A stretch of 36,622 nt of DNA from a virus. The stretch covers positions 1 to 36,622 of the IMG/VR virus record IMGVR_UViG_3300046458_000143, one strand, 5' to 3'. The notes under the pieces were generated by a model, which was not told the DNA's origin, did not search any database, and saw only the letters and a list, made by a program, of their open reading frames with translations. Made by a program: the position numbers and the translations under genes. Within the stretch, counting starts at the first letter, position 1. Every line of letters starts with the position of its first letter. Positions 1 through 36,622 of this stretch are shown here, one piece after another.

Positions 1-315
1 CTAGACACTTCCAAGCCGTTGATAATAATGGTTTTCATATTGTGTCGGTGACATCTGATTGCTAGAACCATGCCGACGCTTACTGTTATAAAACATTTCG
101 ATGTAATCAAAAATATCGCTGTGGGCTTTTTCCCGCGTCCCGTAGATCTTTTTCTTTATCCGTTCGCGTTTCAACAACAGGAAAAAGCTAGCTGCAACCA
201 CATTATCGTGGCAGTAACCGCGAAGGCTCATGCTGCTCTCCTGCCCTATGTTGCAGAGAACGACTGGTGAGAGCTGGCGCTCAATATAATCGATCGCTGG
301 TGATGGAAAGCTCAC
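1..315 (-). pseudogene. IS3-family transposase (OrfB) C-terminal remnant
   Basis: The C-terminal two thirds matches the end of IS3-family (IS150-like) OrfB transposases: a CHDNVVAASFF segment followed by an LLKRERIKKKIYG-like stretch, IFDYIEMFYNSKRRH and a terminal MSPTQYE...RLGSV. These enzymes are DDE recombinases that move the insertion sequence. The usual third acidic residue lies in a DNxVAESFF motif; here it reads DNVVAASFF, so the catalytic Glu is replaced by Ala. The first ~28 residues do not look like the family, and the DDE Asp residues are absent, so only a 3' fragment survives. It abuts the end of the preceding minus-strand gene at 315, suggesting an old insertion followed by decay. 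No terminal inverted repeat could be identified inside the window. Confidence 0.8.
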
Positions 316-554
316 TAATGAACCCTCCCCATAATGCGCAAGACCCAGTAACGGTTCTCGCTACCATCGGTAGTTTTATCCGCGAAATCGGGCTGGTACC
401 GCTCAATCCAGGCATTTGCATCTGCCTGACTAAAGTGCCAGTTGATTTCACGCAATTTCGTGATGAATAAATTTGTTTGTAGAAATCGGTATTCTTTCGG
501 ATTTAGTTGTATTACCGCTACAAAAGCGGCATGGATGTCTGCTGTGCGTAGCAT
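315..554 (-). CDS. Small conserved-looking hypothetical protein
   Basis: A 79-residue soluble protein rich in aromatic residues (KEYRFLQTNLF, NWHFSQADANAWIERYQ, ENRYWVLR). I do not recognise a named family. It has no signal peptide or membrane segment. The regularly charged and aromatic composition looks like a real coding sequence rather than a shadow. Its last residues (after ENRYWVLR) meet the transposase fragment at 315, so its natural C-terminus may have been replaced by the insertion. It reads in the same direction as the tail operon but is separated from it by the + strand pair at 784-1363, so it must have its own promoter or be silent. Function unknown. Confidence 0.55.
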   Translation of the reverse strand: MLRTADIHAAFVAVIQLNPKEYRFLQTNLFITKLREINWHFSQADANAWIERYQPDFADKTTDGSENRYWVLRIMGRVH

Positions 555-783
555 AATTCCCCCTTAAAAATAACTGTGTGCATAAAGTAATCGAGACGTG
601 AGAATACTTCATGGGCATATTAGGAAACTTTTAGAAACCCAATGATAGTTAAGGTGTTTTGAGTCTACATTACATTGATCGTTTTCAGCGATCGATTGGC
701 CGCAATTGATCAACAAAACCAATTTGAGTTAAGTCAATTACCCATGCTCTTATTGCGTCAATTTTTAAGAGAATGAAATCAAC
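555..783. promoter_or_regulatory. AT-rich intergenic region between divergent genes
   Basis: These 229 bases separate the divergent genes at 554 (minus) and 784 (plus). The region is AT-rich, unlike the neighbouring tail genes, and should hold the promoter of the 784 gene. TTGATC near 707 and TTGAGT near 724 are possible -35 elements, but no convincing -10 stands out. A purine stretch (AAGAGAATGAAA) just before the ATG at 784 is the likely ribosome-binding site. A CGATCG palindrome lies near 690. No RNA gene or ORF is visible. Confidence 0.35.
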
Positions 784-1233
784 ATGAAAAACAAGAAAGT
801 CAGTCTTGTGGCCACGTACAGCGCCGCCAACAGGGATGCCGCAAAGTCATTAATGTCCAACCCTGCTGCAATGGGGCTTTATGAGGTCATTCTCGTTAAC
901 GAGGGCAACACAGAAGACATTACTGACCCTGCAGCAACATCCATCCGCGTTACCAACTTCAAACACCATTCAGAGCCTTTTGTCATGGCCATTGGGGCGC
1001 ACCATGCCACAGGTGATGTTGTTGTCTTGTGTCGCAAGCCTGAAAGCATCACAGCCGGTTTGTGCAAGCAATTAAACAAAGTTCAAAAGCGTTACAGCCC
1101 CGGTGAAGGACTTCACGTTTTTATGCGTTCAGATTTCCCCTGGCCTTATGACATCGACACTGGGTTTGAAAAAGGACAGGCAGGGCGCTTTTTAAATCTG
1201 TCATGGGAAGTCATAAGCCATGTGGAAGGGTAA
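784..1233 (+). CDS. Short glycosyltransferase-2-like protein without a DxD motif
   Basis: 149 residues. The layout resembles the N-terminal half of GT-A fold family-2 glycosyltransferases: an N-terminal VSLVATYSA strand, then YEVILVNEGNTEDIT in the place of the family's YEIIVVDDGSTDDT, then GAHHATGDVVVLC in the place of NxGxxxAxGxYIxFLD. The metal/nucleotide-sugar DxD is missing (CRKPES instead), and the acceptor half found in the usual 250-330-residue enzymes is absent. It may be a degenerate or repurposed enzyme. The next gene, a small membrane protein, overlaps its end by 14 bases, so the two are probably co-translated. They lie in the opposite direction to the tail genes, like a phage moron. 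Host-surface modification is an inference from context; the fold call is my pattern reading only. Confidence 0.6.
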   Translation: MKNKKVSLVATYSAANRDAAKSLMSNPAAMGLYEVILVNEGNTEDITDPAATSIRVTNFKHHSEPFVMAIGAHHATGDVVVLCRKPESITAGLCKQLNKVQKRYSPGEGLHVFMRSDFPWPYDIDTGFEKGQAGRFLNLSWEVISHVEG

Positions 1234-1363
1234 CCCGCACGCTGAATTTATCTTTGCCATAATCATTGTTGTTTGCACGTTCGGCGCGTTGTTGGTGTTG
1301 ACATTGGATATCTGGCGCGTGTTGCGCCGCTATATGAAGAGCAGAAAAAATAAGGGGCAATGA
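1220..1363 (+). CDS. Small single-pass membrane protein
   Basis: 47 residues starting MWKGNPHAEF. One clear membrane helix (FIFAIIIVVCTFGALLVLTL, about residues 10-29) is followed by a strongly basic tail (WRVLRRYMKSRKNKGQ). The positive-inside rule predicts N-out, C-in. Its ATG lies 14 bases inside the end of the 784 gene, and GGGAAG about 11-16 bases upstream may act as the ribosome-binding site. The stop codon sits within the stem of the terminator at 1353. I infer that it partners the glycosyltransferase-like protein upstream, but nothing in the sequence proves a function. Confidence 0.6.
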   Translation: MWKGNPHAEFIFAIIIVVCTFGALLVLTLDIWRVLRRYMKSRKNKGQ

Positions 1364-1376
1364 TGCCCCTTTTACT
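1353..1376. terminator. Bidirectional intrinsic terminator
   Basis: GGGGCA-ATGA-TGCCCC stem followed by TTTT on the + strand and by TTATTTTTT on the minus strand. It lies between the convergent 1220 gene (+) and the tail-fibre assembly gene (minus), and so can end both transcripts, including the late operon. Confidence 0.8.
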
Positions 1377-1880
1377 TTATGCGGGCAATGCTGGCCATTC
1401 AGGCGCATCAACGCCAACATCAACCCTGTTAAGCGCCACGCGGTATGTTTTCCACGCCTTCAGTAAGGCGATCTCTTCTTTGGTGGCAATCCCTAATTCA
1501 ACCGCATCAGCAAGGGGCGCGACAGATTGCGCGGCCAGTTGTAACAGTCCCAGCTTTCTAGCTTCGGCTAGCGCCACGTGATCAACTGGCGCAGGGACGA
1601 TTTTCTCCCCGTCATACATCCATTCGCCGTCAATGTTGAAACCTTTCGGTACGGATTTTTTAGCTACTTCAGCCACGGCCATATTCACAGGCCACAACGC
1701 AGAAACGTCATAATCTGCCGTTCTGATAATGCCATCAGCGGTAAACGCAATTTTGAGTTTCACCGCCGAGAATTTTTCCTGGCTTGCATACCAGTCATTA
1801 CCATCTTCATCTTTCAGATAAAGAATATTTTCAGCTTCTTTAATTTCAGGCTCGTAAAATGAAAGTTGTTTTAATTGCAT
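1377..1880 (-). CDS. Tail fibre assembly chaperone
   Basis: 167 residues, typical of the Caudo_TAP family (Mu U, P2 G, lambda Tfa). These proteins help the tail fibre trimerise and may remain on it. The protein opens with MQLKQLSFYEPE, the family's short N-terminal head, then a LYLKDEDGNDWYASQEKF segment and the characteristic C-terminal helical part (LAEARKLGLLQLA ... EEIALLKAWKTYRVALNRVDV). An ATG further upstream at 1904 would overlap the fibre gene. I prefer 1880 because it follows the fibre stop by 2 bases and begins at the conserved N-terminus. It is the last gene of the leftward late operon, immediately after the fibre gene as in P2 and Mu. Confidence 0.92.
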   Translation of the reverse strand: MQLKQLSFYEPEIKEAENILYLKDEDGNDWYASQEKFSAVKLKIAFTADGIIRTADYDVSALWPVNMAVAEVAKKSVPKGFNIDGEWMYDGEKIVPAPVDHVALAEARKLGLLQLAAQSVAPLADAVELGIATKEEIALLKAWKTYRVALNRVDVGVDAPEWPALPA

Positions 1881-1882
1881 AA

Positions 1883-3733
1883 TTACCCCGAAATAGTGCG
1901 CCACGCGCCATTAATATTAATTTGGATCGGCTTGTACTGGATGGTGTCATCCACAGGCGCATCCCCTTCAACATACCAGCCCGTAAACGCACACCCGCCC
2001 GGAACGTAATTCCAGCCATTACGTTTCAGTACAATCGTTCCAGGACTTCCCTGACGAACATCGATCACCGTTGCTGTTTTTAGCGGATAGCGCCCGTCGC
2101 TTTCGGCTTTGGTATAAGCTCCGGTTTTAGCCATATAACCCGCATCAGATTGCGCTTTCGTGTAATAACGTGAATCAAAGTTACCGTAATCTGACGGAAC
2201 AAATCTCCCGCTACCAGTGATTCCACCATTCACGGCAAGACCATGCCCCATAGTGACTGCGCCGGTAGAGATATCGACGTAAAATGGACGTAGGTTGTTA
2301 TAGCCTCCGAACTGATCACCGGAGTTTGTCATCATCAGATAAAGTCTGTTGCCATCGTTTCGCCAGAATGTGCCGTAACTCCCGTAAGCTATTCGGAAAC
2401 TATTAGCGCTTGAGCTTTGCATTTCACCCGTGGCTTTCATGGGGCCACTCAAATTAACGGCCCTGCCATTGGCTGTGGTTACAGAAATAGAACCATCTTC
2501 ACCCAAAACTAATCCAGTTCCGCCCTTATAGTTAAAAAGCGAAACATGATAATTTGCGCCTCCCCGCCCCACATAAAATACGTTATCCCCGTTGTAATCC
2601 TTGCCCAGAAGATAAGTTGACTGACCAGCAGCAAGCGGCCACAGCGCTACCGCTGCGCCATTGCCTTTAACAGCTATGCCTTTCTGGAATGTCCCGCCCT
2701 GCGATGATGAAACGGCGTCAACATCCGCCGCTGATGGCTTATTCTTATCGGTATAAAAATACTGATAATCCTTGCTACCCGTCCCCGTTGCGCCATCCCA
2801 TCGAAACGCGATTTTTCCTTTTGGATCGGATGGAATAATCAGGTGACGACTTTGCTTTACCGCCCCACCATCCTGATAAAGCGTAAAGGTATAGGCGTAA
2901 GGTCCACCGCTAACAGCATGCGTCCAGAAACCGGAAGGTAAATCCGTCGGGATATTGTCGTAATTGTTACTCGCTACGGCAGGCGTGCGGGGTGCCACAC
3001 CTCCCAGCCCGTGCCAGCCCGTCACCGGTACTCGCCCGGTTGTCGTGTCTGTCATCGACGTGACGACATCTGCTTTTGCCGCCGTTCCGAGGCTCTCCTT
3101 AACTTTGGTCAGGTCATCATTAACGGTCTTTATTGCCTTTGGTGTGGCCGCAATCGCTTCTGAGGTGCTGTCAGTCGCGCTACTGAGCTGGACAAGACCT
3201 TTACGCCCAATTGTGGCATCCAGAACGCCAATAGCTTCACGCGAGCTTTTTTGTGCAGCCTCGCCTTTCGCCGCGATTTCAGACAGATTTTTATCGATCC
3301 TCAGGAACAGACCATCGCCGGTCGCAACTTTTAATTCAACATTTGCCGTCTCCGATACCGCAAGGCGGTACTGCAGGCTCACACTAACCCCGTTTTCCGG
3401 CTTCTCTATGGCGGCACAGTTCGCAACGGAATAAAGCTCCCCAGCATCGGTCAGCAGGCCCACTTCCCTGACAACGAACCCGCCAACATCGACCGGCAAG
3501 ACCAGTTGCGCGATAAACTGGTTCGCCTGGTCTGGCGAAACCTGCAGTGCAGAAATGGCGTTGCGATACACTTCACGTACCAGTTTCGTCTGTGCCGGAT
3601 CCGGCCTGACGGCCTGCCCGTTCCCGTCACCCACCACAAAATCTTTAATAATGACGGGCTTCCCGGTCGCAGAGGACTGCGCCTCCAGCTCTTTGCCCTT
3701 GTTGGTCAGAATGCTGTAATACTTTTCAGCCAT
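1883..3733 (-). CDS. Tail fibre protein
   Basis: 616 residues. The N-terminal ~150 residues (MAEKYYSILTNKGKELEA ... VGGFVVREVGLLTDAGELYSVANC) match the P2 gpH / DUF3751 baseplate-attachment domain, which fixes the fibre to the baseplate. The middle is a low-complexity, glycine- and serine-rich shaft. The C-terminal third carries YxK(A)xSDxxY elements (YYTKAQSDAGY, AYTKAESDGRY) and ends in an aromatic-rich tip (GWNYVPGGCAFTGWYVEG). The tip recognises the host surface, usually LPS in this group, and is the most variable part. The gene starts 2 bases after tail protein I and is followed by its chaperone. Confidence 0.93.
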   Translation of the reverse strand: MAEKYYSILTNKGKELEAQSSATGKPVIIKDFVVGDGNGQAVRPDPAQTKLVREVYRNAISALQVSPDQANQFIAQLVLPVDVGGFVVREVGLLTDAGELYSVANCAAIEKPENGVSVSLQYRLAVSETANVELKVATGDGLFLRIDKNLSEIAAKGEAAQKSSREAIGVLDATIGRKGLVQLSSATDSTSEAIAATPKAIKTVNDDLTKVKESLGTAAKADVVTSMTDTTTGRVPVTGWHGLGGVAPRTPAVASNNYDNIPTDLPSGFWTHAVSGGPYAYTFTLYQDGGAVKQSRHLIIPSDPKGKIAFRWDGATGTGSKDYQYFYTDKNKPSAADVDAVSSSQGGTFQKGIAVKGNGAAVALWPLAAGQSTYLLGKDYNGDNVFYVGRGGANYHVSLFNYKGGTGLVLGEDGSISVTTANGRAVNLSGPMKATGEMQSSSANSFRIAYGSYGTFWRNDGNRLYLMMTNSGDQFGGYNNLRPFYVDISTGAVTMGHGLAVNGGITGSGRFVPSDYGNFDSRYYTKAQSDAGYMAKTGAYTKAESDGRYPLKTATVIDVRQGSPGTIVLKRNGWNYVPGGCAFTGWYVEGDAPVDDTIQYKPIQININGAWRTISG

Positions 3734-3735
3734 GG

Positions 3736-4287
3736 CTAAACTCCTGCCTCAATAACAACGTCAATCCAGGCGGTAACGGCGCCGCCGGTAAAATAGGTTC
3801 CCTTCGCACCCAGATCGGCGATCACATCGATGGTGGTCAGCATGCTGCGAAGGTTTTTGGCTTTATCCACCTGACGCCGTATGCGCTGGTACAGCGCCTC
3901 ATCAACGGTATGCAGGCTGTAGACCTCCACGCGGAAGGTATAGGGGTCTTTGCGCGGTTCATCTTCCCACCATTCCACGACGGTGGTCGGCAGACTGACG
4001 GCACTCAGCGACCGGCGAACCGCACCGGCCGTACCGCGATGCTGATGCACGTAAGCGGCATCCTTAATCACCTGCCGTTTTTCTTCCTCCGTCCAGGCGT
4101 CCTCCCACGAATCCACTGCAAATTCCCAGGCCAGCCAGGGCAGAAGATGAGCCGGACAGGTGTCAGGATTTTTCGCCTTACGCACCATGTCAGTATCCAG
4201 CGCAACAATCTGCTCTGTACTGGCCTGCTCCAGAGCCCGTTCCGGGTGAATGGCTGAGGGAGGAAGAAGGGAGCGAAATTTATCCAC
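3736..4287 (-). CDS. I: Phage tail protein I (baseplate wedge)
   Basis: 183 residues of the P2 gpI family. Recognisable blocks are SLLPPSAIHPERALEQAS at the start, CPAHLLPWLAWEFAVDSW, and KRQVIKDAAYVHQHRGTAGAVRR. gpI forms part of the baseplate wedge with gpJ and connects it to the fibre gpH. It overlaps the end of gene J by 8 bases and is followed 2 bases later by the fibre gene, the P2 order J-I-H-G. A good match to the family in length (P2 gpI is about 176 residues) and no visible damage. Confidence 0.93.
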   Translation of the reverse strand: MDKFRSLLPPSAIHPERALEQASTEQIVALDTDMVRKAKNPDTCPAHLLPWLAWEFAVDSWEDAWTEEEKRQVIKDAAYVHQHRGTAGAVRRSLSAVSLPTTVVEWWEDEPRKDPYTFRVEVYSLHTVDEALYQRIRRQVDKAKNLRSMLTTIDVIADLGAKGTYFTGGAVTAWIDVVIEAGV

Positions 4288-5194
4288 TGGCGCCCCCTTT
4301 ACGTGTGACCTTTATCGCGCTGCACCAGGGCGCCTGGCCCGCCACGGCTTCCAGATCTGCCGTCGGGCTGATCAACCTGACCCGGGCCACACCGGGTTGC
4401 TGAAGCGCAGAGTAAATCGCGGAAAGCGGTACGATGGCATTAATGCGGTGGGAGAGCTGGGTATAGCTCGTCAGCGTGCTGATGGCGTTTTCCCGCACCG
4501 TCTGCGCATCCGGCCCGTCAGGAATATCAAGCTCCGCCGTAACGGCATAACTGGCGATGGTGGCACTTTTCACGCTGACAAAATCGGTTAGCGGCCTGAC
4601 TTCATCCGCGCTCAGTGTGTTCATGACGGTTTCAATAAGAATGAGTCCTGCCTGACCGTTCCCGGTGCGCGAGAGCACGTACACATCCACCTCGCCGGGG
4701 CGGTTATGTGTCTCAGGCCCGTAGGCATCCGCATCCAGTACATCGTTATCCGCTGATTTGGCATGAAAGCGGTATGCGTTACGCGCGCCGGCCGTATTCA
4801 GCTGCGCCCACGAAAGCTGTATACGCTCACGAAAAGCGTCATCGTCTTCATAGACAGAATCTACGGGGGGAACCGCTTCCGGATCGCCGGGTTTAATCAC
4901 CAGGCGGGAAACATTAAAACCCGCACCTAACTGATCGAGATCCGAGCCTCTGGCACTGGCGAGGAAAACTGCGCGTACCGCGTCATTAACCCGCTGAAAC
5001 GCCAGGGTGAGCTGGTAGGCGTTGATTTCGCCTTGTTTATACGCCGGGTCAGATTCCACCAGCGCATCAAATTCCGGATCCAGTTCGCGCAGGCGCGCCA
5101 GCCAGCGGGTAAAAATGTCCGCGGCATCCGGTACCACGAGGGCATCCGGTACCGCCAGAGCGGACAGGTTAATTACGTCATAGCTGTTTGCCAT
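4280..5194 (-). CDS. J: Baseplate J-like protein
   Basis: 304 residues from the ATG at 5194. P2 gpJ (Baseplate_J) is a wedge protein of the contractile-tail baseplate. Diagnostic segments are an FDALVESDPAYKQGE stretch, RGSDLDQLGAGFNV (the classic LDxLGxxxxV block), DDDAFRERIQLSW and GPGEVDVYVLSRTGNG-like strands (here PGEVDVYVLSRTGNG). The open frame continues upstream to 5296, but those extra 34 residues lie inside gene W and do not resemble the family; MANSYDVINLSAL is the natural start. It overlaps W by 17 bases and I by 8 bases, so translation is probably coupled. Confidence 0.93.
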   Translation of the reverse strand: MANSYDVINLSALAVPDALVVPDAADIFTRWLARLRELDPEFDALVESDPAYKQGEINAYQLTLAFQRVNDAVRAVFLASARGSDLDQLGAGFNVSRLVIKPGDPEAVPPVDSVYEDDDAFRERIQLSWAQLNTAGARNAYRFHAKSADNDVLDADAYGPETHNRPGEVDVYVLSRTGNGQAGLILIETVMNTLSADEVRPLTDFVSVKSATIASYAVTAELDIPDGPDAQTVRENAISTLTSYTQLSHRINAIVPLSAIYSALQQPGVARVRLISPTADLEAVAGQAPWCSAIKVTRKGGASG

Positions 5195-5531
5195 AAATCG
5201 GTATGCCTCCGGTGCTGACAGGAAGATTGTTCTCTTTGTTAATCCCTTCGATATCCACCACACATCCCGTTTCATCAGCCGGGAAAGAAACGACAACGCG
5301 CGTGACCTTCAGCCGGGGTTCCCAGCGCGACAGCGCCGAGGCGGTCGCGGCGATAATGCGAAGCCTGGTCAGGTCGTCGCGGGGGTTATCCACCAGCGAA
5401 AACAGGTCACTGCCATAATCACGAACCAGCACACGGCTGCCGACGGGCGTGGAGAGAATATCGCTGATGGACTGGCGCAAATGATCGCTACCGGACAAGC
5501 GTTTCCCGGTCCGGCTGTTTACACCGTTCAT
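5178..5531 (-). CDS. W: Baseplate assembly protein W (GPW/gp25)
   Basis: 117 residues of the gpW/gp25 family, the lysozyme-like baseplate wedge protein of P2, Mu and T4. Motifs: MNGVNSRTGKRLSG at the start, DHLRQSISDILSTPVGSRVLVRDYGSDLF (the conserved TPxGSRVxRPxYGS block), and SALSRWEPRLKV. It starts the wedge genes W-J-I and lies 36 bases downstream of gene D. Length equals P2 W (about 115). Confidence 0.94.
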   Translation of the reverse strand: MNGVNSRTGKRLSGSDHLRQSISDILSTPVGSRVLVRDYGSDLFSLVDNPRDDLTRLRIIAATASALSRWEPRLKVTRVVVSFPADETGCVVDIEGINKENNLPVSTGGIPIYGKQL

Positions 5532-5567
5532 AGTATTTTCCGTATCTGTTTGTCGGATGGCTGAGGA

Positions 5568-6686
5568 TTAGCCGAAGTAATCCGGGCCGGTCTTTTCCTT
5601 GCTGCCGGATTTTTTTGAGGATTTCGCAGCTTTGCGAATATCAACCACCAGGTTGTATGCGTAGCTGAACCCGGCGGGAGTCAGGGAAAACACCAGTGAC
5701 TCCACCACCCAGGCACGATCTTCCCGCTCGCCAAAACCGGATGTGGAAACGCCGGATTCTGCCGTGAGGGGAACATGTTTCGGTCGGCAGGGGCCGGTTA
5801 CCGTCATTTTCTGCTCATTGCGGCGGGCCTGCGTTTTTTTCGCTTTGGCCTGCTGGTCGGCGGTGGCCTTTACCGGCTGGGTATACGGATTAGCCATAGA
5901 GGGGCCGTCATGGTCAACTGAGGTGGTTTTGGTCTTGCCGTCAGCCTCATCGTAATAACGCACGCCGATTTTGCCCGATGACTTACCGCTGCTGCCGGTC
6001 GCCTTGCCCGTCGAACTCCCCCGCTCGCCTTCATTGTATGACCAGCTGGAGACCTCTTCAGGTGTGATGACCAGTGCGCCTGTCTGACCACCGGAGGCTT
6101 TCGCTGTGGCTCCCTGACGCAGAAACAGCCAGTAACCGCCCGACGGCTTGCTGACGGCGTTCCATGTGCGGGCAAGGCGGGTCAGCAAATTGGCGTCGGA
6201 TTCTGCCACCTGATCAACGTGATCGATATGGATATCGGCGAGCTCTGCGGCCACTTTCGGTACCAGACCGTTTTCAGTGGCCACAGTTTTGACCAGATCC
6301 GCCAGTCGCAGATTATCCCAGCTTCGAGTCTTCTGGCTGAGCACATCACCGGGCTGTTTCTGTGCGTTCATGGGCGCGGCGGTGGCATAAATCTCGATAC
6401 GACGTGGCGGGCCGCTGCTGCCCACGCCGGACACCACGAACCAGCCCTTATCCACCAGCTGGTCGTTAAAGCCCAGAGCCACACGTATCCGTGCGCCTTT
6501 TGTCGGTAAAGGAAGCGTTTCCGACAGCAGCGTGATTTTCAGCTCATCCGCTTTTGCCGTGGCGCCGCCGTAATCGGTCAGCGTTAGCTCTGCCAGGCTT
6601 TGCTGCAGCGCGCGGGTAATATCTTTTCCCTCCGCGCTGACGCTGAAAGCGGGAGCATATTCGGGTTTAACACTCTGTTCAGTCAT
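5568..6686 (-). CDS. D: Late control / tail protein D
   Basis: 372 residues from MTEQSVKPEYAPAFSVSA. The gpD family forms the hub of the tail tip and resembles T4 gp27/VgrG. Features: N-terminal AFSVSAEGKDIT-LQQSLAELTLTDYGG, central LADLVKTVATENGLVPKVAAEL and VDQVAESDANLLTRLARTWNAV, the classic D/VgrG block, and a lysine/serine-rich tail ending GPDYFG. The longer frame to 6779 overlaps gene X and has an arginine/cysteine-rich non-family N-terminus, so I use the ATG at 6686, one base past the X stop. In P2, D lies at the end of the tail cluster; here W, J, I, H and G follow it. Confidence 0.93.
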   Translation of the reverse strand: MTEQSVKPEYAPAFSVSAEGKDITRALQQSLAELTLTDYGGATAKADELKITLLSETLPLPTKGARIRVALGFNDQLVDKGWFVVSGVGSSGPPRRIEIYATAAPMNAQKQPGDVLSQKTRSWDNLRLADLVKTVATENGLVPKVAAELADIHIDHVDQVAESDANLLTRLARTWNAVSKPSGGYWLFLRQGATAKASGGQTGALVITPEEVSSWSYNEGERGSSTGKATGSSGKSSGKIGVRYYDEADGKTKTTSVDHDGPSMANPYTQPVKATADQQAKAKKTQARRNEQKMTVTGPCRPKHVPLTAESGVSTSGFGEREDRAWVVESLVFSLTPAGFSYAYNLVVDIRKAAKSSKKSGSKEKTGPDYFG

Positions 6687-6687
6687 T

Positions 6688-6903
6688 TTAATCCCACAGG
6701 CTGAACGCAGAATCCTCAACCGGCGGAGCCAGATCCGGCAGGGTGATAAACAGGCCTGACGGATAAACAGCACCGACATTGGCCAGCCCCGGATTCGCTT
6801 CGAGTACCTGCGTCACAATATAAGAAAGGTTTTCCGTGCCGTAATGCGTCGCGCAGACAGCATCCAGCACGTCACCGTCACGGGTTTGATATATCGTCTG
6901 CAT
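6688..6903 (-). CDS. X: Tail protein X
   Basis: 71 residues. P2 gpX-like: begins MQTIYQTRDGDVLDAVC and has YIVTQVLEANPGLAN and YPSGLFITLPDL, the LysM-like fold of this short tail protein. It overlaps gene U by 26 bases and is followed after one base by D. gpX is probably associated with the tail tip or tape end. Length equals P2 X (67). Confidence 0.93.
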   Translation of the reverse strand: MQTIYQTRDGDVLDAVCATHYGTENLSYIVTQVLEANPGLANVGAVYPSGLFITLPDLAPPVEDSAFSLWD

Positions 6904-7348
6904 AATGTTTCAGCGTCATCGTCCAGTTTTTATTACGGTGGCCGCCGCCAGGCAGGAATCGACTGGTCGTGTCGGAAAAGTCGATCACCACCCACCAACC
7001 CAGCACATCCCCTTCACCGCTGACCAGTTGCTGCGGCTTGTTCTGGTCTGCAAGATCGTAGAGATCGTTAACGGCATCCACCCCCTTACGAAAGAACGCA
7101 TGCGACTCCCCCTCAAGCCGGACGGTGCGCCCGGGCTTGCCGGTATACTGCAACAGGTCCTGTTTGCCGATCCGCTCCTGCTCGCTCCATCGCCAGCTGG
7201 CCTCACGGGTCAGCTGGTTGTAAGCCGTGGTGTCTATGGAAAAGGCAAAGTCGCCCAGCATCATCATCACCCGGGCAGCCTGTGCTCCACGCGCCGCGCT
7301 GGCCCCTGCCTGCCCGAAGTCTTCGAAGACCGGAATAATTTCACTCAC
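6878..7348 (-). CDS. U: Tail protein U
   Basis: 156 residues of the P2 gpU family. Conserved segments: VMMMLGDFAFSIDTTAYNQLTREASWRW, RIGKQDLLQYTGKPGRTVRLEG-like (shown here in two parts), and the C-terminal VLGWWVVIDFSDTTSRFLPGG and MTLKHYAD. P2 gpU takes part in tail-tip assembly with D and X. Its start overlaps the end of the tape measure gene by 4 bases (ATGA). Confidence 0.94.
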   Translation of the reverse strand: MSEIIPVFEDFGQAGASAARGAQAARVMMMLGDFAFSIDTTAYNQLTREASWRWSEQERIGKQDLLQYTGKPGRTVRLEGESHAFFRKGVDAVNDLYDLADQNKPQQLVSGEGDVLGWWVVIDFSDTTSRFLPGGGHRNKNWTMTLKHYADDISNP

Positions 7349-9207
7349 CAGATTTGCCCTCCGTCCAGCATGCTGCTGTCACCCGTAAAAGCCGGGCTGC
7401 TTTTCGTCACAGCCTCCACCTCATCAGCAATCCCCCGCTCGTCCTGCCCCGGTGCGCCATGAATTTCAAACCGGTATTCGAACCGGCGGTTGTCTGCCAG
7501 TTGCCGGGGCACGGGTGCGGTGTCTGCTGCATCCAGTTTCTGCAACAACATATCCCAGCGACCTTCCGCATCCGTGCCGGCATTCCCCCGGCCGTCGTCA
7601 GCATTGCCGGAAAGCGGAACGGTACGCGGTACTGCAGTCTGCCGGCGTGTATCCTGCTCCGTTATACCCGGAAACACCTGCGGGGATGTTTCTGGCGGTA
7701 ATGGTGCCAGCAGGGTCCGGGGGTAATTATCCCATACCGTCGGGCCGGTACCGGGCGTGACAGGCTGCTGCTGTGCCAGCTTCATAAAACCGTCTGGATC
7801 GAACAGCCCACCGTTATTCTCCGGCGGCAGGTATTTATCCAGAGTTTCGTTAAACGTTTCGTCATCGCTATCGCGGATAAATGTACCTGTCGCGGCGTAA
7901 GATTTTTTTACCTCTTCAGGCATCGACGGGTTATCTTTCAGCTGCTGTTCAAACCATTCTCCCTGCCCATTCTGGTTCGCCCTGAATCGAGCCATCTCCA
8001 GCCCATTCATGGCCAGAGTTTTCAGTACATCCCGCTGATCGCTTCGTTCATCCGGCAGCAGCCAGGACAGTTTTTTTGCCAGCGCGAACGCCACCTTTCC
8101 GACGAAAACAATCCCCTGCCCGAAATGCAGCACGCCGGGATAAAGGTCATTGCGCAGGAAGCTGACGATACGTTTGATCCCGCCGCCCTTAAACCACTCC
8201 GCCATATCGTCCGTCAGACGGCGGATATCCGGTGCCAGCTCGTTACCCAGCTGACCGGAGATTTCCGCCAGAGCGGAGGTGAAGACGGTGCGCAGGTTCG
8301 TGACGGCGCGGTTGCCCGCCATCGCCCCTTCGGCGCCCTCTTTCGTGACGAGGTTATAGCGCCGCTGTTCATCCATCAGGTCACGGTAACTTTTGCCGGA
8401 CTGCTTGAGCAGCATCAGCAGTTTGCTGGCCTCACCGCCAAACAGCGAATCCAGTGCAAAGGAGGCTTTCGACTCATCCTGCAGGCTGAGCGCACGCTCA
8501 ACAATTTTTTCGAACTGCGCCATATCGCTGAGCCCGGCAAGATCACCCGCCTTAAAACCCAGCGTTTCAAACGCATCCTGCAGAGAACCCTGCTTGCCGT
8601 TCTGCTTGTACTCCCCCGACTTATGCAGATACTCCTCAAACAGATCGCCGATGTTCTCCCCATTCATGTCGTACTGTTTCGCGAGGGTGTCCCAGGCATC
8701 AAACGTCGGGATATCGACGCCATAGCTTTTTGCCACGCCAGCGCGTCGGGCCGTTTCTTCGTTGGTGGCCGCCGGAGCAATCAGGGCACCCAGGGCGGAA
8801 GCCACCACACCACCACCGCCAATCGCCAGCCCGGGCGCCACCATCCCGCCCAGCTTTCCGGCCATACCGAGCCCACGGCGAAACAACCCCTTCCCTGCCC
8901 CCTTAAATGCTGCCAGTCGCTGCGCCTTCTGCATCTGCTGATTCAGCTTCTGCTGCTCGGCCTCCGTTTTGCGGATTTCACGGGATACGTCGCTGTAACG
9001 CCGTTTAAGGTCGCCCAGGCTCTGTCCTGCCAGCTTTGCGCGCTTAATCTCTGCCGCCAGCTTAGTCTGGTCTTTCGTCAGCTTTTCTGACTGCTTCCCG
9101 ACGTCCTTCAGGCTCTTTTGCAGACCGTTCGCTGAACGATTCCAGGAGCTGTCGATACTGCCGCCAAAGGTAATGACGGCCTTAAGGTTCTGGCTTAATC
9201 CGGCCAC
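7345..9207 (-). CDS. T: Tail tape measure protein
   Basis: 620 residues starting with GTG at 9207, preceded by a GGAGG nine bases upstream. Residues 1-105 are a charged coiled coil (KSLKDVG KQSEKLTKDQTKLAAEI ... TEAEQQKLNQQMQKAQRL). A glycine/alanine-rich hydrophobic patch at ~118-148 (MAGKLGGMVAPGLAIGGGG) is typical of tape measures that contact the membrane during DNA entry. The rest is helical. The protein sets tail length; 620 residues is shorter than P2 gpT (815), so the tail should be shorter than that of P2. The E' frameshift product overlaps its first 26 bases, as in P2. Confidence 0.95.
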   Translation of the reverse strand: MAGLSQNLKAVITFGGSIDSSWNRSANGLQKSLKDVGKQSEKLTKDQTKLAAEIKRAKLAGQSLGDLKRRYSDVSREIRKTEAEQQKLNQQMQKAQRLAAFKGAGKGLFRRGLGMAGKLGGMVAPGLAIGGGGVVASALGALIAPAATNEETARRAGVAKSYGVDIPTFDAWDTLAKQYDMNGENIGDLFEEYLHKSGEYKQNGKQGSLQDAFETLGFKAGDLAGLSDMAQFEKIVERALSLQDESKASFALDSLFGGEASKLLMLLKQSGKSYRDLMDEQRRYNLVTKEGAEGAMAGNRAVTNLRTVFTSALAEISGQLGNELAPDIRRLTDDMAEWFKGGGIKRIVSFLRNDLYPGVLHFGQGIVFVGKVAFALAKKLSWLLPDERSDQRDVLKTLAMNGLEMARFRANQNGQGEWFEQQLKDNPSMPEEVKKSYAATGTFIRDSDDETFNETLDKYLPPENNGGLFDPDGFMKLAQQQPVTPGTGPTVWDNYPRTLLAPLPPETSPQVFPGITEQDTRRQTAVPRTVPLSGNADDGRGNAGTDAEGRWDMLLQKLDAADTAPVPRQLADNRRFEYRFEIHGAPGQDERGIADEVEAVTKSSPAFTGDSSMLDGGQIW

Positions 9208-9364
9208 GGTTTACCGCCTCCACTTCGTCGGTGAGAAAATCAGAAAACACGCTGAACGGCATATCCAGGTATTCCGTCATGGGAAAATGCAGGCGCCGCC
9301 CCAGAAAACGCATCGCCCGGATCAGTCCTCTTTCGGTCGCTTCCCGGGCGGGAGCATAAAAACA
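9182..9364 (-). CDS. E' frameshift extension of the tail assembly chaperone
   Basis: Open -1 frame relative to gene E, between an in-frame TAA ending at 9365 and a stop at 9182. It encodes a ~60-residue segment that includes ATERGLIRAMRFLGRRLHF and PMTEYLDMPFSVFSDF, like the E' parts of P2-type phages, and has no obvious start of its own. It would be made as an E-E' fusion by -1 frameshifting. The slip must occur downstream of 9365. The T5 run (GTT TTT ATG in frame 0, 9363-9355) is the best place; it is not a standard X-XXY-YYZ heptamer. The E-E' fusion normally chaperones the tape measure protein, whose gene begins inside this reading frame. Confidence 0.75.
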   Translation of the reverse strand, partial: CFYAPAREATERGLIRAMRFLGRRLHFPMTEYLDMPFSVFSDFLTDEVEAVNRGRIKPEP

Positions 9365-9609
9365 TTAAACGCGTCCAGCAGCTGCGCATAATCCGCCGCC
9401 GTCAGCTGCCAGATATCCTGCTCGCTGAGGTTGCACAGCAGCGCAATCATGCGTGCTTCTTTTTCTTCTTCACTGCCGCGGTCTTTGGAAAAGGCGATGC
9501 GGTCACGCACCAGCGGCTCACGCAGCGTCACCTGATTGAGCGCACTGCCATTTTCAAGTGTGACGGGGGAATACAGTTTGATAACGCGGGTTTCACCAGG
9601 AAAAGACAT
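9322..9609 (-). CDS. E: Tail assembly chaperone E
   Basis: 95 residues of the P2 gpE / Mu gp41 family (Phage_TAC): YSPVTLENGSALNQVTLREP (conserved xxLREPxxRD context), then helical DRIAFSK...EEKEARMIALLCNLSEQDI and YAQLLDAFNVF. Start chosen at 9609 because GGAG sits 6 bases upstream; an ATG at 9621 in frame contains that SD sequence. The gene lies between tube and tape measure, its invariant position in contractile and siphovirus tails. A terminator hairpin stands just upstream. Confidence 0.92.
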   Translation of the reverse strand: MSFPGETRVIKLYSPVTLENGSALNQVTLREPLVRDRIAFSKDRGSEEEKEARMIALLCNLSEQDIWQLTAADYAQLLDAFNVFMLPPGKRPKED

Positions 9610-9621
9610 GTTTATCTCCAT

Positions 9622-9644
9622 AAAAAAACGGCCCGCAGGCCGTT
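9622..9644 (-). terminator. Intrinsic terminator between tube and E genes
   Basis: AACGGCC-TGCG-GGCCGTT stem followed by seven T on the minus strand. It lies between the tube gene and gene E inside the late operon. Confidence 0.8.
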
Positions 9645-9670
9645 ACAGAGTTATATAAAGGAAGAAAGAC

Positions 9671-10177
9671 TCAGAGGCGGACTTTAGCCGCCAGGCCGGA
9701 CAGGACATCCACGCCATTCACCCGGCGCGCGAAGCGCTCGGTATCGATGGCAAAGAGTTCCCGGTCGTCTTTGGTCTGGCGGTAATAGCTCACCGCGATC
9801 TCCACCGTGATGGCGTTTTCAGACAGACTGTCCTTGCCCCGTGCATCCGGCGTAACGGTCTGTACAAAGCCTTCGATCTCCTCGATTGTGCCCAGCGCGG
9901 TACCGTTCGCCAGATAGCCCTGATACGCCGTAAAGCGCGGGCGGCTGCCGCTGACAAAACCAAAGGCGGTCAGCATGTCCGTATCCACGCCGTAGAATTT
10001 CAGCTGGCAGGTCAGCGCCTCCATGCCGTCATCCACGGGTGTGGGTGCGTCCTGCGCGCCGGTGCGCAGGTCGGTTTTGACAATGGACAGTGTCGGCGGT
10101 GTGAATTCATGCGCCCCCTGAATGCGGACCCCCTGCCGGAAGAAGGTCCATACGCGTAGTGTGTTTTTTTCGCTCAT
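9671..10177 (-). CDS. FII: Major tail tube protein
   Basis: 168 residues, P2 FII family. The tube forms the inner channel within the contractile sheath. Recognisable pieces: VWTFFRQGVRIQGAHEFTPP, a DDGMEALTCQLKFYGVD strand region, and VSYYRQTKDDRELFAIDTE near the C-terminus. Its start overlaps the sheath stop by 4 bases (ATGA), giving the sheath-tube pair found in all contractile tails, and it is followed by a strong terminator, which fits the need for high tube and sheath production. Confidence 0.95.
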   Translation of the reverse strand: MSEKNTLRVWTFFRQGVRIQGAHEFTPPTLSIVKTDLRTGAQDAPTPVDDGMEALTCQLKFYGVDTDMLTAFGFVSGSRPRFTAYQGYLANGTALGTIEEIEGFVQTVTPDARGKDSLSENAITVEIAVSYYRQTKDDRELFAIDTERFARRVNGVDVLSGLAAKVRL

Positions 10178-11643
10178 GCTGCCAGCATCTCCTCAAGCGC
10201 ATAGTTGTTATTCACCCGGACGCGCAGGCTGATAAGCTCAGTCGGCGATTTCGGACCAAAGTCATAGTTGATGTACAGCACGCCCGCCGCCATGCTCTCA
10301 GCGGTGTTAAGCTCTTCATCCAGCCAGGCGCGACCGCCGAAAATGGCGCCGAGTCCGACCAGCTGGCGCATGTAGGCATTGATGGTGCCGATAATGTCGT
10401 CGGCGTTCTCCCGGTCCAGGGGACGGTCAACGTATTCCAGCATCGTTTCCTGAATACTGTCCTCAATGACGTCAGCGGTGCGGCGAACCGATTCGAAGCG
10501 CCACTGCGGATCGGTCCCGCACAGACGGTTGCCCCAGTGCTTAAACCCGGCCCGGCGGATGATGGTGGAAACGTTCTGCATGTTAAGCAGGTTCGCATCG
10601 CAGTTTTCATCGCCGAGAATGAACTCGTCGATTTGCTCCACCCCGAGGATATTGTTGATGTCCTGGTTGGATTTGCTCCACCACCAGCCCTTCTCAAAGT
10701 CGATACGGGCGCGCAGCCCTGCCGCAAAGGCAGAATACGGACGATAGATCAGCTGGCCGTCGGCGTTGCTGACCTGAACACGCGGGCGCAGCAGCTCGGT
10801 GCGGGTACCGTAAGACTGACGACGTTGCACAACCTCCTGCAGCGTGGCACCGGATTCACAGTCAACATACGCCACCGCCCGCAGCTTGCCGGCAACGGTT
10901 TCCAGCGCCTTGCCCACCGCATCATCCTCACTGAATCCCGGCGCAATCACGATTCGGGGCTGGTACGTCGTCACGGATTTCGCTGACGACAGCGCCCCAA
11001 TTCCGGCCAGCACCGCCGCGCGAATCTTCGCTTCATCGGTTTCTTCCGCCACACGCACCACCACCGTCAGGGCATTTCGCTGGTCATTGATTTCGGTGAG
11101 CGCCTGTTTCAGCGTGCCTTTATCACCGAGACGGGAAAGCATCGTGGTACCGACAATCGCAACGGGCGTATTCAGCGGGAACGGCTCATCCTCACCGCCT
11201 TCAAGCTGCTGCCTGAACGCTGAGACAATACCGCTACCGCTGCCCGCTGCGGTCACTTTCACGTCTGCCACCGCGCTCACCGCTGCAACAACGGCTGAAG
11301 GGGTTGCCGTCAGCTTCCCGGCTTCATCGCAGCCAAGCGTGATGGTCAGCGTTAAAGCTGCCGCATCCCAGACGGCGGAAGTCTCCACCTCCGCAGGATT
11401 TTCCGCATCGGGAATACCGGCTACCGCCTCAACCACCACCACGTTGCCTGCCCTGCCGGTGATTTTCGCAGCAAAATCCACAACGTTATCCAGAATGGGG
11501 GTTCCTGTGCTGACACTGGCTGACGTACCGGCAGAGGCATCAGGCGCAGTACCCACCAGGCCGATAATGGCCGTCTGGATCGTCATGACCGCGACCGTAC
11601 CGGATGTCAGCTCGATCGTTTCCACACCATGTAAATTCGCCAT
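10174..11643 (-). CDS. FI: Tail sheath protein with inserted domain
   Basis: 489 residues, P2 FI family. N-terminus HGVETIELTSGTV...TAIIGLVGTAPDA and the C-terminal core (TIIRRAGFKHWGNRLCG, INAYMRQLVGLGAI, GVLYINYDFGP) match FI closely. Compared with P2 FI (396 residues), where the N-terminal strand runs straight into a FPLN-P segment, this protein has about 115 extra residues (~36-152), rich in Ala, Val and Thr, between TAPDA and EPFPLNTP. This looks like a surface domain displayed outside the sheath. The gene is led by a terminator hairpin and overlaps the tube gene. Confidence 0.95.
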   Translation of the reverse strand: MANLHGVETIELTSGTVAVMTIQTAIIGLVGTAPDASAGTSASVSTGTPILDNVVDFAAKITGRAGNVVVVEAVAGIPDAENPAEVETSAVWDAAALTLTITLGCDEAGKLTATPSAVVAAVSAVADVKVTAAGSGSGIVSAFRQQLEGGEDEPFPLNTPVAIVGTTMLSRLGDKGTLKQALTEINDQRNALTVVVRVAEETDEAKIRAAVLAGIGALSSAKSVTTYQPRIVIAPGFSEDDAVGKALETVAGKLRAVAYVDCESGATLQEVVQRRQSYGTRTELLRPRVQVSNADGQLIYRPYSAFAAGLRARIDFEKGWWWSKSNQDINNILGVEQIDEFILGDENCDANLLNMQNVSTIIRRAGFKHWGNRLCGTDPQWRFESVRRTADVIEDSIQETMLEYVDRPLDRENADDIIGTINAYMRQLVGLGAIFGGRAWLDEELNTAESMAAGVLYINYDFGPKSPTELISLRVRVNNNYALEEMLAA

Positions 11644-11659
11644 TTATTTTCTCCAGGCA

Positions 11660-11682
11660 TAAAAAAACCTGCTGAAGCAGGT
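11660..11682 (-). terminator. Intrinsic terminator between V and sheath genes
   Basis: ACCTGC-TTCA-GCAGGT stem and seven T on the minus strand, starting in the stop codon of gene V. Only 17 bases separate it from the sheath start, so there is no room for a separate promoter; read-through or antitermination is needed for the sheath. Confidence 0.8.
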
Positions 11683-12305
11683 CACATTTTCTGATTGGGG
11701 GGATTCGTGGTACCACCGCCGTCACCATTTTCTTTATGGTTATGGCCGTTGTAAGTTTCGCGGATCCCGCTCATTTTCCCGGTACCGTCCGAAATCTCCT
11801 GGGTTGCTCCGATATTTCCAGCCACGTTCGTGTCGGCGTTTATCTGCGTTTTCCCCTGTACGGTCAGGGTATCGGTAATTTCCACCGGACCGTCCAGCGT
11901 ACCTTTCCCGATGATTTTGTAGGTCCCGCCCTCCGCCAGGGTGATGGTCAGGGCATGCGCGGCACGGTCATAGCGGATCTCGGTACCGTCGCCGTAGCGG
12001 GTGATATGCTCGCTGTCGCTGCCCTCCGGCACCGGCAGACCGCCGGTATTCCAGCCGGGAAACACCCGGCCATTATTCAGCTCGCCCGCCTCCGACAGTA
12101 CCGTGACCGCATCCCCGATCGCATACGGATTGGAGTCAGCCCGGTTAGTACCCGAAAAGCCCTGGCAGAGCGGCAGCCATGTGGTGGTGATGTCGCCCAG
12201 ATCCACGCGGCATTTCGGTATACCGTCATGCTTAACGGAATGAATAACTCCGCGCCGGACGATATTCGCCAGGCGGCGCTGTAAATCGCCCTCAATATCA
12301 CTCAT
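11682..12305 (-). CDS. V: Baseplate assembly protein V (spike)
   Basis: 207 residues of the P2 gpV / Mu gp45 family, the trimeric membrane-piercing spike. N-terminal OB fold (RRGVIHSVKHDGIPKCRVDLGDITT TWLPLC, broken here for length), middle ...YAIGDAVTVLSEAGELNNG, then a beta-helix stalk (RYDRAAHALTITL, repeated T-x-V strands) and a C-terminal tip with HNHKENGDGGGTTNPPN; the histidines are typical of the iron-binding spike apex. Unlike P2, where V leads V-W-J-I, it lies upstream of the sheath. It overlaps the preceding gene by 8 bases. Confidence 0.92.
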   Translation of the reverse strand: MSDIEGDLQRRLANIVRRGVIHSVKHDGIPKCRVDLGDITTTWLPLCQGFSGTNRADSNPYAIGDAVTVLSEAGELNNGRVFPGWNTGGLPVPEGSDSEHITRYGDGTEIRYDRAAHALTITLAEGGTYKIIGKGTLDGPVEITDTLTVQGKTQINADTNVAGNIGATQEISDGTGKMSGIRETYNGHNHKENGDGGGTTNPPNQKM

Positions 12306-12852
12306 CGGGTTTCGCCTCGTAAATCAGCTGATAATCGTCGACATGCGCCCGGCCAATATCCGGTGCATTACCGAGCCAGACGGCATTCAGCGGGGGATTG
12401 GTCTGAGCAAACGGATCCGAACCAAAAGCCGCGGACTGTGTGAAGGAAATACGCCAGACCAGGTAATCATCCATGCGCGGATCAAACTCATCGCGTGACG
12501 CATCGATAAACACGGCAGGCTCCAGACTGCTCAGGCCGAACAGCTGACCATCAATCCACTGGGTGATATCTGCGGCCGCCGTGCGCAGGAAAATTTCGGG
12601 CCGGCTGACGCCCGCGCCGGCCGCATCCACCACCACGAACAAATCGCAGGACAGGGTGACATTGAGCTGCCCCTCGTTGCCTCCGCCCTGCTCCCAACCG
12701 TTAATGGATAAATACACCGCCGGCGTTGTCAGCCCGGTAAAACGCGGCACATTTTTTTCCGGATAGGCATCGGCGTCGCGCACCCAGTCAATTTTTTTCA
12801 GTGCGCCGGTGACAGCATCGTGATACTGCCCCAGCAGCAATGGCTCGGCCAT
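12298..12852 (-). CDS. Probable tail terminator / completion protein
   Basis: 184 residues, not confidently recognised by sequence. Mixed alpha/beta with PAVYLSINGWEQ, LNVTLSCDLFVVVDA and DYLVWRISFTQSAAFG strands. Its position after the FII-like and Z-like genes and before V and the sheath is that of lambda U or the Mu gp37 type tail terminators, which cap the tube and join it to the head. The call rests on synteny. It overlaps gene V by 8 bases; nothing looks truncated. Confidence 0.6.
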   Translation of the reverse strand: MAEPLLLGQYHDAVTGALKKIDWVRDADAYPEKNVPRFTGLTTPAVYLSINGWEQGGGNEGQLNVTLSCDLFVVVDAAGAGVSRPEIFLRTAAADITQWIDGQLFGLSSLEPAVFIDASRDEFDPRMDDYLVWRISFTQSAAFGSDPFAQTNPPLNAVWLGNAPDIGRAHVDDYQLIYEAKPDE

Positions 12853-12860
12853 GGTTAACC

Positions 12861-13523
12861 TCAGACAGAAATACGGGCTTTCACGCGCCCGCGCAGATCG
12901 GTTTCAAAGTGATGCATGAAAATCTTCATCGCCTCGGCAAAGGCGTTATCCTCGATGTAGTTCAGCATCGGCTCATAAATATCGACTTCCGCTTCGCGGG
13001 TCCGCCGGGTATCCGGATCGCGAATAACCACCGTCCGCCGGTTTTCACGGCGGGAGCGCGCCACTTCCCCGTTTTCAAACGTGCGCGGGGAAAGCAGGCT
13101 GCCCTTTGGGGTGAATCCGGCGTTTTCTGCCTGGCGCCGCGCCTTAATAAACCGTCCGGTGGATTTATCCCGCCGGGTATGGTGAGGCCTCAACCTCCCG
13201 CTAATCCGGCCTTTCAGGTCTTTTACCTTGATGGCATTGAGACCAAACCAGAGACGAAAGTTATCCAGCTGAGACTGAGAACTACGATCGAGGCGAAAGG
13301 AAAGCAAGCGCCGGCGCACCATATCCAGACTGCGCGGCGCCAGACCGTCCTTCATGTCAGCAACCGCTTTCTTACGCAGCGTGGCGGCGGTGCGTTTCAG
13401 CGCGCGGGAATACGCCGCCCGAAACTGCTTATGGGTGGCTCCGATGTGCTCCGCAATCCGCCAGATGGCCTCCACATCGATATCGACGGGTAAATCCCGT
13501 CGCAGTCTGGATTCACGCGCCAT
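12861..13523 (-). CDS. Minor tail protein Z-like (tail completion)
   Basis: 220 residues from MARESRLRRDLPV. Very basic (many Arg and Lys). The central segment (RALKRTAATLRKKAVADM ... PRSLDMVRRRLLSFRL...FRLWFGLNAIKVKDLKG) resembles lambda gpZ, where basic helices are followed by an IKLGxxxV-type strand. gpZ takes part in tail completion and head-tail joining. The longer frame to 13613 extends into the upstream gene and is not conserved in character; ATG at 13523 follows the previous stop by one base. Family membership moderate, role inferred from gene order FII-Z-U. Confidence 0.65.
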   Translation of the reverse strand: MARESRLRRDLPVDIDVEAIWRIAEHIGATHKQFRAAYSRALKRTAATLRKKAVADMKDGLAPRSLDMVRRRLLSFRLDRSSQSQLDNFRLWFGLNAIKVKDLKGRISGRLRPHHTRRDKSTGRFIKARRQAENAGFTPKGSLLSPRTFENGEVARSRRENRRTVVIRDPDTRRTREAEVDIYEPMLNYIEDNAFAEAMKIFMHHFETDLRGRVKARISV

Positions 13524-13524
13524 A

Positions 13525-13881
13525 TCAGCTCCACTTGTTGATTTCCGGCTGCGGTTTGCCCGGCGTACCATACGCCAGGGTGACGCGGGTCCGCCCTTCT
13601 TCATCGGCACCAACGTGCGTTACGCGGTAAGCCGTGCCGTTAATATCCACACCGTGGTGCTTCTCAAGCCCCGCGATATCGGCGGTCATCGCGCTGAAGG
13701 CCGGGGCCCGATCCTGAATTTGCCCCCCGCCGGGCACGTCAACCGGGGCATCAGGCGTCTCGAAAATCACGGTAACAGGACGCAACTCAGCGTCGATGGA
13801 CAGGACGGCAGGCACCTCTTCGGCAAATGCCCGGGAGATCCGGGCATCCGCGTTTAACAGGCGTTGACGAAAGCGGTTCAT
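13525..13881 (-). CDS. Head-tail joining protein (lambda FII-like)
   Basis: 118 residues from the ATG at 13881, which overlaps the upstream stop codon by one base (TGATG). The motif LLNADARISRAFAEEVPAVL, a strand pair around VTVIFETPDAPVDVPGGG, and VDINGTAYRVTHVGADEEGRTRV fit the lambda FII superfamily (Phage_attach), which fills the portal-connector bottom and gives the tail its docking site. Length equals lambda FII (117). Upstream in-frame residues to 13935 overlap the DUF2190 gene and are discarded. Confidence 0.75.
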   Translation of the reverse strand: MNRFRQRLLNADARISRAFAEEVPAVLSIDAELRPVTVIFETPDAPVDVPGGGQIQDRAPAFSAMTADIAGLEKHHGVDINGTAYRVTHVGADEEGRTRVTLAYGTPGKPQPEINKWS

Positions 13882-14219
13882 CAGAACCCCAGGCGCACGC
13901 GGGTTTCGGTTTCGCCCGGGTTGTTGGTGATCCACGCCGTGCCCGCCACCACCAGCGCATCGTCAGCAGGTTTCACCGCCGTCAGAAGTCCGGCGTCGTT
14001 CAGATACAGTTTTGTGCCACGCGGCCAGGTTTCGTCCGCCACTTTAGGCAGCACAAAGACCCCCGTGGTATGCAGAACGCCTTCCCCGCCATCCGGGATA
14101 TCCCCGTGTGCCACGCCCATAAACTGCCCGACCGCCACCGGATCGCCGGATTTCACGTCCTTACCCGTGCTGTTGCTCCAGTCCATCGTGGTGCCGTCCT
14201 GATAATAATTTGTCGCCAT
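13881..14219 (-). CDS. DUF2190 capsid cement protein
   Basis: 112 residues from MATNYYQDGTTMDW. Typical DUF2190: short N-terminal arm, then beta-rich DPVAVGQFMGVAHGDIPDGG, TGVFVLPKVADE, WPRGTKLYLNDAGLLT and ALVVAGTAW. It fits the place of lambda gpD, a decoration protein that stabilises the expanded capsid. GGAG lies 8 bases before the ATG. A terminator lies between it and the capsid gene just upstream. Confidence 0.9.
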   Translation of the reverse strand: MATNYYQDGTTMDWSNSTGKDVKSGDPVAVGQFMGVAHGDIPDGGEGVLHTTGVFVLPKVADETWPRGTKLYLNDAGLLTAVKPADDALVVAGTAWITNNPGETETRVRLGF

Positions 14220-14264
14220 TGTTATTCTCCGCAAAGAAAAGGGGCGGTCAGCACCACCCCGGGT

Positions 14265-14288
14265 ATAAAAAAACCGTCAGATGACGGT
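14265..14288 (-). terminator. Intrinsic terminator after the major capsid gene
   Basis: ACCGTC-ATCT-GACGGT stem then seven T on the minus strand, starting 3 bases past the capsid stop. A second GC-rich inverted repeat (GGGGTGGT / ACCGCCCC) follows at 14241-14260. Confidence 0.8.
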
Positions 14289-14290
14289 CG

Positions 14291-16351
14291 TTATTTTTTG
14301 GTGACTTTAACCATGCCGCGCCAGTCAAGCGGAGCCACGCCCGCATCGATGCGCACCTTAAACGCGGCACCGTCAACGGTGAAGCCCTGCTGCTGCTCCA
14401 GATACGGCGTATCGATACCGTCCAGATACGCCACTTCGATAGTGTCGCGTCCCTGCGCAGCGGTAAGGTAGTAATCGGTCGGGCTGCTGTCATCCAGACG
14501 AGCCTCAGAGGCCACCGTCACAAAGTTCTGGATCGGGTTCACGATACCGCTGTTGGCATCTGCACCTGGTACGCTTGCCGATTTGATGAGCTGGTTAGCC
14601 CGGGACTCGATAGCCACTGGCGTCAGCATGTAGGCCGGGCGAATATTCAGACGGCGATCGCCAGATTTTTGCAGCAGCATCGCCTTACGCGCCGTATCCA
14701 GGCCTTCGATACTCAGGTCGGCGGAGACCAGGTTGCCGTGGTCAGCGTGGAACAGCGGCTTACCGTCCGACATTTTGGGGTTACTGGTCAAAACAGCCCA
14801 CACCAGATCGCCCACGGTGGCACGCGCAGCCAGCCCCATTGCCTGTGGGATACGGGTCAGCATGTCCAGGTCATCGTTGATGATGGTCTGGCGGTCGATG
14901 CTGAAGAGTTCGCCGTAGGTCGCCAGCGCAATCGGCTCACCGCGATCCTTGATGGTGACATATTTATATTCCGCCCCGGCGCGGACCTTGCGAAGCGATG
15001 CCAGTGATTCCAGGCCGACGCGGTGCGCGGTTTTGAAATCGGTCAGCGTGCCCTTGCGGGTCCACTGTTCGAACGACTCTGTAGCCTCATCCCAGCCCAT
15101 CAGCGCCGCCTTGTGCGCCACATCCATCAGGATATTGCCGAAATCGCTACTGCTGTGGGTGAACGCCAGCCCGACCATCGCCTGTGCCGTGCCAGCGCCG
15201 GAAATACCGATGCCGCGATCGACCAGAGAAGCGCGCGCCAGTTCGCGCAGGGTGTAACCGTTGTAAGCATTATCCTTCTCGGCCTGCGCATAGCCCGCGC
15301 GGGTCATTACCGCTGCGCGAATGGAATCACCGACCAGATTACCGTTACCGGCATAAAGGTGAATGGCCCCCGGACCGGCGCTCGGGGTGGTCCCCGCAGC
15401 CAGCGCCTGCAGCAGTTTGTCCCGGGCCTTTTCGGTGTTGCAGGAGAAGTCGGCCAGGCATTCCGCCTTCAGCGTCGCGAAGGCCGGGAATGCCTCAAAC
15501 ACGGCTGAGACGGAATTCACGCGCTCCGCGTTTGCCGTCTGCATCTGCTGCTGCAACTGCTGGGCCAGCGCGGTGATATCGATGTTTGTCATCTGCGGCG
15601 CGGGCTGTTGTGGTGCTGGCGGGTTAAGGTTTGCCTGTACCGGAGCAGGTTGCTGTGGCTGATTCACCGGAGCTTCGGCGCGCGGCGCAAAAAGGGATTT
15701 AATCTGTTCTGGCATGTTCTGGTAATCCTTCAGTTTATTTTCATTCACACAGGCCGCGGCCTGCAGTTCAGGTTCGACCGTGTCGGCGAAACCTTTTTCC
15801 ACCGCCTCGGCACCGTTAAGCCAGGTCTCCGCTTTCAGCATCGCTTCCAGCTCCTCCTGCCCCAGTCCGGTTTTGTTCATGTAGGCGCTGAGCATCAGGG
15901 CTTCGTTACGATCAAGCCAGGCGGCGTAATCGCGCATGTCGTCAGAATCCCCGGCGATGCCGCCCCATGGTTTGTGGACCATGATCCAGGCGTTTTCCGG
16001 CATGTGCACCGTGGCACCGGGCAGACAGACAATCATCGACGCCATGCTGGCCGCCACGCCGTCCACCCAGATATCCAGCTTCGCTTTCAGGCGTGACAGG
16101 GTGTTAAAGATGGCAAAACCCTGCATTACATCACCGCCTGGGCTGTGAATATGCAGGTCTACGGCGCTGGCCTCAAACACTCCGGCTTCCCGACAGTCAG
16201 TCACGAACTGCTGAGCAGTGATGCCCCAGCCGCCAATCACGTCGTAGAGGTAAATTTCAACACGCCCGGCGGCCAGCGCGCGGATCTCGTACCAGCACTG
16301 ACCGTTTGCCGCATCGACACCCGCCAGGCTGGCGCGGGGGTTAATCATCAT
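14291..16351 (-). CDS. ClpP-like prohead protease / major capsid fusion protein
   Basis: 686 residues from MMINPRASLAG at 16351. Residues ~25-200 form a ClpP-type serine protease: HSPGGDVMQGFAI at 69-81, catalytic Ser102 in GVAASMASMI, His126 in MVHKPWG. A Pro/Gln-rich linker (227-254) and a Gln-rich helix (256-283), probably the scaffold, follow. Residues ~284-686 are a major capsid protein of the HK97 fold type (ESFEQWTRKGTLTDFKTAH, LFSIDRQTIINDDLDML, KPLFHADHGNL). This combination is a known fused type in enterobacterial prophages, replacing separate lambda C/Nu3/E genes. The protease should cleave the linker during assembly. The start overlaps the portal stop by 11 bases. Confidence 0.93.
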   Translation of the reverse strand: MMINPRASLAGVDAANGQCWYEIRALAAGRVEIYLYDVIGGWGITAQQFVTDCREAGVFEASAVDLHIHSPGGDVMQGFAIFNTLSRLKAKLDIWVDGVAASMASMIVCLPGATVHMPENAWIMVHKPWGGIAGDSDDMRDYAAWLDRNEALMLSAYMNKTGLGQEELEAMLKAETWLNGAEAVEKGFADTVEPELQAAACVNENKLKDYQNMPEQIKSLFAPRAEAPVNQPQQPAPVQANLNPPAPQQPAPQMTNIDITALAQQLQQQMQTANAERVNSVSAVFEAFPAFATLKAECLADFSCNTEKARDKLLQALAAGTTPSAGPGAIHLYAGNGNLVGDSIRAAVMTRAGYAQAEKDNAYNGYTLRELARASLVDRGIGISGAGTAQAMVGLAFTHSSSDFGNILMDVAHKAALMGWDEATESFEQWTRKGTLTDFKTAHRVGLESLASLRKVRAGAEYKYVTIKDRGEPIALATYGELFSIDRQTIINDDLDMLTRIPQAMGLAARATVGDLVWAVLTSNPKMSDGKPLFHADHGNLVSADLSIEGLDTARKAMLLQKSGDRRLNIRPAYMLTPVAIESRANQLIKSASVPGADANSGIVNPIQNFVTVASEARLDDSSPTDYYLTAAQGRDTIEVAYLDGIDTPYLEQQQGFTVDGAAFKVRIDAGVAPLDWRGMVKVTKK

Positions 16352-17861
16352 CGTCCGGCTCGCGCCGCTTATCGTTTGTTTCTGCCGTTGCATCTGGCAT
16401 CGCTCCTTTGTCATTGGCGGCGTCGGAATCAAACACCAGCCCGTGTTTACGGTTAAATTCAGTTTCACGCAGTCGCTGGCGCTTAACCTCCTGAGGATTT
16501 TTCCCCCGGGCCCGCGCCCATTCCGCTTCAGTACCGGCACCGCCACGCACAATGGCTTTCCAGGCGTTCGCCTCTTTACCCGGATCAATCCAAGGCATCA
16601 CCGGCCCGAGATAAAGCGCGTTATAGAGAGAATTCGGATCCACATCCGACGGGACTTCAACGCCGCTCAGCAACGCCATCGCCAGCCATGCGCGGTAAAC
16701 AGGCCGGCTGTGCTGGCCGACAAACCACTGTTGCAGGACGTTGTACCCTTCGAAGCTCTCCACCAGCTCCTGACGCTGGGAGCTGTAGGTACCGTTATAG
16801 TCCCGGGCAATGCTGGAATAGCTGCCGCGCGTACCGGCGGCCACAGCCCGCATCTGCCCGTTTCGGAATTCGTAGAGATGAACATTCGGGCGGTTTGACT
16901 CCACCATGCCCAGGTCTTCGCCGGGTCGGAGTTCGTCGTAAATCATGCCCGGCGCGATATCGTAGTGACGCTGACCACCGGGCGCTGAAAACTCACTTTC
17001 ATCGCCAAGGGACTGCGCATCGCCACGCTTGATATAGAACCCCAGCGCAGCGGCAATACGGGCGGCCACGCGCTCGCTCTCTTCGTAATCCTTGATGTCT
17101 GACAGACGGGTAATGACCCCGTGGATCAGGCTGATACCCCGCAGCTGGTGCAGTCGCTTGCGCTGTGCCAGGTGAAGCATGTTGTCAGCTGAGACGGTTT
17201 TGAGTTCGGCGCTGAACCGCGTCATGTTCGCCGGGTGGTATTTGTAAACCCGGTACCCGACAGGGCGGCCCCAGTCGTTCACGATGATGCCCTGCCGAAC
17301 CTGCTGGCCGGCGGTGCTGTTCAGGTTGAACGGCACAAAATCCGCCTCCAGCATTTCCAGCGAGAACGGTACGGAGGTGGCATGCTGCAGGCCCGGCACA
17401 TTCCCCCTGACCAGCTGCGTGAACACTTCCCCGTCACGCAGCGCAGAACGCAACAGCAGGCGCTCGGCTTCCGGGCGGGTAAACATGCCGGTCACTTCCG
17501 GACGCACGGACCATTCCGCCCAGAGTGCCGAAAGCTGCCCGGCAAAATCGGAATGGAGATTGCCCTCCAGATCGAGGGGCTGGGGCTCAACATGGATGCC
17601 GTGGGCACCAATTACCCGGTCTTCCATTTTGTCGAACAGGCCGATCACGAGGTCATGGTTTTCATCGAGCCAGCGGGCCTGTTCCCGCAGGGACTGGCCT
17701 GCTGCAAATACCGAGGTGTCCGCTGACTGGCTTTGTTTTTTCGCCTTGTGCAGCCGTGACGGGTTTGCCGCTTCATACGCATTAAGCCGGAGACGATCCC
17801 GCTCGCGTGCCGCGGCCCACCCGGGGGAAATTGCCCTCAGTGTTCTTTCAAGAATGCCCAT
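16341..17861 (-). CDS. Portal protein (lambda B family)
   Basis: 506 residues. The portal is the dodecameric ring at the head vertex through which DNA enters and leaves. Lambda-family features: ARERDRLRLNAYEAA near the N-terminus, then SLREQARWLDENHDLVIGLFD (given in part), LLLRSALRDGEVFTQLVRG, and the C-terminal core GTYSSQRQELVESFEGYNVLQ. The aspartate-rich C-terminus ends DDDD. Lambda gpB is 533 residues. It begins 8 bases after gpW and overlaps the fused capsid gene. Confidence 0.95.
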   Translation of the reverse strand: MGILERTLRAISPGWAAARERDRLRLNAYEAANPSRLHKAKKQSQSADTSVFAAGQSLREQARWLDENHDLVIGLFDKMEDRVIGAHGIHVEPQPLDLEGNLHSDFAGQLSALWAEWSVRPEVTGMFTRPEAERLLLRSALRDGEVFTQLVRGNVPGLQHATSVPFSLEMLEADFVPFNLNSTAGQQVRQGIIVNDWGRPVGYRVYKYHPANMTRFSAELKTVSADNMLHLAQRKRLHQLRGISLIHGVITRLSDIKDYEESERVAARIAAALGFYIKRGDAQSLGDESEFSAPGGQRHYDIAPGMIYDELRPGEDLGMVESNRPNVHLYEFRNGQMRAVAAGTRGSYSSIARDYNGTYSSQRQELVESFEGYNVLQQWFVGQHSRPVYRAWLAMALLSGVEVPSDVDPNSLYNALYLGPVMPWIDPGKEANAWKAIVRGGAGTEAEWARARGKNPQEVKRQRLRETEFNRKHGLVFDSDAANDKGAMPDATAETNDKRREPDDDD

Positions 17862-17869
17862 AGAACGCC

Positions 17870-18085
17870 TTACAGAAAGTTAGCGAGTTTGTACGATCCA
17901 CCACGGCTGTTGACCGCGCGCCAGCGACGCTCCCAGTATTCGAGTTCGTCGCGCAAGGCTTTCGGGTCGTGGTTGGTAATGGCGCGACCGTTTACGCCTG
18001 TAAAGGAGATACTCTTGCCGTCCAGTGAATCCTGGTAGGCCTGACGCACCATCAACAGCGTTCTCCAGATATCGTCTTTCGTCAC
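17870..18085 (-). CDS. Head-tail connector gpW
   Basis: 71 residues, lambda gpW family: MTKDDIWRTLLMVRQAYQDSL, an ...ITNHDPKALRDELEYWERRW block and a short basic tail. gpW binds the portal after DNA packaging and prepares the head for tail attachment. Lambda W is 68 residues. Starts within the terminase stop (ATGA), order A-W-B as in lambda. Confidence 0.94.
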   Translation of the reverse strand: MTKDDIWRTLLMVRQAYQDSLDGKSISFTGVNGRAITNHDPKALRDELEYWERRWRAVNSRGGSYKLANFL

Positions 18086-20202
18086 AGCCAGCCTCCTTTA
18101 CCGGAAGATCCCAGCCAGCTGCCGGACAGGTCGGTGCCCTTTTCGGGTTCAGCCTGGACAGGCGACTGAACAGGTTTGGATTTTTTCACGATTATCTCCC
18201 GGGGGCGTTCCCCTTCATGAATATTTGGATTGAGATCCTGCGGCTCAGCCCATGCAGGAGGTTTTTCCCAGTCGCGAATTTTTTCGTACCCGCGCAGAAC
18301 CGCCACGGCGTGCGCATAGCAGAACAGGTCAAAGGCTTCGTTGGCACCCTTGCCAGGCTTGCGCCATTTGCCGTCCGCCCCGCGCTCTTCGTAGGTCAGC
18401 TCCTCGTAAAACCACTCCCCCAGCCAGCCAGGAAAATGAATGAATCCCGCGCCGGGGGTCTCACGATCCAAGTTGTTACTGAGCTGATCCTTAAGCAGGT
18501 CGGTCTGCAGCAGATACACCGGCACTTCGCCGCGCGCGTCGGCGCGACGGTCGCTGCGTTCGGTATTATTCGGGTGGGTTTTGGTGATGATTTTCTGACG
18601 CTTTGTGCTGTCGCCCTTGACCAGGTAAACACGTTTACCCAGGCCGTCACGGCGACACTGTCGCCAGAATTTATAGGCGTTGTCGGTTACACCCTCTTCA
18701 CCGCCGCTGTCGACGGCCATGGCCAGCACCGGCATACGCCGTGTCGGATCAGCCTGAAGCGCATACGTTTTTTCCAGCACATCGGAGACAAGCAGCAGCC
18801 AGTCCTCCGGATACGCGCCGGGGTGAATCGGCTCCGCCTCGCCATGCTCATTGCAGCGCAGCGACTGGCGGATGTTGTAGCGATCCACCAGCCAACGTTC
18901 ACCATTTTCGCCATAACCGATAATCTGCACGACGAAACGGCGCTTTTTGCCGCCCTGGACGTCCACGGCCGCCAGCAGGAAACGCACTTTTGGCGGAACC
19001 AGCCGTTTACCGTAATCCTCCGCGCGCAACATCAGAGCATCGGCGCGCCGCTGTTCGCTGGCCGAGCGCGGCAGATACGGCAGACCCCAGTCGGTGTTGA
19101 TCACCGCCTTCAGGGTTTCTTCACTGCCGGTGGCTTCATACTCCTGCTCAGCAGTCAGTAGTTTGTACACCAGCTGCGCCCAGGTCTGGTACGCAGCTGC
19201 GGGCCCTTCCATCCAGAACGACGCTATACGCGAACGCCGTGGCTCACCGGAGATATTGCCGTCGCGGTTAATACTCTGACCTTCACGCAACCAGACTCCC
19301 ACCCCGTTAAGCTCGCGCTTTTGGTCGGCGGTGATAATGCTGCTGCAGTGCGGGCAAAGCAGATGCGCCGACTCACTGGCTTTTACCGGATCCGCTTCAT
19401 CGCGGTAGCCAGTCATCGCCTCCATCGTGGGCTGAAAATATTCACCACAATGCGGGCACGGCCAGTACCACCGACGACGATCGCCGCGGTTGTACAGGGA
19501 AAGAATACCGGTTGTCGGTGGCGCTTCATGACGAGACTTGCGGCGCCATTTACTGTCACGAATGTCGCGCCCCGGAGAACTCTCTACCAGGGTCATACCG
19601 GCGGACATGAAGGTGGTTGTACGTTTGGAGGCCAGGGAAAAGCCATCACCTTCCCCGTCGATATCTTCAGGGAAGCGATCATAATCCGTTAGTGCCACAC
19701 ACTTAAAATCTGATGACGACATGACATTGATGGATGGCCAGCCAATTTTCAGGAAGCTACCTGAAAGGAAATATTTATCGTGAACGTTGTTGTCATTACG
19801 CCGGGGGCTCAGGTTTTTTCTAACCTCCGGGCTGCAGCGAAATGTTCGGGCAAGACGCTTTTTTGAATGCTCCTGCGCCTTATCCTGTGTCATTTGCACC
19901 AACAGCATATCCGACGGATCACAGACGATGTTGTAAACCACCCACCCGTCAATCAGACCATTTGTTTTTCCCGTTCGGGCAGGTCCGACGAATATCACGG
20001 CGTCGTATTCACGGGATGCCAGGCAGTCCATAGGTTCCATGACATAAGGAGCAACCATCGGATCCCAGGGGACGGAATTACCTCCGGAGGTGGGGACACG
20101 CATATATTTCGCTACCGCCACAGATACAGGCATTCTGCGCGGGGCTTTAATCAGTTGTCCGGTGTCACGTTTTAATGTGAGGGCGGTCGCCAGTGCCGAC
20201 AT
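18082..20202 (-). CDS. Terminase large subunit (GpA family)
   Basis: 706 residues, lambda gpA family. It cuts and translocates DNA into the prohead with ATP. Walker A GPARTGKT at 73-80; a Walker B-like VALTDYDRF at 169-177 (Asp173, Asp175); two CPHC pairs at 249-252 and 283-286 forming the zinc-binding element found in GpA proteins; C-terminal nuclease region with LLAAVDVQGGKKRRFVV and LAMAVDSGGEEG, each carrying likely catalytic Asp. It ends with a portal-binding tail (GKGGWL). Starts 1 base inside the small subunit's last codon region (ends share position 20202). Lambda A is 641 residues. Confidence 0.95.
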   Translation of the reverse strand: MSALATALTLKRDTGQLIKAPRRMPVSVAVAKYMRVPTSGGNSVPWDPMVAPYVMEPMDCLASREYDAVIFVGPARTGKTNGLIDGWVVYNIVCDPSDMLLVQMTQDKAQEHSKKRLARTFRCSPEVRKNLSPRRNDNNVHDKYFLSGSFLKIGWPSINVMSSSDFKCVALTDYDRFPEDIDGEGDGFSLASKRTTTFMSAGMTLVESSPGRDIRDSKWRRKSRHEAPPTTGILSLYNRGDRRRWYWPCPHCGEYFQPTMEAMTGYRDEADPVKASESAHLLCPHCSSIITADQKRELNGVGVWLREGQSINRDGNISGEPRRSRIASFWMEGPAAAYQTWAQLVYKLLTAEQEYEATGSEETLKAVINTDWGLPYLPRSASEQRRADALMLRAEDYGKRLVPPKVRFLLAAVDVQGGKKRRFVVQIIGYGENGERWLVDRYNIRQSLRCNEHGEAEPIHPGAYPEDWLLLVSDVLEKTYALQADPTRRMPVLAMAVDSGGEEGVTDNAYKFWRQCRRDGLGKRVYLVKGDSTKRQKIITKTHPNNTERSDRRADARGEVPVYLLQTDLLKDQLSNNLDRETPGAGFIHFPGWLGEWFYEELTYEERGADGKWRKPGKGANEAFDLFCYAHAVAVLRGYEKIRDWEKPPAWAEPQDLNPNIHEGERPREIIVKKSKPVQSPVQAEPEKGTDLSGSWLGSSGKGGWL

Positions 20203-20696
20203 TATTCCTCCTCCGGGATGTCCTCCTCTGCTTTCTCTTCGTCATCCATGACCCTTCTGGCTATTTCATCCCGAAGATCGTCAATAATTGACTGAACGCG
20301 GGAGACCGCAGCGGGAGCAAGCGCACAGTCACGCTCAAGAATATCCGGCAACGTTTCAAGTACCTGAATCATGGCCTTCGCCATTTCGGCAAACTCTCTG
20401 GCAACATCTGAAGCAGGGATTAACTCTCCTACTTCCTGCTCAAACTTCAGCCTTTCACGTTCGGACTGGTACCAGGCTTTTCGATCCTGAGGCTCCATTT
20501 CCCCTTCAGCTACCGGAGCAGGCATTTTCATCAGCTCAGCCAATACATCGGTCAGGCCATACAACTTCAGGTTGCTTTCGTTTCCACCCGCAGGACGGAC
20601 ATTCTTCAGCCTGGCGGACACGGTCTGGCGATGAACGCCGGACAATGCTGCCAGCTGACTGACATTAAGTTGAAGACGCTTTAATTCATGATCCAT
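20202..20696 (-). CDS. Terminase small subunit (DUF1441, Nu1-like)
   Basis: 164 residues from MDHELKRLQLNVSQLAALSGV. An N-terminal winged helix (VSQLAALSGVHRQTVSARLK) resembles lambda Nu1, which recognises the cos site; then helical ERERLKFEQEVGELIPASDV, and an acidic C-terminus (DDEEKAEEDIPEEE) that should bind the large subunit. I take ATG 20696 because GGAG lies 6 bases upstream; the frame to 20738 is not needed. Known as DUF1441 in many lambda-head prophages. Confidence 0.9.
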   Translation of the reverse strand: MDHELKRLQLNVSQLAALSGVHRQTVSARLKNVRPAGGNESNLKLYGLTDVLAELMKMPAPVAEGEMEPQDRKAWYQSERERLKFEQEVGELIPASDVAREFAEMAKAMIQVLETLPDILERDCALAPAAVSRVQSIIDDLRDEIARRVMDDEEKAEEDIPEEE

Positions 20697-20882
20697 GGAA
20701 AGCTCCAGTGGTGAACAAAAAACAAACAAAATCGACACCAGGGAAAATTTAATTCTGATGTTTCAATAAATTGAAGTGGTGGTGATGGTCGATAAAAATG
20801 CAAAAATTTGGCTTTTTCCGCGCGTACTGGCCCCCACGGTGTTCATAATCGCCAGGAGTACCTTTTAAAATGAGAAGAGATA
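20697..20882. other. Non-coding gap upstream of terminase; cos candidate region
   Basis: 186 bases between Rz and the small terminase. In lambda the cos site lies here. The segment around 20815-20850 is GC-rich (CGCGCG, then GGCCCCCAC) and is flanked on one side by AT-rich sequence at 20720-20812; a GTGGTGGTGATGGT run occurs at 20776-20789. I cannot define the nick sites or the protein-binding R sites, so this is only a candidate by position. Confidence 0.3.
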
Positions 20883-21398
20883 TCACTTCCTCTCTAGTTC
20901 GATTTGCCGGATGCCAGCAAAGTTGTTATTACCCTTATCAATGACGGCCAAAAGCGGCTTAATCCAGAGAACAGCCTGGCAGTACGTCATAGAGTTGGTG
21001 GCAACGGCACGATCATCGGCTGCATCAGGTCTACTGGTATCGGCGTGCATTGCGCTGGCACGTAAACGGTGCGCGTATTCGAGCAGCCCACCAGCAATGT
21101 CAGCAGGAACAGGCAGATCACAGGTTTTTTCACGGCGGAGAATCTCCCGGTATTCGATAACAGTTTTATCGGAGCTAGCATCAATCAGTGAGTTAAGGCT
21201 GCTGGCGTGTTCAGCCACCTGGTTAAACCGGTTGAAGTTGAAAGCCTGAGTGGCGATCACCTCACCCTGCAAAGCGTTGTCATTTCGCAGAACGTCGTTG
21301 TCACTCTGTACACTGCTGGCGTATGAACAACTTTTAACGAGTGCGATTGACAGGCCAGCAATAACGACCACGACGATAAGACCCAGATTAATCTTCAT
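20883..21398 (-). CDS. Rz: i-spanin Rz-like protein
   Basis: 171 residues from [15 protein letters not shown]. One N-terminal membrane helix (about 5-22), then a long periplasmic helical region. Inner-membrane spanin subunits pair with an outer-membrane lipoprotein to break the outer membrane at lysis. Overlaps the endolysin stop (ATGA). Rz1 is fully embedded in a different frame at 20987-21133. Less conserved than lambda Rz; the call rests on the membrane anchor, position and the embedded Rz1. Confidence 0.87.
   Translation of the reverse strand: MKINLGLIVVVVIAGLSIALVKSCSYASSVQSDNDVLRNDNALQGEVIATQAFNFNRFNQVAEHASSLNSLIDASSDKTVIEYREILRREKTCDLPVPADIAGGLLEYAHRLRASAMHADTSRPDAADDRAVATNSMTYCQAVLWIKPLLAVIDKGNNNFAGIRQIELERK
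20987..21133 (-). CDS. Rz1: o-spanin Rz1 lipoprotein, embedded in Rz
   Basis: 48 residues if GTG at 21133 is the start; GGGAG lies about 10 bases upstream. Signal peptide KKPVICLFLLTLLVGC with lipobox LVGC and lipidated Cys17, then SNTRTVYVPAQC and a proline-rich end (PMIVPLPPTL). Rz1 sits in the outer membrane and binds Rz. An ATG start further upstream (21184) in frame would spoil the signal peptide. Entirely within the Rz gene, as in lambda. Confidence 0.88.
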   Translation of the reverse strand: MKKPVICLFLLTLLVGCSNTRTVYVPAQCTPIPVDLMQPMIVPLPPTL

Positions 21399-21934
21399 TG
21401 GTCCAGCCCCCAGCATGCCAGCGCGCTTTCCTGGTCTCGCCGCTCAACCTGGCCATAGCAGCCATTCTTCTGGCCTTTGGTTAGTCGGCAATCACGGCCA
21501 CCGTCTTTAATCCACCAGCGGATTGCTGCACATGCACCGATGCGGTCACCGTCGTTGATGCGCTTATAGAAGGTCGAAGGGAAACATTTACCGGGGCCAA
21601 TGTTGTACGGGCAGAAAGATGCGATACCTACCTTCTGCGGCTCTGTCAGAGGCACTTTGATATTGCGATCAACCCAGGCTAACGCCTTATCACGTTCAGT
21701 AGCGTTAAGCTTGCGGCATTGTTCTTCAGTAGCCGTCATGCCTTTAACTACACGCCTGCCATCAATGACTGTCACGCCGTGACATAAAGACCAGACCCCG
21801 CCCGGATCAACAACGGCCACCAGCGCATTGCCTTCTTTCTCACTGATGAACTGGTCGAAAATAAATGGCGCAGTTGCTCCGGACGCGATTAGCGCGAGCA
21901 CTGCTGCGCTAAGCTTTGATTTATTCGACATCAT
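21395..21934 (-). CDS. SAR endolysin (glycoside hydrolase 24 lysozyme)
   Basis: 179 residues. Starts [20 protein letters not shown]: an N-terminal, weakly hydrophobic Ala/Ser/Gly-rich segment (about 8-29) of the signal-anchor-release type. Catalytic region: Glu34 in ISEKEGN, Asp43 in VVDPGG; six residues further the usual Thr is Ser49 (VWSLCHG). Several cysteines, some probably controlling activation. The muramidase degrades peptidoglycan after release from the membrane. The holin stop and the ATG overlap (ATGA), indicating coupled translation. Confidence 0.92.
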
Positions 21935-22146
21935 TCACCTCGCGCAGCTTTGCGGCGATCCGCTTTGATTTGGAAGTACAGACTCGTCAACCACGTCAGC
22001 AAACCAAACATGAGGCTACCTAACACACCAATGGCCGCCCATTGTGATGGGGAGACTTTATCGAGGAGCTGAAGCAGCCAGTAACCGGTCCCCCCACCAG
22101 ATGCTCCGTATGCAATACCCGTCGTGATTTTTTCCATTCGATACAT
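21931..22146 (-). CDS. Pinholin (phage 21 S family) with dual start
   Basis: 71 residues. Almost the same as the phage 21 S protein: [21 protein letters not shown] (helix 1, releasable), [20 protein letters not shown] (helix 2) and a basic tail DRRKAARGE. It begins MYRMEK: Met1 and Met4 would give 71- and 68-residue products, the same as the antiholin/holin pair of phage 21, with an Arg between them adding positive charge to the longer form. Pinholins depolarise the membrane and thereby activate SAR endolysins, encoded next. Confidence 0.94.
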
Positions 22147-22185
22147 GCTCTCACCTCGCTACGTTGCGGGTGTCCTGTTGAGGTA

Positions 22186-22210
22186 ATAAAAAGGGCCGCA
22201 TCAGCGACCC
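22186..22210 (-). terminator. Intrinsic terminator before the lysis cassette
   Basis: GGGTCGC-TGAT-GCGGCCC then TTTTTATT on the minus strand, between the methyltransferase stop and the holin start. Transcription of lysis genes has to pass it, which fits a need for antitermination. Confidence 0.75.
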
Positions 22211-22216
22211 TAACTT

Positions 22217-23269
22217 TTATTCCCCTGCCAGCTGCCTTACCTCACTTACCGTCTGGTCGAATCGTTCCTCTTCCAGTTCTACGCCGATAGCCTGGCGACC
22301 CAGTTCAATCGCTGCTTTAACAGTTGTTCCCGAGCCCATAAAGAAATCGGCAACCACATCGCCGGGCCTGCTGCTGGCGTTGATGATCTGCCGCAACATT
22401 TCAGCGGGCTTTTCGCAAGGGTGTTTACCTGGATAGAACTGCACGGGTTTATGTGTCCAGACGTCTGTATAGGGCACGGCTACTGTCACAGAGAAATGCC
22501 GTCGAAGAGATTTGTACTCTTCCAGCAGCTCAAGATATTTCCGGTTCAACGAATGCCACGTGGCCACCAGCTGGTGATGCGGTGCTTTGAGTTCAGAGGC
22601 GCGGTATTTTTCAATAGCTATCTGTGTGAATAGCTCCTGAAGTTTTTCGTAATCCTGCTCGTTCGGTAGTTGCCACTGACTGGCCCCGAACCAGTGGGAC
22701 ACCATGTTTTTCTTTCCAGTGGCGTCCGCGATTTGTCTGGACGTTACCCCCAGCGCAGCTCTTGCATCACGGAAGTAAGAAATTAACGGGGCCATAACAT
22801 GTTGTTTAACCTCGTTGCTTTTCTCACTGAATCCGTCGCTTTTCGGCTTATATGGCCCCTGATAATGCTCAGCGAAAAGGATGCGCTCCGTCGCCGGGAA
22901 GTAAGAGCGCAGGCTCTCCTTATTGCATCCATTCCAGCGCCCCGAGGGTTTCGCCCAGATAATGTGGTTCATGACGTTGAATCGTTCACGCATCATGATC
23001 TCAATGTCCGATGCAAGTCGGTGACCTGAGAACAAATACAGGCTGCCGGCAGGCTTGAGGACTCGCCAGAACTGGGCAAGACACATATCAAGCCAGCGAA
23101 GATAATCGGTGTCGCCGTTCCACTGGTTATCCCAGCCATTCGGCTTCACCTTGAAATAAGGCGGGTCTGTAACAATGAGGTCTATTGAGTCATCAGGAAG
23201 TTGCGCAAGATACTGAAGGCAATCGGTGTTTACTAATTGAGCACTGGATATTTTTACAGTATTTTTCAT
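22217..23269 (-). CDS. Site-specific DNA methyltransferase (N6-adenine / N4-cytosine type)
   Basis: 350 residues. Motif IV TDPPY at 34-38 and motif I FMGSGTT at 310-316, the beta-group order (catalytic motif first, AdoMet-binding motif at the C-terminus). SLYLFSGHRL and FNVMNHIIWAKPSGRW match this group. The middle (~175-230) has an HTH-like ALGVTSRQIADATG and an ASQWQLP segment, the likely target-recognition part. The enzyme would methylate phage or host DNA, typically for protection from restriction. No cognate nuclease is adjacent, so it is an orphan. A near-LexA-box at 23244-23259 lies over the first codons but has one mismatch in its outer half. Confidence 0.92.
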   Translation of the reverse strand: MKNTVKISSAQLVNTDCLQYLAQLPDDSIDLIVTDPPYFKVKPNGWDNQWNGDTDYLRWLDMCLAQFWRVLKPAGSLYLFSGHRLASDIEIMMRERFNVMNHIIWAKPSGRWNGCNKESLRSYFPATERILFAEHYQGPYKPKSDGFSEKSNEVKQHVMAPLISYFRDARAALGVTSRQIADATGKKNMVSHWFGASQWQLPNEQDYEKLQELFTQIAIEKYRASELKAPHHQLVATWHSLNRKYLELLEEYKSLRRHFSVTVAVPYTDVWTHKPVQFYPGKHPCEKPAEMLRQIINASSRPGDVVADFFMGSGTTVKAAIELGRQAIGVELEEERFDQTVSEVRQLAGE

Positions 23270-23300
23270 AGATCAGTAAGCGGGTCTCTGGTAGGCTCAC

Positions 23301-23395
23301 TGTGCTTTAGCGCTAAAGCGGTGGGCCTTGGTTCGCTTGTGACCTTCTACATGAGCAAATGGCTGGCCGGGTGCTACAACACCCACCAGCCGCCC
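23301..23395. ncRNA. Candidate structured RNA (C4/isrK-like architecture)
   Basis: Two strong dyads in a non-coding interval: a 16-bp perfect palindrome at 23304-23319 (GCTTTAGC/GCTAAAGC) and a hairpin at 23361-23392 with GGCTGG...CCAGCC outside and GGGTG/CACCC inside around a CTACAA loop. Between them is GGTGGGCCTTGGTTCGC. The pattern resembles antisense RNAs of the C4/IsrK type in enterobacterial prophages, but this is from memory of layout only. No ORF spans it. A terminator for the adjacent gene is at 23403-23428. The strand is uncertain. Confidence 0.4.
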
Positions 23396-23402
23396 ATTTC
23401 AC

Positions 23403-23428
23403 AAAAAAAAGCCCCCATCACTGGAGGC
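23403..23428 (-). terminator. Intrinsic terminator
   Basis: GCCTCC-AGTGAT-GGGGGC followed by eight T on the minus strand. Its stem overlaps the stop codon of the 23418 gene. Confidence 0.8.
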
Positions 23429-23609
23429 GCTTGTAACATCCGAATTGGTATATCGAAAACTTCGCCATCACCAGCTGCGTGAGTATGAACTGGCAGCGCG
23501 CCAAACTCAGATGCGTATTCTCTGCAATTTCACCTGCAGTGGCTGGTGTGGTGCTTAGTTCGTTTAATACCGCCTTTGCTTCTGCTGTCATATAAGACTG
23601 ATTTTGCAT
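23418..23609 (-). CDS. Small winged-helix protein
   Basis: 63 residues from MQNQSYMTAEAKAVLNEL. The pattern EAKAVLNELSTTPATAGEIAENTHLSLARCQFILTQLV (broken here in function: helix, helix, recognition helix) is a short winged helix-turn-helix like MarR/IclR N-termini. I prefer the ATG at 23609 to the frame start at 23663, whose extra residues do not resemble the fold. It lies between the Q-type gene and the candidate RNA, and ends in a terminator. A regulatory role is likely; its target is unknown. Confidence 0.7.
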   Translation of the reverse strand: MQNQSYMTAEAKAVLNELSTTPATAGEIAENTHLSLARCQFILTQLVMAKFSIYQFGCYKRLQ

Positions 23610-23730
23610 GTCTTTTACCTGTTTTGATGGTGTGACATACAGATAACTCTGCTTGCCACCCACAGCAAGTCATTAATGCAGGTTTGAGACGGGAAAGGTC
23701 TTTATATGGCCTGAAGCGGTTTGATTAGAA

Positions 23731-23792
23731 AAAAACGACGATATGACAGGGGTATTGATGCAATGCACCTCGCGAATACCCCTGTCGTATCG
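23731..23792 (-). terminator. Long hairpin terminator downstream of the DUF1133 gene
   Basis: An 18-bp inverted repeat with one mismatch (left arm 23739-23756, right arm 23775-23792), on the minus strand followed by TCGTTTTTTTC. This is the position of lambda tR', where Q-modified polymerase must read through. Confidence 0.65.
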
Positions 23793-23797
23793 CCGTA

Positions 23798-23823
23798 AAG
23801 CAAAAGCCCCGACTGGCGGGGCT
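23798..23823 (-). terminator. Intrinsic terminator
   Basis: AGCCCCG-CCAGT-CGGGGCT followed by TTTGCTTT on the minus strand. It stands just before the longer hairpin, giving two stops in series after the DUF1133 gene. Confidence 0.7.
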
Positions 23824-23962
23824 CTCATTATGTTCAAATTGTCGCTTTAGTTCGCTGCCATCGCGGCGCAGCTCTGCCAAGCATGAATGAATTATCTAAA
23901 TTCCTGGCTCGTTTTCAATATCAAAATAGAAATAAAGCACTAAAAGCTAAAGGTCAGGTAAT

Positions 23963-24568
23963 TCAGCTCTGCTCAGCTAAGAGTTGCCTCGTAGATAAAA
24001 AAACCTTCGCCCTGAAAATTTCCAGGCACCAGCGAACACGTTTTCTGGCCTCCCAATCCGTTAGCCACGGCGCAATCGACTGTAACTCCCGCGTAATGTC
24101 AGAGATTTTTTTGCGCGTGGTGTAATACTGTAGACTGACGATATAAACTGGATCATTTACATCAAGCGCCTGAAGCACTGACTGCTCGACAAAATCAACG
24201 TCTTCAGCGTGCATGGCTTCATCAATTATGCTGGTGGCTGGCTGTGGCCACAGGATAGCGTGGGCACGATTAAGCGCCTGCGGCCCCCTGAATCCTTCGC
24301 CCCGAGCTTGTTCGAGTGCTGCTGTAAAGCGAGACAATGCCTTATCTGACCATCGCCCTCCTTTTAGGACATCCCAGCAGGCGTGCGCGCGGGGTAAACG
24401 TGGGGCTGTTCCACCGCTTACACCCTCTCCCCATGTTGTCAGCAATGACTTAATCCAGGCAGCCTGAATACTTGTCAGCAGCATGCTCTTACCCAACCAG
24501 CTTTTACGCGGTGCAGTCGCTGCTTTACCCAGCGCTTCAATATGATTACGGCGTTGACGTGGTGTCAT
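23963..24568 (-). CDS. DUF1133 protein, putative late antiterminator
   Basis: 201 residues resembling DUF1133 proteins of lambdoid prophages. The gene follows RusA and DUF968 and precedes the lysis/late genes, the place of lambda Q. Visible features: basic N-terminus (TPRQRRNHIEALG), central CWDVLKGGRWSDKALSRFTAAL, HAILWPQP, and a C-terminal EARKRVRWCLEIFRAK that looks like a helix-turn-helix. Two terminators stand immediately downstream, so an antitermination role is plausible; that function is an inference from position. Confidence 0.75.
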   Translation of the reverse strand: MTPRQRRNHIEALGKAATAPRKSWLGKSMLLTSIQAAWIKSLLTTWGEGVSGGTAPRLPRAHACWDVLKGGRWSDKALSRFTAALEQARGEGFRGPQALNRAHAILWPQPATSIIDEAMHAEDVDFVEQSVLQALDVNDPVYIVSLQYYTTRKKISDITRELQSIAPWLTDWEARKRVRWCLEIFRAKVFLSTRQLLAEQS

Positions 24569-24580
24569 CCTGTTCGCTCC

Positions 24581-25600
24581 TTACGCCAGAACGCCGAGCG
24601 CGTAGGCCCGGTCCAGCACTTTAATGATCATTTCCAGCTGTGAGCCATATTTGCGCTCGAATGCCAGGCGGTCGTTATGAAGTTCGGTATGATGTTTTCG
24701 GCAAAGTGGAATGGAGAAAATGTCGTGCGCTTTCGTTGCCATGCCACCCTGCCCCCATCCGATTAGGTGGTGCGGGTCGTCTGATTGCTGCTGGCAGCAT
24801 TCGCAGGGCTGTGTTTTAACCCAATTCAGATAATCGCGATTTTCCCAGCGCAGGCGCTTTGGGCGACGCATGAAAGACTGAGGCGGCGCCGGATCCACTT
24901 TCAAGCCCACCAGCGGTTCTGTTTGCGTATCAGGCAGGTCAGCGGCTGAAACTAATTCGCCAAGGATGCTGGTGGCCGGTACTGAAGGCGTAATATCACT
25001 TTCGCGACCGCTCCTGCTTTCTTCCGGCAATCTAAGTACTTCCCGAGCGCAACATTCCGGTAAAGCATTCGTTACTGTCTTACGAACAGCCCACCAGCTG
25101 AGTTCAGCGAGGGAAATCTCGCGACTTTTGTCGATACCGAGAGACATACGAATAGAATCCAGAACAAAGGCAATGACGTTTCTGCGTGCCAGTTCTGCCA
25201 GCGCCTCGGTATGCTGCTCTCGCAGCTGGTTGTCGCAATAGCCACAAAGCAGGATGGACCCAGGCTCGTGGTGCATGATGGTTAGTTCGTGATAGTGGTA
25301 ATCACTGTGTGCGTACTGGCAATATCCGCCGCCGTAATTCAGCAACCAGTAATCAAGCCCGCTTAGACCACCAGCTGCAGTCAGAACCTTTTCATTCAAA
25401 AAGAAGCTTCGCAACTGCTCGTTTTCAGCCAGTGGCTGCCGCGCATCCGAAACACGACCGGTTTGATACCCGGCCATACTTTCTGGCTGGCGCTCGATTA
25501 GGATTCTACCTGCGGTGAATAACTCCATCAGCTCTCTGCCAGGCTTCAACAGCACGACACCAAGCTCTCTCGCAATCACAGGTTGAAGAAGCGCACGCAT
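24581..25600 (-). CDS. DUF968 protein with HNH-like C-terminus
   Basis: 339 residues. N-terminal part (MRALLQPVIARELGVVLL) and central CGYCDNQLREQHTEAL are typical of DUF968 proteins from lambdoid phages. Residues ~265-315 hold CECCQQQSDDPHHLIGWG and IPLCRKHHTELH: two cysteine pairs and the HH...H arrangement of HNH (McrA/YbcO-like) nucleases. Acts perhaps in recombination or DNA processing together with RusA. Its ATG overlaps the RusA stop by one base. Confidence 0.86.
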   Translation of the reverse strand: MRALLQPVIARELGVVLLKPGRELMELFTAGRILIERQPESMAGYQTGRVSDARQPLAENEQLRSFFLNEKVLTAAGGLSGLDYWLLNYGGGYCQYAHSDYHYHELTIMHHEPGSILLCGYCDNQLREQHTEALAELARRNVIAFVLDSIRMSLGIDKSREISLAELSWWAVRKTVTNALPECCAREVLRLPEESRSGRESDITPSVPATSILGELVSAADLPDTQTEPLVGLKVDPAPPQSFMRRPKRLRWENRDYLNWVKTQPCECCQQQSDDPHHLIGWGQGGMATKAHDIFSIPLCRKHHTELHNDRLAFERKYGSQLEMIIKVLDRAYALGVLA

Positions 25601-25968
25601 TACTCGCTCTCCCTGATAATGATTTGCCCGTTCTCGCCCCAGAGCTTCGTTATCCTTGAATCCCAGATATGCGTGTCGTCTTCGAAGAGCGCATCCATCA
25701 AAGACTTCAGCAGATTATCGAGATCGGGTTTGCCCTGATGGGGCTGCCCGTTCATCTCAGCGCGCTTCTTTTTGCTCCAGCTCTTCGGCATCGGAAGAAC
25801 GAAGGTAACGTGTGAATTTGATTCAGGCATGCAGATGCCCATGAGCCGGACGTGATCGCAGAAGGCCCGGTAACGCATAACTTCAGGGCGCTTCTTCCAT
25901 TTGTCTGCACGCGTCATCCGTGGCTTCCCCATTGGGAGGATGTTGTAGACTGTCACGATCACCCCCAT
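25600..25968 (-). CDS. rusA: RusA Holliday junction resolvase
   Basis: 122 residues, RusA family. KPDLDNLLKSLMDALFEDD at 80-98 carries the catalytic aspartates (Asp82, Asp84, and Asp97/98), and LPMGKPRMTR and LPMPKSWSKKKRAEMNG are conserved. Resolves four-way DNA junctions during phage recombination and before packaging. Length equals E. coli RusA (120). Overlaps the gene upstream by 10 bases and DUF968 by 1. Confidence 0.95.
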   Translation of the reverse strand: MGVIVTVYNILPMGKPRMTRADKWKKRPEVMRYRAFCDHVRLMGICMPESNSHVTFVLPMPKSWSKKKRAEMNGQPHQGKPDLDNLLKSLMDALFEDDTHIWDSRITKLWGENGQIIIRESE

Positions 25969-26159
25969 GCCCGGGAACGCATGCTTTGCGCTGTCTTAGG
26001 TGAGGATTTTTGCTGCGGGAGTAATGCGCTGACTATCCAAAGACGAGGATCAATATCGAGGCTCTTCTCTACTGGTACGCCTTTAGACTGATAGCGCGCT
26101 ACCAGCTCATTGGCTTCTTCGGTTGTCAGTCCGGTGTGAGTGAACCAGCTTTTCTTCAT
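25959..26159 (-). CDS. Small phage protein of unknown function
   Basis: 66 residues: MKKSWFTHTGLTTEEANELV, then DIDPRLWIVSALLPQQ and a basic tail (RSRAWG). No membrane segment or motif. It overlaps RusA by 10 bases and is itself overlapped by the small ORF at 26156 (ATGA), so it belongs to the same translational chain. I do not recognise the family, though the type is common upstream of rusA in enterobacterial phages. Confidence 0.75.
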   Translation of the reverse strand: MKKSWFTHTGLTTEEANELVARYQSKGVPVEKSLDIDPRLWIVSALLPQQKSSPKTAQSMRSRAWG

Positions 26160-26248
26160 GCCACCCCCTGCAGGAATGACATCAAAAGAAAATCGCTGGC
26201 CCTTTGAAGGGTCAGTAGGAATTTATTCTGGTTTGGTGTTTGCGCCAT
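26156..26248 (-). CDS. Very small protein, 30 residues
   Basis: Sequence opens MAQTPNQNKFLLTL and has a hydrophobic second half (ASDFLLMSFLQGVA). GGAG lies 7 bases before the ATG, and the stop overlaps the next start (ATGA). The combination of a good ribosome-binding site and coupling makes it likely to be translated. It may be a small amphipathic peptide or a leader that drives the 66-residue gene. An inverted repeat (CTGACCCTT/AAGGGCCAG) lies inside it. Confidence 0.55.
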   Translation of the reverse strand: MAQTPNQNKFLLTLQRASDFLLMSFLQGVA

Positions 26249-26289
26249 GGTATTTCTCCAGTGGCGCAGCAGGTATAGGGTGTTCAGGC

Positions 26290-26538
26290 CTATGACGGGA
26301 GTGTAACAGAATTCTGCGAAACGCGATAACCAGCCCGCTCGAGCATCTGCGTAAAGAGTGTCGGTGTACCTACAATCTCATCCTCCTGTAGCGGCATGAA
26401 CGATACTTCATCGCCCCGCCTGTACATCAAAGCACGCTCACATTCAGGAAATGAGCGCAGTCGTGCAACGATAACCCCATCGTGACATCTGATGACCGCA
26501 TAACCCTTTTTTGGTAATTCTTCTTTTTTCACCACCAC
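26290..26538 (-). CDS. Hypothetical phage protein
   Basis: 82 residues. Starts MVVKKEELPKKGYAVIRCHD, with IVARLRSFPECERALMYRRGD and TPTLFTQMLERAGYRVS. Alternating strand/helix, no membrane segment. It lies between DinI and the small-gene chain; 41 bases separate its stop from the next start. I do not recognise it. It may be a small regulatory or anti-host protein by position only. Confidence 0.7.
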   Translation of the reverse strand: MVVKKEELPKKGYAVIRCHDGVIVARLRSFPECERALMYRRGDEVSFMPLQEDEIVGTPTLFTQMLERAGYRVSQNSVTLPS

Positions 26539-26581
26539 CGATTCCCCCTTCGTGAATCAGGAAAAGTTAATGCATTTCCGA

Positions 26582-26815
26582 TCAGTAGAACCAATCGTCT
26601 GCGCTTTCCCATGTCTCTTGAAGGATCTGCTCAACAGTCTTTTTATCGTCTTTATCGGCACCGAAAACCGTGAGGCTATCTGCGCTTGCGCGCTTGATAT
26701 GTAAATTACACTCATCAAAGCGGTCACCGAGTCTCTTCAACAGTTCTTTCTCTAAAGCTGGCAATGCTCCATCAGGAAGTTTTTTAGTGCGATCAATAGT
26801 TAACTCAACCTTCAT
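26582..26815 (-). CDS. DinI-family protein
   Basis: 77 residues from MKVELTIDRTKKLPDGAL, matching DinI/MsgA: beta-alpha-beta start, ALEKELLKRLGDRF helix, CNLHIKRASADSLTVFG and an acidic C-terminal helix (EQILQETWESADDWFY). DinI modulates RecA filaments and, through them, LexA and UmuD cleavage. ATG 26815 is preceded by GGAGG; the longer frame upstream (to 26956) crosses the promoter. A perfect LexA-type box sits 20 bases upstream, so the gene should respond to DNA damage. Confidence 0.9.
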   Translation of the reverse strand: MKVELTIDRTKKLPDGALPALEKELLKRLGDRFDECNLHIKRASADSLTVFGADKDDKKTVEQILQETWESADDWFY

Positions 26816-26834
26816 GAATCCCTCCTCACTATTC

Positions 26835-26852
26835 ACTGTATGTTTATACAGT
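26835..26852 (-). promoter_or_regulatory. LexA binding site (SOS box)
   Basis: ACTGTATGTTTATACAGT: both halves of the CTGT-N8-ACAG consensus are exact, and the dyad extends one base on each side. It precedes the dinI-like gene directly. Confidence 0.88.
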
Positions 26853-27001
26853 GCCATTATTAACCCCAATGCTCTACATTGCAATAATTTAAGAGCACGA
26901 ATTGTTAAACCGAAATAGCTAAAATGGCTGGTACAGATATATGGCCGAAAACACATGAAATTTGGTGGCGTTTAGGTTGATGAGCTAGGTGCTTTTGAAG
27001 T

Positions 27002-27028
27002 AAAAAAAAACCTCCTGTGACGGAGGTT
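27002..27028. terminator. Bidirectional intrinsic terminator
   Basis: AACCTCCG/CGGAGGTT-type stem with nine A on one side and five T on the other. It follows the 27037 membrane gene on the minus strand. Confidence 0.8.
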
Positions 27029-27036
27029 TTTCAGTC

Positions 27037-27237
27037 TTAACTTCGCTTTGGACCATCTAATTGCTTGATGACAACTGCCATTAACCGGATTAGTTGTCCC
27101 ATTACGTAAGTTAGCGCGCCTATAGCCTTGCCATTGAGCTCAACTTCACCATGTGCCAGAAGAATGAAAAGCACGAGGAAAGTTAACAATGCTGAACTAA
27201 AAGCGATTAAAACTATAATTCTGTATAGATTATGCAT
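27037..27237 (-). CDS. Small membrane protein
   Basis: 66 residues: MHNLYRIIVLIAFSSALLTF...LVLFILLAHG is a membrane helix (about 7-30), and IGALTYVMGQLIRLMAVVI (38-57) a second, weaker one; the tail is basic (KQLDGPKRS). No family recognised. It has its own terminator and sits downstream of the methyltransferase. Its start codon is within a hairpin stem (27234-27257), which suggests translational control. Could act on the membrane or in immunity; unknown. Confidence 0.65.
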   Translation of the reverse strand: MHNLYRIIVLIAFSSALLTFLVLFILLAHGEVELNGKAIGALTYVMGQLIRLMAVVIKQLDGPKRS

Positions 27238-27257
27238 CTAATTTCCCAATTAGATGC
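27234..27257 (-). promoter_or_regulatory. Hairpin covering the start codon of the 27237 gene
   Basis: Perfect 10-bp inverted repeat GCATCTAATT / AATTAGATGC with a 4-base loop. On the minus strand the ATG is in the 3' arm, and the loop GGGA can serve as the ribosome-binding site 6 bases before it. The structure could mask or expose translation. Confidence 0.55.
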
Positions 27258-27349
27258 AGAGGTCTTACCGCCGGGCGTTCAACTCCGACGGCAATCCAAG
27301 TGTGACTGGAGTTATGTTTTAGTCAATAACTTTTTGCTGATTAATATGG

Positions 27350-28927
27350 TCATGCCGCAACAATCTGTGATACACACAATTCTGGTAGATTTGCCCGTAC
27401 CAGAGCCTCAGCGAATGAGGGTGGTACCGCATTGCCACATCGTGCCACCTGCTTATCCTTCGCATATTTCACGCCGCGATAGTCTCGATCGATGATGTAC
27501 CAGTCCGGGAACCCCTGCGCCCTGTATAGCTCGTGAGGCTGGAGCATGCGCATACCAATATCAACGATGCGATAAAGCACGCCATCCACCGTCACCAACC
27601 CATCGGACTCCTCGCCGCAATACTTCCTCAGGAACTCGAGTACAAGTTGGGCACGCTCTTCGTCATAACCATCGACAGCAAGCGTGGTATTCACCTCGCC
27701 AACGTGTGTACCGCCAGCGGTAATGGTTGGCATCGGGGCATCCGTGCGCTGTCCGTCCCGGCATGTGCCGCGAAACTTCACCAGGTGAGAAGTAACCGCG
27801 GCATGGTGATTTCCCGTGGTGATGGTATGCGTAGGCTGCCCCACTTCCCCGCCCGGATGGCCAGTGTTATTGACCATCAGGTGCGCAGCGACAACTGCAT
27901 GGTGATCAACAGTTGTCACCGAATGCATCGGCTCGTCCATACCCACCCCGGCCCCCTGGTAATTCCCGCCATAGTGCTTCACCAGATTCGCGGCCACCAG
28001 CCCGAACTTGCCACCACCGGCGACGACTGTGCCCAGTGGCTTATGCAGACCTGGTACGCGAGGCTCCTGCCCAGGGCGTTCGCCATAGCCCATCTGAATG
28101 ATCGTAGGCATCACCAACTGCGATTTACCGCCCCCACCAGCCGTAATAGTCGCGCTTGGCTCGCCAGCACCATGTCCGACACTGGCGCCGAACTGGCGGG
28201 CAATGTATGGCGCCAACGCCGCCTCAACCATACCCAGTGCATGCCCGTTACCGCCCGGACGCTTAGATGTACCTGCGGTAATCGTCGGTACCGGTTCAGT
28301 GACTTCCTGCCCGGTGGCACCCGTGCGGAACTTAGTCAGGTGCGGTATTGCGATTGCGTAGCCGTGTTTTTTTGTGATGGTCTGCAAAGGTTCGCCCAGA
28401 CTCTGCCCCCTGAAACAGTCATAGCCAGAACGGGTGCTCGTGTGGTTGCACTTAACGATAAATGGCGTCGGATTGTCCAAAACAAAGCGCTGGATACCGC
28501 GAGCGATTCGTTTAAGTGTGTTCTCTGCCAGTGACTTCTTGCGCCCGAAAATGGAAGGTGCTCCGATGGACCAGTCGATACACTCTGCCGCGGTGCGCCA
28601 TGGATTCATTTTGCCTGCCTGTACCGCCGGAGATTTCGGATCCGCGTGGGTGATATCAGGCCAGGCAATCGGCTGCCCGTCCCGGCGCATCACCATGAAA
28701 AAGCGTTTCCTGATAGTGGGCGCGCCATAATCGCACGCGCGCAGTTCGCGATGGTCCACGTCATAACCGAGCCCGGCCACCAGCTGCTGCACCTGCTCGC
28801 TACCCGGTGACAACTGTAAGAACTCGCAGCACTCCATCAGCGCAGGATGATCCGCGGGAACACCAGTGCTAAGCATGTCAACGAATGCATGGAATGTCTC
28901 CCCTGCGCGATCCGGGTCTGGACGCAT
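27350..28927 (-). CDS. C5 cytosine DNA methyltransferase, C-terminal part (split gene)
   Basis: 525 residues in the same frame as the upstream gene, separated only by a TAA codon. Motif VIII-like YGAPTIRKRFFMV at 67-79 and motif X GNAVPP at 498-503 are present; motifs I, IV and VI are in the upstream fragment. Residues ~179-405 contain seven copies of an xP-x-x-T-I/V-T/V-x-G motif at 32-45-residue spacing, an unusual repeated target-recognition region. ATG directly follows the stop, with a poor ribosome-binding site. Without the N-terminal half it cannot bind AdoMet; it could function only by read-through or by complementation. Confidence 0.82.
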   Translation of the reverse strand: MRPDPDRAGETFHAFVDMLSTGVPADHPALMECCEFLQLSPGSEQVQQLVAGLGYDVDHRELRACDYGAPTIRKRFFMVMRRDGQPIAWPDITHADPKSPAVQAGKMNPWRTAAECIDWSIGAPSIFGRKKSLAENTLKRIARGIQRFVLDNPTPFIVKCNHTSTRSGYDCFRGQSLGEPLQTITKKHGYAIAIPHLTKFRTGATGQEVTEPVPTITAGTSKRPGGNGHALGMVEAALAPYIARQFGASVGHGAGEPSATITAGGGGKSQLVMPTIIQMGYGERPGQEPRVPGLHKPLGTVVAGGGKFGLVAANLVKHYGGNYQGAGVGMDEPMHSVTTVDHHAVVAAHLMVNNTGHPGGEVGQPTHTITTGNHHAAVTSHLVKFRGTCRDGQRTDAPMPTITAGGTHVGEVNTTLAVDGYDEERAQLVLEFLRKYCGEESDGLVTVDGVLYRIVDIGMRMLQPHELYRAQGFPDWYIIDRDYRGVKYAKDKQVARCGNAVPPSFAEALVRANLPELCVSQIVAA

Positions 28928-29320
28928 TTACCCGACTAGCAGCGGCCCCCACGTTTTAAACTCCTCCACGTTCTCGAGCATCATCACGCGTGGGCGTACA
29001 TCCAGCGCCCAGCGAATGACGATCCACGCCAGACCGCGAATAGCTTTCTCGACTGGCTTAGCGCCTTTGGCTTTCGAAAAGTGTCGGCAGTCTGGAGAGA
29101 ACCAGGCGAGCCCTACAGGGCGGCCAGCGGTCGCAACTTTCGGCCTGACGTCGTAAACCGATTCACAATAATGCAGCGTGTCCGGGTGGTTGGTGGTGTG
29201 CATTGCAACGGCGTTCGGGTCATGATTGATGGCAATGTCCACACTGCGCCCGATAGCCATTTCAATACCAGTGCTCGCCCCGCCACCGCCGGCAAAGTTA
29301 TCGACAATAATCTCTCTCAT
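28928..29320 (-). CDS. C5 cytosine DNA methyltransferase, N-terminal part (split gene)
   Basis: 130 residues. Motif I FAGGGGASTGIEMAIG (AdoMet binding), motif II-like AINHDPNAVAMH, motif IV FSPDCRHFSKAKG with the catalytic Cys (usual form PPC; here PDC), and motif VI LENVEEF. It ends at TAA directly after LLVG. The next ORF continues in the same frame with motifs VIII and X, so a one-base nonsense change in a single ~656-residue enzyme is the simplest explanation. Its ATG overlaps the end of the 29317 gene (ATGA). Confidence 0.82.
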   Translation of the reverse strand: MREIIVDNFAGGGGASTGIEMAIGRSVDIAINHDPNAVAMHTTNHPDTLHYCESVYDVRPKVATAGRPVGLAWFSPDCRHFSKAKGAKPVEKAIRGLAWIVIRWALDVRPRVMMLENVEEFKTWGPLLVG

Positions 29321-29577
29321 GCATAATCCTCCATGGCGGCGGCCAGCGAACGGGCAGCAACGATAATTGACGGTACTGGCATTCTCTCAAGCCACATACG
29401 GTTGATGTGATGCTGCAGACGGCGCTGGTGGTGCGCCGGGAGATCCCCGACGTTTTCAATCTGGCTGAAGACCATACCCACTTCTGCAGGCCAGACTGTT
29501 TCAGGTACGTTCACCAATAGAAGACTCTCCAGTTCAATGATCTGTTTTGTTGCATAGCTCAGTTGCGGTTCGATCAT
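29317..29577 (-). CDS. Hypothetical phage protein
   Basis: 86 residues, mostly helical (ATKQIIELESLLLVNVPE, HHQRRLQHHINRMWLERM, IIVAARSLAAAMEDYA). No membrane or catalytic motif. ATGA overlaps on both sides couple it to the winged-helix gene upstream and the methyltransferase downstream. I do not recognise the family. Confidence 0.75.
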   Translation of the reverse strand: MIEPQLSYATKQIIELESLLLVNVPETVWPAEVGMVFSQIENVGDLPAHHQRRLQHHINRMWLERMPVPSIIVAARSLAAAMEDYA

Positions 29578-29834
29578 GATGCCACCTTGCTGTGTGAAAA
29601 GCGTTTCAGGTCAAAGTCGATAACAGCACGCTGATCACGGAAAATGCCGCACCGGCCATAACGGATAAGTTCTCCACGCTGAACGGCTGTACGGATGTAT
29701 TTCTCCGCAGTCGTGCGATGCAGATCGAACATCGCAACGACGTCATTTGTCGTGATGCGTCCATGCTCCTTCACCAACTCGATGATCCTCGTGATGATTT
29801 GAGCCCGCTCACTTTGTGTTTTAGGTCTCGGCAT
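29574..29834 (-). CDS. Winged-helix DNA-binding protein
   Basis: 86 residues. RAQIITRIIELVKEHGRITT and NDVVAMFDLHRTTAEKYIRT form a clear helix-turn-helix, followed by a wing (GELIRYGRCGIFRDQ). It probably binds DNA in early regulation. It follows the PerC-like gene by 3 bases and overlaps the next gene by 4. Confidence 0.8.
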   Translation of the reverse strand: MPRPKTQSERAQIITRIIELVKEHGRITTNDVVAMFDLHRTTAEKYIRTAVQRGELIRYGRCGIFRDQRAVIDFDLKRFSHSKVAS

Positions 29835-29837
29835 CGG

Positions 29838-30257
29838 TTATGCCCTCCCCGCCTGGCGCAGGCAGTCTTTGCGACGCTTAGCAATACGGGCAACCTCAAC
29901 AGAACTCCCTGCGATCCCAAACATATCCGCATATACAGCTGCAGCACGTCGCCACAGGCCCTTCTCCTCAAGCTCCTTCGCTTTTTTCTCGGCAGCTTGC
30001 ATCCTGACTGGATCGCTTTTTTCAACCATGCACGGAAGTACCACCTCAGGAATTTCCGCATCAGAGGCAGCCGAATAAGTAAACTGAACGCTGTTACGTG
30101 TCCGGTTTAATATCCCTTCGTCACTTAACTCTCTCAGTAACTTCCCAGCTGTAGCGCCATGCATATCAAGCGCCTCGGAAACGTCGCCAACTGCACAGTT
30201 CGGTTGGTAGCGTACAAAAACTGCCACCTGCTCTTTTTGGGTTAAGGATTTGGTCAT
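29838..30257 (-). CDS. PerC-family transcriptional regulator
   Basis: 139 residues. N-terminal winged helix (QPNCAVGDVSEALDMHGATA GKLLRELSDEGILNR, broken here), and the PerC signature at the C-terminus: KKAKELEEKGLWRRAAAVY followed by SSVEVARIAKRRKDCLRQ. PerC-like proteins in prophages can change host gene expression (in EPEC, PerC activates LEE). The ATG lies inside linker-repeat copy 1 and follows the P stop by 14 bases. Confidence 0.87.
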   Translation of the reverse strand: MTKSLTQKEQVAVFVRYQPNCAVGDVSEALDMHGATAGKLLRELSDEGILNRTRNSVQFTYSAASDAEIPEVVLPCMVEKSDPVRMQAAEKKAKELEEKGLWRRAAAVYADMFGIAGSSVEVARIAKRRKDCLRQAGRA

Positions 30258-30273
30258 TGGTCAATACTCGATT
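30251..30273 (-). repeat. Linker repeat copy 1 (stop / start element)
   Basis: 23-bp element: TAA-TCGAG-(T)ATTGACCA-ATGACC context. The TAA stop of the P gene overlaps its 5' end and the ATG of the PerC gene is in its 3' end. One base differs from copies 2 and 4. Confidence 0.85.
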
Positions 30274-30943
30274 AATTGGTTAAACCTGCCGCTTTGCGGC
30301 GCTTGTACTCTTCCATCAGCAGCTGTGCCGGAGTTGGCCCTGCCGGATGCTGCGGTGCAGCAAGCTGGCGACGAATTGGTGGCACTGACAGCCCGTTGCT
30401 TACGTGCTTCGCCCATTTGGTTAACAGCTTTTCAGCCAGTTTTTTAAGTTCCCCCTCAGTCATCTGGCGCTCAACGCCAGTTCTGCGCATTTCGATGCAG
30501 ATGTGATACAGCACAGGCTGCGCCCACGGATATTTGTCACTCCCCGAAAAACGATAAGACTCGTTACGCCAGCGACGATACTCCGTCATGACCCGTTCAG
30601 ATGTCAGCCCGAAGGGATTAGCTCCACTCTCTGAAACCAGCGAAACAAACTCAGCGAGATCGGGGGGCCAGGTATTACCTAATGCGCAGCGCTCCATGCA
30701 TTGCTGACAGACCAGTTTGATCTGCGCCTCAGTCATCGAACCTATCTGAGCTATCCAGAGGGCCGTAGGCTCTGCCCCGTTCTTCTGCGTCCAGCGGTTT
30801 GAGAAGATTTCCCCCATCACCTGCCATAACCGCCACGCTGTCTCCGTCGCCATCAAGTCCGTTCCGGCGTCGCCACTCTGCGTGTGCGGACTGAATTTGC
30901 TGTACAGCTCGGGATGCTGTTGGTTCTGATTGAACTGCCGCAT
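30272..30943 (-). CDS. P: Replication protein P
   Basis: 223 residues, lambda P-type helicase loader: TAWRLWQVMGEIFSNRWTQK, WIAQIGSMTEAQIKLVCQQC, and NTWPPDLAEFVSLVSESG are the family's core blocks; these proteins bring DnaB helicase to O at the origin. The ATG at 30943 has GGAGG 8 bases upstream, a much better site than the ATG at 30853, and gives a 215-base overlap with O. Alternatively the native start could be 30853. The stop codon lies within linker-repeat copy 1. Confidence 0.88.
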   Translation of the reverse strand: MRQFNQNQQHPELYSKFSPHTQSGDAGTDLMATETAWRLWQVMGEIFSNRWTQKNGAEPTALWIAQIGSMTEAQIKLVCQQCMERCALGNTWPPDLAEFVSLVSESGANPFGLTSERVMTEYRRWRNESYRFSGSDKYPWAQPVLYHICIEMRRTGVERQMTEGELKKLAEKLLTKWAKHVSNGLSVPPIRRQLAAPQHPAGPTPAQLLMEEYKRRKAAGLTN

Positions 30944-31745
30944 TTTGCTTTCCTCCGGTCTGTGGTTTTTGGTTCGTTCTCACACGCTGTACATGCCTCG
31001 CAAATTTCTGCTCCCACTGCACCTGAGTAAAGACCTTCCCCTCAGACATCCAGTACGACGTGAACTCTGCGAGCTCGGTAACGAGATAATCAGGATCAGG
31101 CAAAGCGATCCCCCACATAGCCGCGCGCTGTCGAAACTCTCTGGCCGGCAACCAGGAGCCTGACATTGTGAATTTACCGATCGGTTCATTCATGCCTTCC
31201 AAGTAACGTGGGGCAGTTGGCTCTGGTGGTGGAGCTACCCCACCGGGGATTTCTGTATGTCCTGCGCTAAGAGAGGGGTTTATTACTTTCCCTTCCGTAT
31301 CCGTATCCGTATCCGTCAGTGAAGGATCATTGACCTCTCCATGAGTCTTCACTGAGTCTTCACTGAGGCCTCGATGATTGGTGTTTGAATTACCCCCGAC
31401 ATCCTTGCCCGATTCAGTGAATTCAGGAGGAAGCGGTATTTTTGTGGCCGACGGGCGATTGATTTTCTGATGCTTAAGAAATCCTTTTATTTGGAGGTAA
31501 TTAACACCACTCACTGAATACTCACTGAGTAGTCCATGAGTTATCAGTTCTATAAGCAGCGGTTCACAATCAATCATGTCAGCCGGGAATATTTGCATCT
31601 TGAGGCGTTTAGGTGAACGCTCAAGACACCCCATATCGTTTGCGAAGTTAAACAACCCGATAAACAGTAAGCGTGCTGGAATTGAACATTCCACCACCTT
31701 CTCATCTGTCCAGAATTCAGGTTTAACTGTTCTGATGCGGGCCAT
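30729..31745 (-). CDS. O: Replication protein O (replisome organiser)
   Basis: 338 residues from MARIRTVKPEFWTDEKV, with GAGG 6 bases upstream. N-terminal winged helix (ECSIPARLLFIGLFNFAND, IFPADMIDCEPLLIELITHG, INYLQIKGFLKHQKINRPS) of the O-like family; a disordered Asp/Thr/Pro linker (DTDTDTEG); and a DnaT-like C-terminal domain (GSWLPAREFRQRAAMWGIAL, FTQVQWEQKFARHVQRVR). It binds the iterons at 31316-31381 and 31511-31543, inside its own gene, and recruits P and DnaB. Its last 215 bases are also read as P in another frame. Confidence 0.9.
   Translation of the reverse strand: MARIRTVKPEFWTDEKVVECSIPARLLFIGLFNFANDMGCLERSPKRLKMQIFPADMIDCEPLLIELITHGLLSEYSVSGVNYLQIKGFLKHQKINRPSATKIPLPPEFTESGKDVGGNSNTNHRGLSEDSVKTHGEVNDPSLTDTDTDTEGKVINPSLSAGHTEIPGGVAPPPEPTAPRYLEGMNEPIGKFTMSGSWLPAREFRQRAAMWGIALPDPDYLVTELAEFTSYWMSEGKVFTQVQWEQKFARHVQRVRTNQKPQTGGKQNAAVQSEPTASRAVQQIQSAHAEWRRRNGLDGDGDSVAVMAGDGGNLLKPLDAEERGRAYGPLDSSDRFDD
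31294..31316 (-). repeat. Tandem hexanucleotide repeat in O
   Basis: TCCGTA repeated three times plus TCCGT; codes for the DTDTDT run of the O linker. It borders the first iteron block. Confidence 0.8.
31316..31381 (+). repeat. 11-bp iteron block A, probable replication origin
   Basis: Six contiguous 11-bp units: TCAGTGAAGGA, TCATTGACCTC, TCCATGAGTCT, TCACTGAGTCT, TCACTGAGGCC, TCGATGATTGG. All share TCNNTGA, and the period equals about one helical turn. Located in the linker-coding part of O, as the lambda origin iterons are. Confidence 0.7.
31511..31543 (+). repeat. 11-bp iteron block B
   Basis: Three contiguous units: TCACTGAATAC, TCACTGAGTAG, TCCATGAGTTA. Same TCNNTGA core as block A, 130 bases away. 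A single further copy is at 31414-31424 (TCAGTGAATTC). Confidence 0.7.
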
Positions 31746-31758
31746 CAAAAACCTCTTT

Positions 31759-31782
31759 TTAACCAGCATCGCTGGTGGTCAT
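31759..31782 (-). CDS. Seven-residue mini-ORF before O
   Basis: MTTSDAG, starting at the ATG of linker-repeat copy 2 and ending 13 bases before the O start. Possibly a vestige of a gene once following the linker or a leader that carries ribosomes to O. Translation is not proven. Confidence 0.3.
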   Translation of the reverse strand: MTTSDAG

Positions 31783-31798
31783 TGGTCAAAACTCGATT
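31776..31798 (-). repeat. Linker repeat copy 2 (stop / start element)
   Basis: 23-bp element identical to copy 4. Begins in the stop codon of the YdaT-like gene and ends with the ATG of the mini-ORF. Confidence 0.88.
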
Positions 31799-32351
31799 AA
31801 AAAAATTGCGGCGCTACGGCGCTGATGCTAGCTAGTAGTGGTCCCGCCGCGTCAGCAGGTAACATGTTGAATAAAGCGATTGCTGCTTCCCGGATCTCCT
31901 TCTCAAGCTTTTGCAGCGGTGCGCCCAGCAACTTCGCCTGATGCGCCTCACTGCATTCTTTGATCGCGCTCGCCACCAGCTCGGCTTCCGTTCTGGCGTT
32001 ACTGAGTCCATGCTTCCTAGCGATCTCGATGGGCATAGCAGCGACGATTGCCCCCGATAGCTGCATGACGTAAGCGGTGTATTTCTCCGAGCCACCTTCA
32101 TTTTTCAGATACCGGAATAAATTCTGTTTGTTAACCGCGATACCTCTTCCCCCATCCCTCGCCCACTCCTCGGCCACCAGCTGCGCGATCTTTTCCTGAG
32201 CCTGGCCGGGTAATTCAGACTCCCATTCACGAACGGCAGCAAAAACAGCACGGTGGCGAATGCTGTCTCGTCGAAGAGGCTTAATCTGATTTTCTGATTT
32301 CACAGTGCCTTGGATATTGTGTCTAAGATGGTTGTAAGTGATTGTTTGCAT
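31797..32351 (-). CDS. YdaT-like protein (toxin/CII-position)
   Basis: 184 residues from MQTITYNHLRHNIQG; AAGGAG lies 5 bases before the ATG (32351), better than the GTG at 32357. Central RHRAVFAAVREWESELPG...QLVAEEWARDGGRGI and ...LFRYLKNEGGSEKYTAY, AAMPIEIARKHGL resemble E. coli Rac YdaT (IYHRWLKGE..., ILAILPRELRHRL). Rac YdaT is a DNA-binding regulator that is toxic in excess. The order repressor / YdaS-like / YdaT-like matches Rac, and the gene is in the CII position of lambda. Confidence 0.75.
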   Translation of the reverse strand: MQTITYNHLRHNIQGTVKSENQIKPLRRDSIRHRAVFAAVREWESELPGQAQEKIAQLVAEEWARDGGRGIAVNKQNLFRYLKNEGGSEKYTAYVMQLSGAIVAAMPIEIARKHGLSNARTEAELVASAIKECSEAHQAKLLGAPLQKLEKEIREAAIALFNMLPADAAGPLLASISAVAPQFF

Positions 32352-32353
32352 AT

Positions 32354-32572
32354 TCACTCCTTGACTTCGCTTAGTGGTGGGAAGACATCATCTAATGAAC
32401 AGCGGACTCCTAGTGAATTCAGTGAAGATACAATTCGACGAGAATCCTCCAAACTTGGTGTTCTCAGATTTGACTCATAGTTAGCCAAGCGCGGCTGATT
32501 CCAGCCAATATGTTGTGCTAGAGCAAGTTGGGAAATGTTGGCTTGCTTCCGGTAGTTAGAAATCAGATTCAT
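32354..32572 (-). CDS. Cro/YdaS-like repressor
   Basis: 72 residues from MNLISNYRKQANISQLALAQ; AGGAG lies 7-8 bases before the ATG. Helix-turn-helix: QLALAQHIGWNQPRLANYES, then TPSLEDSRRIVSSLNSLG. It is divergent from the 32676 repressor with the OR region between them, as in lambda cro/cI. It should bind the same 15-bp operators. The frame to 32626 crosses the promoter and operator, so is rejected. Confidence 0.88.
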   Translation of the reverse strand: MNLISNYRKQANISQLALAQHIGWNQPRLANYESNLRTPSLEDSRRIVSSLNSLGVRCSLDDVFPPLSEVKE

Positions 32573-32596
32573 TCGGCTCTCCTTTAAGATGACCGC

Positions 32597-32626
32597 ATTA
32601 TTCACATATTGTGAAATAACTGTCAA
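32597..32626 (-). promoter_or_regulatory. PR promoter
   Basis: TTGACA (-35, 32626-32621), 18-base spacer, AATAAT (-10, 32602-32597) on the minus strand, driving the Cro-like gene whose start is 25 bases away. The first operator lies between the two boxes. Confidence 0.75.
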
Positions 32627-32664
32627 TACAAAACGTGAATCGAATGATATTCACTTTCCGTGAT
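32601..32664. promoter_or_regulatory. OR: three 15-bp operator sites
   Basis: Sites with TTCAC-N5-GTGAA pattern: 32601-32615 (exact), 32625-32639 (TTCAC-N5-GTATT, minus strand) and 32650-32664 (TTCAC-N5-GTGAT). Centres are 24 and 25 bases apart. Repressor bound here would block PR and control its own gene. Confidence 0.8.
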
Positions 32665-32675
32665 AACATCAGAAG

Positions 32676-33080
32676 ATGAAGACAATCGCAGAACAGATCG
32701 GCGAGCGCATAAAAGCGCTGCGCATTCAAAAGGGTTTAAGCCAAGGCCAGGTAGCTAAATCATGCGGTTGGTCTGGAGCGTCACGTCTTGCAAATTATGA
32801 GTCAGGCTCAAGGAATGTTGGGGCGGATGACGCTATTGCTTTAGCTAAAGTGTTAGGCACAACGCCTAGTGAGCTTCTTTTTGGTGACCGCGGGGATGAA
32901 GGGAAATGGTTAAGCGATAAGCAGCGACTAATGCTTGGTTTATTCAAGCAACTGCCCGATGCGGAGCAAGACAGAATGATTGATTTATTCCAAGTCCGCC
33001 TAAAAGAGATAGATGACTACGTTGAAAAGTATCTTCGTGGCAGATTTAAACCAACAGATGAAGAATCTGATCCAACTTAA
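32676..33080 (+). CDS. Prophage repressor (RacR/CI-like, no protease domain)
   Basis: 134 residues. N-terminal HTH_3 (IGERIKALRIQKGLSQGQVA, CGWSGASRLANYESGSR, ALAKVLGTTPSELLFG); the remaining ~60 residues are helical and charged (AEQDRMIDLFQVRLKEIDDYVEKYL), probably the dimerisation region. The lambda CI-type LexA/S24 domain (Ala-Gly cleavage site, Ser/Lys dyad) is absent, so RecA-stimulated self-cleavage is not expected. It lies between OR and OL, ends at a strong terminator, and should bind both. Confidence 0.88.
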   Translation: MKTIAEQIGERIKALRIQKGLSQGQVAKSCGWSGASRLANYESGSRNVGADDAIALAKVLGTTPSELLFGDRGDEGKWLSDKQRLMLGLFKQLPDAEQDRMIDLFQVRLKEIDDYVEKYLRGRFKPTDEESDPT

Positions 33081-33099
33081 CCCCTCCTAATTCAATGAA

Positions 33100-33125
33100 A
33101 ACCAGCTTTGCGGCTGGTTTTTTTT
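33100..33125 (+). terminator. Intrinsic terminator after the repressor
   Basis: AACCAGC-TTTGCG-GCTGGTT then eight T on the + strand, 20 bases downstream of the repressor stop. Confidence 0.88.
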
Positions 33126-33143
33126 CGTCCCTATCACGCCAAT

Positions 33144-33205
33144 TCCACGTTATGTGAAAAATTAAATTCACATTTTGTATTGACGAACTATTCACGTCAT
33201 GTGAA
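33144..33205. promoter_or_regulatory. OL: three 15-bp operator sites
   Basis: 33144-33158 (TCCAC-N5-GTGAA), 33167-33181 (TTCAC-N5-GTATT) and 33191-33205 (TTCAC-N5-GTGAA). Centres are 23 and 24 bases apart. The middle site is nearly identical to the middle site of OR, including the flanking TTTTGTATTGAC. Confidence 0.8.
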
Positions 33206-33208
33206 ACT
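33180..33208 (+). promoter_or_regulatory. PL promoter
   Basis: TTGACG, 17-base spacer containing most of the third OL site, and GAAACT. The -10 is weak, but the arrangement repeats that of PR. It would drive rightward transcription toward the integrase. Confidence 0.6.
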
Positions 33209-33290
33209 TCAAACTCATCAAGCAGCAAAACGTCATCTAGGCAGGACGCCCACGAAGTAGCTGCCGGCGGCATACGAAACACCGGATGAG

Positions 33291-33350
33291 ATGACAGTAA
33301 ATTACGCGCAGCAGGATTTACCGTTCCGCCAGCCAGCGTTACAGGCATAA
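33291..33350 (+). CDS. Possible 19-residue PL leader peptide
   Basis: MTVNYAQQDLPFRQPALQA, ATG at 33291, about 80 bases downstream of PL. A GGATGAG just upstream could be its ribosome-binding site. It ends next to a hairpin. Short length keeps confidence low. Confidence 0.3.
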   Translation: MTVNYAQQDLPFRQPALQA

Positions 33351-33373
33351 AAAAAGCGCCCTTAAGGACGCTT
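33348..33373 (-). terminator. Terminator of the proline-rich mini-gene cluster
   Basis: AGCGTCCTTAAGGGCGCT followed by six T on the minus strand. It is 7 bases past the last mini-gene stop at 33380. Confidence 0.78.
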
Positions 33374-33379
33374 AGCTCT

Positions 33380-33511
33380 TTAAAAAACTGGGTATCCCTG
33401 ACAACCGGGCTTTGGAGGCGGTGGTGGCGCAGGCCTTGGTGAACAAGGAACATGGCCGTTAACATCCGGCTCATAATAATGAAGTTGCTCAAATGAATAC
33501 TTCTGCTTCAT
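33380..33511 (-). CDS. Proline-rich small protein D
   Basis: 43 residues. Begins MKQKYSFEQLHYYEPD and has PRPAPPPPPKP, ending GYPVF; two cysteines. Its ATG follows the stop of the previous mini-gene by one base (TAACATG) and has only a weak ribosome-binding site, so translation should be coupled. It shares the RPxP..PKP motif with the other mini-genes of this cluster. Function unknown; a PxxP peptide ligand is a possibility. Confidence 0.6.
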   Translation of the reverse strand: MKQKYSFEQLHYYEPDVNGHVPCSPRPAPPPPPKPGCQGYPVF

Positions 33512-33512
33512 G

Positions 33513-33602
33513 TTAATCAACCAATAAAGCTATTTTTGGCTTTGGCGCCGGTGGTCTTGGCGTTAATGGAGCATGGTTTGGTACAAATTCTCTGTCATTC
33601 AT
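33513..33602 (-). CDS. Proline-rich small protein C
   Basis: 29 residues: MNDREFVPNHAPL, then TPRPPAPKPK, ending IALLVD. Its ATG overlaps the stop of the two-helix membrane protein (ATGA), strong support for translation. It is followed one base later by the next proline-rich mini-gene. No known family. Confidence 0.65.
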   Translation of the reverse strand: MNDREFVPNHAPLTPRPPAPKPKIALLVD

Positions 33603-34078
33603 TGAACTCTTACCTTTGGTGTTTTTGGCAGGTCTCCAGCAAACCAAGCAAACAATTTTTCAATTGGTCCCAGCGGTTCAGTTGAATCAGTAAGGCCTAG
33701 TTTGTAACAAGTCCTTTTGTAAGCTGCTGACTTCAATAAACCCCAAGCGTTACTATCATTTTCCTGAAGCTTTTGAAGACGACTTAGCAGCACCTTTTCA
33801 TCTAACTGAGATTCCTCAGTCATTAGAGACAGGTATTTTTTTGCCTGCTCTTCTGAAAGGCCTGATTGTTTTCCAAATTGGTAAATAAATTGCACCGCTG
33901 ATAGTGCTGCGATAAACACGCCAAAGATGAACATACCGCTAAAAGGTGAAAAAACCGCGCAACCAAGCACCATCAGTAACGTTGAGATTAATCTGTCTAG
34001 CCTTCCTGTGATCGTACAGGTCATCTTTTCGAGGAAGAAAGAATAATTAATATCAAAGATCATATCGTGCCTGGTCAT
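33599..34078 (-). CDS. Two-helix membrane protein at the sieB position
   Basis: 159 residues from MTRHDMIFDINYSFF; AGGTGAAATA precedes the ATG. After a cytoplasmic-looking N-terminus (~30 residues) come two hydrophobic helices (LISTLLMVLGCAVFSPF and GMFIFGVFIAALSAVQFIY), then a helical cytoplasmic tail (GLSEEQAKKYLSLMTEESQL...LKSAAYKRTCYKLGL). The layout resembles SLATT-type 2TM effectors and, by location between PL and the early + genes in reverse orientation, SieB of P22 and lambda. Similarity to either has not been tested. Superinfection exclusion is an inference. Confidence 0.75.
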   Translation of the reverse strand: MTRHDMIFDINYSFFLEKMTCTITGRLDRLISTLLMVLGCAVFSPFSGMFIFGVFIAALSAVQFIYQFGKQSGLSEEQAKKYLSLMTEESQLDEKVLLSRLQKLQENDSNAWGLLKSAAYKRTCYKLGLTDSTEPLGPIEKLFAWFAGDLPKTPKVRVQ

Positions 34079-34082
34079 TATT

Positions 34083-34184
34083 TCACCTAACCTTTTCTTC
34101 TTTGGGCTTAGGCTCCGGTTTCGGAGCTGGCCGCTCATAAATGGGACTATGTCGCTCTTCATAGCTATAGCCATGCATAGTCAT
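34083..34184 (-). CDS. Proline-rich small protein B
   Basis: 33 residues: MTMHGYSYEERHSPIYE, RPAPKPEPKPKEEKVR. GGAG lies 6 bases upstream of the ATG. Its stop is 4 bases before the start of the two-helix membrane protein. A TAAGAT -10-like box with upstream TTCATG lies at about 34215-34245, a possible promoter. Highly charged and probably unfolded. Confidence 0.65.
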   Translation of the reverse strand: MTMHGYSYEERHSPIYERPAPKPEPKPKEEKVR

Positions 34185-34290
34185 AAAAAACTCCAGTATT
34201 GTTGGGGATATACAGTTCTACAAATCTTATCACACGGTTTGATTGCGCATGAAAATTCGTCAGCATCACTAGTGAATAAGGTCGATATTT

Positions 34291-34371
34291 CTATTCAGCT
34301 GGCTTCGGTTGAGGTGGCGCTGGAGGTCGTTGGTTACTCGGTACATGGAAGTGGTCGCGTTCTGACATCAT
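34291..34371 (-). CDS. Proline-rich small protein A
   Basis: 26 residues: MMSERDHFHVPSNQ, RPPAPPQPKPAE. AAGG lies 5 bases upstream of the first ATG. A much longer reading frame to 34524 exists, but its upstream part has no ribosome-binding site. Same RPPAP..PKP end as the other mini-genes. First gene of the cluster; the promoter is not clear. Confidence 0.5.
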   Translation of the reverse strand: MMSERDHFHVPSNQRPPAPPQPKPAE

Positions 34372-34488
34372 GTTGGCCTTATGTTTTTTAAGGGATAAAC
34401 AGAATACCCGAATCTTTGTTGTTGGGGAATAACAGGATCCACTGAGCCTGAAGTGGCTAAAAGACAGGCATTCATCAAAGGAGGAAAT

Positions 34489-34611
34489 ATGACCGATTTC
34501 GCACGCAAAAAAGCTAGCTGCCAAGCCGTACGCTTAAATCTGTTTGAAGTGCTGGTTCGTAAGCTTTGCTACTTACTCGCACAAAAAGGCAATCCAGAGC
34601 TAAAAGCATGA
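34489..34611 (+). CDS. Small early protein, possibly CIII-like
   Basis: 40 residues: MTDFARKKASCQAVRL, then an amphipathic helix NLFEVLVRKLCYLLAQKG and NPELKA. AAGGAGG lies 5 bases before the ATG, the best ribosome-binding site in this region. The helix has the spacing L-F-E-x-x-x-R-K-L that recalls the conserved CIII core (LLERITRKL) of lambda, an inhibitor of the FtsH protease. The match is short. Its stop overlaps the next start (ATGA). Confidence 0.6.
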   Translation: MTDFARKKASCQAVRLNLFEVLVRKLCYLLAQKGNPELKA

Positions 34612-34790
34612 GTTCGTTATTTGCCCTGATCGTTACCGTCAGCGCCCTCACCGGGGAATGCTCAGACATCATGCTCGGTGTATACCTAAGCGAATCTGGC
34701 TGTGATGCAGCAGCCAAAGAACAGCACATTAAAGGAGAGTGTCACCCATATAAACCGGCTGAAGACCAACTGCCTATTTTCAAATCTTAA
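34608..34790 (+). CDS. DUF1482 family protein
   Basis: 60 residues from MSSLFALIVTVSALTGECSD, typical DUF1482: N-terminal hydrophobic helix and conserved cysteines (ECSDIMLGVYLSESGCDAAA, GECHPYKP). Common in the early left operon of enterobacterial lambdoid phages; function unknown. Overlaps the previous gene by 4 bases. Its stop TAA is the first part of linker-repeat copy 3. Confidence 0.85.
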   Translation: MSSLFALIVTVSALTGECSDIMLGVYLSESGCDAAAKEQHIKGECHPYKPAEDQLPIFKS

Positions 34791-34811
34791 TCGAGTTATG
34801 ACCAATGGCTG
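34789..34811 (+). repeat. Linker repeat copy 3 (stop / start element)
   Basis: Overlaps the DUF1482 stop; differs from copy 4 by T to A in the central T-run and in the last 4 bases. Followed by very short ORFs (M-A-A-T-S-P or a 17-residue one in another frame). Confidence 0.8.
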
Positions 34812-34833
34812 CTACCAGCCCTTAAAAGTACAA

Positions 34834-34852
34834 AACCCGCGCAAGGCGGGTT
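34834..34852. terminator. GC-rich hairpin between linker copies 3 and 4
   Basis: AACCCGC-GCAAG-GCGGGTT. No T-run on the + side; on the minus strand it is followed by TTTGTACTTTT. Possibly a terminator or an mRNA stabiliser. Confidence 0.4.
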
Positions 34853-34884
34853 AAGTACCCGGTCAGCCGACCAAAGCTTTCCGG

Positions 34885-34907
34885 AATCGAGTTTTGACCA
34901 ATGACCA
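34885..34907 (+). repeat. Linker repeat copy 4 (stop / start element)
   Basis: Identical over 23 bases to copy 2. Its ATG starts a 9-residue ORF (MTTTQGGNH). 60 bases before the 34967 gene. Confidence 0.88.
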
Positions 34908-34966
34908 CTACCCAAGGCGGCAATCATTAGCTGAGGGTATTTTACAACCTAAATTAAGGGCCCGAT

Positions 34967-35176
34967 ATGGAATTCTTCCATTTTATCAAAGCGACCCAGA
35001 AATCAGGAAAACCAGATGCAGTTCACTGGCAGACACACAAAACGGAAGCTCGCGCCAATCTGGCGCTGAGTGTTGCTCTTGTAGATGCAGAAATAGTAAC
35101 CGTACGTGGTCAGGGAGATAACAAACCCGTGCAAACTGATTTTCAATTTTCACTGTTTAATCCACCAGCCAGATAA
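34967..35176 (+). CDS. Small early phage protein
   Basis: 69 residues: MEFFHFIKATQKSGKPDAV, ARANLALSVALVDAEIVTV and DFQFSLFNPPAR. AAGGG is about 8 bases upstream. Beta-rich, no motif recognised. It lies between the DUF1482 gene and the DUF4224 gene in the PL operon. A 7-bp inverted repeat (ACCAGCC / GGCTGGT) follows it at 35163-35190. Confidence 0.7.
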   Translation: MEFFHFIKATQKSGKPDAVHWQTHKTEARANLALSVALVDAEIVTVRGQGDNKPVQTDFQFSLFNPPAR

Positions 35177-35208
35177 TATTCCTTGGCTGGTTATCGGAGG
35201 TGATAGCC

Positions 35209-35487
35209 ATGCACGAACTTACACTGTCACCAGCGGAAATTGCAGAAATTACGGGCTATCGGCGTTACACAGAACAGCAACGGCAGCTGCGTTGCCACGG
35301 TATTCCATTTACCACTGATGGAAAAAACAGGCCAATCGTTCTACGTCGAAATCTGGCACCAAATACGACTGAATTACCAAAGGTTGACGAATATGTTGCA
35401 ACAGAACCTAACTTCGACGCCATTTATGGGAAGACCACGCAAGAACCCCAAGGACGCTCAGCTTCCTCCTCGGGTTACCAAAAATAA
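35209..35487 (+). CDS. DUF4224 protein (excisionase position)
   Basis: 92 residues from MHELTLSPAEIAEITGY; GGAGG is 8 bases before the ATG. DUF4224: LTLSPAEIAEITGYRRYTEQ, then LRCHGIPFTTDGKNRPIVLR. This MerR/Xis-like winged helix recognises DNA and overlaps integrase by 62 bases. Its location directly before int suggests a role in excision. The disordered C-terminus extends into the integrase frame. Confidence 0.9.
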   Translation: MHELTLSPAEIAEITGYRRYTEQQRQLRCHGIPFTTDGKNRPIVLRRNLAPNTTELPKVDEYVATEPNFDAIYGKTTQEPQGRSASSSGYQK

Positions 35488-36454
35488 ATATAGCTACGTC
35501 TGGAAGCCAAAAGGGACAAAGCTAAGCGTTACTCTGGGCAAAATTCGTGATACCAGCATGTCAAAGCTTTGGCAGCGTTATGAGGAGGAAAAGGCAAAGC
35601 GCCACGACGTCATGACTTTTTCCAGGCTTTGGGGGATGTTCCTTGCCAGCCCGGCTTTTACTGATTTAGCGATCAGAACCCAGACTGATTATAAGCAGCA
35701 TCAGAAAAAGTTACTGGCTGTGTTTGGAAGTATGAAAGCCGACGATATAAAAATTGAGCAGGTCCGTATTTATATGGATAAACGCGGGATAACCAGTAAA
35801 AACCAGGCCAATCAGGAAGTGTCGAGTATGTCTCGGGTGTTTGGTTGGGGTTTTGAGCGGGGATATGTAAGGGGAAATCCCTGCAGGGGTATTAGAAAGT
35901 TCACACTCGTGGACCGCGACGTATACATCCCAGATGAGGACTACTTAGCGATCTATGAATGCGCCAGAGTGGAAGTGCAGGTAGCAATGGAGATTTCTTA
36001 TCTCTGCGCAGCACGTGAGGGTGATGTATTTGATTTACAGATTCCAGACTTGCGCGCAGATGGCATTTTCATCGAGCAAAACAAGACTGGAAAAAAGCAG
36101 ATCAAGCAATGGACGGCTCGACTGCAGGCAGCTGTCACCTTAGCGAGCAAACACTTTGCGAACAAATCACCATCTGGTTACGTTATTCCCTCTCCCACTG
36201 GTGGAAGAATGAACAAAAAAACGTTCAATACTTGGTGGAATAATGCAAAGAAACAGGCTTCGTTGAAACTGGGGCGCAAAATACCTGGGACGTTTCACGA
36301 TATAAAAGCGAAGGCAATTTCTGATTACGAGGGCAGTAGCAAAGAAAAACAAATGTTTAGCGGACACAAGACAGAAAGTCAGGTTGTCACATATGACAGG
36401 AAGGTGAAAATATCACCAACTTTAAATGCTCCTCCATTGGAGCAGGATAACTAA
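35426..36454 (+). CDS. int: Tyrosine recombinase integrase
   Basis: 342 residues from MGRPRKNPKDAQLPPR. Arm-binding N-terminus, then SAM-like core domain (RLWGMFLASPAFTDLAIRTQ, shortened), and a catalytic domain with Arg in LCAAREGDVFDL, Lys in QNKTGKKQIK, TFHDIKAKAIS (HxxK in place of the usual HxxR), GHKT and the nucleophilic Tyr in QVVTYDRK. The H-x-x-K box occurs in DUF4224-linked integrases of the Rac type, so I expect it to be functional. Integrates and excises the prophage. It reads away from the early genes and ends near the probable attachment site. Confidence 0.94.
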   Translation: MGRPRKNPKDAQLPPRVTKNKYSYVWKPKGTKLSVTLGKIRDTSMSKLWQRYEEEKAKRHDVMTFSRLWGMFLASPAFTDLAIRTQTDYKQHQKKLLAVFGSMKADDIKIEQVRIYMDKRGITSKNQANQEVSSMSRVFGWGFERGYVRGNPCRGIRKFTLVDRDVYIPDEDYLAIYECARVEVQVAMEISYLCAAREGDVFDLQIPDLRADGIFIEQNKTGKKQIKQWTARLQAAVTLASKHFANKSPSGYVIPSPTGGRMNKKTFNTWWNNAKKQASLKLGRKIPGTFHDIKAKAISDYEGSSKEKQMFSGHKTESQVVTYDRKVKISPTLNAPPLEQDN

Positions 36455-36482
36455 TCAAAGTTGTATCACAAAGGGCAAATCA

Positions 36483-36500
36483 AACCCGCAATTGCGGGTT
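36483..36500 (+). terminator. Palindrome downstream of integrase, weak terminator
   Basis: AACCCGCAATTGCGGGTT perfect dyad followed by CTGGGATTTT. The poor T-run makes termination less certain. Confidence 0.5.
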
Positions 36501-36514
36501 CTGGGATTTTAGCT

Positions 36515-36622
36515 TTAGGTTAGCGGGGTTGCACCGCTGACTGAATTGACTACCAGCCCCATGATGGCGGTTGATACAGCGTCAAAAAATGATAAAACCA
36601 GAATGTGTAGATTTTTATTCAT
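36515..36622 (-). CDS. Short ORF near the prophage end, perhaps a truncated host gene
   Basis: 35 residues: MNKNLHILVLSFFDAVSTAI, MGLVVNSVSGATPLT. It begins exactly at the end of the window and has one hydrophobic stretch. It could be the 5' end of a host membrane-protein gene cut by integration, with the attachment core somewhere in 36455-36560. No duplicated core could be seen at the left end. Confidence 0.3.
   Translation of the reverse strand: MNKNLHILVLSFFDAVSTAIMGLVVNSVSGATPLT

What the first reader, a model, noticed from the sequence alone, without database searches (positions are those of the whole stretch)
33380..34371. Inverted cluster of four proline-rich mini-proteins around a two-helix membrane protein
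On the minus strand, against the PL transcript, there are five tightly packed genes: 26 aa, 33 aa, the 159-aa membrane protein, 29 aa and 43 aa. Evidence of real coding: GGAG 6 bases before the second, ATGA overlap between the membrane protein and the 29-aa gene, one-base gap to the 43-aa gene, and a terminator 7 bases after the last stop. All four small ones end or centre on related motifs: RPPAPPQPKP, RPAPKPEPKPK, PRPPAPKPK, PRPAPPPPPKP. The cluster occupies the sieB position of P22/lambda and reads in the sieB direction. A working idea is a superinfection-exclusion or host-interaction module with several short PxxP-type ligands serving one membrane protein.
Basis: partly seen in the sequence, partly recalled or inferred. 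Interest (0 to 1): 0.85.

Follow-up and report, generated by a model that had tools for sequence, protein, structure and literature searches.

The report
Proline microproteins paired with SLATT protein
A temperate phage carries four tiny proline-rich proteins that share one short motif and flank a two-helix membrane protein, all behind the promoter that in other phages drives the exclusion gene sieB; the same pairing recurs in many unrelated prophages, which points to a so far unnamed, probably anti-phage, two-part module.

Summary
In detail: five minus-strand genes (26, 33, 159, 29 and 43 aa) lie at 34371-33380 with the stated SD, overlap and terminator. The mini-genes are real. In relatives they evolve as coding sequence (pN/pS about 0.2-0.6), and all four in the window share H-x-P-x3-R-P, a motif found only twice elsewhere in the window's six frames. 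The 159-aa protein belongs to phrog_6315 (function unknown). It is not a SieB homologue (hhalign probability 0.9%) but a distant SLATT-type two-helix protein (12 of 21 relatives match NCBIfam SLATT_4, best 8e-6; hhalign 89%). By my own hand classification, 27 of 37 divergent clusters of this protein have a proline-rich microprotein gene just upstream, 3 a proline-poor homologue, 3 a broken one, 4 none. Fels-2 is among them. In one genome the units are fused into one 147-aa repeat protein. The window cluster lies behind a leader matching the sieB promoter of P22 and lambda; in other phages that leader precedes SieB or unrelated small genes. Most likely this is a prophage superinfection-exclusion cassette: a SLATT membrane effector controlled by its microprotein ligands. 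Expression, exclusion and binding are inferred, not shown.

The parts
34381..34469 (-). PsieB-type leader/promoter region (GCCTGTCTTTTAGCCACTTCAGGCTCAGTGGATCCTGTTATTCCCCAACAACAAAGATTCGGGTATTCTG...)
   Evidence: Near-identical in L002, L003, L064-L067, L087, L013. A 93-nt consensus leader matches P22 at the annotated sieB promoter and lambda at 79.7% over 69 nt, E 3e-7
34291..34371 (-). Gene A, 26-aa microprotein MMSERDHFHVPSNQRPPAPPQPKPAE
   Evidence: ORF, AAGG upstream, motif HVPSNQRP, similar to Fels-2-type 26-mers and to MSDTDKFHVPRKPAPSPEKGQSGDEED of L130. No close DNA orthologue found
34199..34212 (-). Second, partial copy of the leader repeat (TATATCCCCAACAA) directly before gene B; suggests that A was inserted between leader and B
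34083..34184 (-). Gene B, 33-aa microprotein MTMHGYSYEERHSPIYERPAPKPEPKPKEEKVR
   Evidence: GGAG with 6-nt spacer; orthologues in L002 and L003, pS 0.67-0.75, pN 0.21-0.23; motif HSPIYERP
33599..34078 (-). Gene C, 159-aa two-helix membrane protein, SLATT-type, phrog_6315
   Evidence: phrog_6315 E 2.9e-41; model: helices 3-42 and 50-88 plus three short ones, pLDDT 72.6; NCBIfam SLATT_4 matches 12 of 21 relatives, best 8.1e-6; hhalign to SLATT_4 set 88.9%
33513..33602 (-). Gene D, 29-aa microprotein MNDREFVPNHAPLTPRPPAPKPKIALLVD
   Evidence: ATGA overlap with C; orthologues in L002/L003, pS 0.72-0.98, pN 0.20; related downstream genes in L086, L124 and L127
33380..33511 (-). Gene E, 43-aa microprotein MKQKYSFEQLHYYEPDVNGHVPCSPRPAPPPPPKPGCQGYPVF
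   Evidence: One base after D; the core VNGHVPxSPRPAP is conserved as the second half of a fused D-E protein in L002 and L003
33354..33373 (-). Intrinsic terminator AAGCGTCCTTAAGGGCGCTT + TTTTT

Best explanation
This is an exclusion (moron) cassette of a temperate phage, expressed from a PsieB-type promoter in the prophage, against the early-left operon. C is a SLATT-type two-helix inner-membrane effector that on superinfection permeabilises or depolarises the membrane and stops the infecting phage. The proline-rich microproteins are soluble cytosolic ligands with an H-x-P-x3-[RK]-P module. They bind the cytosolic part of C (or bridge C to an incoming phage product) and set whether C is open or closed; several copies, or one fused repeat chain, give multivalent or multi-trigger control. 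Shown: coding status, common motif, genetic linkage to C, PsieB leader, distant SLATT relationship, absence of detectable SieB homology. Inferred: expression in the lysogen, pore activity, exclusion, and binding of the microproteins to C.
For: Linkage: by hand classification of 37 clusters of C (<70% identity), 27 have a proline-rich microprotein gene upstream, 3 a proline-poor homologue, 3 a broken copy, 4 none. In a fixed automatic test 17 of 22 clusters scored against 6% of control ORFs, binomial 1e-16; 0 of 6 canonical SLATT_4 loci do. Purifying selection on the microproteins. Shared motif; repeat units fused in one 147-aa protein in L122 and as pairs in L002/L003. Specific D and E motif scans of viral contigs find no instance away from C except one GC-rich chance match with no C. 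SLATT relation. PsieB locus. SLATT proteins are described as predicted pore-forming conflict effectors (PMC7159879; PMC12483538). SieB, another cargo of this promoter, stops macromolecular synthesis during superinfection (PMC10883804).
Against: No functional data. The SLATT relation is distant: the window protein itself hits no Pfam, PADLOC or NCBIfam family at E <= 1, structural matches have E >= 0.01, and no solved structure is similar. No nucleotide-signal enzyme, the usual SLATT partner, lies beside C. Four of 37 clusters lack a microprotein, so C can persist without it. Direct binding was not tested.
Confidence: 0.45

Rival explanations
1. Toxin-antitoxin reading: C alone is toxic in the membrane and the microproteins are dedicated antitoxins. 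The module's main role is prophage maintenance or stress response, with phage exclusion only secondary.
For: Small gene placed before the membrane gene and close to it, as in many toxin-antitoxin pairs. C is of a predicted pore-forming type.
Against: Clusters without any microprotein (4 of 37) and with broken ones (3) keep C open, which an obligatory antitoxin should not allow. Multiplication and fusion of units is unusual for an antitoxin. The promoter is that of sieB.
Confidence: 0.22
2. The microproteins act independently of C on a host target (ribosome, chaperone or another proline-binding protein), in the manner of proline-rich peptides such as oncocin or drosocin, and are only co-transcribed with C.
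For: LPRP/RPxP stretches resemble the core of proline-rich antimicrobial peptides (own knowledge). No hydrophobic stretch, so probably cytosolic.
Against: Many are acidic or neutral (net charge -8 to +7), unlike the strongly cationic peptides. Specific D/E motifs were not found away from C. The constant neighbour is C across divergent clusters.
Confidence: 0.13
3. The upstream mini-ORF is a leader peptide that couples or attenuates translation of C (for example by polyproline stalling and EF-P dependence), with no function for the peptide product.
For: Position a few bases before C in most loci; proline-rich; PPP in about a third of them.
Against: Fels-2-type 26-mers and B have no PPP. Amino-acid sequence beyond proline (H, R-P, N-terminal acidic part) is conserved with near-saturated synonymous change. 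D, E and their relatives lie downstream of C. In L089 and L122 the units stand about 95-140 nt upstream with their own frames.
Confidence: 0.08
4. The short frames are chance ORFs in a proline-codon-rich stretch.
For: They are short and of low complexity.
Against: Purifying selection, conserved motif, linkage and ribosome sites.
Confidence: 0.01

Closest known systems
SLATT (SMODS and SLOG-associating 2TM effector) proteins, SLATT_4 NF033632 / PF18186
   Same: Two long helices with membrane segments near the N-terminus, then short helices; profile comparison 88.9% over about 90 columns; 12 of 21 relatives hit NF033632; structure matches to SLATT proteins of giant viruses
   Different: No nucleotide cyclase, SLOG, TIR or reverse transcriptase partner; partner is a proline-rich microprotein; window sequence below family cut-offs
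SieB of P22/lambda (PF14163)
   Same: Same promoter-leader, same place between cI and the early-left genes, same antisense direction, small two-segment membrane protein
   Different: No detectable homology (hhalign 0.9%); no proline-rich microprotein seen beside SieB in the loci read; an Esc-type internal start was not looked for in C
Fels-2 prophage gene pair (26-aa MSDSDNFHVLPRPAPAPKPEPGQDKK + 152-aa protein, L006, NC_010463)
   Same: Homologous C (phrog_6315) with a homologous upstream microprotein
   Different: One microprotein only; P2-like phage, no PsieB leader seen; the pair is not annotated, and the record puts genes on the other strand there
CBASS 2TM effector (PADLOC PDLC00690)
   Same: Two family members hit it, best E 1e-3
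   Different: No cyclase gene; weak match; not the window protein

Membership tests
SLATT effector family | Two-helix SLATT profile above curated cut-off | tested here: not met
   Window protein: no hit at E <= 1 in Pfam, NCBIfam or PADLOC; relatives reach 8.1e-6 to NF033632, probably below its 55-bit cut-off
SLATT effector family | Homology by profile-profile comparison | tested here: met
   hhalign A6 vs six SLATT_4 proteins: probability 88.9%, E 2.4e-6, 90 columns covering both membrane helices
SLATT effector family | Fold: two long helices with membrane part | tested here: inconclusive
   AF2 model H3-42, H50-88, pLDDT 72.6; several of the best BFVD matches are SLATT proteins, probability up to 0.98, but E-values above 0.01
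SLATT effector family | Partner that makes or senses a nucleotide signal | tested here: not met
   Neighbours are microproteins and ordinary phage genes
SLATT effector family | Membrane permeabilisation | not testable with these tools
   Needs expression and depolarisation assay
SieB exclusion proteins | Sequence homology to SieB | tested here: not met
   hhalign probability 0.9%; no PF14163 hit for any of 21 members
SieB exclusion locus (PsieB cassette) | PsieB leader upstream, antisense to the early-left operon, between cI and early-left genes | tested here: met
SieB exclusion locus (PsieB cassette) | Excludes superinfecting phage | not testable with these tools
   Needs plaque assays
Type II toxin-antitoxin | Antitoxin always present with toxin | tested here: not met
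   4 of 37 clusters of C without and 3 with a broken microprotein gene
Proline-rich antimicrobial peptides | Short, strongly cationic, proline-rich | tested here: inconclusive
   Proline-rich yes; net charge -8 to +7, mostly near neutral
Rz1-type proline-rich lipoproteins | Lipoprotein signal and outer-membrane location | tested here: not met
   No hydrophobic stretch of 9 residues in any of the 30 microproteins, and no signal peptide visible in the sequences

The most novel reading that the evidence does not exclude
A previously undescribed family of phage microproteins built on an H-x-P-x3-[RK]-P module gates a SLATT membrane effector directly, as multivalent ligands, in place of a nucleotide second messenger; the number and sort of modules (separate genes or one repeat chain) sets which incoming phages trigger it.
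Probability: 0.3. Interest if true: 0.85.

Novelty: new variant of a known kind. Interest (0 to 1): 0.7.

Why it matters
It shows that 25-50-aa proline-rich proteins, mostly unannotated where annotation was available, are a near-constant partner of a membrane protein family found in about 7% of sampled Enterobacteriaceae species (27 of 392), including the classical Salmonella prophage Fels-2. It gives a testable peptide-controlled alternative to nucleotide-controlled SLATT effectors. It also suggests a candidate for the Fels-2 function that P22 gene 17 overcomes (gene 17 is annotated 'allows growth on phage Fels2 lysogen'), and it shows that the PsieB leader marks an exchangeable cargo site that can be used to look for further exclusion genes.

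Tried and rejected
SieB homology of C (rejected). Solved-structure match by fold (none). Rfam RNA in the leader (only weak chance matches at the leader; C4/isrK RNAs in L013 lie elsewhere). Polyproline stalling leader (PPP not conserved). A sigma-70 scan found no good promoter in the leader; the promoter assignment rests on homology to P22 PsieB. Literature: no paper found for STM2734, for P22 gene 17 together with Fels-2, or for a proline-rich small protein in superinfection exclusion; the passages read on Fels-2 do not name an excluding gene. The first automatic count missed arrays further upstream and proline-poor copies, so the 37-cluster tally was classified by hand.

Full report
Observation. 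They lie between a cI-like HTH gene (32676-33080, +) and the integrase (35240-36454, +) and read against both.

The small genes are real. Related phage contigs L002 and L003, found through C (66 and 64% identity), keep B, C and D; E is the second half of a fused D-E protein, and a further mini-gene follows. Synonymous change is near saturation while amino-acid change is low: B pS 0.67-0.75, pN 0.21-0.23; D 0.72-0.98 and 0.20; E 0.64-0.72 and about 0.4; fused D-E between L002 and L003 0.65 and 0.12. The Fels-2 relative of C (47 loci) is preceded 8-9 nt upstream by a 26-aa gene kept in 46 loci, pN/pS 0.19 in frame and above 1 in the two other frames, with 10, 7 and 23 variable sites at codon positions 1, 2 and 3.

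The four window microproteins share one motif. H-x-P-x-x-x-R-P occurs in A (HVPSNQRP), B (HSPIYERP), D (HAPLTPRP) and E (HVPCSPRP). The window's six frames hold only two other instances; shuffled sequence gives 0.08 per 4 kb. Exact or looser versions (FHVLPRP, FHVLHRP, HMPPYKRP, HVPKNERP, HKPINERP) recur in distant relatives. In L122 the units stand in one 147-aa chain with about six repeats.

Linkage. Relatives of C were collected from phages, plasmid-borne prophages, viral contigs and whole genomes. They were clustered at 70% identity and the upstream region judged by eye: 27 of 37 clusters have a proline-rich microprotein gene, 3 a proline-poor homologue, 3 a broken one, 4 none. A fixed automatic test on the first 22 clusters (80% identity) scored 17, against 11 of 185 control ORFs in the same loci. 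Six canonical SLATT_4 loci had none. Pattern scans specific for D and E in viral contigs returned only the known relatives plus one GC-rich contig without C, taken as chance. These scans test only close versions of D and E, so microproteins without C cannot be excluded in general.

What C is. C belongs to phrog_6315, unknown function. It shows no relation to SieB (hhalign probability 0.9%). It is a distant SLATT-type protein: 12 of 21 relatives hit NCBIfam SLATT_4, best 8.1e-6; hhalign of the family with six SLATT_4 proteins gives 88.9%, E 2.4e-6; the model has two long helices (3-42, 50-88; pLDDT 72.6), and several of its best matches among viral models are SLATT proteins, though with E-values above 0.01. 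No solved structure matches. The window protein alone passes no family cut-off, so it is filed as SLATT-like, not as a certified member.

The locus. About 90 nt before A are almost the same in L002, L003, L064-L067, L087 and L013 although the flanks do not align. A consensus of this leader matches P22 where P22-pbi is annotated 'P sieB', and lambda before the sieB (git) frame, 79.7% over 69 nt. Behind the same leader other phages carry SieB (P22, HK140, lambda), phrog_1244 (E. coli O157:H7 EDL933, Klebsiella phage Kp4882-1), phrog_5286 (SfIV) or a BssS-family protein (F1055). The window cluster is thus one cargo of an exchangeable PsieB site. Part of the leader repeats before B, which suggests that A was inserted later.

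Mechanism. SLATT proteins are predicted pore-forming effectors of conflict systems (PMC7159879; PMC12483538), and SieB halts macromolecular synthesis during superinfection (PMC10883804). With no nucleotide-signal gene beside C, the microproteins are the only constant candidates for its control. I therefore propose that C is the membrane effector of a prophage exclusion cassette and that the microproteins are its cytosolic ligands. Expression in the lysogen, pore formation, exclusion and binding are inferences. A toxin-antitoxin reading is less favoured because some clusters keep C without an intact microprotein. A leader-peptide reading is disfavoured by the coding constraint, by the downstream copies and by the lack of conserved PPP.

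Fels-2. The Fels-2 copy gives a classical test system: P22 gene 17 is annotated as allowing growth on Fels-2 lysogens, and no passage read here names the Fels-2 gene concerned. That the pair found here is that gene is only a hypothesis.

Noticed in passing
window 34381-34469 (-) and L072-L081: The PsieB leader is conserved before several unrelated small genes and matches 2662 of 5426 complete E. coli genomes (many only partly); it could serve as bait for new exclusion or moron genes.
   Followed up: partly
window 34381-34469 (-); L076, L079: The leader holds a direct repeat about 33-34 nt apart around the likely -10 region (CCCCAACAACAAGGA-like twice in most relatives, CCCCTACAG twice in P22 and lambda), which looks like a site for an unknown regulator.
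   Followed up: no
L122 (G894), reverse strand 919-1362: A 147-aa protein made of about six H..P[RK]P units, upstream of a C homologue, in place of separate mini-genes.
   Followed up: partly
L011 and L121: The upstream mini-gene is broken by an in-frame stop in one Arsenophonus plasmid prophage but open in a close relative.
   Followed up: no
L013 (Salmonella plasmid CP074266.1 207971-212354): Two C4 antisense RNAs and isrK-like RNAs lie next to the microprotein/C pair with a PsieB-like leader.
   Followed up: no
L074:1701-1949: A BssS-family protein sits directly behind the PsieB leader in Salmonella phage F1055.
   Followed up: no
window 31797-32357 (-): A YdaT-family gene (PF06254, E 1e-9) follows the cro-like gene in the position of cII.
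   Followed up: no
window 34488-34611 (+): A short conserved frame on the early-left strand (MTDFARKKASCQAVRLNLFEVLVRKLCYLLAQKGNPELKA) lies just upstream of the leader on the opposite strand, with a near copy in L002.
   Followed up: no
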